Source: Candidatus Terraquivivens yellowstonensis | Lineage (GTDB): Archaea; Thermoproteota; Nitrososphaeria_A; Caldarchaeales; Wolframiiraptoraceae | Direction of reading: 5' to 3' | Assembly: GCA_023539445.1 (NCBI GenBank) | Contig: JAKCEW010000001.1 | Location: 177,503 to 241,502, forward strand | DNA length: 64,000 bases | Shown here: positions 1-64,000 of the stretch, piece by piece | Position numbering within the stretch: the first letter of the stretch is position 1 | How the letters are laid out: each line of letters opens with the position of its first letter | Notes under the pieces: generated by a model | Told to the model about the DNA's origin: nothing | Seen by the model: only the letters and a program-made list of their open reading frames with translations | The model's database searches: none | Made by a program: the position numbers and the translations under genes

Positions 1-281
<281 letters not shown>

Positions 282-310
282 TCACTTAGAACAAATTGAA
301 AAATAAGCAA

Positions 311-319
311 TATTTAAAT
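311..319 (-). promoter_or_regulatory. TATA box of the zinc ferredoxin gene
   Basis: Read on the minus strand, an A/T-rich TTTAAATA element lies about 36-44 bp upstream of the ferredoxin ATG at 275. This is the right distance for an archaeal TATA box with a short leader. Assigned by sequence and position only. Confidence 0.4.
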
Positions 320-452
320 TGTTTTCCAGACTTTATTTCTCGTTTAAGGTAATTGCATAACTAGATATCTGTTGCGCCCCAAAGAACAAACTCCTTAGAA
401 GATAAATAATTGGTAGGGAAGTCCGAAGAGACAAAGCCCGTGCCTAAACGTA

Positions 453-1244
453 TTAGGTCTGCGGTCCGATGACATATGTTACTTGAACACTTACAGATAC
501 GCTAGTCACACCGGCTACGATTGTGCTGCCCATGGTTGGTGTCAAGTACTCCGATTTATAGATTGGTTCATACCAATCGGTTATGGAAGCCGTCTTGACT
601 CTTATGATCTTAAGACCGAGCGGCCTAAGAAGAGCATCAGCCTTAGCCCTAACATCTTCCAGCGCACTTTCTATGAGCTCAAGCTTAATTTGCTTTGCCC
701 TATGCTCAGAGAGATAAAAGTTCAAATTGTATATCCGATTGGCTCCAGCTTTAATGGATTCGTCAACAATTTTTTCAGCTATGTCTAACTTATTGGTAGT
801 GACGGTCAACATGTTGATTACTCTGAAACCTATAACATCCCCGCCCTTTTCGTCATATAGAGGATAGATATTGTACGTTGACGTTGAAATTTCATCATCT
901 GCTAGACCCATGGCTTTTAATGTGGATATTACATCACTCATTATCTTAGTATTCTCATTAGCGGCATCTGTGACAGTTTTTGCAAAAGTTTCAACACCAA
1001 GCGTAACAGTGAACATATCTGGTGCTACGTAAATCTTAGCAGAACCTGTGAATGTCACAGTATCCTCCTCTTTTTGTTGTTGAGTAGCTACCTCTCCACC
1101 ACCCGCTATGACAATTACGTTCGTTACAATTGCAATTATTGCAACAGTGGCTAGCAGGCCTAAGACTGTATAAACAATGGCATCTCGTGTACCGGCTTTT
1201 ACGTCCACACCATTCACCTCAAGATTCATTACATTAAGAAGCAT
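453..1244 (-). CDS. SIMPL-domain (DUF541) membrane-anchored protein
   Basis: Membrane-anchored member of the SIMPL/DUF541 family, whose cellular role is poorly defined (periplasmic or outer-face oligomeric proteins, linked to stress or signalling in bacteria). The N-terminus has one hydrophobic segment (about residues 22-48). A V/T/D-rich beta domain follows, with the typical opening 'VTFTGSAKIYVAPDMFTVTLGVET' pattern in shortened form (residues ~62-85) and the ISTSTYNIYP region. 263 aa is usual for the family. A second in-frame Met six residues in is an alternative start. It lies 22 bp downstream of the phosphoribosyltransferase on the same strand and may be co-transcribed with it. Confidence 0.75.
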   Translation of the reverse strand: MLLNVMNLEVNGVDVKAGTRDAIVYTVLGLLATVAIIAIVTNVIVIAGGGEVATQQQKEEDTVTFTGSAKIYVAPDMFTVTLGVETFAKTVTDAANENTKIMSDVISTLKAMGLADDEISTSTYNIYPLYDEKGGDVIGFRVINMLTVTTNKLDIAEKIVDESIKAGANRIYNLNFYLSEHRAKQIKLELIESALEDVRAKADALLRPLGLKIIRVKTASITDWYEPIYKSEYLTPTMGSTIVAGVTSVSVSVQVTYVIGPQT

Positions 1245-1266
1245 TTATTTCTAGAAATCAGAACAC

Positions 1267-1884
1267 TCATGCCCTATCGTTTCGGTACTTTATTTTCTCA
1301 TTTTGCAGGTTTTTCCTTATTATGTTGATGTCCGAAACTATTTTTTTGAGCTCCTCGAAAGTTTTAGAGATTCCTAACCTTGGAATCATATCCGATGCCA
1401 TGTTCCTGACAAACTCGTTAATGCTCCAAGGATAAACTATCCAAGCGTTGATATTTTCGACGTAGAAATCGGGAATGAAAGAAGTATGAGGTTTGATATG
1501 CAAAGTTGCAGTCTTGAGTTTCTTTGGTTCGAACCCCTTAACATATTGGACTATGTGCCTCATAGTATCACCAGTATCGGCTACATCATCAACTACGAGA
1601 ACATCCCTATCCAACAAAGAATTTAATGAAAGGGGTTGATATATCATGATCGTCTCCCTTTCTTCAACTCCTGTGTAGGATCTGCAACCTATTGTGTAGA
1701 CCTCACGCATATTTAAGACGTCAGAGAGCATAGTAGCTATTATCGCTCCCCCTCTAAGAATCCCTATAAGCATGTTTGGCTCATATATGGAAGAGATTTG
1801 CTCAGCCAGCTTATGAACAAGCATTTCTATATCGGACCAGTTTAGAGTCAGGTATCGACGGCCGTCAATTACCCTTAAATCCAT
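1267..1884 (-). CDS. Purine phosphoribosyltransferase (Gpt/Hpt-like)
   Basis: Transfers ribose-5-phosphate from PRPP to a purine base (xanthine/guanine/hypoxanthine type) for nucleotide salvage in the cytoplasm. The PRPP-binding signature VLVVDDVADTGDTM is at about residues 95-108, and the LRGG pyrophosphate loop (ILRGGAIIA) is near residue 44. Length (205 aa) fits the archaeal COG2236-type enzymes. Base specificity cannot be read from the sequence. It shares an upstream A/T-rich region with the divergent ABC ATPase. Confidence 0.8.
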   Translation of the reverse strand: MDLRVIDGRRYLTLNWSDIEMLVHKLAEQISSIYEPNMLIGILRGGAIIATMLSDVLNMREVYTIGCRSYTGVEERETIMIYQPLSLNSLLDRDVLVVDDVADTGDTMRHIVQYVKGFEPKKLKTATLHIKPHTSFIPDFYVENINAWIVYPWSINEFVRNMASDMIPRLGISKTFEELKKIVSDINIIRKNLQNEKIKYRNDRA

Positions 1885-2020
1885 GTAAAAACTTCTTCAG
1901 CCTTAAATGTAAATATATCGCTGAACTTTAATATCTTATAATAAATTTTTCCCTTGTTTCAAACTCTGTATTGTTTAACAAACACATCATTTAAATTCAA
2001 GCAACCCCTATGATGGGGCC

Positions 2021-2764
2021 GTGAGTTTCATTATGGACATCGCCGTGGAGGTCTCAGAAGTCACAAAAATCTTCGGTAATTTTCGTGCTTTGGATGGGTT
2101 AAGCTTTGAAGTAAAGTCTGGAGAAGTATTTGGACTCATAGGTCCTAATGGAGCAGGAAAGACAACGGCTTTACGGATAATTTCAACACTTCTTCTGCCC
2201 ACTTATGGTACTGTAAAAATTTTTGGACTGGACGTTGTGAAAAATGCTGCTACGATTCGTAAAATCATTTCTTACCTTCCGGAGGAAGCTGGTGCTTACA
2301 GGTACTTATCGGGTTGGGAATACTTAGAATTCATGGCTAAGTTTTACACGAAGGATGATGAAAAGGTACGTGAAATGGTTAACGAGGCTGCCAGAATATC
2401 TGGGTTAGGTGAGAGGCTGAAAGATAAAACGGGCACTTATAGCAAAGGTATGAAACGCCGCCTTCTAGTAGCAAGGGCACTTATGAACAAGCCGAAGCTG
2501 GCTATTCTTGATGAACCCACCAGTGGTTTGGACGTCATTCATTCCTACCACGTTAGGGAAATAATAAAGAAATATGTTAAAGATTACGGGGTAACTGTCA
2601 TCCTCTCAAGCCACAATATGCTCGAGGTTGAGCATGTTTGCGATAAGGTTGCCTTGATAAATAAGGGCAAGGTGATAGCCGAGGGAACACCACGAGAACT
2701 CGAAGAAAAATTTGAAAGTGAAAACTTGGAGGAGGTCTTCGCCAAGGTGGTCAAGCTTGCTTAA
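2021..2764 (+). CDS. ABC transporter ATP-binding protein (ABC-2 exporter type)
   Basis: ATPase subunit of an ABC-2 type exporter. Visible motifs: Walker A GPNGAGKTT (residues ~41-49), signature YSKGMKRR, Walker B LAILDEPTSGLD, and the switch His in ILSSHN. The GTG at 2021 is chosen because a TATA-like CATTTAAATTC element lies ~27 bp upstream, giving a leaderless mRNA; an ATG at 2033 is the alternative. The downstream permease gene overlaps its 3' end, so the two form one transporter. The substrate is unknown. NatA, CcmA and multidrug-resistance ABC-2 families look alike at this level. Confidence 0.88.
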   Translation: MSFIMDIAVEVSEVTKIFGNFRALDGLSFEVKSGEVFGLIGPNGAGKTTALRIISTLLLPTYGTVKIFGLDVVKNAATIRKIISYLPEEAGAYRYLSGWEYLEFMAKFYTKDDEKVREMVNEAARISGLGERLKDKTGTYSKGMKRRLLVARALMNKPKLAILDEPTSGLDVIHSYHVREIIKKYVKDYGVTVILSSHNMLEVEHVCDKVALINKGKVIAEGTPRELEEKFESENLEEVFAKVVKLA

Positions 2765-4046
2765 AGGATTTAGAAACTTTTTGCTGAAGGAACTTAAGGA
2801 ATTTGCCAGAGATCCGAAAATACTCCTAGGAATAGTTATAGTTCCTCTCGTACTGTTTTCAGTTTTAGGCGGATTAATGAGTTATGCAATGCAGTCTGCA
2901 GAAGAGAGTACAATAAGATCCAACTTTGTTGTTATAAACAACGATTGCGAGAATTGGTCTTACACTTTCATAAAATTCCTTTCAAGTTCAGGATCTAAAG
3001 TCTTTGTCGAAGAAAATGTTGAGTTAAACGACGGAAAACTCATAGAACTTTTATCAAAGTACAACGTAACTCAAGCTTTGGAGATTCCAAAAGGCTTCAG
3101 TGCGAATATAACGGCACATGCAAAAAATCCTAACATAACGGCCTCCGTTAAATTTTACGTCCACATCACAACCACAAATATTTTCGATGCTACTAGATAC
3201 TTACCGATAGATGCCACAATTTCACAATTTAACAGAGCACTGGCACCCGACGTTCTTAACATTGAAAAGTCAACAATCATTAAAGGAGAGATCAAACATA
3301 ACGTTGATCCTGCCACGGTGTCAGGATTGATGGTATCTCAGTCCGTTTTCATACCCATCGCTATAATAATTCTGCTCTTCTATTCTATACAATTGGCAGC
3401 AACGTCTGTGGCGATCGAGAAAGAGGAAAAAACTTTAGAAACACTCTTGACGTTGCCGATAGACCGTCTCACGATACTGTTCGGTAAACTTGTGGGTTCT
3501 ATGATAATTGCTGCGATTGGTGCGGTAACGTACATAGCCGGTTATGCATATTTTATGCAATCGTTAATCAGCAAAACTACTCCAAATTTTGTTATGGATT
3601 TGGTCTCGCTAGGTTTGGTCCCTTCCTTTTTGGGTTATGTGCTTCTAGGTGCATCGCTTTTTGTCACAATACTTTCAGCTTTAGCTTTAGCCGTTATTCT
3701 TTCAGCTTTCGCAGGTGACGTTAGGAGTGCTCAATCGCTTGTTGGTTTCATCTATCCCATCATCTTCCTCTCAACTTTTGCTTTGATGTACATAGATGCT
3801 GGCGCATTGCCCTATGCACTTAGGCTGGTTCTGTACGCGATTCCCTTTAGTCACCCAATAATAGTTTCAAAAGCAGTAATAATGGGGGATTATGTAACAC
3901 CAACCCTTAGTATATTTTATGTCTCATTCTTTACGCTAGCCCTCATGTATGTGGCCTCCCGACTTTTCGCCACAGAGAAGATCTTGACTGCAAAACTGAA
4001 ACTCAAATGGTTTACAAAATATGGCAAAACTACCGGAGAACCGTGA
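2757..4046 (+). CDS. ABC-2 type permease
   Basis: Membrane subunit partnering the preceding ATPase. One transmembrane helix near the N-terminus is followed by a ~150-residue, N-glycosylation-motif-rich external domain, then about five C-terminal helices. This is the NatB/YhaP-like ABC-2 architecture. The EKEEKTLETLLTLPI segment is the usual ABC-2 coupling region. I place the start at TTG 2757 (MLKGFRNF...), preceded by an AAGGTGG ribosome-binding site and overlapping the ATPase stop by 8 bp. A TTG further upstream at 2712 would add 15 unlikely residues. Transported substrate not deducible. Confidence 0.8.
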   Translation: MLKGFRNFLLKELKEFARDPKILLGIVIVPLVLFSVLGGLMSYAMQSAEESTIRSNFVVINNDCENWSYTFIKFLSSSGSKVFVEENVELNDGKLIELLSKYNVTQALEIPKGFSANITAHAKNPNITASVKFYVHITTTNIFDATRYLPIDATISQFNRALAPDVLNIEKSTIIKGEIKHNVDPATVSGLMVSQSVFIPIAIIILLFYSIQLAATSVAIEKEEKTLETLLTLPIDRLTILFGKLVGSMIIAAIGAVTYIAGYAYFMQSLISKTTPNFVMDLVSLGLVPSFLGYVLLGASLFVTILSALALAVILSAFAGDVRSAQSLVGFIYPIIFLSTFALMYIDAGALPYALRLVLYAIPFSHPIIVSKAVIMGDYVTPTLSIFYVSFFTLALMYVASRLFATEKILTAKLKLKWFTKYGKTTGEP

Positions 4047-4064
4047 GAACCATGCACATTAAAG

Positions 4065-4168
4065 TGGGGCCGCTGGGATTCGAACCCAGGATTTCCAGCG
4101 CCCCAGGCTGGAGTGTTCTACCCCGCAACGACTCTGCGGAGTCATAGACCATGCTAGACCACGGCCCC
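4065..4168 (-). tRNA. tRNA-Pro(GGG) with a ~28-nt intron before the anticodon stem
   Basis: Acceptor stem GGGGCCG/CGGCCCC, D arm, T arm CTGGG-TTCGAAT-CCCAG and discriminator A are all present. The anticodon stem CCAGC/GCTGG closes a 7-nt loop CTGGGGC, giving anticodon GGG (4102-4104). The gene spans 104 nt against 76 for the mature form, so about 28 nt are extra. The extra sequence sits between the D stem and position 27, not at the canonical 37/38 site, and contains its own CCGCA/TGCGG hairpin. Exact splice sites are uncertain by a few bases. CCA is not encoded. Confidence 0.9.
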
Positions 4169-4213
4169 TTAGTGGCATAGTTCTTCGCAGCTATATTTCA
4201 AATTTTTTATGAA

Positions 4214-5200
4214 CTAAAGAGCCTTAAAAACGGATTTGGGTGGTGGATCCATTGCCGCCAATATTGCTCCTATAAGGGGCGCATCATGGCCCAATGGTGT
4301 GGGAACGATATCTGGAACCCTATTAATTGCGTATCGTTCTACGAACGGCTTAAGCTTCTCCACTACCAGGTCGACATTGTTGAGGGCTACGCTACCTCCT
4401 ATTGATATCACGGATGGGTCGAATACGTCCACAACGTTTGCGACACCAACTCCGTTTATTTCAGCAACAGTGTCAATGAATGTGAGTGCGAATTCGTCAC
4501 CAGCCCTCGCGTAATCAAATATATCTTTAGCTGAAACGGTATGTATTCCCTCCTTTAACTTACGAGCGAGCGTCGAATTCACATTGTCGTATTTACTTTC
4601 CACAAGAAACTTGGCGAACTTAGGCATAGAATTTCCACCGCAATAAGCCTCCCAATGTCCCTTTTTTCCACAGCCGCATATCATTCCCATGCTCATATCT
4701 ACAACTGTATGCCCTATCTCAGCTGCGTTCCCATCCTTTCCTAAAAGGAGTCTGCCGTCGAGTATTACGCCGCCACCGATCCCAGAACTCATAGTGATGT
4801 AAACGACATCATCAACGTTCTTTCCGGCTCCAATACGTTTTTCAGCAATTGCAGCGGCATTGCAATCATTCAGAAGAATAAATGTGGCATCGAAATAATT
4901 GCAGAGAACATCCGCTATAGGAACAACATCGTATGGCATATTAGCGGGCCTGATTATCGCTCCTTTTTTTATATCTAAAGGGCCTATGGCCGCAATAGAT
5001 ACTTTAGATATTAAGCGCCTACCTCCATGTTTAGCAGATAATGCGTCGCAAAGCTCAAGCACCTTCATAGGAACTGCCTTGGCGTCGGGAGCTTTTGGAA
5101 CAGGCGTACTTGCCTTTTCGAGTATGTGACCCTGCGAGTCAGCAATAGCTACTCGTATAAATGTACCGCCGATGTCCGCAGCCAAGATAAGTTCTTCCAT
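4214..5200 (-). CDS. ROK-family sugar kinase, probable glucokinase
   Basis: Phosphorylates a hexose (probably glucose, or N-acetylated amino sugars) with ATP. The phosphate-binding motif ADIGGTFIRVAIAD is at residues 8-21, and the catalytic Asp is in the LLNDCNAAA segment (Asp112). The ROK zinc site appears as His164 plus the CGCGKKGHWEAYC segment (175-187), with His182 where many ROK proteins have Cys. 328 aa is normal. One base separates it from the formyl-THF cyclo-ligase-like gene upstream, so they are probably co-transcribed. Sugar specificity is inferred from the family only. Confidence 0.85.
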   Translation of the reverse strand: MEELILAADIGGTFIRVAIADSQGHILEKASTPVPKAPDAKAVPMKVLELCDALSAKHGGRRLISKVSIAAIGPLDIKKGAIIRPANMPYDVVPIADVLCNYFDATFILLNDCNAAAIAEKRIGAGKNVDDVVYITMSSGIGGGVILDGRLLLGKDGNAAEIGHTVVDMSMGMICGCGKKGHWEAYCGGNSMPKFAKFLVESKYDNVNSTLARKLKEGIHTVSAKDIFDYARAGDEFALTFIDTVAEINGVGVANVVDVFDPSVISIGGSVALNNVDLVVEKLKPFVERYAINRVPDIVPTPLGHDAPLIGAILAAMDPPPKSVFKAL

Positions 5201-5201
5201 C

Positions 5202-5930
5202 TTAAACCCGTCTCCTATCTCTCAAAAGCTGTTGTAGGATGGGTATTTCCTTTACTTTTTCGGCAGACAAATCCTCCCAGTATATGCCGCTAGGTTTTGC
5301 CTTACGTGGCTTAACTTCATAGAAACTGTTCCTAGTTACTATATAGTCAACTGGTACGTCGTAACGATCGTGCGGTACATATTCAACGATTTGGAGTTCA
5401 TGTACTGTCGTTGCAACGGGAACGCTATCATTAACTTTCCCGAGCTCCCTCAATATAGCATATTCTATTTCACCGTAACCCTCGCCTTTACCAAGCCTCC
5501 AGCCCTCTCGGGATACGGCTACAGAACCTAGAACGATTAGGTCTATGCTGGGGGCCTCAGATGGTGAGATTGATTTACCAAACTTAAAGCTACCCTTTAT
5601 AGTGGCAGCCTCATCTACACTATTGCTAGGTATCTTTCTAGGGTCTAATAACAGAAAACCGGAACTTAACCTCGGAGTTGGCATCAGAAGCACCTTTCCG
5701 TCCCTTAATGCCGCACGTCTGACCTCAAGCTGAGGTGAATCTGGATTTACCTTTACAACCTCGGCTTTTCTGTATATGGGCGCACGACATAACATATGCG
5801 CAGCTTCCTCGGCACCCACAAAGTTTGGTATTCTTCCAAATATGGGCTTTGGAAATCTTGCTACGCCTCTTTCTTCAAGCAATCTCCATACAGTTTTTCT
5901 TATTTCGTCTTTTGATACGCTTGTGCACAT
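5202..5930 (-). CDS. 5-formyltetrahydrofolate cyclo-ligase family protein
   Basis: Member of the MTHFS/5-FCL family, which classically converts 5-formyl-THF to 5,10-methenyl-THF using ATP. The C-terminal core LGSVAVSREGWRLGKGEGYGEIEYAIL (about residues 133-158) is the conserved nucleotide/folate-binding region, followed by the VATTVHELQI strand. Archaeal members of this family with a longer N-terminus often lack proven folate activity, so the reaction is uncertain. Sits immediately upstream of the ROK kinase. Confidence 0.75.
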   Translation of the reverse strand: MCTSVSKDEIRKTVWRLLEERGVARFPKPIFGRIPNFVGAEEAAHMLCRAPIYRKAEVVKVNPDSPQLEVRRAALRDGKVLLMPTPRLSSGFLLLDPRKIPSNSVDEAATIKGSFKFGKSISPSEAPSIDLIVLGSVAVSREGWRLGKGEGYGEIEYAILRELGKVNDSVPVATTVHELQIVEYVPHDRYDVPVDYIVTRNSFYEVKPRKAKPSGIYWEDLSAEKVKEIPILQQLLRDRRRV

Positions 5931-6012
5931 TTAGCATTACTCAACCCGTTCTTCAGATATTACATCCTATTTATACATCGCCTGACGTTAAGCAGTCGTA
6001 AATTATCGGACT

Positions 6013-6378
6013 CTATTCCAACTTTATCGTCTTTAAGTTTTCGCGCTTAGGTATGACACATATGAACTCAGCGTCTTCAGGTCCGGGATTCGAGTACCAA
6101 TGTGGTACGTTCGGTGGTATGAATATGACGTCGCCAGGTTTAACATTATATGTCATATCACCTATACCCACCAAATAGTTCCCTTTCAAGACGTATTGCT
6201 CATGCTCTACGTCTGGATGCATGTGTTTTAATATCCTCCCCCCAGCCTTTATCACAAACTTTCTCATCTCAAAGTTTTCAGCACCATCACGTCTACTTAT
6301 CAACCACTTCATCTCAGTCCTCACAGCATCGGGAACACTTTCCCATTTTATACTATCGCTACTTTTGACAGACATCAT
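6013..6378 (-). CDS. Small cupin-domain protein
   Basis: Single-domain cupin (121 aa) with both metal motifs: motif 1 around HMHPDVEHEQYVLKG (residues ~57-71) and motif 2 around PPNVPHWYSNPG (~88-99). Such proteins are metal-dependent isomerases, dioxygenases or sensors; the function here is unknown. It is flanked by the kinase gene upstream and the folate-family gene downstream on the same strand, with gaps of 35 and 82 bp. Confidence 0.8.
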   Translation of the reverse strand: MMSVKSSDSIKWESVPDAVRTEMKWLISRRDGAENFEMRKFVIKAGGRILKHMHPDVEHEQYVLKGNYLVGIGDMTYNVKPGDVIFIPPNVPHWYSNPGPEDAEFICVIPKRENLKTIKLE

Positions 6379-6413
6379 TGATGTTTTGCAATAATGCGGC
6401 TAATAAATGTTAT

Positions 6414-7130
6414 TCATAGCCCGAGACTCCTCATTAGATTGTTAAAGTTTTCGTCTGAAATATGCTGCTTGTATTTTTTCACGAGATCAACATCTTGCGT
6501 CTTTATTCCTAAGATTTGTCTAATGGATGATGCGATTTTACCATACATTATATAGCTGAAAAATGACGTAACATTCGACACCCTCCTAGTGATGCTGGCG
6601 TTGCTGAAATCTATAATGACGGGCTTAAGCTCCTCATTAATTATCACGTGCTTGGATGCATCAGAAAGCTCACCATGGTCTAGACCAATGCGGTCGAGTT
6701 TGTAACAATCTTCAAAACATGACCTAAGGACCTTCCTCAACTTTTCAGAAGATTCGACGTCCAAAGAAGAAACCCAAGAGCTTATATCAGAACCATGAAT
6801 ATACTCCATAATTATGAAATCTTTCGTGTAAGAAAAAATACGGGGTCCAACGTTAACGTTATTGGCAATCTTAAGCATTTTCGCCTCAAATTCCATAGAT
6901 TCAACGGGTGAATCGCTTCTCCGCATTTTTATAGCGACCAGCCTACCTTCCGATGTGCCAACTAGGACTATACTCCTGAAACCCTTTCCAGCAAGCAGTA
7001 GTCCGTTTTCAGTCACCATTAACGAGTCTATACCCAAAGACTCTAACATTTTGACCCTTTTCATACCTTCTTCCAAATTACACGAAGGATAATGCAAAAT
7101 AGATATAAAATGCGTATGTTCTCTGAGCAA
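6414..7130 (-). CDS. Archaeal predicted Ser/Thr protein kinase (COG2112-like)
   Basis: Small protein-kinase-fold enzyme of the archaeal COG2112 type, related to RIO/Bud32 kinases. Kinase landmarks: VAIKMRRS (the ATP-binding Lys), a C-helix Glu in MEFEAKMLKI, the hinge FIIMEYIHGSD, a catalytic-loop-like IGLDHGELSDASKHVII, and the metal-binding VIIDFSNA. Translation appears to begin with TTG. It is the last gene of the tmk-thpR-cca operon, 11 bp from cca, which suggests a link to tRNA maturation. Substrate unknown. Confidence 0.75.
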   Translation of the reverse strand: MLREHTHFISILHYPSCNLEEGMKRVKMLESLGIDSLMVTENGLLLAGKGFRSIVLVGTSEGRLVAIKMRRSDSPVESMEFEAKMLKIANNVNVGPRIFSYTKDFIIMEYIHGSDISSWVSSLDVESSEKLRKVLRSCFEDCYKLDRIGLDHGELSDASKHVIINEELKPVIIDFSNASITRRVSNVTSFFSYIMYGKIASSIRQILGIKTQDVDLVKKYKQHISDENFNNLMRSLGL

Positions 7131-7141
7131 TTGTTCTAGAG

Positions 7142-8563
7142 TTATTGGTCGTGCTTGGTTAAGAATGATGGCCTCGCCTCCAAGAACTCAAAAAGAAACT
7201 TACGGAAACTAATATTTTTTGAAGCAAGTCTAGCAAGTTCATCATTGGATTTGCATATTTTAGCGTGCTTAACGGCCTCCATAAGTCCGGCCGAAACACT
7301 TACGTCACCTCTTGCTAACCTCATCCTAATTATATCTTTTACTGAAGTCTTGGCTCTTGATTTAAGCACGTAAAGTCTTAAACCGCTAATCCACGGACCA
7401 GCAACAGTATCTTGTGCCGTAGAGTGCTTTTTGACGAACTCCAATGCGTTAGCCAGATACGTTGGTGGACCATGGTGGACGTAACAGGTGGGTAAATTTA
7501 ATTCCTGAAGTTCAAAAAGCATGATACACATATTGCCCTCGGACCATGCATCGTACCTGAACGTCTTAAAACCTTCATATTCTAAAGCCCTACAAATTCC
7601 CTTTAATGTATGTTTTATCTCACCCCAAAGAACGTCTGGTGGTTTCTGCTGAACTTTCAATCTCAGTCCTAATATGCATCTACCCCTTAGCGCCCTTCTT
7701 ATTTCTGTCATCATTATGCGCCCATTGGTGCGCTCGGGAATGTAAAAAAACTTCTCACTCGGCGAATCAAGAAACAATTTTGATGCAAGGATGAATTCCG
7801 ATAACTTCGTATCGGTTATGGCAGCGGCAACGTTCCTTTTTTTGTCAACAGGGTCGATAACTAAGATGTGCGGTCTACCAAAAGCCTCTAAAGCCTCCCT
7901 CTTATCTGTATAATGTCCCTCGATGTCTACATATATAGGAGGTCTCCAATTTGAAGCGGCTTTTAGGGCATTATAGAAATTACCATAATTTATCGTGAGG
8001 AGTTCTGCGAGGTAGCCGCTGAAACCACCAATCCTTATCTCTGCTCCATAGACGCCGCAACCAAGCATGAAAGATTTCATCAATCTAATCTCGTCAGCAA
8101 GCGCTTCAGTAAGCTTCGATTTGATGTACTCAGTATGATAAGGTGTTCTATCAACAGCACTCAGCCACATGCCGCACTCAACTTTGTAGCATGCGACGAT
8201 GTTAACTCTCACACCGCTGATTATGCCCTCTACGTAAGGATGCTCGGCATATCTGACCTCCGTTTTTCCACCAAACTTCTTAATAACACCATTACCTATC
8301 TCTAGGATTGTCTTCTCCAAACTGTCCTTATCCACATCTTTTGAGAATTGAACAAACACGTCTATCTCTTCCCTACCTCTTATCCATGTGCCCTTAGCCA
8401 CCGAACCTTCGAGTCTGGCGTCAAGTATTCCTTCATAATTATTTGACAAGTCCCTCACAGTTTTCAGTAACTCATTAGCTAGCCGCATAAGCCTCTCTGA
8501 TTCTATGAGTGAAGGTCTTATCTTCTGCAAAACTTCTGCCGTAACCTCTTCTACACTCTTCAA
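7142..8563 (-). CDS. cca: CCA-adding enzyme (class I archaeal tRNA nucleotidyltransferase)
   Basis: Adds or repairs the 3'-CCA of tRNAs without a nucleic acid template. The class I nucleotidyltransferase motif GSVAKGTW is at residues 53-60, with metal-binding acids in REEIDVF (Glu66/Asp68). Length (473 aa) and the C-terminal domains fit archaeal CCA enzymes. None of the tRNA genes in this window encodes CCA, so the enzyme is required. It lies 3 bp from thpR and 11 bp from the kinase gene, in one leftward operon. Confidence 0.93.
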   Translation of the reverse strand: MKSVEEVTAEVLQKIRPSLIESERLMRLANELLKTVRDLSNNYEGILDARLEGSVAKGTWIRGREEIDVFVQFSKDVDKDSLEKTILEIGNGVIKKFGGKTEVRYAEHPYVEGIISGVRVNIVACYKVECGMWLSAVDRTPYHTEYIKSKLTEALADEIRLMKSFMLGCGVYGAEIRIGGFSGYLAELLTINYGNFYNALKAASNWRPPIYVDIEGHYTDKREALEAFGRPHILVIDPVDKKRNVAAAITDTKLSEFILASKLFLDSPSEKFFYIPERTNGRIMMTEIRRALRGRCILGLRLKVQQKPPDVLWGEIKHTLKGICRALEYEGFKTFRYDAWSEGNMCIMLFELQELNLPTCYVHHGPPTYLANALEFVKKHSTAQDTVAGPWISGLRLYVLKSRAKTSVKDIIRMRLARGDVSVSAGLMEAVKHAKICKSNDELARLASKNISFRKFLFEFLEARPSFLTKHDQ

Positions 8564-8566
8564 ACA

Positions 8567-9139
8567 TTATTCACCCTCAACTACCAAGAGATTGCTGTAG
8601 ATGGGACCTTTCGACGTCAAGACACTTCTTTTAAGGAAGAGTCTATCTATAGATTGTACCCCGAAATCTAGATATGCTAAGTCTTTGATGAACGATAGAA
8701 GCCTTGCCTTGTCCTTTACAGATCTGACCCTACCTATCGTAAGATGCGGCGTAAATTCTCTCTCCTCGGGTCTGAAACCTATTGGTTCCAATAACTTCAC
8801 GAGTTGTGAGTGTATTGACCTTAGTGTATCGGCGGGGTCTTCCACGCCTACCCATATTACGTTAATTCTTCCGCCTCCTGGAAAGTATCCCAAGCCCTTC
8901 AACTTTATGCTAGACCTACTAAATTTTACTTTCTTTACTGCCTCCATAACCTGTCGAAGCTTTTGTTCCGTTATCTCTCCTAAGAACCAAAGCGTTAAAT
9001 GAAGGTTGTGTGGTTCAACGAACTTAATGTCAGCGCCAACCGTCTCCATTTTAGATTGGACATCCAGTATCTTTTCAACGATTGTAGTATCGTTTACCTC
9101 GACGGCTATGAAGCATCTAATCAAGTCCTGCGGATTCAT
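8567..9139 (-). CDS. thpR: RNA 2',3'-cyclic phosphodiesterase (2H family)
   Basis: 2H-phosphoesterase (formerly called 2'-5' RNA ligase) that opens 2',3'-cyclic phosphates on RNA ends. The two catalytic motifs are HLTL (residues 47-50) and HLTI (132-135), at the standard spacing for this 190-aa family. It sits between tmk and cca; adjacency of thpR and cca recurs in archaea. Splicing of archaeal tRNA introns produces 2',3'-cyclic phosphates, so a role in tRNA end metabolism is plausible but inferred. Confidence 0.9.
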   Translation of the reverse strand: MNPQDLIRCFIAVEVNDTTIVEKILDVQSKMETVGADIKFVEPHNLHLTLWFLGEITEQKLRQVMEAVKKVKFSRSSIKLKGLGYFPGGGRINVIWVGVEDPADTLRSIHSQLVKLLEPIGFRPEEREFTPHLTIGRVRSVKDKARLLSFIKDLAYLDFGVQSIDRLFLKRSVLTSKGPIYSNLLVVEGE

Positions 9140-9149
9140 TATGCATACC

Positions 9150-9827
9150 TCACGACATACTCTGACGTAACTCTACTAATTTATCCGCTAGTAATATAGC
9201 GTTCTCCTTAAGCTTATTTTCCGTGTTATTAACCCAAATAGCCTTTATGGATCCCCTTTCTATCAATAACCTGTAGAGCTCCCTTACTTCTTCCTGTAAG
9301 CGTGAATCAAGCTCATAGGATAAGTCGGCTGAATGCGCCTTGCTAGATTTTGATATGGCACGTCTTAACCTCACCTCTTCCTCCACATCAACAATTATGT
9401 ATATATCTGGTCTAACAAATATGTCCTGACCTAAATTCTCAAACAATTTGAGAAGTTTTTCAACATCTTCAAAATTTGCTGCCTTTCCATGCTTGGTTTT
9501 TAGGATCGCAATTCCATAAACTATCGAGCATAGGTAATATCTATCTATAAACTCGAAATGTGGCCTAAAATTATCTATCTGCATTCTTATGAGCTTAGAA
9601 TCGTCAGCTGTGTTGGCGGCAAAGAGAAGCATCCTAGTAAACCCATCAACCCCTTGCGTGTTTCCATACTCTAAAGCAAACCTGCCCGTCTGAGTATCTC
9701 CTGGTGTCTTATAAGTCTCGACACGGTAACCTTTTTTTGATAACAAATCCTTCACGGCACACATCAAGCTCGTCTTTCCAGAGCCGTCAGTCCCTTCCCA
9801 AACCACGATTAAGGTTTCTTTAGACAA
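9150..9827 (-). CDS. tmk: Thymidylate kinase
   Basis: Phosphorylates dTMP to dTDP. The P-loop EGTDGSGKTS is at residues 11-20 and the DRY-type motif FEFIDRYYLCS is near residue 90. A LID-like Arg-rich segment (EEEVRLRRAISKS) follows. Length (225 aa) fits. First gene of the leftward tmk-thpR-cca-kinase operon; its promoter lies in the 135-bp gap shared with the divergent rpoP. Confidence 0.88.
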   Translation of the reverse strand: MSKETLIVVWEGTDGSGKTSLMCAVKDLLSKKGYRVETYKTPGDTQTGRFALEYGNTQGVDGFTRMLLFAANTADDSKLIRMQIDNFRPHFEFIDRYYLCSIVYGIAILKTKHGKAANFEDVEKLLKLFENLGQDIFVRPDIYIIVDVEEEVRLRRAISKSSKAHSADLSYELDSRLQEEVRELYRLLIERGSIKAIWVNNTENKLKENAILLADKLVELRQSMS

Positions 9828-9962
9828 ACGCCATTCACCATTTAAACGAGGCCTTTCTCCGAATCCTCATACACTCTATATAAGCTTACTTAGCAAAAGA
9901 GGTTTAGCAACTCAGAAACATTTATCGAGAACCACCTTTTAAGACATCACGGGTGACGGACA

Positions 9963-10154
9963 ATGTCCGAGCAACGTATATTATATGAGTGTGTCTGGTG
10001 TAGGAGGGTATTCGAGAAGGACAAGTTATCGAAGGTCTCTGAGACGAGATGCCCATACTGCGGCTTTAATGTCATCAAAAAATCGAAGGCTGGAAGGACG
10101 AAGCTTATAGAAACATCAAAGATAGATACAGAGAGCAAAGGTCTCATCAGCTAG
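9963..10154 (+). CDS. rpoP: DNA-directed RNA polymerase subunit P
   Basis: Small zinc-ribbon subunit of archaeal RNA polymerase (Rpb12 homologue) that helps Rpo3/Rpo10 assembly and open-complex formation. CVWC near the N-terminus and the hallmark TRCPYCGFNVI form the four-Cys zinc site. At 63 aa it has a slightly longer tail than usual. Its stop overlaps the stop of the convergent hypothetical gene by 4 bp. Confidence 0.88.
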   Translation: MSEQRILYECVWCRRVFEKDKLSKVSETRCPYCGFNVIKKSKAGRTKLIETSKIDTESKGLIS

Positions 10155-10834
10155 CTAATGAGGGGATAAACTTCTTCGAATATGCATTGTACGAAATCCT
10201 CCTCCGGCATCTTGGTAAATGATGTAACAACGCAGTTTCGTGTCAATCCCATTACTGCGCTGTTCCTTCTGCTTGTAAAAACTATGTACCATATCTTCCC
10301 GTGTGCTAGGTATTCTTCATATAAGGGCGAATTCTTGAGTGCATCACCATAAAGCGCAAGCTTGTTCACGGAAGGTATGTCAATGTTGTCAAAGTATATG
10401 ACTTTTGTTCCCTCTGGATTTCTTTCGTGAAACTCTTGAAGTGTTTCAGGCTTAATGTTCGCCTCAACTATTGCCTTATAAGATAAGAATAGTAGTTGGC
10501 TAAGCATGGATGCTATTGCATTAGCAAAATGCTTCTCTTGAACTACCGTAAGTAGCAATTTATCCTTAAGCTTGCTGAATATTATTCTAGCATCTACAGT
10601 CTTAAGTACGGGTCTAAGTTTACCACGCTGGTTGACATAGATTAGCTTATCCCTGCTTATTATGCCTGATAAATGTTCACCCTCGATTTTGAGGTCTCTC
10701 ACTTCCACTAACAACTCGAATTCTTCTTCACCCTCCTTCTGAATTTCAACGGACCTATAATCCCTTAATTTATCCGCTAATTCCTCTAACGATGTGTCGA
10801 CTTTAATCCTGAATATCTTGGCAGCTAGCGGCAT
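10151..10834 (-). CDS. Conserved-looking hypothetical protein
   Basis: I do not recognise this 227-aa protein. It is soluble with no clear signal or membrane segment. The N-terminal third (residues ~1-75) is rich in charged alternating beta/alpha segments, and the C-terminal half (residues ~110-227) is mixed alpha/beta with two Cys (195 and 211 region). It is followed by convergent rpoP with a 4-bp overlap and preceded by a 154-bp gap that contains a perfect 16-bp palindrome. Base use resembles its neighbours, so it is likely a real gene. Confidence 0.6.
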   Translation of the reverse strand: MPLAAKIFRIKVDTSLEELADKLRDYRSVEIQKEGEEEFELLVEVRDLKIEGEHLSGIISRDKLIYVNQRGKLRPVLKTVDARIIFSKLKDKLLLTVVQEKHFANAIASMLSQLLFLSYKAIVEANIKPETLQEFHERNPEGTKVIYFDNIDIPSVNKLALYGDALKNSPLYEEYLAHGKIWYIVFTSRRNSAVMGLTRNCVVTSFTKMPEEDFVQCIFEEVYPLIS

Positions 10835-10889
10835 CCCAAACAGCCGAGAACTTTAAGAATCCATAGCCTATTTTACCTTTTAATTGTTG

Positions 10890-10905
10890 ATAAACACGTG
10901 TTTAT
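10890..10905. promoter_or_regulatory. Perfect 16-bp palindrome, candidate operator
   Basis: ATAAACAC-GTGTTTAT is a perfect inverted repeat with no spacer. It lies 56 bp upstream of the start of the 10151-10834 gene and 84 bp downstream of the PqqD-like gene, both leftward. This fits a dimeric repressor site near the -50 region, but no regulator is identified. Confidence 0.4.
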
Positions 10906-10988
10906 ATTAACAACTTACCCAACAAGACTATCTGCGTCCTTGGCTTTTTGTGTAAGTAAAAGAGACCTCCAGAAATTAATAGGTAAGC

Positions 10989-11255
10989 CTAAGGGGTGGT
11001 ATACTCTACCAGTTTAGCCTCCTTAAGCTTACCGATTAATTCTGAGAGTGCCTCCTTTACTTCCCCTGTATCCCTGTTCACTGCCTCTGCAATCTCTTTG
11101 GTAAGCTCATCGAATGTCTTACCATCGCATACGTTCCAAATGTATACGACAATTTCGCTCGCGATATAGGCTTCATTGTCTTCGTTAACTAGTAGCAGTT
11201 TTCCCTCTTCATCCCTTAATGCTGTACCCTTACGGGTTATCCTGATACTTTCCAT
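10989..11255 (-). CDS. PqqD-like protein (stand-alone RRE domain)
   Basis: Small 88-aa protein of the PqqD fold. PqqD domains bind peptide leader sequences in PQQ and other RiPP pathways, but many archaeal solo versions have unknown roles. Family features: an N-terminal beta segment (ALRDEEGKLLLVNEDNEAYI), the aromatic 'SEIVVYIWNVCDG' turn, then two helices ending in LIGKLKEAKLVE. No radical SAM partner or cognate peptide gene is adjacent. Upstream lies a gene-poor stretch of about 0.5 kb. Confidence 0.75.
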   Translation of the reverse strand: MESIRITRKGTALRDEEGKLLLVNEDNEAYIASEIVVYIWNVCDGKTFDELTKEIAEAVNRDTGEVKEALSELIGKLKEAKLVEYTTP

Positions 11256-11751
11256 GAACTTTCTATAAAGTCATACTATTTAAAGCATTCCTTCGGACTA
11301 ATTCTGCAGAACATACCATGCGTATGACTCCTTCAAACGATTTTTCCTAAAAATAATAGGCATACAACCGTGATGATTTTTCAATTCCGTGAAATTTATG
11401 TTGAAAATTCTGAAGGCAGCTTGTCGTACTGCCTAATCAGTATAACTTTCGCCGATTCTGTAGCCTAAAAGATACCCAGCGTTACCGTAGGAAGGAAAAG
11501 CGCATTCAAAGCCAATACGTTCTTTTTGACCTGTATTTAAGAAATGTTTCGGTAACATGGCTAAGTCGTACAAGTAAGTTGACGACCGCCGCATGCCCCA
11601 TGTTAGGGTAACGCGAAGGCATGGTATTTATGTGTCTAATTGACGAAAAATTGATTTTTTAATTTTTAAAAAACCGGCAAAATGATGTGCATTTTGTATA
11701 AATGCTTAATAATAAGTCATTTTATTGACACAATAACAAAGGTGTAACCTG
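11256..11751. other. 496-bp gap with no recognised gene
   Basis: No convincing coding region: the longest reading begins at an ATG near 11371 and gives only ~31 residues. There is a hairpin CATGCC...GGCATG (11592-11597 / 11618-11623) followed ~30 bp later by a run of six Ts (11655-11660), compatible with a small RNA and terminator. A/T-rich promoter-like sequence precedes the asparagine synthetase gene. I cannot assign an RNA family. Confidence 0.45.
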
Positions 11752-12741
11752 ATGGAGAAGCTAACATTCGCCGAATTGGAAAAACTGGAGAGGTCCTACC
11801 TTCTTGTTAGGACTCCAAAAATGAAGACCGTGCTGAAGGTACAAGCTGAAATATTTAAGGGGATAAGGGATTATTTAGATTCGGAAGGCTTTACGGAACT
11901 CTTGCCACCGATAATAGGTCCAGTTACGGATCCTGGTATAAGGGGGGCTAAGCAGGTTACAATAGATTTCTACGGCAAAGAGTACAAAGTGATGAGTAGC
12001 GCAATACTTTACAAACAGATGATGGCAACGGCTCTAGGAAAGATATACTTCTTTTCGCCCAACGTTAGGCTCGAACCGCTTGAGACGGCTTACACTGGTA
12101 GGCACCTCGTGGAGTTCGTTCAAGTAGACGTCGAAGAGGCATATGTTGATTATCATGGTGCGATGAGGACGGCCGAGAGACTGTTAGCACACACACTTGG
12201 CTACGTTAAAGATGCCTGCCTTAGACAACTTGAGGAATTAGGTAGGGACTTAAAGGTATACAAACCGCCATATCCTAGGCTGACCTATTCCGAAGCTTTG
12301 GAAATACTCGCTAAGAACGGACATCGTATTAAATACGGTATTGAGATACCTTGGGAAGCGGAAGAACTGTTATCGAAGCTGATGCCCGAGCCCTTCTTCA
12401 TAATGGAATACCCGAAAGGTTCAAGAGGTTTCTACGATATGGAAGATCCTGCGAGACCTGGGATACTTAGAGATTTTGACCTACTCTATCCCGAAGGTTA
12501 CGGCGAAGCAGTATCCGGAGCTGAGCGCGAATACACTTACGAGAAAGTAGTTGAAAGGATGCGTGAGAATGGTGAGGATCCAGCTAAGTATGGTTGGTAT
12601 CTTGAAATGCTTCGAGAAGGCATAGTACCTACGTCTGGATTTGGAATAGGGGTAGAAAGGCTCACTAGGTTTATATGCGGTTTAAGAACCGTTTGGGAAG
12701 CAAGGCCTTACCCGAAGGTGGCAGGAATATATTCGCCATAG
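11752..12741 (+). CDS. Archaeal asparagine synthetase (AspRS-like core, AS-AR type)
   Basis: Makes asparagine from aspartate, ammonia and ATP. The protein is a class II aminoacyl-tRNA synthetase catalytic core closely related to AspRS/AsnRS. Motif 2 (FSPNVRLEPLETAYTGRHLVEFVQVDVE) and motif 3 (GFGIGVERLTRF) are intact. The N-terminal OB-fold anticodon-binding domain is missing, and at 329 aa it is ~100 residues shorter than a full synthetase. This matches the Pyrococcus abyssi asparagine synthetase family. A full archaeal AspRS is encoded at 53.7 kb, so this copy is unlikely to charge tRNA. Confidence 0.85.
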   Translation: MEKLTFAELEKLERSYLLVRTPKMKTVLKVQAEIFKGIRDYLDSEGFTELLPPIIGPVTDPGIRGAKQVTIDFYGKEYKVMSSAILYKQMMATALGKIYFFSPNVRLEPLETAYTGRHLVEFVQVDVEEAYVDYHGAMRTAERLLAHTLGYVKDACLRQLEELGRDLKVYKPPYPRLTYSEALEILAKNGHRIKYGIEIPWEAEELLSKLMPEPFFIMEYPKGSRGFYDMEDPARPGILRDFDLLYPEGYGEAVSGAEREYTYEKVVERMRENGEDPAKYGWYLEMLREGIVPTSGFGIGVERLTRFICGLRTVWEARPYPKVAGIYSP

Positions 12742-12776
12742 TTCAAAAATAATTTAATATACAACACATAATATAG

Positions 12777-13601
12777 TTGACGAACATGGTATCTGCCGCC
12801 GAGGTCTTAAAGATTAATGCGAGCGAGACCAAAGCATTAATCCTTGAATTCTTAAGGAATTTACTCGAAGAGTCTGGTGCAGATGGTTATGTCTTGGGTC
12901 TGAGCGGTGGTGTCGATTCTTCAGTTGTGGCTAAACTTTGCGTTGAAGCGGTTGGACGGAAAAAAGTACTAGGTCTTTTTATGCCCTCCGATACGACACC
13001 CCAAGAGGATGCACTGGATGCGGAGCGTTTTGCATCTATGCTGGATATAGAATATGAAGTTATAGACATCACATCGATTTCGGATTATTTGGCCAATATA
13101 TGCAAGCACGGGCCTCAGGCATCGGTCTTGGCTAAAGGCAACATAAAGCCTAGGGTCAGAATGACCCTGCTGTATTATCACGCGAACATATTGAATAGGC
13201 TGGTAGCTGGTACGGGAAATAGAAGCGAACTCTTAATTGGGTATTACACAAAATACGGAGATGGTGGCGTTGATTGCCTACCGATTGGCAATCTGTACAA
13301 AACACAAGTGAGACAACTAGCAGAACATTTAGGAATACCGTCGAACATAATTTGGAAGACACCAACAGCCGGACTTTGGAAAGGTCAGACGGATGAAGGT
13401 GAGATAGGCTTAAAGTATGAACAGCTTGATTTGCTTCTATATTACTTGTGCGATTTGGGCATGGATATCGAAGCGGCATCGAAATTAGTTAATATACAAA
13501 CGGAACTGGCGAAGAACGTTCTTATGCGTATAAAAAGGAGTGAACATAAAAGACGGCCTATACCAATGCCACCTATTCCCGCTCCGCTCATGCAGAGATA
13601 A
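12777..13601 (+). CDS. nadE: NAD+ synthetase, ammonia-dependent
   Basis: Last step of NAD biosynthesis: amidates deamido-NAD using ATP and ammonia. The PP-loop LSGGVDSS is at residues ~43-50. The TGNRSELLIGYYTKYGDGGVD segment and the KTPTAGLWKGQTDEGEIG loop are diagnostic. There is no glutaminase domain, so ammonia is the nitrogen donor. The start is either TTG 12777 or ATG 12786. Its 3' end overlaps the convergent EVE gene by 14 bp. Confidence 0.93.
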   Translation: MTNMVSAAEVLKINASETKALILEFLRNLLEESGADGYVLGLSGGVDSSVVAKLCVEAVGRKKVLGLFMPSDTTPQEDALDAERFASMLDIEYEVIDITSISDYLANICKHGPQASVLAKGNIKPRVRMTLLYYHANILNRLVAGTGNRSELLIGYYTKYGDGGVDCLPIGNLYKTQVRQLAEHLGIPSNIIWKTPTAGLWKGQTDEGEIGLKYEQLDLLLYYLCDLGMDIEAASKLVNIQTELAKNVLMRIKRSEHKRRPIPMPPIPAPLMQR

Positions 13602-14037
13602 TGTACTCGAAATCTTCTTGAGTTATGGCCTTTATGCTCCCCCTAAAGCACCTGATATAGTTAGGTTTGCCTTTAAGGAAGCTTAACGTTGAAGCAAATT
13701 CTTCTATTGGTTTTAATTTTGGCCAGAACTCGGCAACCTTGAAGTCCACGGCAAGCTCAAAGAATATTGAAGGTTTGCCAAAAGCATAGAACATTTGGTC
13801 TGGTGTAAGCGGGTGAGGCTCTGTGGCCAGTTCTCCCCAACCACAGAAACCCCTCCCCTCAATACTTGTGGCATAGAAGACAGCCTTATCCCCTGGTTTA
13901 AGTTTCTTGATCCCACGTGTATTTTTGTTAAGCATCCAAAACTTGTTCTCAACCCTGTTTTTGATGATTGTTATTGCTGAAACAACGTTCCTGTCATACT
14001 TATGATCCTTGGCTATAAATATCCAGTAATTTACCAC
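13588..14037 (-). CDS. EVE-domain protein
   Basis: 149-aa protein of the EVE (PUA-like) fold, expected to bind modified bases in RNA or DNA. Typical features are the opening NYWIFIAKDHKYDRN, the WMLNKNTRGIKKLKPGDKAVFYAT strand set and the GFCGWGELATEPHP segment. Convergent with nadE, overlapping 14 bp. The target is not predictable from sequence. Confidence 0.8.
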   Translation of the reverse strand: MVNYWIFIAKDHKYDRNVVSAITIIKNRVENKFWMLNKNTRGIKKLKPGDKAVFYATSIEGRGFCGWGELATEPHPLTPDQMFYAFGKPSIFFELAVDFKVAEFWPKLKPIEEFASTLSFLKGKPNYIRCFRGSIKAITQEDFEYIISA

Positions 14038-14080
14038 AAAGTTTTACACATGCAGAAAAAAATATTTAAAATTTTTGCGG

Positions 14081-15901
14081 TCATAAAACTGTAACGGATT
14101 TTGCAAGGTTCCTGGGTTTGTCTGGATCTAAGCCCCTCTCAACTGCTAAGTAATATGCCAAGAGCTGGAACGGCAACACATAGATAATCGGGCTTAACAA
14201 TTCATGAACGTCCGGCAAGCCAATATAATCATCCGAGATTTCCATCAACTCTTTATCATCCTTGCTACCTATGGTTATTATCTTTGCACCTCTGGCTTTC
14301 ATCTCTTCGATATTCCCAATGATGGCCCTCCTAGTCTCATCCTTTGGACATACGAAGAACACCGGTACGCCCTTTTCTACAACGCTTATAGGTCCGTGCT
14401 TACTCTCGCCCGCAGGATATGCTATGCATGGTATGTAAGAAAGTTCCATGACCTTCAGTCTACCCTCAAACGCCGTTGCGGTACTTATCCCTCTACCAAG
14501 GAATATGAAAAACTTCTCTTTGGCATACTTCTTTGCCAACTCCTGCATATGTTCTTTCGTTTCTTCAAGAACATAATAGACCGTATCAGGTACCTCATAC
14601 AATCTCTCTTTAAACTCATCCATCTCATATTGTGCTATCTTGCCCCTTTTCTTTGCTAGCCTTAGGGCAAGTTGAGCAAGTACGATAAGTTGAGACGTGA
14701 AAGTCTTTGTCGCCGCAACACCGATTTCCGGCCCAGCGTTTTGTAGCAAGTAAGCCCTAGAGATTCTCGTCAAAGTTGATCCAACGACGTTTGTTATCCC
14801 AAGTATCGTCGCTGCCCTTAGTCTGGCAAACTCGAGCGCATTCAAAACATCAGCAGTTTCGCCGGACTGGCTTACAGCTAATATAACAGTCCCTATATCT
14901 ATGGAATGACCATAATTTTCTATAAACTCTGATGCTATCACCGGGTATGTTGTAAGTCTAGCCAGTTTTGAGAACATATAAGAGGCGGCAAGGCATGCAT
15001 GGTATGACGTCCCAGCCGCTATCATGAAAACTTTCTCGCCTCTATCTAAAAACTCCGTCAGAAGGTCCACGTAGGTGTCTTGCAATCTAAGGGCACTCCT
15101 TATGGTTAGAGGTTGTTCAAATATTTCTTTTAAAGTATAATGCGGAAAGCCTTGTTTCTCAGCCATCTCCAAAGTCCAATTGAGCACAATTGGATTTCTA
15201 ATGACCTTTGTACCATCTTTAACGCGGTAAATTTCATAAGATTTCGCGGTGACGACAGCAACCTCTCCATTTTGGAGGATGACTGCCCTATTGGTCTCGT
15301 CTATAAAGGCAGCAGCATCTGAAGCAACGAACATACACCCCTCGCCTATCCCTATTAGGAGTGGCATGTCTTGCTTAGCAACCAAAATCTTATCGGGCTC
15401 TCCAACATATATGGTGGCAAGAGCATAAGATCCGCTCAATCTTTTTATTGCGTTAACAAAGGCTGAGAAAAAATTCTCCCCCCTCTTTAAATTCTCTTCC
15501 AAAAGGTGAGCGACAATTTCTGTATCCGTCTTCGATACGAATTTATGATTGAGATCAAGTAGTTCTTTCTTGAGTTCCATAAAATTCTCTATTACCCCGT
15601 TGTGTACTACTGCCAGCTTATTATCACAATCTGTATGTGGATGGGCGTTAACCTTTGATGGGGCACCATGTGTTGCCCACCTTGTATGCGCTATGCCTAT
15701 ATTGCCGGGCATATCGTTGAAATTCAGTCTTTCGTTAACTTCATCTATTTTCCCTTGGTCTTTTTTTACATAAAGAATACCATTAAATATCGTGGCCATA
15801 CCGGCCGAGTCGTATCCCCTATACTCTAGGCGCTTAAGTGACTTGTAAAGTATGCCAGCAACAGCCCTGCCGTCTGTTACGCAACCTGTTATACCGCACA
15901 T
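14081..15901 (-). CDS. glmS: Glutamine--fructose-6-phosphate aminotransferase
   Basis: Makes glucosamine-6-phosphate from fructose-6-phosphate and glutamine, the entry to amino-sugar synthesis. The N-terminal glutaminase domain begins M-CGITGCV; I chose the ATG at 15901 so that the catalytic Cys follows the initiator Met, as maturation requires. GTG 15910 is an upstream alternative. The two SIS domains follow, with AAGTSYHACL and SQSGETADVLNAL. The C-terminus PRNLAKSVTV is standard. 606 aa fits. No glmS ribozyme was seen upstream, as expected in archaea. Confidence 0.95.
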   Translation of the reverse strand: MCGITGCVTDGRAVAGILYKSLKRLEYRGYDSAGMATIFNGILYVKKDQGKIDEVNERLNFNDMPGNIGIAHTRWATHGAPSKVNAHPHTDCDNKLAVVHNGVIENFMELKKELLDLNHKFVSKTDTEIVAHLLEENLKRGENFFSAFVNAIKRLSGSYALATIYVGEPDKILVAKQDMPLLIGIGEGCMFVASDAAAFIDETNRAVILQNGEVAVVTAKSYEIYRVKDGTKVIRNPIVLNWTLEMAEKQGFPHYTLKEIFEQPLTIRSALRLQDTYVDLLTEFLDRGEKVFMIAAGTSYHACLAASYMFSKLARLTTYPVIASEFIENYGHSIDIGTVILAVSQSGETADVLNALEFARLRAATILGITNVVGSTLTRISRAYLLQNAGPEIGVAATKTFTSQLIVLAQLALRLAKKRGKIAQYEMDEFKERLYEVPDTVYYVLEETKEHMQELAKKYAKEKFFIFLGRGISTATAFEGRLKVMELSYIPCIAYPAGESKHGPISVVEKGVPVFFVCPKDETRRAIIGNIEEMKARGAKIITIGSKDDKELMEISDDYIGLPDVHELLSPIIYVLPFQLLAYYLAVERGLDPDKPRNLAKSVTVL

Positions 15902-16145
15902 GTTTTTCACATATCGGGCTTTCTAGGACTTGATAAGCTTAATTATATTCAACCTATTAGAATAAGGACGGCCAAAAATTCTAAAGACTTCGTACATATC
16001 ATTCGATAAACTAGAAAACCGTTCTCTTAAGCACCAAACGGTAGATTCATAAGATTATTAGGGTATAACGCGTGAACTATGCGGAGGCAGGATTGATAAA
16101 AAGGTATTAGTCTTTGCTGAATTCCTTTCCTCTGGGTCGTAGGAC

Positions 16146-16934
16146 TTGGTAAGGTTTTCCTTAAGACGTATTCAAGAAAGGCTTGTCCCAAAATCCGAAA
16201 ACCAAAGCCAAGGTAATATAGACACCCAAAATTATGAAATTCTGGTACAAAAGATTGAGGACTCTTTAACAAACCTGTCCGTCCAGGTTAATAAGCTACG
16301 GATGAGGTATCAGAATATGCTATCTAGAAGCAAAGAGTATTTTGAAAGATGTATAGATGCTTTAGTTGCTAGGGACAATGAAAGGGCCAAGATGTATGCT
16401 GTTGAAATAGTAGAAATAAAAAGGCTGGCTGACATAGTTGTGAGATGTTGCCTAGTCCTTGAGCAGATAAAGGTTAGGCTTGAAACAATATTAGAACTGG
16501 GCGAAGTGATGGGTCTGATAGTCCCATTAACCTCAATAATAGAGGCAGTTGAAAAGGAAGTATCGCTTGTCGTTCCCGAGGCATCGAATAGTCTCAGGGA
16601 ACTCGCGGAGACCATAGAAGACTTCACTTCCTCATCTTCAGCATATGTTGATACAACACCGACCGGTGATGTTCAGATCAATAAAGACGCAGAAAGCATC
16701 CTAGAAGAAGCAAGAAGAATAGCAGCAGAGCAGGTGAGGAAGAGCTTCCCAGAAGTGCCAGTTCTGACAGAAGAAGAACGCATGGTTTACTCCTACATCA
16801 TGAAGTGTGGTGATGAGTTAGACATAACAAAGTGTGCGTCAGAACTTGGACTTAATGTATCGCAAGTGAAGGTTGTTATAAGTAGCCTTCAAGAAAAAGG
16901 GTTAATAGAGGTGCAAAGTACCGAGATGACATGA
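16146..16934 (+). CDS. cdvB: CdvB, ESCRT-III-like cell-division protein
   Basis: ESCRT-III homologue that forms the constricting division ring in Cdv-based archaea. Residues ~30-165 are the long-helix ESCRT-III core. The SFPEVPVLTEEE segment (200-211) resembles a MIM2 motif that docks the CdvC MIT domain. Residues ~212-258 form a winged-helix domain (DITKCASELGLNVSQVKVVISSLQEKGLIEV) known in CdvB to bind CdvA. The start appears to be TTG. It is convergent with cdvC, with only 14 bp between stops, rather than in one operon. cdvA is not in this window. Confidence 0.85.
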   Translation: MVRFSLRRIQERLVPKSENQSQGNIDTQNYEILVQKIEDSLTNLSVQVNKLRMRYQNMLSRSKEYFERCIDALVARDNERAKMYAVEIVEIKRLADIVVRCCLVLEQIKVRLETILELGEVMGLIVPLTSIIEAVEKEVSLVVPEASNSLRELAETIEDFTSSSSAYVDTTPTGDVQINKDAESILEEARRIAAEQVRKSFPEVPVLTEEERMVYSYIMKCGDELDITKCASELGLNVSQVKVVISSLQEKGLIEVQSTEMT

Positions 16935-16948
16935 AATATTTTAAGTTT

Positions 16949-18070
16949 TTAAGTTGCGTACTTGGCCGCCCATTCTTCCAACTTCTTGAGGTTTTCCATA
17001 ATTATTGATGACTTCCTCTTACTAATGACCTCTAAGAAATCCTGCATTTCTATCGCTCTAGGCTCCGTCTTTTCAGCGTTACCTTCTTCAAAAAATTCCC
17101 TAGCGACCTTCAGTTGGACTTCCATACAAATATCGTGAATATCGGCCGCTGAATATCCTTCCGTCATGACTGCAAGTTGCCATGTATCAACGGATTGGCC
17201 GAGTTTAAGGTCTTTGGTGTAGTAAGAAAATAAGGCAGCCCTAGCATTAAGATTTGGTAAAGGAACGTATATTCGCTTCTGAAAACGTCTGATGAATGGT
17301 TCATCAAGCATCCAAGGTTTATTTGTCGCTCCTATCACATACAAGTACTCCTTCTTACCCTTCTCGGTTAGACTATCCATCTCCTTTAGTAGCTGATTCC
17401 TTGCCCTAGCCTCACCGCCTACCTCGATATATCTAACAGATGTCAGCGAATCTATTTCGTCTATAAATATTATAGCTGCGCCCTGCTTTTTGCAAGCATT
17501 CCTAGCTGTCGCGAAAAGCTGTGCTATGTTTTTCTCGGACTCTCCCAACCATTTTGACATAACTGTTGCAGCATCCACGTAGAAGAATGCAGCATCCATT
17601 TCATTAGCAACGGCGGCGCCCACTAGTGTCTTACCGCAACCAGGAGGCCCAAATAACAGTATACCAGTAGGCCATCCTAAGGGGAATAATTCCGGCTTCA
17701 ACTTTGGGTATACTATGCTTTCCCTTATCGCCCTCTTAACCTCGTCTATTCCTATTATGTCTTCCCAGTTAACTCTAGGCCTATCCTTAAGTATCCATTC
17801 AGTCCCCTCTTCAACACCGGCGGCCTTAGCATCCCCCTCAGAAACAATAACCCTTTTTGCATCTATAAGCTGAAGCCTTCTTTGGTATTCGCGAATCTTC
17901 TCAAGATACACCGAACGTATTGTTTCGTCTTCTGTCATGAAATAAAGTTTCGTCAGAATGTCAATAGTCTCTTTGTACTTTACGTAGGCCTTTTCTTTTG
18001 CACCTATCCTATCTAAGTAAACGGCTTCCTTAGCCTTTTCAGCTGCCATTCTTTCAAGCTCGTTAAACAT
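16949..18070 (-). CDS. cdvC: CdvC, Vps4-like AAA ATPase
   Basis: AAA ATPase that remodels ESCRT-III (CdvB) polymers at division. N-terminal MIT helices (residues ~1-75) are followed by a linker and one AAA module. Walker A GPPGCGKT is at 141-148, Walker B IFIDEID at 201-207, and arginine-finger region FIRRFQKR near 265. The ring-pore loop is KWLGES. 373 aa is standard. Faces cdvB tail to tail. Confidence 0.92.
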   Translation of the reverse strand: MFNELERMAAEKAKEAVYLDRIGAKEKAYVKYKETIDILTKLYFMTEDETIRSVYLEKIREYQRRLQLIDAKRVIVSEGDAKAAGVEEGTEWILKDRPRVNWEDIIGIDEVKRAIRESIVYPKLKPELFPLGWPTGILLFGPPGCGKTLVGAAVANEMDAAFFYVDAATVMSKWLGESEKNIAQLFATARNACKKQGAAIIFIDEIDSLTSVRYIEVGGEARARNQLLKEMDSLTEKGKKEYLYVIGATNKPWMLDEPFIRRFQKRIYVPLPNLNARAALFSYYTKDLKLGQSVDTWQLAVMTEGYSAADIHDICMEVQLKVAREFFEEGNAEKTEPRAIEMQDFLEVISKRKSSIIMENLKKLEEWAAKYAT

Positions 18071-18134
18071 GACCCAACCAAAAACCCCAAAAGGTTGCTA
18101 ATATAATCTTCTACAGATCAAAGGTTGACAATTC

Positions 18135-18160
18135 TGGGCATAACTCGCGTATAATGCCCA
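18135..18160. promoter_or_regulatory. Inverted repeat upstream of the isoprenoid-synthase-like gene
   Basis: TGGGCAT and ATGCCCA form a perfect 7-bp inverted repeat separated by 12 bp. It lies about 33-58 bp upstream of the TATA element of the 18226 gene. It could be an operator for that gene or a shared site with the divergent cdvC. Confidence 0.3.
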
Positions 18161-18192
18161 TGTATAACCGTTAATATGCGCGGGTTGTGCAA

Positions 18193-18201
18193 TTTTATAT
18201 A
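18193..18201 (+). promoter_or_regulatory. TATA box for the 18226 gene
   Basis: TTTTATATA lies 25-33 bp before the ATG at 18226, which predicts a leaderless or near-leaderless transcript starting at the gene. Confidence 0.5.
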
Positions 18202-18225
18202 GTTTTTTAACAAAATCATGTCGTT

Positions 18226-19560
18226 ATGATGGAACAGTACGAGGCAATTAAACGTCGACTCAAGTTCAGACGGGACCTGATTCATAAGAAGCATGAGACT
18301 CCACAGTTGGAGAAAAAATGCCGAGAAGAGGGTCTAAATTTTCTATACAAACTCTCGGCCCTAGCTTTCTTGGTTAGTTTCAATAAACACCCCTCACTCA
18401 GGATGAGAAATACTCTGTCAACAATCTTGGAGCTTTTGGAAGTGTACGAATATATGCTACGCGGTCTATCTAGGAACCCGCTTTGTTTGAATTATGAGAG
18501 ACTCCTCGGACTAGGCTACATGAAACGAAAGCACTGGGTATATGCCGCCTACATAGGCTTAATAAGCTCGCTACCGGTTTTGTACAAGGTTAGCCCTTAC
18601 AACGACATTATCCGTGCAGCTATAGCAAAAACATCTTTTGGTACCAGCGTAAAACTGCTCGATAACCTAAATGATAACGTTCATGAGTTGGATGTAGCGC
18701 TTACATCTCTAAGAAATCTATTATCCGCCTACACTAGAGGTGTGTACGAGCCAAACGTAGATCGTGAGAATGAGGTGGCGAGAGCTGAGAATTCCGCATT
18801 AGAGATCGGGACTTGGATATACGCGATGATTAACGCGAATGGAAGCAAGCCGAACGATACGTTTGAAATCTACGTTAAAGACGTCAGAAAATTAATAATG
18901 GGACAAATAGATTCTCTATCGCATAAGGATAAAAAAAGGAGCGAAATACCTACGATGAAAGATTACATGGAATATATTTTAGAGAAGAACATAGGCGACG
19001 TTTGGTTCGATATAGATCTCTGTTTCTTCGAGAAAGGATTAGGTGGTTTAACGTCCGGTGAAATGACGGCTCTCACGTTGGTGAAACAAGGTGTGTCATT
19101 AGTGTTCAAAGCGGCAGGATTATACGATGACGTCGTGGACGCTTACGATGATATAACATCGAACTCCATTAATAGTGCTATACTTCTCGCCATAGAAAGA
19201 GGTCTGTTATCGTATGATGATCTCCGTGTAATTGAACCAGCAAGGACTTTCAAAATACTTTCAAAGGCTGGAATTTTTAACGATATAATTAGAATGGGTG
19301 ACGCTATGCATGTAGCAGGTTTAAACATGATAAAGGAGGGTCTAAAATATCCAGTCGGTCAGCTTATAGATGGTGACGCGCTATTAAACATATGCGACTT
19401 CATCCGACTCTTTTCTATAAGAAAGTACTTGATAAGGGAGAAGAAATTCCGTCAATCGTTGGCATTTATAAGATCTCCAAATCCATCCACTACGCTTCCG
19501 AAGGACTTAAGTTTGCTATGGAATACAATAAGAGAAAAATCCATGCAGGTGTGCCATTAA
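18226..19560 (+). CDS. Candidate class I isoprenoid-synthase-fold protein, divergent
   Basis: I do not recognise a named family with certainty. The 444-aa protein is almost entirely helical and has two Asp-rich motifs of the DxxxD type: DNLND at 146-150 (with Asp156 nearby) and DDVVDAYDD at 301-309. They are ~155 residues apart, the spacing expected for magnesium-diphosphate sites in trans-isoprenyl/squalene/phytoene/terpene synthases. The second motif is followed by TSNSINSAILLAIERG, resembling the region after the second motif in that fold. The first ~120 residues are an extra helical region. It is followed by the V4R protein 63 bp downstream. An isoprenoid-related function is a hypothesis; it could be a non-catalytic relative. 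Confidence 0.45.
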   Translation: MMEQYEAIKRRLKFRRDLIHKKHETPQLEKKCREEGLNFLYKLSALAFLVSFNKHPSLRMRNTLSTILELLEVYEYMLRGLSRNPLCLNYERLLGLGYMKRKHWVYAAYIGLISSLPVLYKVSPYNDIIRAAIAKTSFGTSVKLLDNLNDNVHELDVALTSLRNLLSAYTRGVYEPNVDRENEVARAENSALEIGTWIYAMINANGSKPNDTFEIYVKDVRKLIMGQIDSLSHKDKKRSEIPTMKDYMEYILEKNIGDVWFDIDLCFFEKGLGGLTSGEMTALTLVKQGVSLVFKAAGLYDDVVDAYDDITSNSINSAILLAIERGLLSYDDLRVIEPARTFKILSKAGIFNDIIRMGDAMHVAGLNMIKEGLKYPVGQLIDGDALLNICDFIRLFSIRKYLIREKKFRQSLAFIRSPNPSTTLPKDLSLLWNTIREKSMQVCH

Positions 19561-19623
19561 AAGGTGTTTATACGCGGATTTGATAAAAAAGATAAATCCT
19601 ACTAATTATTTTATGTTACGAAG

Positions 19624-21066
19624 ATGAAAAAATTTTTTGTGGGGCACGAAATATTTGATGAAATAGCTGACATTTATTATGGCTCAGCGATACTTGTTTT
19701 GGATGACGGATACGGTGAAGCATTACGTCTTCTCATGAACTTGGTGAAGACCCAAAGACCAATGAGGTTAATGACCGGATGGACTCACTCGCCAGCGGAA
19801 AATGTGAGATTTATAACACCATCGAGTCTGAACGATGTAAGTATAGCAGTTAACGAATTGAGGAGAGGCGCCCAAGAGAGTGTGCTGATCCACGAATATT
19901 TGCCAGACATTTTAATAAAGTACGAGCATGACACAATATTGAAGCTGCTGGAAACATGGAAGCACGAAATACAAAACAACAGGACTGTTGAGTTCTACTT
20001 GCTACCAAAAGGAGCTTTTCCCGAGATGGAGAAAAAGATTCTGGCAATTTTTGATGGAGGTCTAGAAGTCAGGTTATCGCATGCAAAAAGGTTGAGCGTG
20101 CACGAATTCGTACTTATAAAATGTTGTCGTCCAGAATGGAATTTAAGACCTGTGAGATACGAATACAAGGATGATAGAGTTTTGATAGAATGGTATGGCG
20201 AGATGACCGACAAGTTGATACGGCTCTCGCCCGAAATGGTGGACGAAAAAATAAGATATTATAAGGCGAACATCAACCGTTTGAAATTAAAAATAGTACG
20301 TAAAGAATTGACGGAACCTATTACGGAATACTTATGGCTTTTTTCATATTTCGATGACGCTTCCCTTCTTGACGTTAAGCTACTCTTCCCTGAAAACTTC
20401 GATAATTTGTTAAAGAAAATAGCCGTCTGGGAATTACAAGGATACCTGCGCGTCATTGAGTTTGAAGGAGAACCAACTAAATATATTGAGCCAGTAAAGA
20501 ATGAGCAGATGAGTTTTAAGACGAGACTCGCTTTGAGATTGCCTCCATGGTTCTTCTTCAGATTTCTGGGCATAAAGGAAGGTGCAAGAGTTCCGGGTAG
20601 CGTTTATAACATAGAAGGAAAAGTCATGCTCGAATTCATAAAGAACTTGGTTTGTGGTGATGAGACCGAATACAAGGAGGCGATTGAAAGGTTGATGAAG
20701 ATTAAGGAGGATTTTCATCAGATAATAGGTAGACAGAGGGCCTTAGAAGCAATTCGAGAAATAGGCGAAAACCCGATGAAGAAACTTGACGTGAAATACT
20801 TACCAAAAATAATGATGTTAACACTTTACTTCGGATTTAGGTTAAAATGCGAGGTGGAAACAGTCAGTAGCAATGTTTTCAGAGTAAGGGTTCCTGATTG
20901 CTTCCTTTGTAAAGACGCAGTATCTGAAATTCCAATATGCGCGGCCATTACTGGAGCTCTCTCAGGGGCAGCCTCTGTTGTATTCAAGGAGCCAGTACAT
21001 GCAAAAGAGATAAAGTGTAAAGCTACTGGGCATGATGAATGCGTATTCGAACTTAGGGTCGGTTAA
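19624..21066 (+). CDS. Multi-domain protein with C-terminal V4R domain
   Basis: 480-aa protein. Residues ~1-150 look like an alpha/beta domain (ILVLDDGYGEALRLLMNLV, then SVLIHEYLPDILIKY) reminiscent of a RecA/KaiC-type fold lacking a Walker A. Residues ~215-310 are helical, perhaps a winged helix. Residues ~320-480 form a V4R domain, with the Cys-rich end FLCKDAVSEIPICAAITGALSGAA and KCKATGHDECVFEL. V4R domains bind small hydrophobic or aromatic ligands, and sometimes metal, and act in regulation or tetrapyrrole chemistry. It lies 63 bp after the isoprenoid-synthase-like gene and overlaps the convergent HAD gene by 14 bp. Confidence 0.65.
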   Translation: MKKFFVGHEIFDEIADIYYGSAILVLDDGYGEALRLLMNLVKTQRPMRLMTGWTHSPAENVRFITPSSLNDVSIAVNELRRGAQESVLIHEYLPDILIKYEHDTILKLLETWKHEIQNNRTVEFYLLPKGAFPEMEKKILAIFDGGLEVRLSHAKRLSVHEFVLIKCCRPEWNLRPVRYEYKDDRVLIEWYGEMTDKLIRLSPEMVDEKIRYYKANINRLKLKIVRKELTEPITEYLWLFSYFDDASLLDVKLLFPENFDNLLKKIAVWELQGYLRVIEFEGEPTKYIEPVKNEQMSFKTRLALRLPPWFFFRFLGIKEGARVPGSVYNIEGKVMLEFIKNLVCGDETEYKEAIERLMKIKEDFHQIIGRQRALEAIREIGENPMKKLDVKYLPKIMMLTLYFGFRLKCEVETVSSNVFRVRVPDCFLCKDAVSEIPICAAITGALSGAASVVFKEPVHAKEIKCKATGHDECVFELRVG

Positions 21067-21787
21067 TACCAATTATATTCAAAATATCCATGAGGTTTCT
21101 GGACTTGATGACATAGTGAGCGTTTTTCTTTACATGCCTTTTAGCAAGCCAGAGTATTAGACGTAATTTTGCTTGTTCAAAAGTATTCAATTTTAACTTT
21201 AGGAGTTCACGCTCTAAACATCCTGAGTCAAACATTATGCTTGTACCTACAAGCCTAAATAGCGGTATATTAGAAGCATCATCTCCAATAGCGGCGCACT
21301 CGCTAAGCAAAATACCGTGCCGCGAGGCTATCTCGGAAAGGATTCTGCCCTTGTTCTCGAAGTTAACTATAGGGTGCTCTATGTTAACAAAGACTCCGTT
21401 TTCGATCCTTACATGTGTACCAACAAAAAAATCAAGCCCAAGCCTCTTCCCCAAAATCTCCAGAAAATACTGAGAAGCGCCAGTGCTTATAGTTCCTACA
21501 ATTATGCCCTTATCCTTCATAATCCTTACAGCCTCTTCTGCACCACGCATTAATGGAACTTGCATAAGCAAATTCTTAACGTATTCCTCTTTAACACCAA
21601 TGAATAGTTGTAATGCTTTCTCCATCGCTTGATTAAAGTTTATTTTTGAGGTCACAAGGTCTTTATATATTGAGATAAGTTTATCACCGAAGCCAAGCCG
21701 CTCGGCAACGAAGATGGATACGTAACCATCAACCAAAACGCCATCACAATCAAACACGACGAGTTTAGGTATAGTTTTTCTTAACAC
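21053..21787 (-). CDS. HAD-superfamily phosphatase, SerB-like
   Basis: Magnesium-dependent phosphohydrolase. HAD motif I is FDCDGVLVDG (nucleophile Asp13, acid Asp15), motif II the Thr/Ser in GTISTGASQYF, motif III Lys in NKGRIL, and motif IV IGDDASNIPLF. The helical cap between motifs I and II resembles phosphoserine phosphatase. 244 aa. Substrate unknown. Convergent with the V4R gene (14-bp overlap). Confidence 0.75.
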   Translation of the reverse strand: MLRKTIPKLVVFDCDGVLVDGYVSIFVAERLGFGDKLISIYKDLVTSKINFNQAMEKALQLFIGVKEEYVKNLLMQVPLMRGAEEAVRIMKDKGIIVGTISTGASQYFLEILGKRLGLDFFVGTHVRIENGVFVNIEHPIVNFENKGRILSEIASRHGILLSECAAIGDDASNIPLFRLVGTSIMFDSGCLERELLKLKLNTFEQAKLRLILWLAKRHVKKNAHYVIKSRNLMDILNIIGINRP

Positions 21788-21963
21788 GGGCGTTCACTTT
21801 TTACACGCATGCATGATATTTATTTTTATTTTTACCAATAACAGAGAGAATCGCGTAACCAGTAAGACCTCCAGCAAAGTTCTGTAATATCTACAATAAT
21901 GCAGGTGGTGAACCATGGACGAATCAAGCCGCCTTTTCTTTATCACCTCTTTTTTAATGAAAA

Positions 21964-22038
21964 TGGGGCCGCTGGGATTCGAACCCAGGACCTCCTGGGC
22001 CCAAGCCAGGTGTCATAACCATGCTAGACTACGGCCCC
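21964..22038 (-). tRNA. tRNA-Pro(TGG)
   Basis: Full cloverleaf of 75 nt without intron: acceptor GGGGCCG/CGGCCCC, D arm GTCT...TGAC, anticodon stem CCTGG/CCAGG with loop CTTGGGC giving anticodon TGG, T arm CTGGG/CCCAG. Discriminator A, CCA not encoded. A TTAATAAA box lies upstream on the minus strand near 22065. It shares most of its sequence outside the anticodon arm with the intron-bearing tRNA-Pro(GGG) at 4065. Confidence 0.95.
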
Positions 22039-22216
22039 TAAGAGTCTTACTCATAGCAGCTTTATTAATCCTTTTACGCGATAGTCCCTTTTGAGTTATG
22101 TATTTTAATGCCAAATATTCATAGCAGATTTCGCATCATTTTACACCAAAAAATGAACCCTATTTTGGGAAAATATTGTACTAAAGGTTAAATACTATCT
22201 TTGCTAAAATTTTTAT

Positions 22217-22441
22217 GTGACGCTCACAAGCATTACAAAAATTCAAAGGAAGCCAGCTTACGATAAAAGGACCGGGAAAAAATACGAGTATCATGTAATA
22301 GCAATACCTAGAGCGATCTCAGAGGACAGTCAGTATCCTTTTAATGTCGGTGAAAAAGTAAAGATCAGCGTAGAACCAAACAAGAAGAAAATTATAATAG
22401 TCAAGCTCAAAGAGTCGGCTCCAAAAAGAAAAAAGGGTTAG
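22217..22441 (+). CDS. Small basic hypothetical protein
   Basis: 74-aa Lys-rich protein starting with GTG. The pattern IAIPRAISEDSQYPFNVGEKVKISVEPNKKKIIIVKL resembles a swapped-hairpin AbrB-like or small beta-barrel protein, ending in a basic tail KRKKG. A DNA- or RNA-binding role is possible but not shown. It sits between tRNA-Pro(TGG) and tRNA-Ile(GAT), both on the opposite strand. Confidence 0.55.
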   Translation: MTLTSITKIQRKPAYDKRTGKKYEYHVIAIPRAISEDSQYPFNVGEKVKISVEPNKKKIIIVKLKESAPKRKKG

Positions 22442-22462
22442 TGTTGTTAGCTAGGGAAATGA

Positions 22463-22558
22463 TGGGACCGGTGGGATTCGAACCCACGACCTTTCGGTTA
22501 TCAGCCTCGTCGCCGCTTTAACGGCTCGAACGCTCTAACCATGCTGAGCTACGGTCCC
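22463..22558 (-). tRNA. tRNA-Ile(GAT) with a ~21-nt intron in the anticodon stem
   Basis: Acceptor GGGACCG/CGGTCCC, D arm GCTC...GAGC and T arm GTGGG/CCCAC are standard. The anticodon loop CTGATAA with 3' stem CCGAA gives anticodon GAT. The 5' half of the stem reads TTCG, then ~21 extra nt, then G, so the insert interrupts the stem near position 30/31 and not the canonical 37/38 site. Span 96 nt, mature 75 nt. The splice point is ambiguous by one G. Confidence 0.9.
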
Positions 22559-22707
22559 TGATATTGTTCTACCTAACGGCTGATTTTTAAGTTTTCAGAT
22601 AAACATAATATTCCTTTCCACTAAAGATAGGTTACCAGCCATAAACAAATGAAAAGTATAAAACTTCTGCGGCTAATGTTGCTACGATTAAATTAGGTGT
22701 ATGATGA

Positions 22708-23343
22708 ATGCGCCTACTTAAGGTTAGCAGAGAAGCGATAAGGTTGGCCTCTATTATAGTTAAAGATGGCGGTCTTGTAGTATATCCTACCGATACGGTC
22801 TACGGTCTGGGATGTAATCCATTCGATGATGCAGCAGTTTCTAGGGTTTTCTTATTGAAAGGACGCGGAGATATTCCAGTTCCAATACTGGGCGACTCCA
22901 TAGAAAGCCTTGAGAAGATAGCGAAGTTTGACGACGTCGCTTACGAATTTTGCTTAATATTTTGGCCGGGAGCGTTATCGGTCGTCTTACCAAAAAAATT
23001 ACCGCTAGAAAAGGTAACGTGCGGAAGCCCAACGGTTGCCGTGAGGATTCCGGCGAGTCAGGCCGCGATAGAACTGGCAAGACTTTCAGGGGGTTTACTC
23101 GTTGGAACCAGTGCAAATATCAGTGGTATGCCGCCAGCTTGTGACGTCTCAGAGTTGGATAAACGTGTGGCAGAAGGTGTTGATATAGTGTTGGATGGAG
23201 GGAGGTGCCTCCATTGCGTAGCTTCAACCATAGTAAAAATAGAGGATAGAACCATAAAGGTGTTAAGGGAAGGTGCCATATCTTTAAACATGATAAAGGA
23301 GAGGGTCGCCAAAGCAGGACTTAATGTAAAATTCGTTGAGTGA
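22708..23343 (+). CDS. tsaC: L-threonylcarbamoyladenylate synthase
   Basis: Makes threonylcarbamoyl-AMP from threonine, bicarbonate and ATP, the first step of t6A37 tRNA modification. YrdC-fold motifs: VYPTDTVYGLGCNPFD near the N-terminus, RVFLLKGRGDIPVPIL, and GTSANISG. At 211 aa it has the YrdC core but not the extra Sua5 domain. Convergent with cgi121, another t6A gene, with stop codons adjacent. Confidence 0.9.
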   Translation: MRLLKVSREAIRLASIIVKDGGLVVYPTDTVYGLGCNPFDDAAVSRVFLLKGRGDIPVPILGDSIESLEKIAKFDDVAYEFCLIFWPGALSVVLPKKLPLEKVTCGSPTVAVRIPASQAAIELARLSGGLLVGTSANISGMPPACDVSELDKRVAEGVDIVLDGGRCLHCVASTIVKIEDRTIKVLREGAISLNMIKERVAKAGLNVKFVE

Positions 23344-23922
23344 TTATCTGGATAAGAGCGAAATGGCAACTTTTTCTATTAAAAAAAGCTCGAGGGCTTT
23401 AAACTTACTATCAGCCTGTATGGACCTTAAGGCCTGATCGGGCACCTCATAAATTTTCGACAATTCGTCGAGTATGTAAGTGTTCTGGTTGTCAATAAAC
23501 GATACTAGCTTACAACCCAATAATGCCTCAAGTCTTGACTTTGCCGCCTCGATATCTTCTGCATTCTTTGATACGATGCAGACACCAACCCTCTCGGTTT
23601 CGTAAGATATACCCACGAGCTCTATCGCCCTACTTATTTGGTCTTGAGCCGATAATCTAACGAGGAATTCTACCTCGAGCCTCTTGGCAACGTTCATTTT
23701 GGACTCCCACGCAGTTATTGCTGCACTTACCGCGGCTGCCACGTAAAGAGCAGATATTACTCTATTGGCGTTAAAGAACTGACAAATGGATGGTCTTAGC
23801 AACTCGTAAACTTCATTTAATCTCTCTAAAAGTTTTCTCAAGTCTTGCTTTTCTATCTTCGTTTCATAGACTCCGACAAGTAAGTCAGAGGTGGCCGTAA
23901 AATAGCTCAACTTAACCACCAT
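23344..23922 (-). CDS. cgi121: KEOPS complex subunit Cgi121
   Basis: Subunit of the KEOPS complex (with Kae1, Bud32, Pcc1) that transfers threonylcarbamoyl to A37; Cgi121 binds the tRNA 3' end. The diagnostic C-terminal half, RVGVCIVSKNAEDIEAAKSRLEALLGC (about residues 111-137), is present, as is the IEKVAISLL helix that contacts Bud32. 192 aa. Overlaps the ubiquitin-like gene by 11 bp upstream and abuts convergent tsaC. Confidence 0.75.
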   Translation of the reverse strand: MVVKLSYFTATSDLLVGVYETKIEKQDLRKLLERLNEVYELLRPSICQFFNANRVISALYVAAAVSAAITAWESKMNVAKRLEVEFLVRLSAQDQISRAIELVGISYETERVGVCIVSKNAEDIEAAKSRLEALLGCKLVSFIDNQNTYILDELSKIYEVPDQALRSIQADSKFKALELFLIEKVAISLLSR

Positions 23923-24178
23923 GGATTACGGGTATTATCGTTAGCGTATCTCCATCCAAGACCAAAGTCTCTAAACCCTTGCTGAGCGAACGGACATCAG
24001 AGCCATTAAGTAGTACAAGGAAGCCCGGCCTAAGTTTTCCATCTTCTAATAAAATATCTTTTAATTCCTTGGGAAGTATCTTGAGCACTTCAATAATTGT
24101 CATATGTCCATCTATCTTAAGCTCGAGCATGTTTTTGCCCACGACAGACTTCACATGCCCTACTAGCTCCACCTTCAT
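23912..24178 (-). CDS. Ubiquitin-like MoaD/ThiS/SAMP-type protein
   Basis: 88-aa beta-grasp protein ending in Gly-Gly (VIHGG), the hallmark of sulfur carriers and archaeal ubiquitin-like modifiers. LNGSDVRSL and DGDTLTIIPVIHGG are the conserved C-terminal segments. It may donate sulfur (molybdopterin, thiamine or tRNA thiolation) or be conjugated to proteins. Translationally coupled to cgi121. No E1-like enzyme is in the window, so the pathway is undecided. Confidence 0.8.
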   Translation of the reverse strand: MKVELVGHVKSVVGKNMLELKIDGHMTIIEVLKILPKELKDILLEDGKLRPGFLVLLNGSDVRSLSKGLETLVLDGDTLTIIPVIHGG

Positions 24179-24207
24179 ATGAATCGCACCACTACGAGGT
24201 TAGGTTT

Positions 24208-24266
24208 TCAGTGAGGTGTATGTTCTTCATAGAGCTTGCGCTCTCGGTGCAGGTCAGCCTCATCAC
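24208..24266 (-). ncRNA. Candidate C/D box small RNA
   Basis: On the minus strand, a box C (GTGATGA) and a box D (CTGA) frame a 59-nt element, the normal size for archaeal C/D guide RNAs. A C'-like TATGAAG lies before a ~13-nt segment ending at box D. Box D' is weak (CCGA), and no terminal stem is evident. It lies between rps17e and the ubiquitin-like gene. Weak evidence. Confidence 0.3.
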
Positions 24267-24288
24267 ACACTAAAAAATTGTACAGGTC

Positions 24289-24549
24289 TTATTTTGGTTT
24301 TTCGGAAGTAACGTCAGCTTGGGCTGCAGCGCTCTCCGCCTTCAGTTCGGCCTCTTTTTTTGCCTGTAGCTTAACCAGTGATGTGAGATATCCAGCAATG
24401 CGGTTCGCTAGCCTCTTAGAAACCCCGCTCACGAATACTTCTCGCACGAGTTGTTTGTTCTTCTCAAAATCCATGCTTACCCTATCTTGGTAAAGCTCCA
24501 AGATTTCTTTGGCGAGCCTTTTGACCTTCCTAGTCCTTACCTTGCCCAT
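24289..24549 (-). CDS. rps17e: Ribosomal protein S17e
   Basis: Small-subunit ribosomal protein found in archaea and eukaryotes. MGKVRTRKVKRLAKEIL at the N-terminus and FEKNKQLVREV then SKRLANRIAGYLTSLVK are strongly conserved. I start at the ATG at 24549 (MGKVR), not the one five codons upstream at 24564. The C-terminal Ala/Glu-rich tail (residues ~64-86) is longer than in many orthologues. Confidence 0.93.
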   Translation of the reverse strand: MGKVRTRKVKRLAKEILELYQDRVSMDFEKNKQLVREVFVSGVSKRLANRIAGYLTSLVKLQAKKEAELKAESAAAQADVTSEKPK

Positions 24550-24594
24550 CTTAGACAATCCCAAAAATGACTAACTAAAAAATATAACGGAAGC

Positions 24595-25416
24595 TTACTC
24601 CCAACCCTTTGGGAGTTCGAGCTTGCCTTTTACGTGCCCCATTGGTATTAACTCCACTTTCTTTGAACTAGAAATCCCCAATACCCCCTTTTTAACTAAT
24701 GCCCTCCTGAGAAGTTGGATTGCCTTAGCAGGGTCGACACCTTTAGGACATACAGCGCTGCAGGAAGCTGCGAAGTGGCACCTCCAGCAACCATGCTCGG
24801 AATCTATAGCCTCGAGCCTTTGCTCGAAGCCAAGGTCTCTAGGGTCAGAGATAAATCGGTATGCCCTATTCAGAATCATTGGTCCAAGGTAAAGTGGGTC
24901 CGTTGCAGAAACCGGACATGCAGAGCTACACATCCCACATTCTATACAATCAGCAAACTGAATATATCCTAGAAGTTCCTCCTCTGTCTGCTTATATGTT
25001 CCGGTTGGGTTCAAAAGTTCCTCTACGTCGTGCCTGATTATGTAAGGCTTCACCTGCTTTTCTTTCTGGAAAAGTTCACTGAAGTCTGTTACGAGGTCTT
25101 TGATGATGCGGTAATTCTTGAGCGGTGCGACTTTTATGACGTCGCTATTAAGCTCAAGGACTCTCGTGAAACAAGCAAGCATCTGTCTGTCGTTGATCAT
25201 CATACCACATGAACCGCAAACAGCCTGCCTGCATGAGTATCTAATGGTCAGTGTCGGATCCTGTTCTTCCTTTATCTTAAGCAAGGCATCGAGAACAGTC
25301 GTACTCTTGTTCACTTTTACCTTGTATTCTTGCCACCTCGGCACAAAGTCCGTCTTGGGATTGAACCTGAAAACCCTAAACTTTACCTCAACCTCCTTAT
25401 CGGTAGACATGCGCAC
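24595..25416 (-). CDS. sdhB: Succinate dehydrogenase iron-sulfur subunit
   Basis: Electron-transfer subunit linking the flavoprotein to the membrane. An N-terminal plant-type [2Fe-2S] domain carries SCRQAVCGSCGMMIN. The C-terminal domain has CIECGMCSSACP for [4Fe-4S] and CWRCHFAASCSAVCPKGVDP for the remaining clusters. 273 aa. Last gene of sdhA-C-D-B, directly adjacent to sdhD (no gap). Start either at 25416 or at the Met two codons later. Confidence 0.95.
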   Translation of the reverse strand: MRMSTDKEVEVKFRVFRFNPKTDFVPRWQEYKVKVNKSTTVLDALLKIKEEQDPTLTIRYSCRQAVCGSCGMMINDRQMLACFTRVLELNSDVIKVAPLKNYRIIKDLVTDFSELFQKEKQVKPYIIRHDVEELLNPTGTYKQTEEELLGYIQFADCIECGMCSSACPVSATDPLYLGPMILNRAYRFISDPRDLGFEQRLEAIDSEHGCWRCHFAASCSAVCPKGVDPAKAIQLLRRALVKKGVLGISSSKKVELIPMGHVKGKLELPKGWE

Positions 25417-25737
25417 TCACCCCACTGGCCAGAATAAGTTTAGGAAAACTTGTAGACCGTAAATGTATAGGGCTATGCCCACTAAGAATATTATCCATGT
25501 TATGGCCTTTGCGGCACATCTTCCGGGTATTAGCTCTATGAGTATTGCCCTAACGCCGTTTAGCATATGATATAGAAGTGCTGATAACAAGATGATAAGG
25601 TTCAAAGGATACAAGATGCTTTCATGTATGGCGGTACCGATACCCGGGAGGTTGTTCGCTACTAGATGAATGAATCCTGTTACCAGTATAATGAGACCAG
25701 AGACATAATGCAAGAACATCCTTTTTGACTCCTTCAA
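25417..25737 (-). CDS. sdhD: Succinate dehydrogenase membrane subunit (second)
   Basis: 106-aa membrane anchor with three predicted helices (about residues 9-28, 40-65, 78-100). The YHMLNGVR segment (residues ~56-63) is the conserved His-x3-Gly-x-Arg haem b/quinone region shared with the other anchor. Five bases separate it from the first anchor gene upstream. The C/D naming follows order only. Confidence 0.8.
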   Translation of the reverse strand: MKESKRMFLHYVSGLIILVTGFIHLVANNLPGIGTAIHESILYPLNLIILLSALLYHMLNGVRAILIELIPGRCAAKAITWIIFLVGIALYIYGLQVFLNLFWPVG

Positions 25738-25741
25738 AGAA

Positions 25742-26137
25742 TCACCCCGCCTGTATCACCAAAGCCACATAAGACCATATGAGGATGAATATCACGAACA
25801 AAGCGAGAATCACCATCACGAGATACCTCTGGGAGCCATAGAGCGTACCTTTCCGGTAAGGATATACCGCTCTAATAGGTCTTCCTATCAAAAAGCCATG
25901 TTCTGTCAGTACAAGTCTGAGCCCGTTTAGCGTATGGTATACTACGAAAATCCCTAAGATAACATCTCCCCATCCACCAGGATGCCAACCCGTGTACAAT
26001 AGGTGAACAAAAGCAAAGATCACAATGCCTATTCCACTTAACCTTTGCATGAGATAGAGAGCCCTTTCAACAGAGTAGCGCCTTAACCTGAACCATCCGC
26101 TCACACCTTCTCTATTCTCTTCATAAATTGCCAACAC
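25742..26137 (-). CDS. sdhC: Succinate dehydrogenase membrane subunit (first)
   Basis: 131-aa anchor of the succinate dehydrogenase complex. It has three helices, with the histidines HLLYTGWHPGG and VYHTLNGLRLVLTEHG. The last is the haem-ligating motif of type C/D subunits. N-terminal WFRLRRYSVERALYLMQRLSG is the usual cytoplasmic lead-in. Lies 12 bp after sdhA. Confidence 0.85.
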   Translation of the reverse strand: MLAIYEENREGVSGWFRLRRYSVERALYLMQRLSGIGIVIFAFVHLLYTGWHPGGWGDVILGIFVVYHTLNGLRLVLTEHGFLIGRPIRAVYPYRKGTLYGSQRYLVMVILALFVIFILIWSYVALVIQAG

Positions 26138-26149
26138 CCACTCACCTCC

Positions 26150-27862
26150 TTAGTACTTTCTTTCTGCTGGAGGCCACTTCGTAATCTTGACAGGTATGTA
26201 GTCAAGTCTAGGCCCGTCCGCCGTCTTATATGCCAGTGTATGCTTAAGCCAATTCACATCATCCCTTTTCGGGTAATCAAGCCTATAATGCGCTCCTCTG
26301 CTTTCGGTTCTTGCTATGGCTGACACAAGTACGACCTCCGCAACCTCAAGCATCATGTCAACCTCAAGGACATTTATTAGGTTCTGGTTAAACTCGCGAC
26401 TCTTATCCGCCACATACCCTGTGCCAAACCTTTGCCTGAGTTCCCTAACCTTTTTTAACGCCTCTTTCAAACCCTCGCCCTCTCTGAAGACATAGGCGTA
26501 CTTTGACATAGTGTTTTGCAACTCCCTTTTGATCATATACGGGTCTTCACCGCTACCACCCCTTAGTATGCCATCAAATATCCTCTTCTCTTCCGCCAGT
26601 ATGAGTTCCTGCGGCGGATCGCTCTTACCCTTCTCCTTCACGTATTCAGCCGCTTGCTTCCCAGTTAGGTACCCATATACAAGACACTCCATAGTGGAAT
26701 TACACCCAAGCCTGTTCGCACCATGTACACTAACACATGCTGCCTCACCAGCAGCGAACAATCCTCGAATTGGTGTCCTACCATACGTATCTGTGTGGAT
26801 TCCCCCCATCGTATAGTGCGCTACAGGTCTAACAGGTATCGGCTCCTTGGTAGGATCTATGCCACCAAACTTAATAGCTATCATCTTTATTTCGGTGAGT
26901 TTTTCATCTATCACTTCTTCGCCAAGGTGTGTAAGATCGAGATGGACGTAATCAAGACCGTTTGGGTCTGGAAAACCTCTGCCCTCCAATATCTCCTTCA
27001 TCATAGCCCTAGATACTATATCTCTCGGTGCTAGCTCCATCTTTTGTGGCGCATAATTTTTCATGAACCTCTCACCATTCTTGTTTCTAAGATATCCCCC
27101 CTCACCCCTGGCCGCCTCTGATATTAGTATGCCTTGTGGAACGAGACCGGTTGGGTGGAACTGGATGAATTCCATATCCTTAAGTGGAATTCCAACCCTG
27201 TATGCCATAGCTAGACCGTCAGCGGTCGCAGAATGTCCGTATGTTGTGAATGAGTAAAGTCTGCCAGCACCACCGGTTGCGATGATCCCTGCCTTAGCTT
27301 CAAAGGCATAAAACTCACCGTTCTTCATATCTATGGCAGTCACGCCCTTAAACTCACCGTCTTCTACCAGTAAGGAGGTGACGTACCATTCGTGAAATAT
27401 CTCTATGTTATCGTACTTATGCGTCGTGTTATATAGAGTCTGCATGGCATAAAGGCCTGTTTTATCGGCGGCGAAGCATGCTCTGTCGAAGCTATGTCCC
27501 CCGAATGGTCTCTGGGCAATTCTCCCGTCAGCCCTTCTGCTCCAAGGCATTCCCCAATGTTCAAGCCTTAGTATTTCTTGTGGTGCAATTCTCACCATCA
27601 GCTCGATCGCATCTTGATCTCCAAGATAATCGGAACCCTTTACCGTGTCAAATGCATGCAGGTCGAAGCTATCCCCCTCCTCAGGATAAAGGACCGCAGC
27701 TGTGCCACCAGCATATGCCACAGAGTGTGAACGCATTGCGTGGACCTTTGTGAGCACCGCCACTCGTATATTACTATCGTTACTTGCGGCCTCTATAGCG
27801 GCTCTAAGGCCGGCGAGGCCAGAACCAACAATTAGAACGTCAGCTTCCAACTTATCGGGCAT
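26150..27862 (-). CDS. sdhA: Succinate dehydrogenase flavoprotein subunit
   Basis: Oxidises succinate to fumarate (TCA cycle) and passes electrons to SdhB. The FAD dinucleotide motif VLIVGSGLAGLRAA is at residues ~9-22. MRSHSVAYAGGTAA contains the His expected to bind FAD covalently. The HPTGLVPQGILISEAARGEGG segment is catalytic. 570 aa is standard. First gene of the operon; the 105-bp gap upstream is a divergent promoter region shared with the Rieske/cytochrome b genes. Confidence 0.95.
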   Translation of the reverse strand: MPDKLEADVLIVGSGLAGLRAAIEAASNDSNIRVAVLTKVHAMRSHSVAYAGGTAAVLYPEEGDSFDLHAFDTVKGSDYLGDQDAIELMVRIAPQEILRLEHWGMPWSRRADGRIAQRPFGGHSFDRACFAADKTGLYAMQTLYNTTHKYDNIEIFHEWYVTSLLVEDGEFKGVTAIDMKNGEFYAFEAKAGIIATGGAGRLYSFTTYGHSATADGLAMAYRVGIPLKDMEFIQFHPTGLVPQGILISEAARGEGGYLRNKNGERFMKNYAPQKMELAPRDIVSRAMMKEILEGRGFPDPNGLDYVHLDLTHLGEEVIDEKLTEIKMIAIKFGGIDPTKEPIPVRPVAHYTMGGIHTDTYGRTPIRGLFAAGEAACVSVHGANRLGCNSTMECLVYGYLTGKQAAEYVKEKGKSDPPQELILAEEKRIFDGILRGGSGEDPYMIKRELQNTMSKYAYVFREGEGLKEALKKVRELRQRFGTGYVADKSREFNQNLINVLEVDMMLEVAEVVLVSAIARTESRGAHYRLDYPKRDDVNWLKHTLAYKTADGPRLDYIPVKITKWPPAERKY

Positions 27863-27967
27863 ATCTGCCGCCTATTCTTTTAAAAGTATAACCTGCCTGA
27901 TTTAAATTTAACTATTAAAACTTTGAAAAATAAACATTTATGTTCTACTTGATGAAAAAGTAGGTGT

Positions 27968-28639
27968 GTGAACACCATAGGACAGTCTTTCGCAAACTTG
28001 ATATCTGCCGCCTCTTTAACGAATTTAAAGGATTTGGGTGTGGTATTATTTCTAGTACTTGTCATAGGAGTCGGTACGATAATATACTATTTTTACATCA
28101 AGTCCTTTAGACCGAAGCACAATAATCCCGAGAATAATAAACGCACAATTAATAGAAGGAACTTTTTAGTTGGAGTTTTTGTACTGGCCTTATCAGGTCT
28201 CATAGCCCAATTTTTATTACCATTGCTTGAATTGCTTAAGAAAGGCACTGTAATTACTGGTGGGATATCTCCGGGCCAAGAAACCCCGCCTAAGATCGCT
28301 AACGTTGCAGACGTGCCTCCAGACTCCCAAGTTTCATTTGTTTTGCGACGAAATCCAGATGGCTCGCCTGGTCAACATCCGGCAATCTTAATACACCTTC
28401 CCAAAGATAAAGCTGCGGTAGCCGGTAAGGAGTTCGTGGCATATAGTGCTATATGTACGCATCTTGGTTGCATAGTCGGTTATAAAAGCGAAGAAGATAT
28501 GATCTTCTGTCCATGCCATGCGGGATATTTCGATCCTACGAACGGAAAGGTCATAAGTGGGCCCCCGAAAAAACCCTTGCCTGAAGTAAAATTACGTATT
28601 GATGAGAATGGTGATATATATGCAGAAGGCTGGGTCTGA
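27968..28639 (+). CDS. Rieske iron-sulfur protein with two N-terminal membrane segments
   Basis: High-potential [2Fe-2S] subunit of a cytochrome bc-type complex. The cluster motifs are CTHLGC (Cys163, His165) and CPCH (Cys181, His184), with Cys168/Cys183 for the disulfide. There is a first hydrophobic helix at residues ~24-44 and a second at ~65-85, preceded by a twin-arginine-like NRRNFLVG. Tat export is therefore likely, and the extra first helix is unusual. Starts with GTG. Overlaps the cytochrome b start by 20 bp. Confidence 0.9.
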   Translation: MNTIGQSFANLISAASLTNLKDLGVVLFLVLVIGVGTIIYYFYIKSFRPKHNNPENNKRTINRRNFLVGVFVLALSGLIAQFLLPLLELLKKGTVITGGISPGQETPPKIANVADVPPDSQVSFVLRRNPDGSPGQHPAILIHLPKDKAAVAGKEFVAYSAICTHLGCIVGYKSEEDMIFCPCHAGYFDPTNGKVISGPPKKPLPEVKLRIDENGDIYAEGWV

Positions 28640-30026
28640 AGAAAGTTGTATCAAAAAGTTCGTTAGATGGTTGATAGACAGAACTGGTGCTAGCGACTTC
28701 ACGAAAACCATCATACCGAGACATGCACTCCACCCGATGTATAGTTTTGGCGGCCTCGCATCGCTTATGTTCTTCTTGCTAGCGTTTACGGGGATAATCC
28801 AGCTGATGTTCTACGTCCCGGCCTTTGGTGAGGAGAATATCGCGTATGAGAGTGTGAGACACTTCACAGAATCCGTTCCCTATGGCTTCGTGGTAAGAGG
28901 TATCCATAGTTATGCCGCTACTCTTATGATATTATTATCCATGTTGCACTTCCTTAGGGTTTACTTTACTGGTGCTTATGCGAAGCCGAGGGAACTTACG
29001 TACGTCGTCGGTATAGTGGCAGGTTTGCTCTCGATAGCCTCAGCATTTCTTGGTTACTCGCTTCGTATGGATCATATATCTGTGGAGGCTATCAGAATAG
29101 GGCAATCCCTCATACTGCAGTTGCCCGGTGGCGAGTGGTTATACTCTCTCATATTCGGTTCAGGCTCATTCGATGAAGTAATCCCCAGATTCCTTGCGTT
29201 TCACATTGGAGTAGCAGGTCTTCTTGCTATAATCCTTTTGCTCCATTTTTACATGATACACGCTCACCATATATCACCACCATATGACGATAGCGAATCA
29301 GAACCTACGATACCCTTCTACCCAAACTTTCTACTTACAGAACTGGCGGTTGCCGTGGTCGCTATAGGTGCCTTAGTAACTTTCTCGGCGGTTTTTCCGC
29401 CAGAACTTGGTTTCAAATTCGTTTTCGGTAAAGAACTCCCGGTCGGACAACCCGAATGGTACTTGATGGCTATGTATGCCTTGATAAAGACGGGGATAGA
29501 TCCTGTGTTAGCGGGCATCGTCATACCTAGTATAGGATTGTTGATATTGGTCATCATGCCATGGGTTGACCCGCTCCATTCTAGGCATCCTATGAATAGG
29601 AGAATAGCGACAACATACGGTCTGATATTCGTGGGCGAGTATATCATGCTCTTCTTATACGGTCAACTGACGCCTGGTGAGCAGATTCCTTTACTTAACG
29701 CTTTACTCCTTGCCATAGCGGTCGCACTCGTCATGGGCTACGTTGGTTTTAGGCTTACATCAAAACCCGTTCCACCGAAAAAGACGCAAAAACAGCGGTC
29801 AGATGGTGCGTCATCGTACGCGGTAAGAGTTCTATTGAGAAATGTTTGGTGGATAGCAGGTCTTTTGTTGATCTCTGCCTTTGTGCTTTGCGGACTCGGT
29901 GTGCTAAATCATTTATCAGAGAACTACTATGATGCAGCTATGCTATTCGGTAGTTCCATAATCTTGATGGGATGGTCCCTATTCGTGGCTAAGATAGGTC
30001 TTGTAGACGCCAAGTATTTAACTTAA
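28620..30026 (+). CDS. Cytochrome b of a bc1/b6f-type complex
   Basis: Full-length cytochrome b that oxidises quinol and passes electrons to the Rieske protein. Haem-binding His pairs have the expected spacing: His96/His110 in GIHSYAATLMILLSMLH and the pair in FHIGVAGLLAIILLLH. The Qo-site motif PEWY is present in GQPEWYLMAMY. About ten helices are predicted, including extra C-terminal ones. I place the start at ATG 28620, overlapping the Rieske gene; earlier Mets lie in Rieske coding sequence. No cytochrome c1 gene is adjacent. Confidence 0.92.
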   Translation: MQKAGSEESCIKKFVRWLIDRTGASDFTKTIIPRHALHPMYSFGGLASLMFFLLAFTGIIQLMFYVPAFGEENIAYESVRHFTESVPYGFVVRGIHSYAATLMILLSMLHFLRVYFTGAYAKPRELTYVVGIVAGLLSIASAFLGYSLRMDHISVEAIRIGQSLILQLPGGEWLYSLIFGSGSFDEVIPRFLAFHIGVAGLLAIILLLHFYMIHAHHISPPYDDSESEPTIPFYPNFLLTELAVAVVAIGALVTFSAVFPPELGFKFVFGKELPVGQPEWYLMAMYALIKTGIDPVLAGIVIPSIGLLILVIMPWVDPLHSRHPMNRRIATTYGLIFVGEYIMLFLYGQLTPGEQIPLLNALLLAIAVALVMGYVGFRLTSKPVPPKKTQKQRSDGASSYAVRVLLRNVWWIAGLLLISAFVLCGLGVLNHLSENYYDAAMLFGSSIILMGWSLFVAKIGLVDAKYLT

Positions 30027-30031
30027 GTCCA

Positions 30032-31105
30032 TCAGAATACTGGAACAAAGCGCTTTCCTTTTGATGCAGGGTTCAAGCTTCCGACGATCGCTATAGTATA
30101 GCCACAGTTTAGACATCTGTTGTTCTCGTCCATGTTCCAACCCGTTATATCAAAACCGCATCTTTCAACAACCACACTTCCGCATTCAGGACAATAAGTG
30201 TGTTCAAGCGGATGTCCAGGAACGTTTCCGATGTAGACATACCTCAACCCCTCCTCCTTTGCAATTTGACAGTGTTTTTCAAGGGTTTTGATTGATGTCC
30301 AAGGCAGGTGCATCAACTTATAGTCTGGATGGAATCGAAGAAAATGTATGGGTGTATCGGGCCCTAGGTTATCGTATATCCATCTACAAAGCTTCCTTGC
30401 AGCGTTGGGGTCTTCGCCAACTTCAGGCACGACTAAATCGGTTATTTCTATATGCGTCCTCGTCTTTTGCTTAATTTCTAGCAAAGTCTGGAAAATCGGA
30501 TCTGGGTCGGGTATTCCGACATAACGCCTAAGAAAGTCCTTATCGCCGTTTCCCTTGAAGTCTACGGTTATACAATCAAGAAAGTCTCGCATCATATTAA
30601 CGCTTTCAGGTGTGCCATAACCGTTTGATACGAAGACGTTAAAGAGACCGTGCTCCCTTGCTAGTACGCCAATATCATGTGCAAACTCCATGAATATCAT
30701 AGGTTCGTTATATGTGTACGCTATGCCGTGACTTCCATACTTAAGAGCCAATTCCACAACCTTTTCAGGTGTTATTTCGGTGCCCTCTACCTTGCGTCTC
30801 TGACTAATATCAAAGTTTTGACAGTAAGCACACATCCAAGAACAACCAGTAGTGGCTATCGAGAAGACCTTGCTTCCGGGCATGAAATGCATGACTGGCT
30901 TCTTCTCTATCGGGTCAACATGCGCAGTAATTATTCTCCCATAGACGAAGAGGTATAGCTTTCCATCAATTACGCCTCTCACGCCACAAAAGCCTATCTT
31001 TCCTTCACCTATTTGGCAATACCTTGCACAGGCCTTACACTTTATTTTGCCAGAAGGTAGCCTTTCGAATAATTGAGCCTCTTTTCCTGTAGCCCTAATA
31101 ACCAT
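30032..31105 (-). CDS. amrS: AmmeMemoRadiSam-type radical SAM protein
   Basis: Radical SAM enzyme of the PflA-like AmrS family, which normally occurs with AMMECR1 and Memo proteins; the reaction is unknown. The cluster motif is CSWMCAYC. An N-terminal Cys set (CKACARYCQIGEGKIGFCGVRG) and a C-terminal zinc-ribbon (CPECGSVVVERCG...CLNCG) are typical of this group. 357 aa. Convergent with cytochrome b (5-bp gap). No Memo or AMMECR1 gene is in the window. Confidence 0.85.
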   Translation of the reverse strand: MVIRATGKEAQLFERLPSGKIKCKACARYCQIGEGKIGFCGVRGVIDGKLYLFVYGRIITAHVDPIEKKPVMHFMPGSKVFSIATTGCSWMCAYCQNFDISQRRKVEGTEITPEKVVELALKYGSHGIAYTYNEPMIFMEFAHDIGVLAREHGLFNVFVSNGYGTPESVNMMRDFLDCITVDFKGNGDKDFLRRYVGIPDPDPIFQTLLEIKQKTRTHIEITDLVVPEVGEDPNAARKLCRWIYDNLGPDTPIHFLRFHPDYKLMHLPWTSIKTLEKHCQIAKEEGLRYVYIGNVPGHPLEHTYCPECGSVVVERCGFDITGWNMDENNRCLNCGYTIAIVGSLNPASKGKRFVPVF

Positions 31106-31153
31106 GACCTAACTTCTAAATGGTACGTCCTGCTTATATAGCTTAACGGATAG

Positions 31154-31633
31154 TCATTTTGACACATCTACAATTTCTGCGGCAGAAAAGCGCTTCAGCT
31201 CATCAACCGAAATCTTGAGAAGGGTATCGGGAGAGCCGCCAGATGTGTAAACTTCGTTAAACCTTTCGAGAGATTTGTCCAAAAACGTTTTTATGCGCTT
31301 TTTGTGCCCAAAAGGTGGTACTCCACCCACGATGTACCCTGTCTCCCTCAATACTGTCTCCGCATTTGCTAGTTTTAAATCAGATCCAACAACCTTAGAA
31401 AGTTTTGAAAGGTCAACCTTCTTGTCGCCCGATATGATTATCAAGAATACATTACCGTCCCCGTCCTCTACGACAATATTCTTGGCTATCTGGGCCACCG
31501 GGCATCCTATAGTCTTAGCAGCAATCATGGAGCTTCTAGCCTTGCCCTCCCCCAGCTCTATTATTTTACCGTTAATCCCCCTTTCTTCCATGAATTTTTT
31601 AACATTCTCAACTTTCAATACAGTTTCTTTCAC
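31154..31633 (-). CDS. YbaK/ProX-type aminoacyl-tRNA deacylase
   Basis: Free-standing editing domain that hydrolyses mischarged tRNAs (often Cys-tRNA(Pro) or Ala-tRNA(Pro)). The family features CPVAQIAKNIVV, then LIIISGDKKVDLSKLSK, then YIVGGVPPFGHKKRI are all present. 159 aa. It is 26 bp downstream of the large FAD/Fe-S oxidoreductase gene. Specificity cannot be read from sequence. Confidence 0.85.
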   Translation of the reverse strand: MKETVLKVENVKKFMEERGINGKIIELGEGKARSSMIAAKTIGCPVAQIAKNIVVEDGDGNVFLIIISGDKKVDLSKLSKVVGSDLKLANAETVLRETGYIVGGVPPFGHKKRIKTFLDKSLERFNEVYTSGGSPDTLLKISVDELKRFSAAEIVDVSK

Positions 31634-31659
31634 TACGGGTCGCCCTAAAATGTTATTTG

Positions 31660-34620
31660 TTAAACGCCATAAGCTTTCCTGAGAATATCGGTAACCAAAC
31701 CTATCTTTTTTCCAGAACCTGCCTCTATCTGGAGTCTGCAGAGCTCACCAGTCGTATAAACTGGTCTATCGCTTTGTTTGACAGCCTCAAACAACCTAGA
31801 GCCAATCTTAAGCGACTTCTCAAAGTTTCCCTTGACAAAACTGAAAGCACCCCCAGAGCCACAGCATCCTTTCTCAAGCTCTGAGATGGATAAACCCGGA
31901 ATGAGTTCTAATAACCCCAGAACTTTGTCTTTTATACATTGGACGAGCGTATGGCAGTGAAGATGGATATAGACATCTTCCTGTACCTTGCAGAAGTTTC
32001 TGTTAAGAACACCCTCCTCGTAAAGCTTGTACAAGAATTCATAAATGTCATACGTATTCTCTGAGACGACATGGGCATCATCCGTATCGAGTAAGTCTAG
32101 GTATTCATGCTTTAGGGCAAGGCTTGCAGCAGGTGAGAAACATACTATTGGAATGCCTTTCTTAGCATAGGGTGCGAGACTCGCAACGTTAAACTCAGCA
32201 ATCTTCTTACCTATGGACGGAGCACCTTCGTTAATTGCTGGTAACCCGCTGGAAAGTTGTGGAGGTACTAACACTTGAAAACCATTAAGCTCGAGGATTT
32301 TAACGATAGCAATCCCAAGCTCTGGGTCGTTATAGTTAATGTATGTGTCATAGAAGAAGGCAACGCGTTTATTGCCGTTTGTTTTGTGCATCTTACTGTA
32401 CTCCTCAAACATTTTTTTGAAAGTTTTCCTATGAAATGGTGGGAGATTTCTATTTCTATCCAACCCAATAAGATATTCTGCTAAAATTCTAAAGAATTTG
32501 TTATTCATCATCCAATTCGAAACAGGAGCGAACATTGAACCAATCCTTGCATATTTGTCCATCTCTATAAAATACTTGTACCCTTTGGGTATGCCATTGA
32601 TACTCGAATACCATGCTCGCATCTCGGCCATAATTTTACCCACGTCAACGTTAGCGGTGCATTCTAGGAGGCACATTCGGCATTGTATACAGTGCTCGTA
32701 TACAATCTCCCTATAGACTTCTGAAGAAATAAAGCTCTCAGGCGAATTCTCGGCTCTGAGTAACCATCTAAGTAGATTTATCCTACCTCTACAGCTATCA
32801 ACTTCATCACCAAAGGCAACGAAGACGGGACACATGCGACTCGTACCTACAAGTGCACCACCTTTGCATAAACCACATCCTACACAAAGCTCCACTTCAT
32901 CTACAAAAGAAGGATTTTTACTATAACCACTCAGTAATTTCCTAATTCTGCTTGTCCTACCATCCCAAAGCAATTGTGTCTTAAAATCCCTTAAACGTGT
33001 ATCAGGCTTCGTCCTCAGCCCCTCAAGTCTTGGCTCATCCGAGCCAAGTTTCTTACCGGGATTCATTATATTGGTAGGATCAAAAAGACGTTTTATGTCC
33101 CAAAATACTTTCAGAAGCTCCTCGCCGTATTGGAGCTTCAGATACTTTGCCCTAATCATTCCGTCACCATGCTCACCGCTTATGCTTCCACCAAGTCTTT
33201 TTGTAAGCTCGAATACTTCAGATGCAACAATCGGTACTAGGTCAAAATCTCTCTTATCATTAAGGTTCAGTAGAGGTCTTATGTGGACATTTCCATCACC
33301 AGCATGGCCTGATATGAGAAAGTTAAGGTTATGCTTTTCTAATATTTTACTGACGGAATCCACGAGTTCCGCCAATCTTTCTGGTGGAACGACCAGGTCT
33401 TCGATAAACGTAAAGCTTGCACTTTTACCATTCTGCTTGAGTTTATAAGCTAAACCAAGACTCTTCTTCCTTACAGACCAAAGCCTTTTCATATTTGCTG
33501 GGTCAAATGCTCTATAACTATTGACTACAAGATTCTTATTCTTAAGAAATTCCTCTAACCGCGATGCGCTCTTTTCGATCTCTTCCAAGTCGTCCCCTTC
33601 AAACTCCACGTATAGTGATGCCACAGTACCTTTCGGAATGAATTCATTTATTTCGGGATAGATGTCTCTTGAAGAATCTATGAGAGTCTTATCCACCATC
33701 TCGATAGCTGAAGGCTTAAACTTGAGTATCTCTTGAACGGCTGCGCCAGCCTTATAGAGATCATCAAAATTCAAGAGTATCAGTATTGTATGCTTAGGCT
33801 TGTCAACAATTCTCAACTTAGCGGAAACTATTATACCGAGCGTACCTTCGGAGGCGGCGAAAAGCTTTCCTAAGTCTATGAAACCATCTTCAAACACTTT
33901 ATCAAGCCTGTAACCAGATGAATTCTTGCTTAACTTCGGAAATCCGTTACGTATTAACTCACCATGCTCTTCAAATAACTTCCTTAGTCCTTCATATATT
34001 CTGGCCTCATGTACATTCTTCGAGACGAGCTCGTTCCACTCCTCAGAATTCGGTTTAAGTCTTCTACATCTTATTATTTCGCCAGAACTTAAAACGACAT
34101 CGAGGGATATTATATAATCGATGGTGGTACCATATTTTACAGTGTGAGCACCCGCAGCATTCGTTGATATCATTCCACCTATCGTACAGAAGTCGGAACT
34201 CGACGGGTCTGGTGGAAACATCTTACCATACTTCTCAAGAGCCTTATCAAGTACGGATTTGTAGATGCCAGGTTCTACAACCACGTAATTTTCGTCAGGG
34301 TTTATTTCCAGAATCCTATTCATGTACTTTGAAAAATCGATGAGTATGCCTTCACCGACAGATTGTCCCAGAAGACTGCTACCGCCGCCCCTTGCGGTCA
34401 ACGGTATTCCATTCTCAGAAGCGTACTTTACGACCTCTACGACATCATCTTTCGACTTTGGAAGTACGACACAAAGAGGCATTATAAAGTATGCACTAGC
34501 GTCTGATGCGTAGATTGCTCTTTGCCAAACTTCTGATAACACATCGCCGGATATCCGCTTCCGTAAATCCGAAGCGACCTTTTCAGACGATGGCATCAAC
34601 GCGCTATCTGTTCTGGGCAT
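31660..34620 (-). CDS. FAD-linked oxidase/Fe-S fusion, D-lactate dehydrogenase type
   Basis: 986-aa membrane-associated dehydrogenase of the DLD/GlcD-GlcF fusion type, probably oxidising D-lactate or glycolate. The first ~540 residues are the PCMH-type FAD domain (LTARGGGSSLLGQS) plus the C-terminal FAD-oxidase cap (ISGEHGDGMIRAK). Two [4Fe-4S] motifs follow (CVGCGLCKGGALVGTSRMCP and CIQCRMCLLECTA). The C-terminal third contains CCG motifs ending in KGCCGSGGAFSF. Electrons probably enter the quinone pool. 101 bp separate it from the isocitrate/isopropylmalate dehydrogenase gene upstream. Confidence 0.85.
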   Translation of the reverse strand: MPRTDSALMPSSEKVASDLRKRISGDVLSEVWQRAIYASDASAYFIMPLCVVLPKSKDDVVEVVKYASENGIPLTARGGGSSLLGQSVGEGILIDFSKYMNRILEINPDENYVVVEPGIYKSVLDKALEKYGKMFPPDPSSSDFCTIGGMISTNAAGAHTVKYGTTIDYIISLDVVLSSGEIIRCRRLKPNSEEWNELVSKNVHEARIYEGLRKLFEEHGELIRNGFPKLSKNSSGYRLDKVFEDGFIDLGKLFAASEGTLGIIVSAKLRIVDKPKHTILILLNFDDLYKAGAAVQEILKFKPSAIEMVDKTLIDSSRDIYPEINEFIPKGTVASLYVEFEGDDLEEIEKSASRLEEFLKNKNLVVNSYRAFDPANMKRLWSVRKKSLGLAYKLKQNGKSASFTFIEDLVVPPERLAELVDSVSKILEKHNLNFLISGHAGDGNVHIRPLLNLNDKRDFDLVPIVASEVFELTKRLGGSISGEHGDGMIRAKYLKLQYGEELLKVFWDIKRLFDPTNIMNPGKKLGSDEPRLEGLRTKPDTRLRDFKTQLLWDGRTSRIRKLLSGYSKNPSFVDEVELCVGCGLCKGGALVGTSRMCPVFVAFGDEVDSCRGRINLLRWLLRAENSPESFISSEVYREIVYEHCIQCRMCLLECTANVDVGKIMAEMRAWYSSINGIPKGYKYFIEMDKYARIGSMFAPVSNWMMNNKFFRILAEYLIGLDRNRNLPPFHRKTFKKMFEEYSKMHKTNGNKRVAFFYDTYINYNDPELGIAIVKILELNGFQVLVPPQLSSGLPAINEGAPSIGKKIAEFNVASLAPYAKKGIPIVCFSPAASLALKHEYLDLLDTDDAHVVSENTYDIYEFLYKLYEEGVLNRNFCKVQEDVYIHLHCHTLVQCIKDKVLGLLELIPGLSISELEKGCCGSGGAFSFVKGNFEKSLKIGSRLFEAVKQSDRPVYTTGELCRLQIEAGSGKKIGLVTDILRKAYGV

Positions 34621-34721
34621 TATAAAGATCGTTATTTAAACCGAATTTTTTTAGAAATATATACATTCTATACCGAACCACATCGTCCAAACTTCATGAA
34701 CTCAAAGATGTAAACATGCGT

Positions 34722-35855
34722 TTACCTTTTTGTTTTTTTGGCTACTTTTACAGCTATTCCCTCCGCCATCTCTGTAGTAGTGGTCTGTCCTCCCATATCG
34801 TAAGTCCTTAACTTCCCTTCGAGTATCACTTCCGCTACAGAATCCTCTATGGCTCTTGCAATCTCAACTTCACCAAGCCACTCAACCATCATCTTGCCAG
34901 CTAATATTGCAGCTATTGGATTGACCTTATTTTTGCCGGCATGTTTTGGTGCCGAACCATGGACTGGCTCGAAGACCGCATAATTATCGCCTATGTTACC
35001 GCTGTAAGCAAACCCAAGACCTCCAACGAGTTGCGCTGCTAAATCTGATAATATGTCGCCGAACATGTTCTCGGCTACTATAACATCATGATCGAGTGGG
35101 TTCTTCAACATCCACATACACATCGCATCTATGTTCGCCTCTCTGTATTCTATCTCTGGATACTCGCTCGCCACTTTCCTTGCAACATTAAGCATCAGAC
35201 CGCCCGTTTCTCTCAAAACGTTTGGTTTATCAACGAGCGTGACAGACTTCCTTCCATGCTTTTTCGCGTATTCAAAGGCGGCTCTGACTATCCTTTCACA
35301 GGCCTGTCTTGTCATAACACGAAGGGAAACTGCCACATTTTCTAGACCAAATTTTTCAAACACTTTCATCTTGGGATTTTCACATAATGCCTCAAACACT
35401 TTCTTGCTTAGTGGATAAAACTCAACACCGGCGTAAAGCCCCTCGGTATTTTCCCTGAATATAACAATATCTATTCCATCCCTGTAGTTAAGGGGGTTTC
35501 CCGGAAAGGCTTTACATGGTCTAACGCATGCATAAAGGTCCAGCTCCTGCCTTAGGCGAACGATTGGGCTATAGTAAGTAAGTCCCTTTCCACGAAGCTC
35601 TGGCGCAAGCTCTTTTTCAGCGTCTTCCTTGGGTTTGGAGGTTATGGCACCAAAGAGCGCACAATCCGTCTCTTTTATGATTTTAAGTGTTCTGTCTGGT
35701 AGAGGGTTTCCCTCTTTACACCAAAATTCCCAACCTATATCGCCATGAATGTATTCAGCATCAAGATTTGCCGCCTCTAAAACGGTAAGCGCTGCCCTTA
35801 TCACCTCTATGCCTATCCCGTCACCCGGTAATACAGCAATCTTATACTTCGCCAT
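34722..35855 (-). CDS. Isocitrate/isopropylmalate dehydrogenase family enzyme
   Basis: Decarboxylating beta-hydroxyacid dehydrogenase. Conserved parts: AVLPGDGIGIEVI at the N-terminus, the Arg-rich substrate region VRLRQELDLYACVRP, FRENTEGLYAG, and MFGDILSDLAA. The Asn in FRENTEG and overall size (377 aa from the Met at 35855, MAKYK) suit either NAD-isocitrate or isopropylmalate dehydrogenase; with TCA genes nearby, isocitrate is slightly favoured. I use Met 35855 because the five upstream codons from 35870 add nothing conserved. Confidence 0.75.
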   Translation of the reverse strand: MAKYKIAVLPGDGIGIEVIRAALTVLEAANLDAEYIHGDIGWEFWCKEGNPLPDRTLKIIKETDCALFGAITSKPKEDAEKELAPELRGKGLTYYSPIVRLRQELDLYACVRPCKAFPGNPLNYRDGIDIVIFRENTEGLYAGVEFYPLSKKVFEALCENPKMKVFEKFGLENVAVSLRVMTRQACERIVRAAFEYAKKHGRKSVTLVDKPNVLRETGGLMLNVARKVASEYPEIEYREANIDAMCMWMLKNPLDHDVIVAENMFGDILSDLAAQLVGGLGFAYSGNIGDNYAVFEPVHGSAPKHAGKNKVNPIAAILAGKMMVEWLGEVEIARAIEDSVAEVILEGKLRTYDMGGQTTTTEMAEGIAVKVAKKTKR

Positions 35856-35961
35856 GTAATTAAAACGCAAACTCCATGTTTTAAAACATTTTTTCCTTAA
35901 AAGCCATATTTATGCCGAATAAAGCCTACGACAAACCTATTGACACTTCACCATACAAAAC

Positions 35962-36327
35962 TCATTCTTGGTGAAATATGTACCCACAGAATGGACAAAT
36001 GGTTGAGCCCTGCTCGACTAGATTGTGGCAATTCGGGCAGTGAAATGAAATAACTCTATGAGGCCTTTTTACGGGTTGCTTAACCTCCGGAATCGGATAG
36101 GGCATGGCTATCAACGTCTCTGTATGCACTACATTTGGGTGCTTCTCGACAACTTCATATATGGTTTTTGATAGTTCCTCAAGATCTTTCGCAGTTAATA
36201 CTAAGACAGCGTCGTATCTGCCGAAGACACTATGTGCCATCTTGACGCCCTTAATCTTCCTAGACGTTATAAGTTCGTGCGATGTACCGGGCACAGTCCT
36301 AACCAGTACAAACGCTATAACAGGCAT
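35962..36327 (-). CDS. Lrp/AsnC effector-domain protein with C-terminal zinc ribbon
   Basis: 121 aa. Residues 1-80 are a stand-alone RAM domain (amino-acid-binding effector domain of Lrp/AsnC, no DNA-binding helix-turn-helix). A C-terminal zinc ribbon FHCPNCHNLVEQGSTICPFCGY is fused to it. Its ATG overlaps the stop region of the upstream paralogue at 36327, so the two are translationally coupled. RAM-only proteins usually bind ligands or modulate other Lrp proteins; the ribbon suggests a nucleic-acid or protein contact. Confidence 0.7.
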   Translation of the reverse strand: MPVIAFVLVRTVPGTSHELITSRKIKGVKMAHSVFGRYDAVLVLTAKDLEELSKTIYEVVEKHPNVVHTETLIAMPYPIPEVKQPVKRPHRVISFHCPNCHNLVEQGSTICPFCGYIFHQE

Positions 36328-36626
36328 TATCCTTCACTTTTAAGACCAGTAAGTACTATAGCCGTCTCTGTATGAATCACGTTAGGAACTTTCTCGATTA
36401 CTTTATAGATGATCTCGCTTAGTCTTTCTAAGCTTGGTGCTTCTACCACAACTATTGCGTCGAACCTTCCAAAAACCGGGTCGGCGTGAATAACCCCCTC
36501 GATGTTGCTAACCTCTTTTATATACTTCAGAACCTCCATAGAGGTACCCGGTTTTGTCGTGAGCATCACATAGGCTCTCAAGACTTTTTCACAATCAATT
36601 CCAAGCACGAAGTAATATTTATGCAC
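36327..36626 (-). CDS. Stand-alone Lrp/AsnC effector-domain (RAM) protein
   Basis: 99-aa RAM domain without DNA-binding domain, paralogous to the adjacent downstream gene (shared VFGRFDAIVVVEAPSLERLSEIIYKVIEK pattern). The first ~14 residues may not be translated; a TTG or GTG nearer LRAYVML would give a more typical start. It is divergent from V-ATPase subunit H with a 56-bp spacer. Function inferred only from family. Confidence 0.7.
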   Translation of the reverse strand: MHKYYFVLGIDCEKVLRAYVMLTTKPGTSMEVLKYIKEVSNIEGVIHADPVFGRFDAIVVVEAPSLERLSEIIYKVIEKVPNVIHTETAIVLTGLKSEG

Positions 36627-36682
36627 TTTCTGAACTTCGGTAAAAATTATAAATCCCCTGACCGTTAGTGAGTTGACTTGAG

Positions 36683-37030
36683 ATGGTGCTCGTCAATAAG
36701 GAGGAGTTCGAGAACATTATATCTTTGTTGTTAAACATCGATAAGGAGTTGGACGAACTGAGGGTATACGCCGAAAAGGCTCGGAGAGAAATCTTAGAGT
36801 TTGCTAGGAACGAGGCATCTATTGCCAAGGAGGAGGCGTTGAAGAGGGTAAGGGCAGTTGCGGATGATATGGTAAAGCAGGCTCAATACGAGGCCAAAGC
36901 AGAAGCGGAGAGGATAATCAAGAAGAACAAGGAAGCTTTGACAAAGCTAAAGGAAAGGATAGAAGTTAAGCTTAACGACGCAATATTGTTCACGATGGAT
37001 GTTTTGTTAGGGAAGAAGGAAATAACATGA
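36683..37030 (+). CDS. atpH: V/A-type ATPase peripheral-stalk subunit H
   Basis: Coiled-coil peripheral stalk protein that pairs with subunit E. The 115-aa sequence is nearly continuous helix rich in Ala, Glu and Lys (residues ~10-105), typical of AtpH/V-ATPase G. Its stop overlaps the start of atpC by 4 bp, supporting ATPase membership. Sequence alone would not name it; context does. Confidence 0.7.
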   Translation: MVLVNKEEFENIISLLLNIDKELDELRVYAEKARREILEFARNEASIAKEEALKRVRAVADDMVKQAQYEAKAEAERIIKKNKEALTKLKERIEVKLNDAILFTMDVLLGKKEIT

Positions 37031-38079
37031 CACTTCGAGATTTAGAGTACGTCATAGGGAAGAGTTACGGCCTAAAGGGCAAGTTGCTCCCGTATACTGT
37101 GCTGGAGGAGTTAGCTAACTCCAAAAACCTTGAGGAGCTTGTCGAGAAGTTAAGGCCGACAGATTATGGTCCGTACGTATCCAGTCTACCGAGGCCGTTA
37201 AACCCCACACGTATAGAGTTGGCACTAAGAAGGTGTCTGGTTGAGGTCCACTTCGACTTGGCCATGAAGTCAAAGAACGCTGGCATAATTCAAGCTTATT
37301 ACATGAAATACTTAACGTCGAACCTTAAGACTATTCTAAAAGGAAAGGCCTTAGGCAAGAGTTACGAGGAGCTTCTGGAACTCGTCGACCTCAGGGCTGA
37401 GGAGCTTGTAAGAAGGAGGGATATCGTTGTAAAAGCTATGGCCGCAAAGGACCTAGCGGAGGCTGTGAGGTCTTTGTCCGGAACGAAGTTTAGCGATGTG
37501 GCGAGCATGGCTATGGAAGTATATGAGAAGGAGAAAGACCTCATCGCCTTTGACGTGGCCATGGATAAGGCATACTTCTCGGAAGTTCTGAAAGAGTTTA
37601 ACAAATTACGCCTTGCAGAACGTAAAAGGATCAGGAGGATTGTGGCAGTTGATATAGATGGTTATATAATATTGGCGATTATGAGGTCCAAATTATGGGG
37701 ACTTACGATCGCCGAGGCTAAACGCTTTTTGTTAGACAAGGCGGTAAATATTTCAAGTGACATCATAGACAGAATGTTAGAGGCCGGGAATATAACAGAC
37801 GTCCTGCGCATTTTAGGTGAAACCCCATACAAATCCATAATACCTGAATCATCAGCACCAGATGTATCAGCAATAAAGGCACTTGAAGAAGCTTTCGAGA
37901 GACTGGCTTTGAATAGAGCATCAGAAGCATTTTTGAGGGACATATTCAGCGTAAGTGTCCCCATCGCGCTCCTAAAACTCAAAGAGCTTGAGGTAAGAAA
38001 CATATCGATCATAGCCGCAGGTATTGATGAAGGGTTAAGCGTCTCCAGAATACTTCAGAAGGTTGTGAAACTTCAATAG
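37027..38079 (+). CDS. atpC: V/A-type ATPase subunit C (AC39 family)
   Basis: Links the central rotor to the membrane ring. The N-terminal [20 protein letters not shown] and the helical AC39-type repeats with [20 protein letters not shown] are characteristic. 350 aa. Coupled to atpH. Its stop overlaps the convergent acylphosphatase stop by 7 bp. The other ATPase genes are 7-26 kb away. Confidence 0.85.
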
Positions 38080-38357
38080 ATTATTCTGAAATCCTTGAAT
38101 TCGCCTCTATATTCCTCCCATATGACCTCAACGTGCTCTACAACAGCATCCGGAGGTCCTTTATGACACCACTCTACCATGGAAGCAACGGCCTCTTTCT
38201 CACCCTCAAAGACGGCCTCAACCCTCCCGTCAGGAAGATTCTTGACCCAACCTTTCACGCCCAGCATGTCCGCCATCCTCTTTGTATTGGACCTGAAGAA
38301 TACGCCTTGTACGAGACCGCTCACGTACACATGAGCCCTGGCCTTCATGTCGCTCAC
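38073..38357 (-). CDS. acyP: Acylphosphatase
   Basis: 94-aa enzyme that hydrolyses acyl phosphates. The signature [19 protein letters not shown] contains the catalytic Arg, and [17 protein letters not shown] contains the catalytic Asn. Overlaps the upstream nitrilase stop by 4 bp (ATGA type coupling). Confidence 0.93.
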
Positions 38358-39181
38358 CTCGGAATGTTCTGTTCAACTATGCATCCGTAAGCTGCTGGAT
38401 TCCTTCTAGATAACCTATCAAGTCTAAATTCTACTATGCTAAGTAAGTCTATGTCGCATGTTATTACTGTTTGTCCAGACCCTGCTTGAGTTAAGACGAC
38501 TGGATGAACAAACTTTTTGGCACCTTCTAACGGTACGCAAACGAAGGAACCTCCCGGATGAGCATGGTCGTATATGTTTGCTGCCACAACGGGTACTCTA
38601 TTCTCAAGACATCTCGCCTTAACGTACAAGCGCCAGGGTTCCATAGCCTCTTTTACAATTCTTGATGGATTAAATATAAGCTCCGCACCTTTGATAGTCA
38701 GGCATCGGGCAGACTCTGGAAATGCTACATCGTAACACACCATTATGCCAAGTTTGATGCCGTTAACCTCAAAGACCTTGAAATTTGTACCAGGTTTAAA
38801 GAATGCCTTTTCATCCCTGAACAGGTGAACCTTCTCTTGCTTTCCCACCACGTTGCCGTTTGGAGCTATCACATACGCCGATACAAATAAGTCGTTCTCG
38901 TTCTCTTCGTATACCGCTCCGGGAATCAATGTTACGTTCAATTCTTTAGCAAGCTGTGAGAATCTTAATATGACGTACTTAGCGGAATCAATTACCTCAT
39001 CTATATGCGGAATGGGCTCTTTATGCAACCACATCTCTGGCAGGCAAATAAACTCTGCTCCAGCTTCCTTTGCAGTCATTATGAGCGCCTCTGCCTTTGC
39101 TACGCTTTCTTGTACGCTTTCACTAGGCTCTACTTGGACAGCAGCGACCCTTATGCTCCGCCTCAAACCCGCGCTAATCAT
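38354..39181 (-). CDS. Nitrilase-superfamily carbon-nitrogen hydrolase
   Basis: Amidase/nitrilase-fold enzyme with the Glu-Lys-Cys triad: Glu49 in CLPEMW, Lys117 in KQEKVHLF and Cys149 in [11 protein letters not shown] choose the ATG at 39181 (275 aa), because upstream codons would run into the divergent dehydrogenase gene at 39228. Substrate unknown; it could be an omega-amidase or ureidopropionase relative. Translationally coupled to acyP. Confidence 0.85.
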
Positions 39182-39227
39182 TATAAGCACTCTTTTATGT
39201 AGATTTTTGGGCAGAGGTAGGTCGTAA

Positions 39228-40217
39228 ATGGACAAGAAAGTACTGATAACGGAACCTACTCCGTTCATCGAAGAAGAGTGGGGAATTCTCGAGAAACATG
39301 CGACCGTTAGGTTAGCAAAAGGTGTAACAGAGGACGACCTGATTGCTGAGGTAAAGGATGTAGATGTGATGTTGGTTGTCTACGCAAAAATCACGAAGAG
39401 GATAATGGATTCTGCACCACGCCTGAAAGGAATTGTGAGATATGGTATAGGTGTGGATAATATAGATATACAAGCGGCGACTGAGATGGGAATATACGTT
39501 GCTAACGTGCCAGACTATTGTATAGGAACAGTTGCAGAGCATACGTTCGCATTGTTGTTTGCTTTGACCAGAAAGGTTATCCTAGCTGACCGTATAGTCA
39601 AGAATGCGAATTGGAAGATTTGGACACAACAACCAACTGAACTCATGGGTACCGACCTCGAAGGCAAGGTGTTGGGTCTGATAGGTATGGGTAATATAGG
39701 GAGTGCTGTCGCAATTAGGGCTAAAGCGTTTGGTATGAAAGTTATAGCATACGACCCATATCTCGAAAAAGATAGGGCAAAGTTGTTAGATGTGGAGCTC
39801 GTTGATTTGGACACTTTGTTAAAGAATTCCGACTTCGTGTCAATTCATGCACCATTGACTCCAGAAACCCGAGGAATGATAGGTGAGCAAGAGTTAAAGA
39901 AGATGAAGAGGACCGCATACCTAATCAACACTTCTAGGGGTCCGATAGTGAAGGAAAGCGCGCTTTATGAAGCGCTAAAGAATAGGTGGATAGCCGGCGC
40001 AGCACTCGATGTCTACGAAAAGGAACCCCCAGATCGTGACAATCCGCTTTTCAAACTCGATAACGTAGTCCTGACGCCCCATATAGCGTGGTATACAGAA
40101 GAGGCCCTGAAGCGACTTAAGAGGTCGGTGGCAGAAGAAGCAATAAGAATACTTAATGGTATGCCACCTAAGAACCTCGTAAACAAGGAGGTCCGCTTTG
40201 TTAAGAAAACGACGTAG
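39228..40217 (+). CDS. D-2-hydroxyacid dehydrogenase
   Basis: NAD-dependent oxidoreductase of the D-isomer 2-hydroxyacid family (phosphoglycerate, glyoxylate or C-terminal-binding-protein-like). Rossmann motif LGLIGMGNIGSAVA lies at about residues 149-162. Catalytic residues appear in NTSRGPIV (Arg), DVYEKEPP (Glu) and TPHIAWYT (His). 329 aa. The natural substrate is undetermined. 29 bp separate it from GGR. Confidence 0.85.
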   Translation: MDKKVLITEPTPFIEEEWGILEKHATVRLAKGVTEDDLIAEVKDVDVMLVVYAKITKRIMDSAPRLKGIVRYGIGVDNIDIQAATEMGIYVANVPDYCIGTVAEHTFALLFALTRKVILADRIVKNANWKIWTQQPTELMGTDLEGKVLGLIGMGNIGSAVAIRAKAFGMKVIAYDPYLEKDRAKLLDVELVDLDTLLKNSDFVSIHAPLTPETRGMIGEQELKKMKRTAYLINTSRGPIVKESALYEALKNRWIAGAALDVYEKEPPDRDNPLFKLDNVVLTPHIAWYTEEALKRLKRSVAEEAIRILNGMPPKNLVNKEVRFVKKTT

Positions 40218-40246
40218 CATTATGGAATCCATGATGGCGGTATATA

Positions 40247-41419
40247 ATGCAAAATAGTGATTATGATGTTGTTGTCGTGGGTGCAGGACCTGCCGGACTT
40301 CTCACGGCTAGAGAAGCCGCTGGTATGGGTTGTAGTGTGCTTGTGCTTGAAGAACACGAAGAAGTAGGAAGGCCCGAGAAATGTGCTGGCCTTTTCAGCA
40401 TATCCGGACTTAAGATGCTTAATGTACCCTTATCCCACTCATACGTCCAGAACGTCGTGAGGGGCGCAGTCTTCTTCTCACCATCTGGAAGGTCGTTCGT
40501 TCTGGATGCGAAAAGACCTGTGGCTATCGTCTCGAATCGTGAGATGTTTGACAAATTCTTGGCACAACAGGCAACACTTAAGGGTGCGGAGGTAGTTACT
40601 GGTGAAGCAGTTGTTAGAATAATACCAAGCGACGAGATGCCATCTGTCAAAACATCCAATAATTTGACATTCGCCAAGATGGTCGTTGATGCGGAAGGTC
40701 GATCCGGATTCTTGGCAAGGTATGTGTGGAAAGGTTGGAAACCTAAGGGTTGGATTCCGATAATTCAGGCGGTGGTGGAAAATCATCAAATGGACAAGGA
40801 CTTCGTTTACCTTTACTTCAAGGAGTATCTCAAGGACTTTTTCGCGTACTTAGTCCCAATAGATGACAACCTAGGAAAACTTGGTGTTGCGGCAAGGAAG
40901 GACACAAAGAGATCATTCTCCCGTTTCTTGCAAGAAGAGTTTAAACATGCTAGAATTCTCTCGACAACTTCAGCATCTATATACACTGGTCCACCACTCG
41001 AACTTCACCAGAACGGTAAAGTTTTAGCTGTCGGAGACGTGGCTGGTCACGTGAAGGCTACGACCGGTGGTGGTGTAATTTACGGCGGTCTTTGCGCGAT
41101 TGAGACAGGAAGATACATCGCAAACTTTCTTTTGAAAGGAACAGGTATCCGCGAATATCAGGAAAGTATGAACAAAATCCGCGCTCAGCTGAAATCCATA
41201 TATAGGTTACGCGTCCTTATATCCCAAATCCCGCCGAAATCTTATGATCACATATTCAAGGCAGCCAGTGATGTGCATCTAGACAAATGGTTAAGCATTA
41301 AAGGAGACATGGATAGGCATGGGGATACAGTAAAGGCCATGCTTAAATCAGGTATGGCTCTAAAACTTCTTACTAGGGCAATTTTTCAAGCACTAAAGGA
41401 CGCCCTAGGTATTCCGTAG
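40247..41419 (+). CDS. Geranylgeranyl reductase family flavoprotein
   Basis: FAD-dependent reductase that saturates the isoprenoid chains of archaeal lipids (digeranylgeranylglycerophospholipid reductase group). FAD motif VVVGAGPAGLLTAREAA at the N-terminus, then the family motif PEKCAGLFS, and GDVAGHVKATTGGGVIYGG near residue 265. 390 aa. Of interest because a candidate isoprenoid-synthase-like gene occurs at 18.2 kb, but they are not adjacent. Confidence 0.88.
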   Translation: MQNSDYDVVVVGAGPAGLLTAREAAGMGCSVLVLEEHEEVGRPEKCAGLFSISGLKMLNVPLSHSYVQNVVRGAVFFSPSGRSFVLDAKRPVAIVSNREMFDKFLAQQATLKGAEVVTGEAVVRIIPSDEMPSVKTSNNLTFAKMVVDAEGRSGFLARYVWKGWKPKGWIPIIQAVVENHQMDKDFVYLYFKEYLKDFFAYLVPIDDNLGKLGVAARKDTKRSFSRFLQEEFKHARILSTTSASIYTGPPLELHQNGKVLAVGDVAGHVKATTGGGVIYGGLCAIETGRYIANFLLKGTGIREYQESMNKIRAQLKSIYRLRVLISQIPPKSYDHIFKAASDVHLDKWLSIKGDMDRHGDTVKAMLKSGMALKLLTRAIFQALKDALGIP

Positions 41420-41468
41420 GTTATAAGTTCATGCTTTTATAGTAGTGAAGAAGCCAGCATAGGTTGAA

Positions 41469-41645
41469 ATGAAGCAGGTAACGCTTCCAACGTGCTCGTG
41501 GTGTCATAGGACGATACTGTCAGGTGAGAGGGCAGTAAGTTTTCCATGCCCGAACTGTGGAAGGGTTACAATATGGAGATGCAGGGTTTGCAGAGAGTTG
41601 GCGAGACCTTATGTCTGCCCCTCATGCGGGTTTGAAGGACCGTAG
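41469..41645 (+). CDS. Small zinc-ribbon protein upstream of EF-1beta
   Basis: 58-aa protein with four CxxC-type pairs: CSWC, CPNC, CRVC and CPSC. It begins MKQVTLPTC and ends GFEGP. This matches the archaeal small zinc-finger family (HVO_2753-like) that usually sits just before EF-1beta. The family is implicated in RNA or tRNA-related functions and biofilm phenotypes in haloarchaea. A 12-bp gap to the next gene suggests co-transcription. Confidence 0.85.
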   Translation: MKQVTLPTCSWCHRTILSGERAVSFPCPNCGRVTIWRCRVCRELARPYVCPSCGFEGP

Positions 41646-41657
41646 GGGGTTTAGTTC

Positions 41658-41924
41658 TTGGGTAAAGTGCTTATGCTAGTCAAGATAATGCCGGCTGATG
41701 AAAACGTTGATTTGGATGAGCTTACCAATAAAATATCTAGAAATCTTCCTAACGGTATAGAGTTGCGTGAAACTAGGAAAGAGCCCCTCGCATTCGGAGC
41801 AGAATGCCTTCTAGTAGCATTTACTATGCCAGACGAAGAGGGTTATGCCTATGCTCTCGAGGACTACTTAAAGAGTTTTCCTGAGATACAAGAATTCGTA
41901 ACAGAATTCGTAACTAGGGTTTAG
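41658..41924 (+). CDS. ef1B: Translation elongation factor 1 beta
   Basis: Guanine-nucleotide exchange factor for EF-1alpha. 88 aa with the conserved GKVLMLVKIMPADENVDL start and KEPLAFGAECLLVAF core (residues ~42-56). Correct length for archaeal aEF1B. Coupled to the upstream zinc-ribbon gene. Confidence 0.93.
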   Translation: MGKVLMLVKIMPADENVDLDELTNKISRNLPNGIELRETRKEPLAFGAECLLVAFTMPDEEGYAYALEDYLKSFPEIQEFVTEFVTRV

Positions 41925-41961
41925 GTATTTTCCAAATTCATCACTCTCCCTCCAAACTATA

Positions 41962-41970
41962 CTTAAATAA
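41962..41970 (+). promoter_or_regulatory. TATA box of cdc48
   Basis: CTTAAATAA lies 25-33 bp before the cdc48 ATG at 41995, predicting a leaderless mRNA. Confidence 0.5.
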
Positions 41971-41994
41971 TGCACGCTGGTTATCTTTGATGAA

Positions 41995-44169
41995 ATGAGC
42001 AGCAAGGAGCTTAGGCTTAGGGTAGTTGAAGCGAAGCAACGCGACGTTGGTTATGGTATAGCGAGAATAGATAAGGATGTCGGGGCTTCCGCCGGCCTCA
42101 CGACCGGAGATATAATAGAGATAAGGGGTAAAAAACTCACAGCTGCCACTCTGTGGCTGGGTTATACAGAGGATGAAAAGGATACGATAAGGATAGATGG
42201 TTATATAAGGAGCAATGCTGGCGTATCCTTAAATGATTATGTAACGGTTAGGAAGGCGCAGGTAAAGGAAGCGCAGTTAGTTGTGCTTGCACCGGTGAAT
42301 AATTCGATAAAGCCTGACGAGAATTTTGTAAAGCTCGTAAAAAGCAGGCTAATAGAGTATCCAACAGTTCAAAAGAATATAGTGCCTGTCCTATTCTTCG
42401 GCAACCTGTTCACATTCGCCGTAATACAGACGAGACCTATGGGAATCGTCAAGATAACTCCTAGAACAAAGCTGATCGTTCAAGCTAGGTCTGTGCAGGA
42501 GAGGGTGTTCAGGACCAGTGTGACTTACGAGGACATAGGAGGCCTTCAGGAGCAGATACAAAGGATAAGGGAGTTGATAGAACTTCCGTTGAGGTATCCT
42601 GAGCTTTTCCAGAAACTTGGGATAGACCCGCCTAAGGGTATACTGCTTTACGGTCCACCTGGTTGCGGTAAGACCCTCCTGGCCAAGGCCGTCGCAACAG
42701 AGGCCGATGCTAACTTCATACTAATAAACGGACCTGAGATTATGAACAAATATTATGGTGAAACTGAGGCACGACTTAGAGAGATATTCCGGAAGGCTGA
42801 GGAAGAGGCCCCAAGCATAATATTTATCGATGAAATAGATGCAATAGCGCCAAAGAGGAGCGAGGTAACGGGCGAGGTCGAGAAAAGGGTTGTGGCCCAG
42901 CTCCTTGCGCTCATGGATGGTTTAGAATCAAGAGGTTCTGTGATAGTTATAGGTGCGACGAATAGACCAAACGCCTTAGACCCAGCTCTAAGGAGACCCG
43001 GTAGGTTTGATAGGGAAATAGAGATTGGGATACCGGACAAGAAGGCTAGAAAAGAGATACTCGACATACACACAAGAGGTATGCCGCTTGATGAGAGTGT
43101 CGATTTGGACAAGCTGGCTGACATCACGAAGGGCTACACTGGAGCTGATATTGCTGCGCTTTGCAGGGAAGCTGCCATGAGGGCTATACGAAGGATATTG
43201 CCTAGCATAGATTTCTCGGAGGATAAAATATCACCAGAATTGTTGAACAGTCTCACAGTAACCATGAAGGACTTTCTAGATGCTTACAAAGATATAACGC
43301 CCACGGCCCTTAGGGAGGTCGAGATAGAGACGCCGACTGTGAGATGGGATCAGATAGGTGGACTTGAAGAAGTGAAGCAAAGGTTAAGGGAGGCGATCGA
43401 GTGGCCCCTTAAGTACCCTGAGAAATTCGAGAGGCTTGGCATAAAGCCTCCTAAGGGTATACTGCTTTACGGTCCACCTGGTTGCGGTAAGACCCTCCTG
43501 GCCAAGGCGATAGCTACAGAGAGCGAGGCCAACTTCATATCGATAAAGGGGCCTGAGATATTCAGCAAATGGGTTGGAGAATCGGAAAAAGCCATCAGGG
43601 AGATATTCCGGAAGGCTAGACAGGCAGCTCCCTGCATAGTATTTTTGGACGAGATCGAGTCCATAATTCCTAGGAAGGACTTCTTAGAGGATAGTTCTGG
43701 CGTATCGCACAGGGTGGCGAGTCAGCTCTTGGCCGAGATGGATGGTATAGAGGATCTGAACGGTGTAGTCGTCGTGGGCGCGACCAACAGGCCAGACCTA
43801 TTGGATCCAGCCATACTCAGGCCAGGCAGATTTGACAGGTTGATATACGTGCCGCCGCCTGACGAAAAAGCAAGGCTTCAAATACTGAAGATATACACAG
43901 CCAAGATGCCACTTGCAGATGACGTATCCCTCGAAGAAATTGCGAGCATGACCGAGGGTTACTCCGGCGCTGACCTAGAATCGTTGTGCAGGGAAGCTGC
44001 TCTCTCAACCATCAGAAGAGGGGCAGAACCAGAAATAGTGACAAGACAAGACTTCCAAGAGGCCCTCAGGATTGTGAAGCCAAGTCTCTCGCCACACATG
44101 ACTAAGGAGTATGAGAAGATAGGCGAAATGCTCAGATCATCCGAAAAGCCTCTAACAATGATAGGATGA
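41995..44169 (+). CDS. cdc48: Cdc48/VCP-type AAA ATPase
   Basis: Unfoldase that extracts and threads proteins, usually for the proteasome. N-domain (residues ~1-180) with double-psi-barrel features, then two AAA modules. Walker [13 protein letters not shown] occurs near residues 219 and 492, each followed by [11 protein letters not shown] or VFLDEIESI-type Walker B. SRH regions end in [17 protein letters not shown]. 724 aa. The C-terminus ends PLTMIG without the usual hydrophobic-tyrosine tail for the proteasome. The two Walker A regions share a 59-bp identical tract (see repeat entries). Confidence 0.95.
42631..42689 (+). repeat. 59-bp internal repeat, copy 1 (D1 Walker A)
   Basis: This stretch is identical over 59 bp to 43450-43508, an in-frame offset of 819 bp (273 codons). 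It encodes the Walker A region [19 protein letters not shown] of the first AAA domain. Flanking codons differ strongly between domains, so the identity is likely due to recent gene conversion rather than selection on protein alone. Confidence 0.85.
43450..43508 (+). repeat. 59-bp internal repeat, copy 2 (D2 Walker A)
   Basis: Second copy of the 59-bp tract in the D2 Walker A region. All synonymous positions match copy 1 across the tract; just outside they diverge (for example GCC GTC GCA versus GCG ATA GCT). Confidence 0.85.
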
Positions 44170-44175
44170 AAACCT

Positions 44176-44397
44176 ATGAGTATGAGGGCAGAAGTTTATT
44201 CTACAATCTTAGAAACGTTACGAAAGATGGGCGGAAAGGCGCTAGAGCAGAATCTGCTGGATGAGCTCAGGGCGAGGGGTTTAGAGTTATTGCCAGAAAT
44301 ACTCAGACAGGCTTTGCTAAAGCTTGAGATGCATGAGAAGGTTAGGGTCATAAGCTTGGATACTGAACGAAAGCTGATAGAGCTCGTTGAGGCTTAG
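44176..44397 (+). CDS. Small winged-helix-like hypothetical protein
   Basis: 73-aa protein 6 bp after cdc48, presumably co-transcribed. Predicted three helices and a short beta hairpin (VRVISLDTERKLIELVEA), like a compact winged helix. Not recognised as a named family; it may be a Cdc48 adaptor, but that is only context. Its stop overlaps that of convergent fen by 4 bp. Confidence 0.6.
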   Translation: MSMRAEVYSTILETLRKMGGKALEQNLLDELRARGLELLPEILRQALLKLEMHEKVRVISLDTERKLIELVEA

Positions 44398-45431
44398 CTT
44401 AACCAAGCATCTAGACTCGTCTCTCCTTTACCTTTTTCTAAAGCCACCTTTAGCTCAGCCAGTGCTTTGTCCACTCTATCGGACGAAAAGTCGTGTTCAT
44501 CACAAAGTATCGACTTTACGGCTGCGTAGTCTATCTCCTCCCACTTGAGGGTGTAGTTGTCTGTCACGTTCGGTTTGAGAAAGATTTGTCTTATCACTTC
44601 TGGAGGAACCTCTAAAGTTACGTTCAATGCCTCCAAGACCTTCTCGGCGCTTCCATACTCCTTTACGAGCTTAAGGGCTTTCTTCGGACCTATTCCCTTC
44701 ACTCCCTCGCAGTAGTCCGTTCCCACAAGTATGCCGATATCTATCAATAGCTCCCTCGTTATTCCCAAGGATGAGAGTAACGCGTGAAGGCTTATCAACT
44801 CGGGTTCAACTTCGACGTAAGCTTTCTTGCCTGGAAGCTTTCGCTTTCCAACTATGGACAGGTTTCTCACGAGTCTTGGTGAGCCAAAGAGGAGCGAGTC
44901 CATGTCTTGGGACGCGGATGCATAAACATCGCCCTTTGCAGCCATGTATGCTGCCTGTGCCTCGCCTTCCGATGGTGCTTGAACTGTCGGTATTCCCATG
45001 GCACAAAGAAGTTTCTTTGAGCTCTCCAGCATGTACTCCTCGAGTGTTGCGGCCCTTTGTGCGTACTTCCTTGCGGCTTCTATATCGCCTGCCAATAGGG
45101 CCTTCTCGTAAAGCTCCCCTGCCTCTTTCCGCAATTCCATTCTCTTCTCAACAGTTGCCTGCTTCAGCTCTGGAGGTCTTCCATCAAAGACGTAGACAGG
45201 CTTTATCCCCTTTTCCAGCAAGTTAACCGTCCTAAAGAAAAGGCCGCTGAGATGGCTGGTAATCCTCCCCCTACTGTCCATCAAGGGTCTTCCATCAGGT
45301 CCTCTGATCGTTGCCAAGAACTGGTACAGCATATTAAAAGCGTCCAATGCTATGGCCCTTCCTCTGAGCGCCTCCAGTGTTATGGTCTGGACAGCCTCAG
45401 GTGGTACTATATCACCCAGCTTCACACCCAT
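44394..45431 (-). CDS. fen: Flap endonuclease 1
   Basis: Structure-specific nuclease that removes 5' flaps in Okazaki fragment processing and repair. The N-domain starts MGVKLGDIVPPE; I place the start at ATG 45431 because FEN1 must begin with Met-Gly next to the active site, and 23 further upstream codons are unconserved. Catalytic acids occur in ALDAFNMLYQF, VFDGRPPELK, APSEGEAQAAYM, SQDMDSLLFG and DIGILVGTDYCEGVKGIG. The C-terminal TSLDAWLS matches a PIP-box-like PCNA contact. 345 aa. Confidence 0.93.
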   Translation of the reverse strand: MGVKLGDIVPPEAVQTITLEALRGRAIALDAFNMLYQFLATIRGPDGRPLMDSRGRITSHLSGLFFRTVNLLEKGIKPVYVFDGRPPELKQATVEKRMELRKEAGELYEKALLAGDIEAARKYAQRAATLEEYMLESSKKLLCAMGIPTVQAPSEGEAQAAYMAAKGDVYASASQDMDSLLFGSPRLVRNLSIVGKRKLPGKKAYVEVEPELISLHALLSSLGITRELLIDIGILVGTDYCEGVKGIGPKKALKLVKEYGSAEKVLEALNVTLEVPPEVIRQIFLKPNVTDNYTLKWEEIDYAAVKSILCDEHDFSSDRVDKALAELKVALEKGKGETSLDAWLS

Positions 45432-45535
45432 GGGCCTTTCCACACCATAAAAAGGTACGCGCTTGAAGTATAAGGGCGTATCTGTTGCGAAATTCTGCAA
45501 GGATTTATATAAAGCACGAGGTGGTAGAATAAACT

Positions 45536-45832
45536 GTGCGGGTAGTGGCCGTAGGTAGCAGGGGCTTTATAATGGGTTTTAGGCTTGCTGGCGTCTCTGG
45601 AATAGAGGTTGTTGATGCAAAGGAGGCGCTTTCGACGGTTAACAAGTTAATGAATGACCCGGAGGTAGGGCTGATACTGTTATCCGAGGAGCTGACATCC
45701 GAAATAAGGAATGAAATAAATGAGATAAGGTCTAAAAAACCTATGCCGCTCATATACATACTGCCATCAACTTCAGCGGGCACAAAGGGTATGGATTATA
45801 GGGCTATACTCAGACAAGTTTTGGGAGTTTAG
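45536..45832 (+). CDS. atpF: V/A-type ATPase subunit F
   Basis: Central-stalk regulatory subunit. Starts GTG with RVVAVGSRGFIMGFRLAGV, and has the VGLILLSEEL strand typical of subunit F. 98 aa. Stands alone, separated from the E-A-B operon by the opposing 45912-46334 gene. Confidence 0.85.
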   Translation: MRVVAVGSRGFIMGFRLAGVSGIEVVDAKEALSTVNKLMNDPEVGLILLSEELTSEIRNEINEIRSKKPMPLIYILPSTSAGTKGMDYRAILRQVLGV

Positions 45833-45911
45833 ACAAACAGTCAGTACCCATTAACGAAAGGTGGGTTGTTAATTTTTTGATGTGCGTATGACTTCTTTTT
45901 CAGTGAAAAAG

Positions 45912-46334
45912 TTACCTTAACCATCCATACGCTTGAAAAGACTTCCTAAAGTTTAATATCCTTAAAGCCTCTGAGGACGTCAGCTCTAATCCATGGAGCA
46001 CTCTTCCTAGTCTGTGAAGTCCGTAGAAAACTTGTTTTATTGGTATTGGTTTTTGGAACTTTTCCATAGATTCGTCAAAGTCTATCCTTATCCTCCATCC
46101 TTTTCTTATACACATCCTTATCTCGTCCTCTTCCATATCTTTCAGCTGAACTATGGCCTTAATCCTCCCGTAACCTATAAAGGAGTCTACGTCTTTTTTC
46201 ATGACAAAGAAAACCATGCAACCAGGCTCGAGCCTCCTCCTTAAGCCCGTATAGTATCTCTTCTTGGAAAAGACTCGCTCCTCATTATCCTTTCCGACAA
46301 TCCTGAGAATGAAAGCGTAAGCCATTTTAACCAA
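45912..46334 (-). CDS. PUA/EVE-like hypothetical protein
   Basis: 140-aa protein, probably of the PUA-like superfamily: YAFILRIVGKDNEE, then a beta-rich region GCMVFFVMKKDVDSFIGYGRIKAIVQL, and an RRRLEPG turn. The overall pattern resembles DUF365/EVE proteins, but the match is weak. It lies between atpF and atpE on the other strand. Confidence 0.5.
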   Translation of the reverse strand: MVKMAYAFILRIVGKDNEERVFSKKRYYTGLRRRLEPGCMVFFVMKKDVDSFIGYGRIKAIVQLKDMEEDEIRMCIRKGWRIRIDFDESMEKFQKPIPIKQVFYGLHRLGRVLHGLELTSSEALRILNFRKSFQAYGWLR

Positions 46335-46412
46335 TAATATTCTTAGCTCCTAATTAAATAAATCTTAATTCCTGACTTTTACATGCTACAAAAATCGAGG
46401 TTGACGTAGCAA

Positions 46413-46420
46413 CTTATATA
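46413..46420 (+). promoter_or_regulatory. TATA box of the atpE-A-B operon
   Basis: CTTATATA lies 33-40 bp before the atpE ATG at 46453, giving a short leader of about 8 nt. Confidence 0.5.
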
Positions 46421-46452
46421 CCTGAAATAGGACCATTATTATCCGAAAAGTT

Positions 46453-47055
46453 ATGTCGGATGCTTTGGATAGGGTTATCAAAAAGGTCACTGAGGAGGCT
46501 ATGAAGGAATGCCTTTCTCTACTGAACTCGGCTGAGAAAGATGCCATGGAACTTCTAGACGGTGAAATACACGATACCATCGCTGAGGCTACGGAAATAA
46601 TAGAATCGGCTAAGAGACAGGCCGAGCTGGAGAGATCTAGGATATTGGGCATGGCAGAAGTAGAGGCTAGGAATGAGACGCTTGCAGTTATTGAGAATTA
46701 CGTGAACATGACAATAGAGCGCGCCATGGAAAAGCTAAGAAGCGCCCCTGCGTTGCCGGATTATAAGGAGGCAATGAGGAAGCTGCTTCTCGAAAGTCTC
46801 AATGCCATAGGGAGTGATGCAAAGGTTTGGACGAATGCGGAGGGTATGCACATATTGAAGGAATTGGTTGATGAGATTTCTATGAGTACGGGTCTTAAAG
46901 TATATGTTAGCGATGAACCTATAGATTGTATAGCCGGCTTAAAGGTTAGTAGCCTAGATGGGAAGGTGGTCTTTGATAACACTGTTGAGGGAAGACTGGG
47001 ACGTCTAAGACCGCTTCTTCGAAGGGAAATCGCCAAGATACTGACTGGTGAATAA
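46453..47055 (+). CDS. atpE: V/A-type ATPase subunit E
   Basis: Peripheral-stalk subunit pairing with H. The first ~110 residues form a long charged helix (AEKDAMELLDGEIHDTIAEATE). The C-terminal domain (residues ~115-200) has the IDCIAGLKVSSLDGKVVFDNTVEGRL segment diagnostic of subunit E. 200 aa. 20 bp before atpA. Confidence 0.88.
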   Translation: MSDALDRVIKKVTEEAMKECLSLLNSAEKDAMELLDGEIHDTIAEATEIIESAKRQAELERSRILGMAEVEARNETLAVIENYVNMTIERAMEKLRSAPALPDYKEAMRKLLLESLNAIGSDAKVWTNAEGMHILKELVDEISMSTGLKVYVSDEPIDCIAGLKVSSLDGKVVFDNTVEGRLGRLRPLLRREIAKILTGE

Positions 47056-47075
47056 TAAGATATTAATATTGAGTA

Positions 47076-48884
47076 ATGCGGCTAGGTGATGGACGTTTTA
47101 TGGGAGTCAAAGGCAGAATAATATGGGTTGCAGGCCCTGCGGTAAAGGCAGATGGTATGCTTGGTGCTAAGATGTACGAGATGGTTTACGTTGGCGAGGA
47201 GAGACTCATAGGTGAAATAATAAGGTTAACAGGCGACACAGCCTTCATACAGGTTTACGAGAACACGAGCGGGCTTTCTCCGGGAGAGCCCGTTTATGGT
47301 ACTGGACAACCGCTCTCAGTCATGCTAGGTCCTGGGATAATAGGCAGTATTTACGACGGAGTTCAAAGACCCTTAGATAGGATTGCATCTGCCGTTGGGC
47401 CATTCGTAAAAAGAGGAGTTCAAGCTTCTCCATTACCGCTCGAGAAGAAATGGAAGTTTAGGCCACTCGTAAAGAAAGGAGACGTACTCAGTCCAGGAGA
47501 CATCATAGGTACTGTTCAGGAGACGCCCTTAGTCGAGTGCAAGATAATGGTACCTCCGAACAGTAAGGGTGGAGAAGTCGTTAATGTAGCAGAAGAGGGA
47601 GATTACACACTTGAGGACACGGTTGCAACACTCTCCAAAGGTGGGGCAGTTGAGGAAATAAAGCTATATCATCGCTGGCCTGTCAGGACACCAAGACCTT
47701 TCAGGAAGAGACTCAACCCAGAAGTACCGCTCATCACAGGTCAAAGGGTCATAGATACTTTCTTCCCAATAGCAAAGGGAGGAACTGGATGCATACCCGG
47801 AGCGTTTGGGACGGGTAAGACTGTTATACTACACAGCTTGGCTAAGTGGAGTGATGCCAAAGTAATATTCCACGTTGGTTGCGGTGAGAGGGGGAACGAA
47901 GAGGCAGAAGTTTTAAAGAAGTTTCCGGAACTCACCGACCCATATAGTGGAAGACCACTCATGGAAAGAACAGCCCTGATAGCGAATACAAGCAACATGC
48001 CAGTGGCCGCGAGGGAAGCCAGTATATACACTGGTGTCACCATGGCAGAGTTCTATAGAGATATGGGTTACGATGTGCTTCTGGTTGCGGATTCAACAAG
48101 TAGGTGGGCTGAGGCACTTAGGGAAATAAGTGGCAGACTTGAGGAGATGCCGGCTGAGGAGGGTTATCCGAGCTATCTTGCCAGCAGGCTTGCTGAATTC
48201 TACGAAAGGGCCGGAAGGGTTGAGACGCTTGGAAGACCCGAAAGAATTGGGAGCGTTACGCTAATAGGTGCCGTCAGCCCACCAGGTGGCGATTTCACAG
48301 AACCAGTGACCACACACACGGTGCGTTTCATAAGGACTTTTTGGGCACTCGACCCAAATCTGGCGTACAGCAGGCATTATCCGGCAATCAACTGGATAAC
48401 GAGCTACTCGGGTTATGTAGATACAGTTAAAGTATACTGGGAGTCGCACGTGAGCAAGGAGTGGTCAGAACTTAGGTCTTACGTCTACTCCATACTACGA
48501 AGAGAGGATGAACTCTTGGAGATAGTGAGACTTCTCGGACCAGAAGCTCTGCCCGATGAGGAGAAATTATTATTAGACGTGGCTAGGATGGTAAGGGAGG
48601 GGTTCTTACAACAGAGCGCTTATGATGAAGTGGATGCTTACTGCGATATGAGGAAGCAATTCAAATTACTAAAGCTCTTCGCGGAGTTTCATAGGCTGGC
48701 GGTGGAATCTCTTAGACGGGGCGTATCTTTGAAGAGCATAAGGAGTATGCCGATAATATTCAGGCTTATCAGGGCTAAGTCGGAGGTTAGGAACGATGAT
48801 ACCGATAAACTCGACGCTCTGCTTGAGATGATGAAATCCGAGTTCGAGAAGCTAATGACAAAGGAGGTTGTGACAACGACATGA
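47076..48884 (+). CDS. atpA: V/A-type ATPase catalytic subunit A
   Basis: Catalytic ATP-hydrolysing/synthesising subunit. Walker [10 protein letters not shown], Walker B region [20 protein letters not shown], and the non-homologous insert of V-type A subunits ([23 protein letters not shown]). 602 aa as annotated; a Met at 47100 (MGVKGRIIW) is probably the true start. The stop overlaps atpB by 4 bp. Confidence 0.95.
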
Positions 48885-50296
48885 GTCTAAGTAAAGAAAG
48901 AAGGTCCGCACCGGCGGGATTAACGTATGGGACGATCAGCGAAATAAAGGGTCCGTTGATGGTAATAGAGGGCGTAACGAAGGCATCCTACGATGAACTC
49001 GTTGAGATAGAGACGAAAGATGGTGAGAGACGATTAGCAAAGGTTCTCGAGGTTGGAATGGGCAAAGCGGTCGTCCAAGTTTTTGAGGGGACGCAGGGAC
49101 TCTCAATAGAAGGGACCGTTGCGAGATTCTTAGGTAGAGTCATGGAGCTTGGCGTATCTGAGGACATGCTCGGTAGAATCTTTGACGGTCTCGGAAGACC
49201 TCTTGACGGACTACCGGAGCCGATACCGGAGGAATTCAGGGATGTGAACGGCGAACCCATTAATCCTGAAAGGCGTGAGTATCCAAGTGACTTCATACAG
49301 ACGGGCATATCAGCAATAGACGGAATGAACTCACTCGTCAGAGGCCAGAAACTGCCGATATTCTCCGGTGCCGGATTGCCACACAATATGCTGGCAGCAC
49401 AAATAGCCAAACAAGCTACAGTCCCCGGCAAGGAAGAGGATTTCGCGGTAGTGTTTGCTGCTATAGGTGTCCAGAATGACGAGGCTAGGTTCTTCAAGGA
49501 AAGCTTTGAGAAAAGCGGGGCGATATCTAGGAGCGCCCTCTTCTTGAACTTGGCCGATGACCCAGCAATAGAAAGACTCATAACGCCTAGGATAGCGCTA
49601 ACATTGGCCGAGTACCTTGCTTTTTGGCATGATTATCACGTACTCGTAATATTGACGGACATTACAAACTACTGTGAAAGCCTACGGGAAGTAAGCGCTG
49701 CAAGGGAAGAAGTTCCAGGAAGAAAAGGGTATCCAGGGTACATGTACACGGACTTAGCGTCAATCTACGAGAGGGTCGGAAGGATAAAGGGTAAGAAGGG
49801 TAGTGTGACGCAGATGCCAATCCTGAGCATGCCGAGCGACGACATCACGCATCCCATACCTGACTTAACAGGTTACATCACGGAAGGCCAAATAGTTTTG
49901 AGCAGGGAGCTTTACAGAAAGGGAATATACCCACCGATAAACGTGCTAATGTCCCTGAGTAGGCTTATGGTTCCCGGAATAATCGCTGAGAAGAGGACGA
50001 GGGCAGACCACGGCGATGTAAGTAATCAGCTTTATGCGGCGTACTCTAGGGCCGTTCAACTAAGGGCCTTAGCCGAGATAGTTGGAAGGTCCGGCTTGTC
50101 CGCGATCGATATAAAGTATCTGGAGTTTGGCGATCTATTCGAGCAGAGGTTCTTGCAACAAGGTTATGATGAGAACAGGTCTTTGGACGATACGCTGGAA
50201 ATAGCTTGGGAGATATTATCGACTCTGCCGGAGCAGGAACTAACGAAGATAAAGGAAGAGTACATTCTCAAATACTACAAGAGAAAGAGCGGGTAA
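48881..50296 (+). CDS. atpB: V/A-type ATPase subunit B
   Basis: Nucleotide-binding, non-catalytic partner of [21 protein letters not shown] at the start, degenerate P-loop region [10 protein letters not shown], and [18 protein letters not shown] are typical. 471 aa. In many archaea atpD follows; here the operon ends and an ECF-type gene follows after 77 bp, while atpD lies at 62.8 kb. Confidence 0.95.
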
Positions 50297-50373
50297 TTAG
50301 TCCCGAATTCCTACGTAAATTACATAACTTAATTCGGTTAGCTTTTTTACAATCCAAATTTAAGTAACCTAAG

Positions 50374-51237
50374 GTGCACATGTCTGACGCGAAGGAAGGT
50401 CGCAAGAATATAAGCAAGACCGTTGCGCTTATCGCAATCTGTGCTGCGCTATACGCAGTTGCCTCAGCAGCCACCTCGCCGATTCCCACCCCTTGGGGGG
50501 TAGGTCACTTCAGACCAGGTGTCATAGTGCCTGCCCTGTTCGCACTAATCTCCACACCCTTCGTAGCTGGAACAGGTGCCGCAATAGGTACGTTCATGGC
50601 CAGCTTTGTACTCGCCACGTTTGGTCTAAGCAACCCAGTTCTGAGTTTAGTGTCGGGTGTTCCGGGAAACTTTATTGGCTTTTACTTATTGAGTTGGTTA
50701 CTATCCAAAGGTAGGACATGGCGTTCCTTCGTTACCAGTAGCGTTATAGCCCTGTTCGTTGGAAACTTTATAGCTGCGACCGGCGTAACGGCCTACTTTT
50801 CCTTTGTCGTACCGAAGTGGGCGGCATGGACGCTTACTGAGAAGTCCCTCACAATATTCGGTCTCACGCTTTTCTGGATGGTCACCATGATACCATTCGT
50901 TATTGCCCTAGTGCCTCCGCTTTATAGAGGAATAGCGCCTATCCTATCTGAGAGATTTGCCATGGGTGTGAGACCTGAGGTTTTTGGAAACGACCGACCT
51001 AGGGACTTACTATACAACTCTGTCATGATATTCTTGTTGTTTATGGCAATTTACGTGGGCGTGGTTATGACGCCCTTCGGTGATGCAATCTTCAGTAAGG
51101 TCATCAGGCCCGAATATATCTTCTGGGTCAAGAACCTATTCGTGATAGCAGGCGGCACCGTGTTAGCGTTCGGGTTAACAGCCTCGTTTTTCATGAGCAA
51201 GAAGATGTCACCGGAAAGTATTGGACGGAAAGTCTAA
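50374..51237 (+). CDS. Membrane protein, probable ECF-type transporter S component
   Basis: 287 aa with about six helices. The N-terminal VALIAICAALYAVASAATSPIPTPWGVGHFRPG pattern is that of energy-coupling-factor S components for vitamin or metabolite uptake. The ligand is unknown and no EcfA/T genes are adjacent. Start is GTG 50374 or ATG 50380. A TTTAAGTAA element ~15 bp upstream may be its TATA box. Confidence 0.6.
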   Translation: MHMSDAKEGRKNISKTVALIAICAALYAVASAATSPIPTPWGVGHFRPGVIVPALFALISTPFVAGTGAAIGTFMASFVLATFGLSNPVLSLVSGVPGNFIGFYLLSWLLSKGRTWRSFVTSSVIALFVGNFIAATGVTAYFSFVVPKWAAWTLTEKSLTIFGLTLFWMVTMIPFVIALVPPLYRGIAPILSERFAMGVRPEVFGNDRPRDLLYNSVMIFLLFMAIYVGVVMTPFGDAIFSKVIRPEYIFWVKNLFVIAGGTVLAFGLTASFFMSKKMSPESIGRKV

Positions 51238-51293
51238 AGTACCGCACCTTTAAGAGTTATTTAGAAGAATTTCAAAAACGGTTAGCGAGGATT

Positions 51294-51401
51294 GGGGCCG
51301 TGGTCTAGCGGTATGACGCGTTTCGCATAAGGCCGCCCTCACGGCACTTTAATACGGCTGGGAAACGGCGGAGGTCGTGGGTTCGAACCCCACCGGCCCC
51401 A
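51294..51401 (+). tRNA. tRNA-Val(CAC) with two apparent introns
   Basis: Acceptor GGGGCCG/CGGCCCC, D arm GTCTAGCGGTATGAC and T arm GTGGG/CCCAC are intact. The anticodon stem CCGCC pairs with GGCGG; the loop CTCAC.. gives anticodon CAC. The gene is 108 nt versus 72 mature. About 22 extra nt interrupt the anticodon loop (at or next to position 37/38), and about 14 more lie between position 26 and the anticodon stem. Boundaries are uncertain by 1-2 nt. CCA is not encoded. Confidence 0.85.
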
Positions 51402-51491
51402 TCTACGCGAGTTCTACAGAAGAATCAGCTAAAGGTTGTTTTTGCTTTCATGTCCGAAAAATTAAAAATCTTTCGATCGTAATTTTACTTC

Positions 51492-52370
51492 ATGACCTCT
51501 GTTGGTTTCATAGGTCTTGGTTTGATGGGAAAGCCCATGGCGACTAGGCTGTTGGAGGCTGGATATAGATTGGTAGTGCATAATCGAAGCCCTAAACCTG
51601 TTGAGGAGTTGGCCGCGTTAGGTGCCCTTCCAGCATCATCGCCCCGTGAGGTGGCTGAGCGCTCGGAGTTCGTCATCACGATGCTTCCTGATAATCCAGA
51701 TGTTCGTTCTGTTATTGCTGGAAGTAATGGTATAATCGAAGGGGTTAGAAAGGGTATGGTGGTTATCGACATGTCAACAGTCTCACCATATCTCGTTCAA
51801 GAGCTTCATAGGATGCTAGCCGATAGAGGTGTGGACTTCCTTGATGCACCAGTCTCTGGTAGCACGATGGCTGCGGAGGCAGGTACCCTCACAATCATGG
51901 TCGGTGGAAAGTATGAGGCCTATGAGCGGGCTCTGCCGCTTTTCAGGGCTATGGGCGACAAAATCTTTTACATGGGAGGCTCGGGGATGGGAGCCTTCAC
52001 CAAGCTTTGCAATCAGATAGCGGTCAGCCTCAATTTGCTCGCAACCTGTGAGGCTCTTCTTTTGGCAAAGAAGGCCGGTCTTGACCAGCAGAAGGTCATC
52101 GAGGTCATCAGTACGGGTGCAGGAAGTTCTTGGCAGCTTACAACATTAGGACCAAAAATGATAAAGCGGGACTTCAGACCGGGCTTTAAGGTTCAGCACC
52201 TGCGGAAAGACTTGCGTATCATTCGGGAGATGGCTGAGCAACTTGGATTATCTTTGTTTGGCACCAATCTGGTGGCTGAGCTTGTTAAGGCCTTGGACCA
52301 GAAAGGACATGGAACTGACGGAACCCAATCGCTGATAACGTTGCTGGAAGAATTGGCAGGCGTAGAGTAG
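51492..52370 (+). CDS. 3-hydroxyisobutyrate dehydrogenase-type oxidoreductase
   Basis: NAD(P)-dependent beta-hydroxyacid dehydrogenase (tartronate-semialdehyde reductase/HIBADH family). VGFIGLGLMGKPMATRL is the Rossmann motif, DAPVSGSTMAAEAGTL the substrate loop, and the catalytic Lys sits in GAFTKLCNQ. 292 aa. Of 16 Arg codons 9 are CGN, against about 3 of ~31 in neighbouring atpB, so it may have been acquired by transfer. Lies 90 bp after tRNA-Val. Confidence 0.88.
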   Translation: MTSVGFIGLGLMGKPMATRLLEAGYRLVVHNRSPKPVEELAALGALPASSPREVAERSEFVITMLPDNPDVRSVIAGSNGIIEGVRKGMVVIDMSTVSPYLVQELHRMLADRGVDFLDAPVSGSTMAAEAGTLTIMVGGKYEAYERALPLFRAMGDKIFYMGGSGMGAFTKLCNQIAVSLNLLATCEALLLAKKAGLDQQKVIEVISTGAGSSWQLTTLGPKMIKRDFRPGFKVQHLRKDLRIIREMAEQLGLSLFGTNLVAELVKALDQKGHGTDGTQSLITLLEELAGVE

Positions 52371-52426
52371 CCGTTTTTTGAAAAAGAGCACTTCTCTCAG
52401 ACCTTGACTTGAATAAACTAGCGTGT

Positions 52427-52588
52427 TTAGCGCTTTATCTCTCTCCTCTTCCACCTAAGATTCCTACTCCTGCACTTTCTGCACTTTTCAGCCGTGGCTG
52501 CATTCCTTGCGCCGCAATTTCTACATATCTTTACGTATAACCTGCGCCTTTGAGCTAGTTGTAGTAGTTCAGTATCCCTTATTGGCAT
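52427..52588 (-). CDS. rpl40e: Ribosomal protein L40e
   Basis: 53-aa zinc-finger ribosomal protein: MPIRDTELLQLAQRRRLYVK, then CRNCGARN and CRKCRSRNL, ending in a basic tail WKRREIKR. Size and Cys pairs match archaeal L40e exactly. Divergent from alba, with a 147-bp shared upstream region. Confidence 0.92.
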   Translation of the reverse strand: MPIRDTELLQLAQRRRLYVKICRNCGARNAATAEKCRKCRSRNLRWKRREIKR

Positions 52589-52735
52589 ACCAACAGCCTA
52601 CCCTAAAGCCGCTAAATAAGGCCTTTCTTAAACCTTATCCTACCAGAAAGCCTCTACTCTCGGAGAAAGTATTTATTTAGGGCTCAAAAGTTATCCACAG
52701 TAGCCCCGCTAGCAAAAAGAGGCTGGTGAACAAAA

Positions 52736-53017
52736 ATGTCAAAAGAACAGCCGGTATCTACAATACTCGTAGGAAAAAAGCCTTTGATGAATTATGTACT
52801 CGCCTGCCTGACAAGCCTTCAGGGCGGTTCTAATAACTTAGTCGTGAAGGCTAGGGGACGCGCAATAAGCAAGGCAGTTGACCTCGTCCAGATACTCCAG
52901 AAGAGATTCTACAAGGACTTAAAGATAGTAGACATAAAGATAGGTACTGATCAGGTGACGGGTCAGGATAACCGAACAATAAACGTAAGCACGATAGAGA
53001 TCACCATCAGCAGGTAG
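52736..53017 (+). CDS. albA: Alba DNA/RNA-binding protein
   Basis: Abundant archaeal chromatin and RNA-binding dimer. ILVGKKPLMNYVLACL contains the Lys pair whose acetylation controls DNA affinity in Sulfolobus, and ARGRAISKAVDLVQIL is conserved. 93 aa. A TATTTATTTAG element about 70 bp upstream may be its TATA box. Confidence 0.95.
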   Translation: MSKEQPVSTILVGKKPLMNYVLACLTSLQGGSNNLVVKARGRAISKAVDLVQILQKRFYKDLKIVDIKIGTDQVTGQDNRTINVSTIEITISR

Positions 53018-53088
53018 CCGACCTCCCAGCGATAGTTAACCATACGAGTGCCAGTCGTGCGACGGCGGGCTACTTGGTGGTGTGCAAG

Positions 53089-53673
53089 ATGGAAATACCG
53101 GTCTGCACGTTTGATTTAAAGACAGGTATATTTTGCGAGAGATGCGAAGAGAAGATCAGGCGTGGCGAGGTAACAGAGTTAGATATAAAAATAATGAGAG
53201 CTCTTCTAGAGCTGGAGAAGAACTTTCACCAGCTACAATCCATGTGTTATGTTAAGAGTGTGGACACTAAGGATGCGATAATCGTTGTGTTAAGGAATGG
53301 GAACTTAAGCGCAATACCTCAACATTCTTTGGCATCAATAAAAAGGAAGCTATCGGACATTCTGGGGAAAAATGTTAAGATTATAGAAGACTCCGTTGAC
53401 ATAGGTAGGTTTTTGGAACCGCTCGTCGCGCCAGCGAGGATAGTTGCTATCAATAAAATATGGTTGCCAGATAATTCCACGGAGATAAGAATAATCCTTG
53501 ATGATGAGAGGCGTTTGAAGCTTAGTGTTGAATCTCTCCAAGAAATTTCTAGGGTAACGAAAAACATAAACCTTAAGGTAGACTTTGCAAGAAAGTCGCG
53601 GAAAAGGGCGTTTCCAGTAAAGCAAAAAGCGGGTCCTCCAGAAGATAGGGATAAAAGACAGAACGTTACCTGA
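53089..53673 (+). CDS. KH-domain (NusA-like) RNA-binding protein
   Basis: 194 aa from the ATG at 53089 (MEIPVC), preceded by a GGTGGTG ribosome-binding site. The N-terminal Cys set (TFDLKTGIFCERCEE) may bind zinc. The body has two KH-like halves (KRKLSDILGKNVKIIED and RIVAINKIWLPDNSTEIRIILDDE). Members of this archaeal family usually lie next to aspS, as here (28 bp). Role in transcription or RNA metabolism is inferred. Confidence 0.65.
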   Translation: MEIPVCTFDLKTGIFCERCEEKIRRGEVTELDIKIMRALLELEKNFHQLQSMCYVKSVDTKDAIIVVLRNGNLSAIPQHSLASIKRKLSDILGKNVKIIEDSVDIGRFLEPLVAPARIVAINKIWLPDNSTEIRIILDDERRLKLSVESLQEISRVTKNINLKVDFARKSRKRAFPVKQKAGPPEDRDKRQNVT

Positions 53674-53701
53674 GAATTATCAAAAAACGGGATGATTATT
53701 C

Positions 53702-55012
53702 TTGGTAAAAAAGGCTTGGATTAGGACGCATGTTACACGCCAGATAAAGCCTGAATTGAACGGCCAAGAAGTCCACCTAGTCGGATGGGTTCATGAGATT
53801 AGAGATTTAGGTGGTATAAAATTTATCCTACTTCGCGATGCTTCTGGAATTTGTCAAGTTACTGCCAAGAAGTCTGAGTTATCAGAGGATGAGCTTTCGG
53901 TACTGGAAAAACTCGGTAATGAGGACGTTGTGTACGTTAGTGGCATTGTTAGTGAGGAGCCGAAAGCAAGACTCGGCGTAGAGGTGAGATTAAAGAAGTT
54001 AAGAATCCTCAGTAAGGCACGGCAACCGATACCTTACGACGTAACGGGAAAGGTTCCAGCCGGCATCGACACCAGGCTCAACTATAGGATTCTCGACCTA
54101 CGAAAACCAGAGAACAAAGCAATATTTAAGATAGCCACAACGGCACTAGAAGCGATAAGGGAGTTTTTCTTAAAGGAGGGTTTTGTAGAAATCAGAACAC
54201 CAAAGATAATAGCGACCGCCACAGAAGGTGGTGCGGCTCTCTTTCCTGTCAAATACTTTGATAGAACTGCATACCTCGCCCAGAGCCCGCAGCTTTACAA
54301 AGAGCAGCTGACGACCGTGTTCGAAAAGGTCTTTGAGATAGGTCCGTTCTTTAGGGCTGAGGAATCACACACTAGGAGGCACGTCAGCGAGTTTACGTCG
54401 GTGGATATTGAAATGGCGTTCGCCGACATTTATGACGTAATGAACGTCTTAGAGAGGTTGCTCGCGCATGTAATCGAAACAGTAATTAAGAATAATGCAG
54501 AAGAGTTAAGTTTGCTGAACGTCACACTTAAGCCGATTCAATTACCGTTAAAGAGGTTTACCTACAAGGAAATGTTGGAGGAGCTCAAAAAAGAAGGTAG
54601 GATGCTAAATTGGGGTGATGACTTCGGAACCGAGGAGAATAGGATACTAGGGAAGAAGCATCCCTACTACTACTTCATAACACACTTCCCAACTAAGACG
54701 AAGCCGTTTTACATCCAGCCTTGTGAGGATGACCCGGAAGTTTCGGAGTCGTTCGACCTGATGTATCAGTGGCTTGAACTTGCTTCGGGAGGGACGAGGA
54801 TATCCGACAGGAATTTGTTGGAGAAGAGACTGAGAGAACAGGGTCTAAATCCTGAGAGTTTCAAGAGTCACCTCGCGGTTTTTGACTATGGGATGCCTGT
54901 GCATGCTGGTTGGGGCCTTGGGTTCGACAGGTTGATGATGGTCCTCACTAGGAGAACGAACATCCGAGAGGTCATACTCTTTCCGAGGGATAAATTTAGA
55001 CTCGAGCCTTAA
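53702..55012 (+). CDS. aspS: Aspartyl-tRNA synthetase, archaeal type
   Basis: Charges tRNA with aspartate. N-terminal OB fold (LVGWVHEIRDLGGIKFILLRD) and class II core with motif 2 (FRAEESHTRRHVSEFTSVDIEM) and motif 3 (GWGLGFDRLMMVL). 436 aa, start TTG at 53702. The residue in the GWV-x-E position is His rather than the Trp typical of non-discriminating archaeal AspRS, while the second reported determinant is Arg. Whether it also charges tRNA-Asn is therefore open. Confidence 0.93.
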   Translation: MVKKAWIRTHVTRQIKPELNGQEVHLVGWVHEIRDLGGIKFILLRDASGICQVTAKKSELSEDELSVLEKLGNEDVVYVSGIVSEEPKARLGVEVRLKKLRILSKARQPIPYDVTGKVPAGIDTRLNYRILDLRKPENKAIFKIATTALEAIREFFLKEGFVEIRTPKIIATATEGGAALFPVKYFDRTAYLAQSPQLYKEQLTTVFEKVFEIGPFFRAEESHTRRHVSEFTSVDIEMAFADIYDVMNVLERLLAHVIETVIKNNAEELSLLNVTLKPIQLPLKRFTYKEMLEELKKEGRMLNWGDDFGTEENRILGKKHPYYYFITHFPTKTKPFYIQPCEDDPEVSESFDLMYQWLELASGGTRISDRNLLEKRLREQGLNPESFKSHLAVFDYGMPVHAGWGLGFDRLMMVLTRRTNIREVILFPRDKFRLEP

Positions 55013-55021
55013 GTTAATTTG

Positions 55022-56098
55022 TTAAAGTAGACCTGCCTGGATTAAGACCGCGACTATCAGGATGTTTAGAAGTGCCAGCGGTATCAGGACTCTCCACCCA
55101 AGGTCGAGCAGCTTGTCTAATGTAATTCTCGGAAAAACACCCCTCAGTAGCAACACTAGAAAAATGACGACTAGGCTCTTGAGTATTAGCCAAAACGGTC
55201 CTAGAATACTTTCAGGTACGCCCGGTATTGAGGGTCCGTACCATCCTCCAAGGAATAACAATGCGGTGAGGATTGCGATAACATCAAGTTTTATGTAAGC
55301 GGCAAAATAAAACAGCGCGAAGTATGCGCCTGTGTACTCTGTCTGCCATCCGCTGACTAATTCCTGCTCAGCCGTCGGTAGGTCGAACGGAACCCTCTCA
55401 GCCTCCGCGATTGTGGTTATCAAAAATACGATGAATCCTAAGAATGCTGGTATTATGAAGGGTAGCGCTGCCTGCGCTTCCACGATCTTCTCCAAGTTGA
55501 ATGACCTCGCAGCCAGTGTTACGCTGGCAATCGATAAGAAGAACGGCACCTCATAGGAGAATACCTGAAATGCGAACCTGACAGCTCCGATAAAGCTGTA
55601 TTTGCTCCTTGATGCCCACCCGGCCACAAGTATCGTGATGGGTGTAACTGCCAGTATAACGAAGACCAGTAGGAGATTGATATCGGATGGGTATATCACC
55701 CAACCAGGGCCTAGGGGTAAGAAGGCAAACGCTAGCATCGAAAGGGCGCCACATAGGATTGGCATGGAAACATAAAGCGACTTTATGGCCTTCTCGGGAA
55801 CTATCAGCTCTTTTGACAAGAGCTTTACGGCATCAGCCACGAGCTGGAGGAGGCCTGCATACTTACCTACATGGAGCGGTCCCAGCCTTACCATCACCCT
55901 AGCTAAAAGCTTCCTTTCGAACCATATCGTGAACATGACGAATGTAAGTATGAAGAGTAGTCCGGGGAATATGATGGCCTTTATGAAAGCGTCGCTATGT
56001 AGGAATAATATGAAATCTTTCAACGGTTGTGGCAATTCGTTGAGGAAGTTGGCAGCGGCCCTTGCAAACTCCTGAAGAGTTAATGACAACACACTCAC
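55022..56098 (-). CDS. nuoH: Complex I subunit H
   Basis: Membrane subunit at the quinone-channel entry. IWFERKLLARVMVRLGPLHVGKYAGLLQLVADAVKLL is the classical conserved stretch, and FDLPTAEQELVSGWQTEYTG the loop near the quinone cavity. Eight helices, 358 aa. Last gene of the leftward nuo cluster in this window, convergent with aspS. Confidence 0.95.
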   Translation of the reverse strand: MSVLSLTLQEFARAAANFLNELPQPLKDFILFLHSDAFIKAIIFPGLLFILTFVMFTIWFERKLLARVMVRLGPLHVGKYAGLLQLVADAVKLLSKELIVPEKAIKSLYVSMPILCGALSMLAFAFLPLGPGWVIYPSDINLLLVFVILAVTPITILVAGWASRSKYSFIGAVRFAFQVFSYEVPFFLSIASVTLAARSFNLEKIVEAQAALPFIIPAFLGFIVFLITTIAEAERVPFDLPTAEQELVSGWQTEYTGAYFALFYFAAYIKLDVIAILTALLFLGGWYGPSIPGVPESILGPFWLILKSLVVIFLVLLLRGVFPRITLDKLLDLGWRVLIPLALLNILIVAVLIQAGLL

Positions 56099-56099
56099 C

Positions 56100-56480
56100 T
56101 CATATCTTCTGAACTAGCCTCCTTAAGTTTATGCTGACGAATATTGAGGAGAACGTAAGAATCGCTAAGAAGATCGTCACCCTCATGAGGGCATCCGGGA
56201 CCTCGAAGACGTAGAACAGTGAGACTAGGATGAGGATGGCTACGACAGCGTAAACGACGTAGATTATGAGGTAAGGGAAGTATTGTATAGGGAATTGTGA
56301 CGTGCGCCACTCGAAGGGTTTTTGGCCACATTCGAATGTAAGGATTTTCGTCCTTTTCGCTCTTCTATGACTCAATAACAATCCTAACAAGACGAACAAC
56401 AACGACACCAAGAAAGCCGCCACGACGAATATTAACAAGGCCTTTACACTCATAGCGGCAACACCAACTTTAGAAGCCAC
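56100..56480 (-). CDS. nuoA: Complex I subunit A
   Basis: Three-helix subunit, 126 aa, with FECGQKPFEWRTSQFPIQYF, the conserved cytoplasmic loop containing Cys. The GTG start at 56480 follows a GAGG ribosome-binding site and overlaps the upstream 116-aa gene by 11 bp. A Met nine residues later is an alternative. In most genomes nuoA is first in the operon; here it is near the end. Confidence 0.88.
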   Translation of the reverse strand: MASKVGVAAMSVKALLIFVVAAFLVSLLFVLLGLLLSHRRAKRTKILTFECGQKPFEWRTSQFPIQYFPYLIIYVVYAVVAILILVSLFYVFEVPDALMRVTIFLAILTFSSIFVSINLRRLVQKI

Positions 56481-56820
56481 ACATCCTCTTAACTTTAAAC
56501 TCCAGTCCAGTCAACAATATGTTGGTCCTTACTATCGCATAGACGGCTTGGCTGACTAAGTGGGCATGAGTATCCGTATCAATTTTACCGCCTGCCTTCT
56601 TGTATGCTAAGTATATGGCCTTAACATTGTTCTTCAAATCTTCGAAACCTGAAAGCTCTTTACCATCTAAACTTTCGCACAATTGCTGTGCTTTTTCGAT
56701 GAAAGAATAATCCTCGACTTCCACGAATGTTTTTAGATTTTCGAGAATGTCTTTCAATATGTTCCTTAAGCTGAGCACCTTCTCCCTTAGCTTAAGAGGC
56801 GAGACCTTCTCTGCCATCAC
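56470..56820 (-). CDS. Helical hypothetical protein inside the nuo operon
   Basis: 116-aa helical protein between nuoI and nuoA, overlapping both, so tightly coupled to complex I. I do not recognise it. It has two Cys (region 48 and 114), no membrane helix, and segments like LREKVLSLRNILKDILENL. It could be an accessory or assembly subunit specific to this lineage. Confidence 0.6.
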   Translation of the reverse strand: MMAEKVSPLKLREKVLSLRNILKDILENLKTFVEVEDYSFIEKAQQLCESLDGKELSGFEDLKNNVKAIYLAYKKAGGKIDTDTHAHLVSQAVYAIVRTNILLTGLEFKVKRMCGF

Positions 56821-57737
56821 CAGACCCTCCTGAAGACCATTCGCATTCTTTCTATGGCATTAAGCTCCGGAGGAATGCCGGTAATGTTAAACTCTTCCGG
56901 CCTCTTAGCTAGCATGTTCGGAGTATATAACAGCTCCCTCTTACTGGTGGCTGACAACTCGAACACACCCGTCATCTCTAAGGCTTGGAACGGGCACGCG
57001 TCAACACAGAAACCGCACATTACGCACCTGCCATAGTCAATCGATGGGAACAAAGACCTCTTGTTCTGCTTGTATCCCATGTCTATCTTGCGTACGAGAA
57101 CTTTCACCGTAAAGTCCTGTTTTGAGAGCTCAATCGATGCGGACTCCGTCGTCGCCTCGAACTTCCCCAGCTCCCAGCCTGCAGTCTTAAGGTTCTCAAC
57201 GGCATGGTAAACTTTCTGATAAAGAACTTCAACAGCCCTTACATCAAATATTGGCTCGAGGTTCAACTTAATTTCATATCCTCCTTCCACCTTTGTGACT
57301 TGCTTAATATCCGTTGGCGTCCAGAGGAAGGAGCTAAGGGAATTGTACTGGATACGGCTAGGTTCTGCGGAAAACGAGCTTACTATAGCATCTAAGGCTT
57401 CCACAATCTCTGGTTTAGACTCTTTAAAGGACTCATAACACCTCTCATCCAAGGCTATGACGACATCGAAGCCGTAAGTCATCGTTATTGCCTCTGCTAT
57501 GTTCTGACATGTCAAGTCGCAAGAGCCGCAGCCAGTACACTTTTCCATGTGTAGAAGGTGTCTTCCCTTATTGCCGGGATACCCTATGCCAGCCTTAGGG
57601 TCGTACCTATACCCCTCATCCGATAGGTTCGGAATGTTCTCATAAGGCCACTTAGCCGTGTAGGGCTTCAGGAATACGTGCTTCAGTCCAGAGTATATTG
57701 GCATTAACGTCCTCTTAACGTCCCGTAGTATGCTCAT
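56817..57737 (-). CDS. nuoI: Complex I subunit I with a large insertion between its clusters
   Basis: Iron-sulfur subunit carrying two [4Fe-4S] clusters (N6a/N6b). Motif 1 is CTGCGSCDLTC (Cys67, 70, 73, 77) and is followed by Gln where Pro is usual; motif 2 is CVMCGFCVDACP (Cys238, 241, 244, 248). Normal NuoI has about 25-35 residues between motifs; here there are 160, so ~130 residues are inserted (roughly 82-225). The insert has mixed alpha/beta character (a helix near 110-122, beta EIKLNLEPIF) and no Cys cluster. Total 306 aa versus 140-180 usual. C-terminal tail also extended. Confidence 0.88.
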   Translation of the reverse strand: MSILRDVKRTLMPIYSGLKHVFLKPYTAKWPYENIPNLSDEGYRYDPKAGIGYPGNKGRHLLHMEKCTGCGSCDLTCQNIAEAITMTYGFDVVIALDERCYESFKESKPEIVEALDAIVSSFSAEPSRIQYNSLSSFLWTPTDIKQVTKVEGGYEIKLNLEPIFDVRAVEVLYQKVYHAVENLKTAGWELGKFEATTESASIELSKQDFTVKVLVRKIDMGYKQNKRSLFPSIDYGRCVMCGFCVDACPFQALEMTGVFELSATSKRELLYTPNMLAKRPEEFNITGIPPELNAIERMRMVFRRVW

Positions 57738-57743
57738 GCAGGC

Positions 57744-58961
57744 TCACCTATCACACTCTACTGGCCAATAATTCAGTGACCAGTATATTATCGGTATGTC
57801 TGCGATCCTGACATCCTTAATCAGGTACGGCATCGCTATGAGATTCCTAAACGATGGTGAGCATATCTTCACCCTGTATGGTTTGTCTGTACCATCGCTC
57901 CTGATATAGAAGGAGCACTGTCCCCTAGCGGCCTCGGCACTCGCGAAAACCTCGCCAGCAGGGACCTTTATCGTGACGGGGTGTTGCTTGAGCTTGACAG
58001 GTCCTTCGGGCATCTGCTCAACTGCCTGCTTAATTATCCTGACACTCTCCTTCATCTCATAGTAACCCACCATCATTCTTGAATAACTATCACAACCATC
58101 CATAGTCGGGACATTGAACTTGATGTAAGGATATGCATCATAAGGTTCGTCTATCCTCGTATCGGACTTCACGCCTGAGCCTCTCAGGACAGGACCGACT
58201 ACGCCCAAAGATATGGCATCTTCCCTTTTAAGGACACCTATGCCCTTCGTTCTGTAAATGAATATCGGGCTGTCAAGGAGCATTGGGTAGTATTCGTCGA
58301 GTCTCGTGTCGAAAAAGTCGCACACGGCGAGTACGTACTTTCGAAAGTCTTCGGGCACCTCACCACTAGGATAATCCTTCCCCAACATCATGCGGTAGTA
58401 TGTTCTGAAGTTTTTCACGAGCTCTCTCGGAACCTTGGACGGCGCGTCGTTCCTGACACCGCCGGGAACGAAGTACGAGTGCGTTATCCTCTGGCCACCT
58501 ATTAATTGCGTTAAATCTACTAGATATTCTCGGTCGCCGAAACACCACATGTACATCGTTGCATGACCTGCGAATACACCCATCAGGCCCAACCAATAGA
58601 GGTGGCTACATATTCTCTGAAGCTCGGCCATTATAACCCTAAGATACTTCGCTCTTTCTGGAGGCTCAACACCCATGAGCCTCTCCACGGCTAGAACGTA
58701 CGGGTAAGTCATGCCAGCAGCATCAAGTATCGCCGGTCTCTCAAGGTGTGGTATATTCGTTATCCACGTCTTATATTCGCACATTTTTTCCTCTCCTCTA
58801 TGGACAAAGCCAGGGTCTGGGTCGCATCTAACTACGATGTCGCCGACGACTGTGATTACCATTCTGAAGTGTCCGGTCCCAGGATGCTGCGGTCCCATGC
58901 TGAATGTAAGCGTCGGCCCGGTCTCGTAGACCTCTAATGACTTAACCTCCTCTCTAGCCAC
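57744..58961 (-). CDS. nuoD: Complex I subunit D (49-kDa type)
   Basis: Hydrophilic quinone-site subunit, related to the NiFe-hydrogenase large subunit. GPQHPGTGHFR is the beta-hairpin motif and GEEKMCEYKTW follows. I set the start at GTG 58961, which has an excellent GGGAGGGAGGGAC ribosome-binding site. An upstream ATG at 59012 would add 17 residues overlapping nuoC. 405 aa from the chosen start. Overlaps nuoC by 8 bp. Confidence 0.9.
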   Translation of the reverse strand: MAREEVKSLEVYETGPTLTFSMGPQHPGTGHFRMVITVVGDIVVRCDPDPGFVHRGEEKMCEYKTWITNIPHLERPAILDAAGMTYPYVLAVERLMGVEPPERAKYLRVIMAELQRICSHLYWLGLMGVFAGHATMYMWCFGDREYLVDLTQLIGGQRITHSYFVPGGVRNDAPSKVPRELVKNFRTYYRMMLGKDYPSGEVPEDFRKYVLAVCDFFDTRLDEYYPMLLDSPIFIYRTKGIGVLKREDAISLGVVGPVLRGSGVKSDTRIDEPYDAYPYIKFNVPTMDGCDSYSRMMVGYYEMKESVRIIKQAVEQMPEGPVKLKQHPVTIKVPAGEVFASAEAARGQCSFYIRSDGTDKPYRVKICSPSFRNLIAMPYLIKDVRIADIPIIYWSLNYWPVECDR

Positions 58962-59472
58962 TTTGTCCCTCCCTCCCTGGAACCATGTAATTCTTCCTAA
59001 GTGGAGGTCCATCCGACCAAAACTCGGGTAGAAGCAACCTCCTCAAGTCTGGATGCCCTTCAAAGCTTACACCTAGCATCTCGTATACTTCGCGTTCATG
59101 CATCTCTGCGCCTTTCCAAATACCGGTCAAGGATGGCATAACTGGGTTTGAAATGCTGACCTTAGTAGATAAGGAAATTGTTATGCCCTTAAGCGCCTCT
59201 GAAGATAGGCTGCCAACATGATAGATTATCTCCAGTGCCTCTTGTGCATTGTTAGGTAATTTCGACAAATCCACGCCTGTTACACCCTTTATGTAATCTA
59301 TTGCCCACTCCGACTTCAGATATTGGGCAACATCCTTGATACATTCCAACGCGACAAGAATCTTCACTATCTTCTTAGGTTCTACATTCACCTCGAGAAC
59401 CCTGTCACCAAACCTACTCCTTAAATCTTCAATTAACCTCTTCAAAATTTCTTCTGCTTTCGACAAGCTCAC
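58954..59472 (-). CDS. nuoC: Complex I subunit C (30-kDa type)
   Basis: 172-aa subunit. C-terminal conserved region is MHEREVYEMLGVSFEGHPDLRRLLLPEFWSDGPPLRKNY in family-typical form. Starts 4 bp inside nuoB's stop region and overlaps nuoD. Not fused to NuoD, as in many archaea. Confidence 0.88.
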   Translation of the reverse strand: MSLSKAEEILKRLIEDLRSRFGDRVLEVNVEPKKIVKILVALECIKDVAQYLKSEWAIDYIKGVTGVDLSKLPNNAQEALEIIYHVGSLSSEALKGITISLSTKVSISNPVMPSLTGIWKGAEMHEREVYEMLGVSFEGHPDLRRLLLPEFWSDGPPLRKNYMVPGREGQSG

Positions 59473-60038
59473 TTGATCACCTCATTCATGATCTTATCCC
59501 TAAGCATCAGTATCCCTTGGAAGAGAGTCTCAGGCCTTGGCGGGCAACCTGGTATGTAGACATCCACGGGAATTATGTCGTCTATACCTTGAACCACGTT
59601 GTAAGAGTCCTTCGCATAAAGCCCGCCGCTTATAGCACACGCCCCCATCGCTATGACCCATTTCGGCTCCGGCATCTGATCGTAGATTAGCCTGACCCTT
59701 TGAGCCATCTTTGTCGTAACAGTCCCCTCAATCAAGAGAACGTCTGACTGCCTCAAAGAGCCGACCGCAGTAAGCCAGCCGAACCTCTCAGGGTCGTACC
59801 TTGGTCCACTCAGAGCGGCAAATTCAACGGAGCAACACGCAGTCGTGAGATGAACGGGCCACATTGAACAAATCCTTCCCCAGTTTATTATGTACTTAAT
59901 GAGCGATAAATTCTTCAGCTTGTAGATGACATATCTCAGCCCTCCCCTCCCCTCTCTGTAAACACGTCCGGGCTTGTACTTCTTCAACACTTCTTCAACG
60001 TCGCCCCTCGGCACAACTTCCTCCTCGACGGATTCCAT
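59469..60038 (-). CDS. nuoB: Complex I subunit B (N2 cluster)
   Basis: Carries the terminal N2 [4Fe-4S] cluster: Cys pair in LTTACCSVEF, Cys in GACAISGG, and GCPPRPETL. I use the ATG at 60038 (189 aa), because a TATTTAAATA promoter box lies just before the upstream ATG at 60161 and transcription would start inside that extension. The extra 41 residues read poorly conserved. Confidence 0.88.
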   Translation of the reverse strand: MESVEEEVVPRGDVEEVLKKYKPGRVYREGRGGLRYVIYKLKNLSLIKYIINWGRICSMWPVHLTTACCSVEFAALSGPRYDPERFGWLTAVGSLRQSDVLLIEGTVTTKMAQRVRLIYDQMPEPKWVIAMGACAISGGLYAKDSYNVVQGIDDIIPVDVYIPGCPPRPETLFQGILMLRDKIMNEVIK

Positions 60039-60162
60039 TACTGTCTTAGAGTTGCCTAAGCTATAGCAAAAAGTACCAGCCTTGCGATGAGGGGGCTTTG
60101 GTGAATAGTTGTTATAAAGCAAGAAACTGGCACCCCTACGACGCCGTGCATACAGTCCCATA

Positions 60163-60172
60163 TTTAAATACT
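60163..60172 (-). promoter_or_regulatory. TATA box upstream of nuoB
   Basis: On the minus strand, TATTTAAATA lies 125-134 bp upstream of the chosen nuoB start (60038). It predicts transcription from about 60138, independent of the membrane-protein gene upstream. Confidence 0.45.
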
Positions 60173-60185
60173 CATCAGAGCTTTG

Positions 60186-60803
60186 CTACAATACGCGCTT
60201 AGATTTTGCGTAAAGCTTGGCGGCATAGAGTATGATGGTTACGGCAATAGGCACGATTAAGAGTATGGACCATCTAGGCATGTATGGAGGTAGCGTCGCA
60301 AAAGGTGCGGCAAGCGCTGCAGCGATTAGCGAGAGGACAAACATGAATGCTATGAACCTCACACCCGACCTTGAATCCGCGAGCAGCTCCAAAAAAGACT
60401 CCGTTAAACTACTCTTGACTTTCTTCTCGTGGTTGGAATGCAGCCCATAAACCTCCCTACCTAATTCTTCAAACAGAATTGGTTCGTCAGCACCGAAGAA
60501 ATCCTCTCTTAACCACGCGACGACTTCTCCCTCCCTCTTTAAGAAAATCCCACTCCCTACAACTTCAACATCAAGGTTTCTAAACTTCGCGAACTTTCTC
60601 ACAAGTGTTATGAAGTTTTTATCGAATTTGACGTTCATGTTTTTTGCCATTCCGATTATCGGCTTACCAACGAAGTACACCCTATTGATGATGAAACCAT
60701 CCGCCTCGAACTCAGGCATCTTTTCCTGAATAGTTACCATTGGAACACCTTTCTGTAACTGTTCCATAATGTATTCCTGAGCCTTAAGGAAAGCCTTCGA
60801 CAA
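60186..60803 (-). CDS. Hypothetical protein with two C-terminal membrane helices
   Basis: 205 aa, TTG start. The soluble part (residues ~1-140) is unrecognised; two membrane helices lie at about residues 150-168 and 178-197, followed by a basic tail KSKRVL. The gene is just upstream of the nuo operon on the same strand but appears to have its own transcript boundary. Confidence 0.55.
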   Translation of the reverse strand: MSKAFLKAQEYIMEQLQKGVPMVTIQEKMPEFEADGFIINRVYFVGKPIIGMAKNMNVKFDKNFITLVRKFAKFRNLDVEVVGSGIFLKREGEVVAWLREDFFGADEPILFEELGREVYGLHSNHEKKVKSSLTESFLELLADSRSGVRFIAFMFVLSLIAAALAAPFATLPPYMPRWSILLIVPIAVTIILYAAKLYAKSKRVL

Positions 60804-60902
60804 CCGTCATCACAGGTTTATTCACGAGTCTCTGAATATTAAAAATTATTACGTTTCCGAAAATAGTTATATTTTCCGCATGCTGGATTATAGGAGAGCT
60901 CG

Positions 60903-61082
60903 ATGTCGCTAAGGATATCGATACTAGCAGCTGGCTTCAGAGAGATTTTCACGATAGTGGTCTTGTTCTTGATATTCTTAGTGACGCTGATGGTTGTAGT
61001 GGCGCTTGCTACCTTCCTTAAAGAGCTCGGAGCAGAGATAAGTAAGTACGTGGTGGACGTAGTTCTAAGAGCTGTAGGATAG
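60903..61082 (+). CDS. Small single-membrane-helix protein
   Basis: 59-aa protein with one helix (residues ~14-38: FTIVVLFLIFLVTLMVVVAL). GGAGAG lies 5-10 bp before the ATG as a plausible ribosome-binding site. Unrecognised. Its stop is 6 bp from that of the convergent rhomboid gene. Confidence 0.5.
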   Translation: MSLRISILAAGFREIFTIVVLFLIFLVTLMVVVALATFLKELGAEISKYVVDVVLRAVG

Positions 61083-61087
61083 CTGAA

Positions 61088-61723
61088 TCATACATAGTAG
61101 TACCTCCTAAGCCCGGCTCTATAGATTAGCGTGATAATCAGGCCTGCAATGAAACCACCTATATGCGCGATATATGCAATCGAGCTAAAGGGCATCGCTA
61201 CCGCGTAAAGTAATTGTATCAGCGCCAGCCCGAATATCACGACAATGGCAGGCGCCGCGATAGGAATCAAGCCAAAGAACACAAACAATCTCCTGAATGG
61301 AAATAAGACAGCATAGCTCGCCATCACACCAAATATTGCGCCAGAAGCGCCTATCGCGGGCCTGTACGCGTCGCTGGGGAATAGAGTGTATATGTAGACG
61401 GAGTGTAATATGCCTGCGAATATGCCGGACAAGAAGTACAGCAAGATGAACTTCTTAGAACCATAGGCTATTTCACAATCCCTACCAAGCAGAAAGAGTG
61501 CATACATGTTGAAGAATATGTGGAAAAAATCCGCATGTAAGAACATAGATGTTACAAGACTGTGGAGGGCTGTACCGTTCATGATAAATGCCGGTACAAC
61601 ACCGAAGGTATACGCAAGCCTCGCCATCTCTCTATCTGACAACATAAACGTATAAACAAAAACTGCTAGGTTGATCAGTATGATAACGTAAACCGCTTTA
61701 GGTCTCTCTTGGACGTGGTGCAT
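61088..61723 (-). CDS. Rhomboid family intramembrane serine protease
   Basis: Six-helix protease that cleaves transmembrane substrates. Catalytic Ser127 in GASGAIFG and His187 in AHIGGFIAG. The HxxxHxxxN motif reads His64, His68, Asn72. 211 aa. Its promoter has a TTTAAAATATATAAG element at ~25-40 bp upstream. Confidence 0.92.
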   Translation of the reverse strand: MHHVQERPKAVYVIILINLAVFVYTFMLSDREMARLAYTFGVVPAFIMNGTALHSLVTSMFLHADFFHIFFNMYALFLLGRDCEIAYGSKKFILLYFLSGIFAGILHSVYIYTLFPSDAYRPAIGASGAIFGVMASYAVLFPFRRLFVFFGLIPIAAPAIVVIFGLALIQLLYAVAMPFSSIAYIAHIGGFIAGLIITLIYRAGLRRYYYV

Positions 61724-61799
61724 TCTGCGTAGTGTAAGAATTCGGGCTTATATATTTTAAACGAAAATTAAATTAGGCGCTGTGCTGTATTGTGTTGAC

Positions 61800-61861
61800 G
61801 GTGGCGATGAAGAGCCAGAGTTACACAGATTAGTGACGAGGAGGCATTTGTCGGAGCCACC
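61800..61861 (+). ncRNA. Candidate C/D box small RNA
   Basis: A 6-bp terminal stem GGTGGC/GCCACC (61800-61805, 61856-61861) encloses box C-like GCGATGA (61804-61810), D'-like CAGA (61826-61829), C' GTGACGA (61833-61839) and D-like CGGA (61852-61855). Guide-length segments are 15 and 12 nt. A T-run follows near 61876. The spacing is ideal for archaeal C/D RNAs, but the box D and D' sequences deviate from CTGA, so it remains a candidate. Confidence 0.45.
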
Positions 61862-61890
61862 ATTAAATAATAATTGGTTTTTGGTATATG

Positions 61891-62211
61891 CTATGTACCG
61901 AGTATGAAGAACGCGATGACTATACCGTAGATAGCCAGAGCCTCGGCAAACGCGGCAACTATTATTGCAGTAGTCCTCATCTCAGGTCTCTCAGCAGCGG
62001 CGGCCAGGCCAGCTGAGCCGGCTCTTGCGATACCAAAGCCAGCCGATATAACGGCAAAACCAAACGCTATGGCGGCAGAAAGAGTCTTTGGGAAAACTTC
62101 CGTTGTTCCTTGGGGTTCAGCAGCGGCAACGGGTGTCGTAAACGACATCAATAAATAGAACACAAGCAAGGACACAAACGCCAGCTGACCAATAACACTT
62201 GACTTTAACAC
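61891..62211 (-). CDS. atpK: V/A-type ATPase proteolipid subunit K
   Basis: Forms the rotating membrane ring. A signal-like hydrophobic start (residues 8-31) is followed by a two-helix hairpin. The ion-binding Glu90 lies in AAFAEALAIYG. 106 aa, so one hairpin per subunit. It follows the small membrane protein gene by 53 bp. Confidence 0.88.
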   Translation of the reverse strand: MLKSSVIGQLAFVSLLVFYLLMSFTTPVAAAEPQGTTEVFPKTLSAAIAFGFAVISAGFGIARAGSAGLAAAAERPEMRTTAIIVAAFAEALAIYGIVIAFFILGT

Positions 62212-62264
62212 GTTGAAAGCACCTCTTTTACGTGTGGCTTTTAATGCTTAGCATCTTATAAGGC

Positions 62265-62477
62265 TTACCGAAAAAAACGTCCCTTATACCTTTCAATAAA
62301 TGCTACCAGAACCGCTGTCCAACATAATGCGAACACTCCCCAGCCTAGGATTGAGAATGCATTGAGCAAATCAAATACCTTTAAGATTACTAATAATATT
62401 ATCGGAGGGCCTGTAAATAATACGGCCAACAATGTTGATCTTATTAGTAGCTCTCTAAGCCTCATCAAGACACCCAA
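62265..62477 (-). CDS. Small two-helix membrane protein in the atpD-K cluster
   Basis: 70 aa, with helices at about residues 12-32 and 40-60, ending in a basic tail ERYKGRFFR. Unrecognised. It overlaps the preceding small gene by 13 bp and precedes atpK, so it likely belongs to the ATPase transcription unit. Proposed role: ring assembly or a small stator element (inference). Confidence 0.55.
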   Translation of the reverse strand: MGVLMRLRELLIRSTLLAVLFTGPPIILLVILKVFDLLNAFSILGWGVFALCWTAVLVAFIERYKGRFFR

Positions 62478-62677
62478 GAAAGCCCCCTCAGGACTCCCAG
62501 CACATAGGACGGCTTGCGCCTCCTAAGCCCCTCCACCTCTTGCGATAGTACCTTCCTAAGCTCATCCCTTTCACGCGATAGGATTTTATGATGCGTTCTC
62601 ACTTGCGCCTCAAGTTCTTCCTTTAACTTTTCCCTCAACATTTCAATGAACTTTTTATTTTTACCCGAAGCCGTCAT
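62465..62677 (-). CDS. Small charged coiled-coil protein in the atpD-K cluster
   Basis: 70 aa, mostly one long charged helix (MLREKLKEELEAQVRTHHKILSRERDELRKVLSQEVEGL), with a short hydrophobic end. Looks like a peripheral-stalk-type coiled coil, but it has no named homologue that I recognise. Starts 13 bp downstream of the 50-aa gene. Confidence 0.55.
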   Translation of the reverse strand: MTASGKNKKFIEMLREKLKEELEAQVRTHHKILSRERDELRKVLSQEVEGLRRRKPSYVLGVLRGLSWVS

Positions 62678-62690
62678 ACAATTCCCTTCC

Positions 62691-62843
62691 TTATGCTATC
62701 TTTTTTTGTTCGTTCAAAACATCGTAAGCCTTTTTCAAAAGTTCCTCCATTTTGGATTCTACGCTTCTCACGTATGCCTCTTTTTTATCCTTCACAGCCT
62801 TCTTGGCTCTCTCAAAAACCTCCTCAACTTCTTTAACCTGCAT
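62691..62843 (-). CDS. Very small helical protein overlapping atpD
   Basis: 50-aa protein, MQVKEVEEVFERAKKAVKDK and onward, all charged helix, ending NEQKKIA. Start 62843 overlaps the end of atpD by 11 bp. The position and coiled-coil composition are consistent with an ATPase stalk component. A real gene is supported by tight operon spacing only. Confidence 0.5.
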   Translation of the reverse strand: MQVKEVEEVFERAKKAVKDKKEAYVRSVESKMEELLKKAYDVLNEQKKIA

Positions 62844-63513
62844 GCGAGCCCACCTCCTTCGACTCGAGCCTCCTTTTAATACGCTTCAACTTGACGAACT
62901 CGTCTCTTTCTCTCTCTTCGAGGGTCATGGATATGAATTTTATTGAATTCTTGTATCTAGGTATAACGACATGCTCGAGGGCGTTGAGAAGACGCTGGGT
63001 CTTCTTCAACTCCTCGGCAAGTCTAAAGATGGCGTTTTCTAGCTCTGCCGCCTTGCAGACAGTGCTAACCAACTCTTTGAACATGCTGGCCGCCTCGTCG
63101 AGTGAGACGGATGTATCAGCAAAACTATAGGCGCGGCTTGTCTTTTCGCTTTCTATTTCCACTATGGGTATGTTTATTCCTATAACTGTCCTAGATTTTG
63201 CCTTAACGGAAACTGTCTCGGGAACGTTGGCGGCGATGCTCTGCAACCTTAAGGGTCCCATGCTAAGTAGACTTTCGTATAGGGCATTATACGCTTTCAT
63301 GAGTGGTTCCATGAGCTTTCGCCGTGCCTCCTCAGCCTCTTCTATGAGCTCGTTCAGCCTCCTTACGAGTATGTCTCTCTTATCCTCCAATATCCTGTAA
63401 ACGTTTTGGGCAACCTGCAAGGAGCGGCGTATCCTTATCAGCTCCAGCTTCGTTGGCAAATACTTTCCGCCAAAGCTTACGGACAATGCCCACCACACCG
63501 ACCGAAAACCCAC
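62833..63513 (-). CDS. atpD: V/A-type ATPase subunit D
   Basis: Central rotor shaft, a long antiparallel coiled coil. LPTKLELIRIRRSLQVAQNVYRILEDKRDIL at the start and LERAL-like C-terminal LLNALEHVVIPRYKNSIKFISMTLEERERDEFVKLKRIKRRL are characteristic. 226 aa; a TTG at 63486 would be a shorter start, since typical orthologues begin near the LPTKLEL segment. Confidence 0.9.
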   Translation of the reverse strand: MGFRSVWWALSVSFGGKYLPTKLELIRIRRSLQVAQNVYRILEDKRDILVRRLNELIEEAEEARRKLMEPLMKAYNALYESLLSMGPLRLQSIAANVPETVSVKAKSRTVIGINIPIVEIESEKTSRAYSFADTSVSLDEAASMFKELVSTVCKAAELENAIFRLAEELKKTQRLLNALEHVVIPRYKNSIKFISMTLEERERDEFVKLKRIKRRLESKEVGSHAG

Positions 63514-63539
63514 GTATTAATATACATTTGATTGTGGTC

Positions 63540-63971
63540 TCATGGTAAAGTGGCTTTCTCTTTCTTTATGTGAAAGACGCATGCATCATGGCCATTATTT
63601 ATGCACTCAGTTTCACTCACGGTCCAATTTCCACCGAATAAGTTTGATAGATAACCTGCAAAAATACCCCTGCGCAGGTTGCCGGTCGGGTTATTCACAA
63701 CACCCGACAGAAAAGTGCACTCAACATGTTTCCATAATTTAACGCGAAACTCCTCCTTCGAAATGACCTCAAGCTCATACTTTGAAAACCAGCCGAACGC
63801 TCTTCCTGTTTGTAAGGCAAGCTCTAGTAATGCTTTTGGTGATGCTCCGGCCTCTAGCAACGGCTTGTAGGTGTTACCTAGGGACTCTCCCACTCCCAAG
63901 CCTAAATGGTATAGGAAAATCGCCGCACCTTCTCCAAATTTTTCATACAGGCCGTTAAATAATCCCTTCAA
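63540..63971 (-). CDS. V4R-domain protein
   Basis: 143-aa single V4R domain (4-vinyl reductase type ligand-binding module). The Cys-containing C-terminal half has ECTFLSG, NLRRGIFAGYLSNLFGG and NNGHDACVFHIKK, the same Gly-His-Asp-x-Cys-x-Phe signature as the 19.6-kb protein. N-terminal helices are typical. Lies 26 bp upstream of atpD on the same strand. Ligand unknown. Confidence 0.7.
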   Translation of the reverse strand: MKGLFNGLYEKFGEGAAIFLYHLGLGVGESLGNTYKPLLEAGASPKALLELALQTGRAFGWFSKYELEVISKEEFRVKLWKHVECTFLSGVVNNPTGNLRRGIFAGYLSNLFGGNWTVSETECINNGHDACVFHIKKEKATLP

Positions 63972-64000
63972 GTGCGCATAAGTGAATATTGCAGCCCTTT

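Follow-up and report, generated by a model that had tools for sequence, protein, structure and literature searches.

A candidate family of class I isoprenoid-diphosphate enzymes encoded beside a V4R protein in Thermoproteota

Organization of the locus

The window, i.e., the whole stretch of DNA that was analyzed, comprises 64,000 nucleotides from the archaeon Candidatus Terraquivivens yellowstonensis. It encodes a 444-aa protein with two Asp-rich motifs, DNLND and DDVVD (residues 301–305), followed by a gene for a V4R protein and by a convergent gene for a SerB-like HAD phosphatase (Table 1). The open reading frame and both motifs are read as described in the initial annotation of this DNA. 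The V4R gene starts 63 nt downstream of the 444-aa gene, and the phosphatase gene overlaps the V4R gene by 14 nt. Except possibly for the HAD phosphatase, no isoprenoid gene was found beside the 444-aa gene in the window.

The 444-aa protein is soluble and contains no transmembrane segments, with at most three windows above 1.6 compared to 32–64 in true UbiA neighbours, and it is all-helical in a low-confidence AlphaFold2 model built from two sequences (pLDDT 33.5). Not a single Pfam or NCBIfam model matches it at E ≤ 1, which agrees with the earlier statement that no matching archaeal family was known. Its landmark residues are K100/K102, D146-x3-D150, GQ226-227, K254, D301-D302-x2-D305-x3-D309, N316/S317 and R394/R399/K400.

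Table 1. Coordinates of the genes and putative functional residues in the window.
Feature	Position	Strand	Observation
444-aa class I isoprenoid-synthase-like protein	18226..19560	+	ORF, ATG start
First Asp motif DNLND (residues 146–150), DxxxD, putative Mg2+ ligands	18661..18675	+	D146, N147 and D150 invariant (24/24)
K254, putative diphosphate contact at the terpene-synthase pyrophosphate-sensor position, 47 residues before the triad	18985..18987	+	Invariant (24/24)
Second Asp motif DDVVDAYDD (residues 301–309), acidic 0/4/8 triad D301/D305/D309 in the NSE/DTE place	19126..19152	+	Invariant (24/24)
480-aa partner protein, unnamed conserved region of ~400 residues and C-terminal V4R domain (residues 420–478)	19624..21066	+	PF02830, E = 3.9e-15
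HAD-IB phosphatase, SerB-like, 244 aa, convergent	21053..21787	-	PF00702, E = 1.4e-13; PF12710

Extent and conservation of the family

Relatives of the 444-aa protein were found at 25 loci in Thermoproteota, with identities down to about 25%, and none were found on viral contigs. The conservation alignment consists of 24 homologues, some of which are just 24–31% identical to the window protein. It contains 32 invariant columns, which include D146, N147, D150, D301, D302, D305 and D309 together with K100, K102, K135, K143, D219, Q227, K254 and the C-terminal residues R394, R399 and K400 (R..RK). Within the GQ pair, the Gly is present in 23 and the Gln in all 24 homologues. Since seven Asp/Asn residues are invariant in 24/24 homologues, the two Asp motifs are not a product of chance; the initial annotation had made their conservation a check on its proposal. 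A sequence search of the PDB with family profiles and with single members returned unrelated chance matches and no homologue.

Gene neighbourhood and partner proteins

A survey of the neighbourhood in related genomes, as had been suggested, revealed that the three genes for the enzyme, the V4R protein and the HAD phosphatase are kept together in 6/6 genomes of the genus that hold them. Over the whole family, a V4R gene is located at most one gene away from the enzyme gene in 21 of the 23 loci that could be evaluated; 15 of 25 loci encode a HAD phosphatase nearby. In the four f2 genomes, whose homologue is shorter than the 444-aa protein, the enzyme gene is adjoined by genes for a UbiA protein (PF01040, 1.5e-24) and a UbiE-like methyltransferase (PF01209, 7.5e-19). 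At the loci L032, L110 and L111, it lies beside a gene for a geranylgeranyl reductase, which scores above the cut-off of TIGR02032 and below that of NF041080 (2.1e-79, 1.8e-96, and 7e-88, respectively). KaiC-like ATPase genes are also found near the enzyme gene in several lineages.

V4R domains are related to TRAPP Bet3 and have been predicted to serve in signalling by hydrophobic ligands (PMC2253512). The match of the window partner to PF02830 (56.1 bits) is above the cut-off of 31, and a V4R match is present in all 12 partner proteins scanned. The V4R gene noted directly after the enzyme gene is real, but it encodes more than a V4R domain, as about 400 further residues are conserved. In the alignment of the partner proteins, Cys426, Cys429, Cys439, Cys465 and Cys473 are invariant. 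The C-terminal V4R domain with conserved cysteines is shared with regulators of the MsvR type, and NF053755 matches weakly (5.5e-11); the partner differs from these regulators in its length and in the unnamed region of ~400 residues, and its score of 42.6 compares with an MsvR cut-off of 220. For this region, the idea of a degenerate KaiC/RecA domain was followed by hhalign against KaiC, which gave a low P of just 0.03. The 480-aa protein is most likely a dedicated sensor or regulator that would respond to a hydrophobic product or substrate of the enzyme.

The assignment of the third gene as a convergent SerB-like HAD phosphatase holds. Its nearest family is SerB (TIGR00338, 98.8 bits, 3.2e-28), with a score below the equivalog cut-off of 144.

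Relation to type I terpene synthases

In type I terpene synthases, the pyrophosphate sensor is usually located 46 residues before the NSE motif and an Asn is found 8–9 residues after it (PMC8450962). In the family, K254 lies 44–48 residues and the DxxxD motif 150–158 residues before the triad, N316/S317 follow the last triad residue by 7–8 residues and R399 follows the triad by 83–98 residues. The sensor spacing is thus that of the type I enzymes, with Lys in place of Arg. All four class I landmarks are present in the family, compared to 0/20,000 block shuffles, in a comparison for which the landmark windows were partly widened post hoc. The order and spacing of Asp motif, sensor, 0/4/8 triad, N/S and C-terminal Arg as well as the solubility are shared with the type I terpene synthases (PF19086, PF03936), which are also the best sub-threshold family match. 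The homologue L113 matches PF19086 with E = 3.9e-4 (1.1e-4 as a fragment; 20.7–22.5 against a gathering score of 23.7) and PF03936 with 5e-3 (16.6 against 26.3); both remain below the curated Pfam cut-offs, and such matches occur in one of the 24 members. Consensus peptides locate the NSE motif at positions 153–161 of PF19086 and 195–203 of PF03936, which places the triad of L113 on it within one residue. In an hhalign alignment to a terpene-synthase profile (plasmid records), the residues N/S/E are matched by D301/D305/D309 and the sensor Arg by K254, with a score that is not significant; against profiles of terpene synthases, GGPPS and SQS, the hhalign scores are not above those of decoys.

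The family also departs from the type I terpene synthases. These possess DDxx(x)D and, about 140 residues after this Asp motif, ND(L,I,V)xSxx(K,R)E, whereas the family shows DNxND and DDxxDxxxD. It has Lys for the sensor Arg, lacks the RY pair, and contains an additional upstream K-x-K and GQ. In a limited text search of the open-access literature, which is no proof of absence, no description of a terpene-synthase family from Thermoproteota was found. The class IB large terpene synthases (YtpB), which carry an LDNL-type first Asp motif that may correspond to that of the 444-aa protein, were considered as relatives and rejected: a scan of 25 genomes with PF10776 at E ≤ 10 hit none of the member loci.

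Relation to other isoprenoid enzymes

The trans-prenyltransferases (PF00348), such as the GGPPS of the same genome (L038), share the colinear landmarks K..D..GQ..K..DD..R. The spacings between K-x-K, Asp motif, GQ, K and DD are 39/67/27/41 in this GGPPS and 46/80/28/47 in the 444-aa protein, and the colinear order yields p = 0.010–0.023 in a post hoc shuffle test. One alternative is a variant of the main reading within the same fold, in which the protein would be no terpene cyclase but a trans-prenyltransferase. The ionised allylic diphosphate would then be attacked by IPP or by a different acceptor, resulting in chain elongation, head-to-head or branching coupling, or transfer to a polar acceptor. 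It would account for the order of K-x-K, Asp motif, GQ, K and D-rich motif, which follows GGKRxRP - DDxxD - GQ - KT - FQxxDDxxD with a post hoc colinear score of p about 0.01–0.02, and for a weak match of one member to NF045628 (hexaprenyl-diphosphate synthase, E = 0.016). The UbiA, geranylgeranyl reductase and UbiE-like neighbours would likewise suggest quinone- or lipid-type chemistry. However, GGKRxRP, the FARM DDxxD and the SARM FQxxDDxxD are all absent from the family, none of the 24 members matches PF00348 even at E ≤ 10, the genome already encodes two PF00348 synthases, the triad with its 0/4/8 spacing has the pattern of NSE, and the hhalign alignment to GGPPS shifts between two different registers. 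We therefore regard this alternative as rather unlikely, although it is the strongest of those considered.

The motif spacing had initially been likened to squalene/phytoene synthases as well as to terpene synthases, and the comparisons favour the latter likeness. The squalene/phytoene synthases (PF00494) share two Asp motifs roughly 150 residues apart, but no colinear spacing was found (p about 0.45–0.5), none of the 24 members matches PF00494, and no PF00494 protein was found in the source genome. The UbiA membrane prenyltransferases contain NDxxDxxxD and DxxxD motifs (PMC7839719), whose spacing resembles that of the DDxxDxxxD and DxxxD of the family. In UbiA (PF01040), however, NDxxDxxxD precedes DxxxD and multiple transmembrane helices are present, whereas in the family the order is reversed, the protein is soluble and no Pfam model matches; the 444-aa protein thus shows neither the helices nor the motif order of UbiA.

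It might also be supposed that the protein has no relation to isoprenoid synthases and is an all-helical metal enzyme rich in Asp, e.g., a phosphohydrolase, whose motif spacing resembles theirs by chance. The family matches are below threshold and confined to a single member, unrelated weak matches such as PF03015 appear as well, and the profile-profile scores are non-significant, all of which would be expected in this case. Nevertheless, the joint occurrence of four spacing landmarks (0/20,000 shuffles), the agreement in register of two terpene-synthase models in L113, and the recurrence of isoprenoid genes as neighbours make it improbable. A non-catalytic regulatory or lipid-binding descendant of an isoprenoid synthase, reading isoprenoid levels together with the V4R protein, would fit the nearly obligatory pairing (21/23) with a predicted hydrophobic-ligand signalling domain (PMC2253512) and the nearby KaiC-like ATPase genes, but it is the least probable alternative, as every residue proposed to bind metal or diphosphate is conserved without exception in 24/24 homologues down to about 25% identity and a non-catalytic protein would not need them.

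Proposed function of the family

Judged from sequence comparisons, we consider the 444-aa protein to represent a new and highly divergent family of isoprenoid-diphosphate enzymes of class I, which depend on metal and start their reaction by ionisation, with a probability of roughly 0.7 and with the fold predicted from these features. In landmark order and spacing, type I terpene synthases fit best and trans-prenyltransferases second. The initial proposal of an isoprenoid-type enzyme module is supported in part by the invariant Asp motifs, the landmarks, the weak matches of L113 and the UbiA, UbiE-like, geranylgeranyl reductase and HAD neighbours, and it loses the resemblance to squalene/phytoene synthases. 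Because an invariant metal/diphosphate signature is combined with a V4R neighbour and frequently with known isoprenoid genes alongside, the family probably makes an as yet undescribed isoprenoid in heat-loving archaea. A more specific proposal, to which we give somewhat less than an even chance, is that of new class I terpenoid synthases of thermophilic Thermoproteota, whose undescribed product might be a terpene, a quinone side chain or an unusual ether lipid, with their own V4R lipid-sensor control and with a set of interchangeable partners for tailoring (UbiA, UbiE-like methyltransferase, geranylgeranyl reductase and HAD phosphatase).

Archaeal membranes are built from isoprenoids. The occurrence of the enzyme/V4R pair over several families of Thermoproteota would point to an undescribed isoprenoid product and to archaeal sensing of hydrophobic lipids, and the 444-aa family gives V4R domains a concrete candidate enzyme partner.

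Mechanistically, D146/D150 and the triad D301/D305/D309 would hold the Mg2+ cluster, while K254 and the C-terminal R394/R399/K400 would hold the diphosphate. An allylic diphosphate may then be ionised, probably GGPP since the source genome encodes two PF00348 synthases, and the carbocation would be cyclised, undergo elimination or be captured by an acceptor. The HAD phosphatase may remove a phosphate in the same pathway. In relatives, further processing of the product would fall to the UbiA, UbiE-like methyltransferase or geranylgeranyl reductase encoded next to the enzyme. No clear ortholog of the UbiA from the f2 genomes was identified in the set of UbiA proteins used for comparison, the best being about 26–33% identical to it.

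The three-gene module and its distribution

The initial annotation had described, in this 1.16 Mb archaeal genome, a 444-residue open reading frame carrying two Asp motifs (DNLND 146-150 and DDVVD 301-305), followed by a V4R gene and a convergent HAD phosphatase gene, and this arrangement was confirmed from the sequence and with Pfam and NCBIfam. No family like the 444-residue enzyme was found in Pfam or NCBIfam, a PDB search with the enzyme family profile returned no homologue, and hydropathy analysis revealed no transmembrane segments. The closest named relative encoding the enzyme is Candidatus Terraquivivens tikiterensis (locus L003, 73% identity). Within the class, profile searches identified the family in 10 of 44 genomes (6/6 of the genus and four of a second family, f2); across the phylum, in 16 of 398 sampled genomes; and in a further class of the same phylum, which may be Bathyarchaeia, in 13 of 256 genomes. 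As most relatives lack the enzyme gene, its distribution is patchy. In all, 25 loci were collected together with their flanks, plus a single fragment (L106).

Coordinates of the module genes and of further features in the window and at other loci (L numbers)
Locus	Feature	Position	Strand
Window	ESCRT-III-like CdvB and Vps4-like CdvC genes	16146-18070	
Window	Enzyme	18226-19560	+
Window	V4R partner	19624-21066	+
Window	SerB-like HAD phosphatase	21053-21787	-
Window	Second V4R-domain protein	63540-63998	-
L034	CdvB-related gene	3691-4314	
L035	CdvB-related gene	15384-16007	
L108	Apparently membrane-embedded protein	7350-8036	
L115	Phosphatidylserine-decarboxylase family gene	5438-5992	
L149 (genome G003)	Carotenoid-like cluster	4855-8075	
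L157 (Actinarchaeum halophilum)	Plasmid protein, SRPBCC family	191-1612	
L166 (Halocatena marina)	Plasmid protein, SRPBCC family	164-1603	

Conserved residues and probable relationship to type I terpene synthases

Aligning 24 family members (24-72% identity to the window protein) yielded 32 invariant columns, among them the basic residues K100, K102, K135, K143, K254, R394, R399 and K400 as well as D146, N147, D150, D219, Q227, D264, D301, D302, D305 and D309; G226 is kept in 23 members. Because so many acids and bases are invariant, the alignment points to a metal/phosphate active site. In type I terpene synthases the Asp-rich motif lies near position 90 and the NSE triad near 230; a sensor Arg typically precedes the triad by 46 residues, an Asn follows it by 8-9, and a C-terminal RY pair is a further landmark (PMC8450962). 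In the enzyme family, DxxxD precedes the acidic triad D301/D305/D309, which takes the place of NSE with the same 0/4/8 spacing, by 150-158 residues, the sensor position is occupied by the invariant K254 (44-48 before the triad), N316/S317 lies 7-8 residues past the last triad residue and R399 follows the triad by 83-98. The real order shows 4/4 landmarks, and of 20,000 block shuffles none shows four and 77 show three; as two windows of this test were set post hoc with the data already seen, the result is supporting evidence and not a formal P value.

When the 24 members were scanned with Pfam, the protein of locus L113 matched PF19086 (E=3.9e-4; 1.1e-4 as a 190-residue fragment) and PF03936 (5.1e-3). 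Short self-written terpene-synthase-like consensus peptides located NSE at 153-161 in PF19086 and 195-203 in PF03936. Counted back from the alignment ends, D276 of L113, equivalent to D301, falls on 154 and 195-196, respectively, so that both related models put the family triad on NSE within one residue. Since these scores are under the curated cut-offs, the models describe one superfamily and 1/24 members scores, the matches do not formally assign the family to the terpene synthases.

Using hhalign, the whole family was compared with a terpene-synthase profile built from plasmid-borne genes, which placed D301/D305/D309 on N/S/E and K254 on the sensor Arg over 158 columns, at a score not above decoys. 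Two haloarchaeal plasmid proteins of 470-480 residues (L157, L166), annotated as SRPBCC family, carry the terpene-synthase-like motifs DDQLD/DDYFD and NDIYSLPKE/NDVYSLQRE, and their genes lie a short distance upstream of a polyprenyl synthetase gene. In the comparison with GGPPS, GQ initially fell on GQ, K254 on the K of KT and YDD on the second Asp motif; when the run was repeated with more sequences, the register was a different one. A spacing test gave p of about 0.01-0.02 against GGPPS and no signal against SQS, and it has little power because SQS and GGPPS, known relatives, also fail it. A two-sequence structure model (pLDDT 33) was unusable and shows helices only.

With a probability of about 0.7, we place the enzyme in the class I isoprenoid synthase superfamily, where type I terpene synthases would be the nearest branch. 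The core of the original proposal, an isoprenoid synthase, survives as a hypothesis, and type I terpene synthases replace squalene/phytoene synthases as the closest relative.

Gene neighborhood and the V4R partner

The case for a module has become stronger than initially annotated. The V4R partner lies at most one gene from the enzyme in 21 loci; it was not found at L111 and L113, and L109 and L114 are not evaluable owing to contig ends. The six loci of the genus share the order CdvB, CdvC, enzyme, V4R protein, HAD phosphatase. The Cdv genes are directly upstream of the module in 6/6 genus genomes, and two f8 genomes have a CdvB-related gene some 5 kb away from the enzyme; this proximity possibly links membrane remodelling with the isoprenoid module, or possibly reflects chance. 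In f2, the genes run from a UbiE-like methyltransferase through V4R protein, UbiA and enzyme to a KaiC-like ATPase. A HAD_2 phosphatase gene separates enzyme and V4R gene in three f8 genomes, and further HAD genes lie adjacent at L033, L107, L111, L113, L037 and L115. Altogether 15/25 loci contain HAD genes, and as these belong to two subfamilies, the phosphatase step seems to have been recruited more than once. A geranylgeranyl-reductase-family flavoprotein (TIGR02032 above cut-off) adjoins the enzyme in L032, L110 and L111, and is closest to digeranylgeranylglycerophospholipid reductase, under that model's cut-off. At L115, a phosphatidylserine-decarboxylase family gene (PF02666, 3.3e-39) adjoins the HAD/V4R/enzyme group as another lipid-synthesis neighbor. 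The L108 protein (228 aa) is encoded between V4R gene and enzyme, has no Pfam or NCBIfam match and may be akin to CruF-type carotenoid hydratases.

The V4R partner comprises 480 residues and has invariant cysteines; 12/12 scanned members show a V4R match. No match was found for the first ~400 residues, and the N-terminus may be a degenerate KaiC/RecA-like domain (comparison only P=0.03). V4R domains share ancestry with TRAPP Bet3 and have been proposed to act as binders of hydrophobic ligands that signal to effectors (PMC2253512), so sensing of an isoprenoid would be a natural, putative role. The second V4R-domain protein of the window (PF02830, E=2.3e-14) is cut by the contig end, and its visible part has no counterpart of the partner's long N-terminal region.

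Proposed mechanism and product

Most likely, Mg2+ would be held by D146/D150 together with D301/D305/D309, and the diphosphate by K254 and C-terminal basic residues. The substrate to be ionized would be an allylic diphosphate, probably GGPP supplied by the two PF00348 synthases of the window genome; cyclization/elimination or capture by an acceptor would follow. No squalene/phytoene synthase was found in the window genome, so the enzyme is not just a companion of that pathway. Given UbiA and the UbiE-like methyltransferase in f2 and the geranylgeranyl reductase in other lineages, a quinone-type or lipid-type product is no less plausible than a terpene hydrocarbon. Separate from the module, the f2 genome G003 harbors a carotenoid-like cluster with a phytoene-desaturase-like protein (judged by its N-terminus), a PF00494 synthase and UbiA, with a GGPPS nearby.
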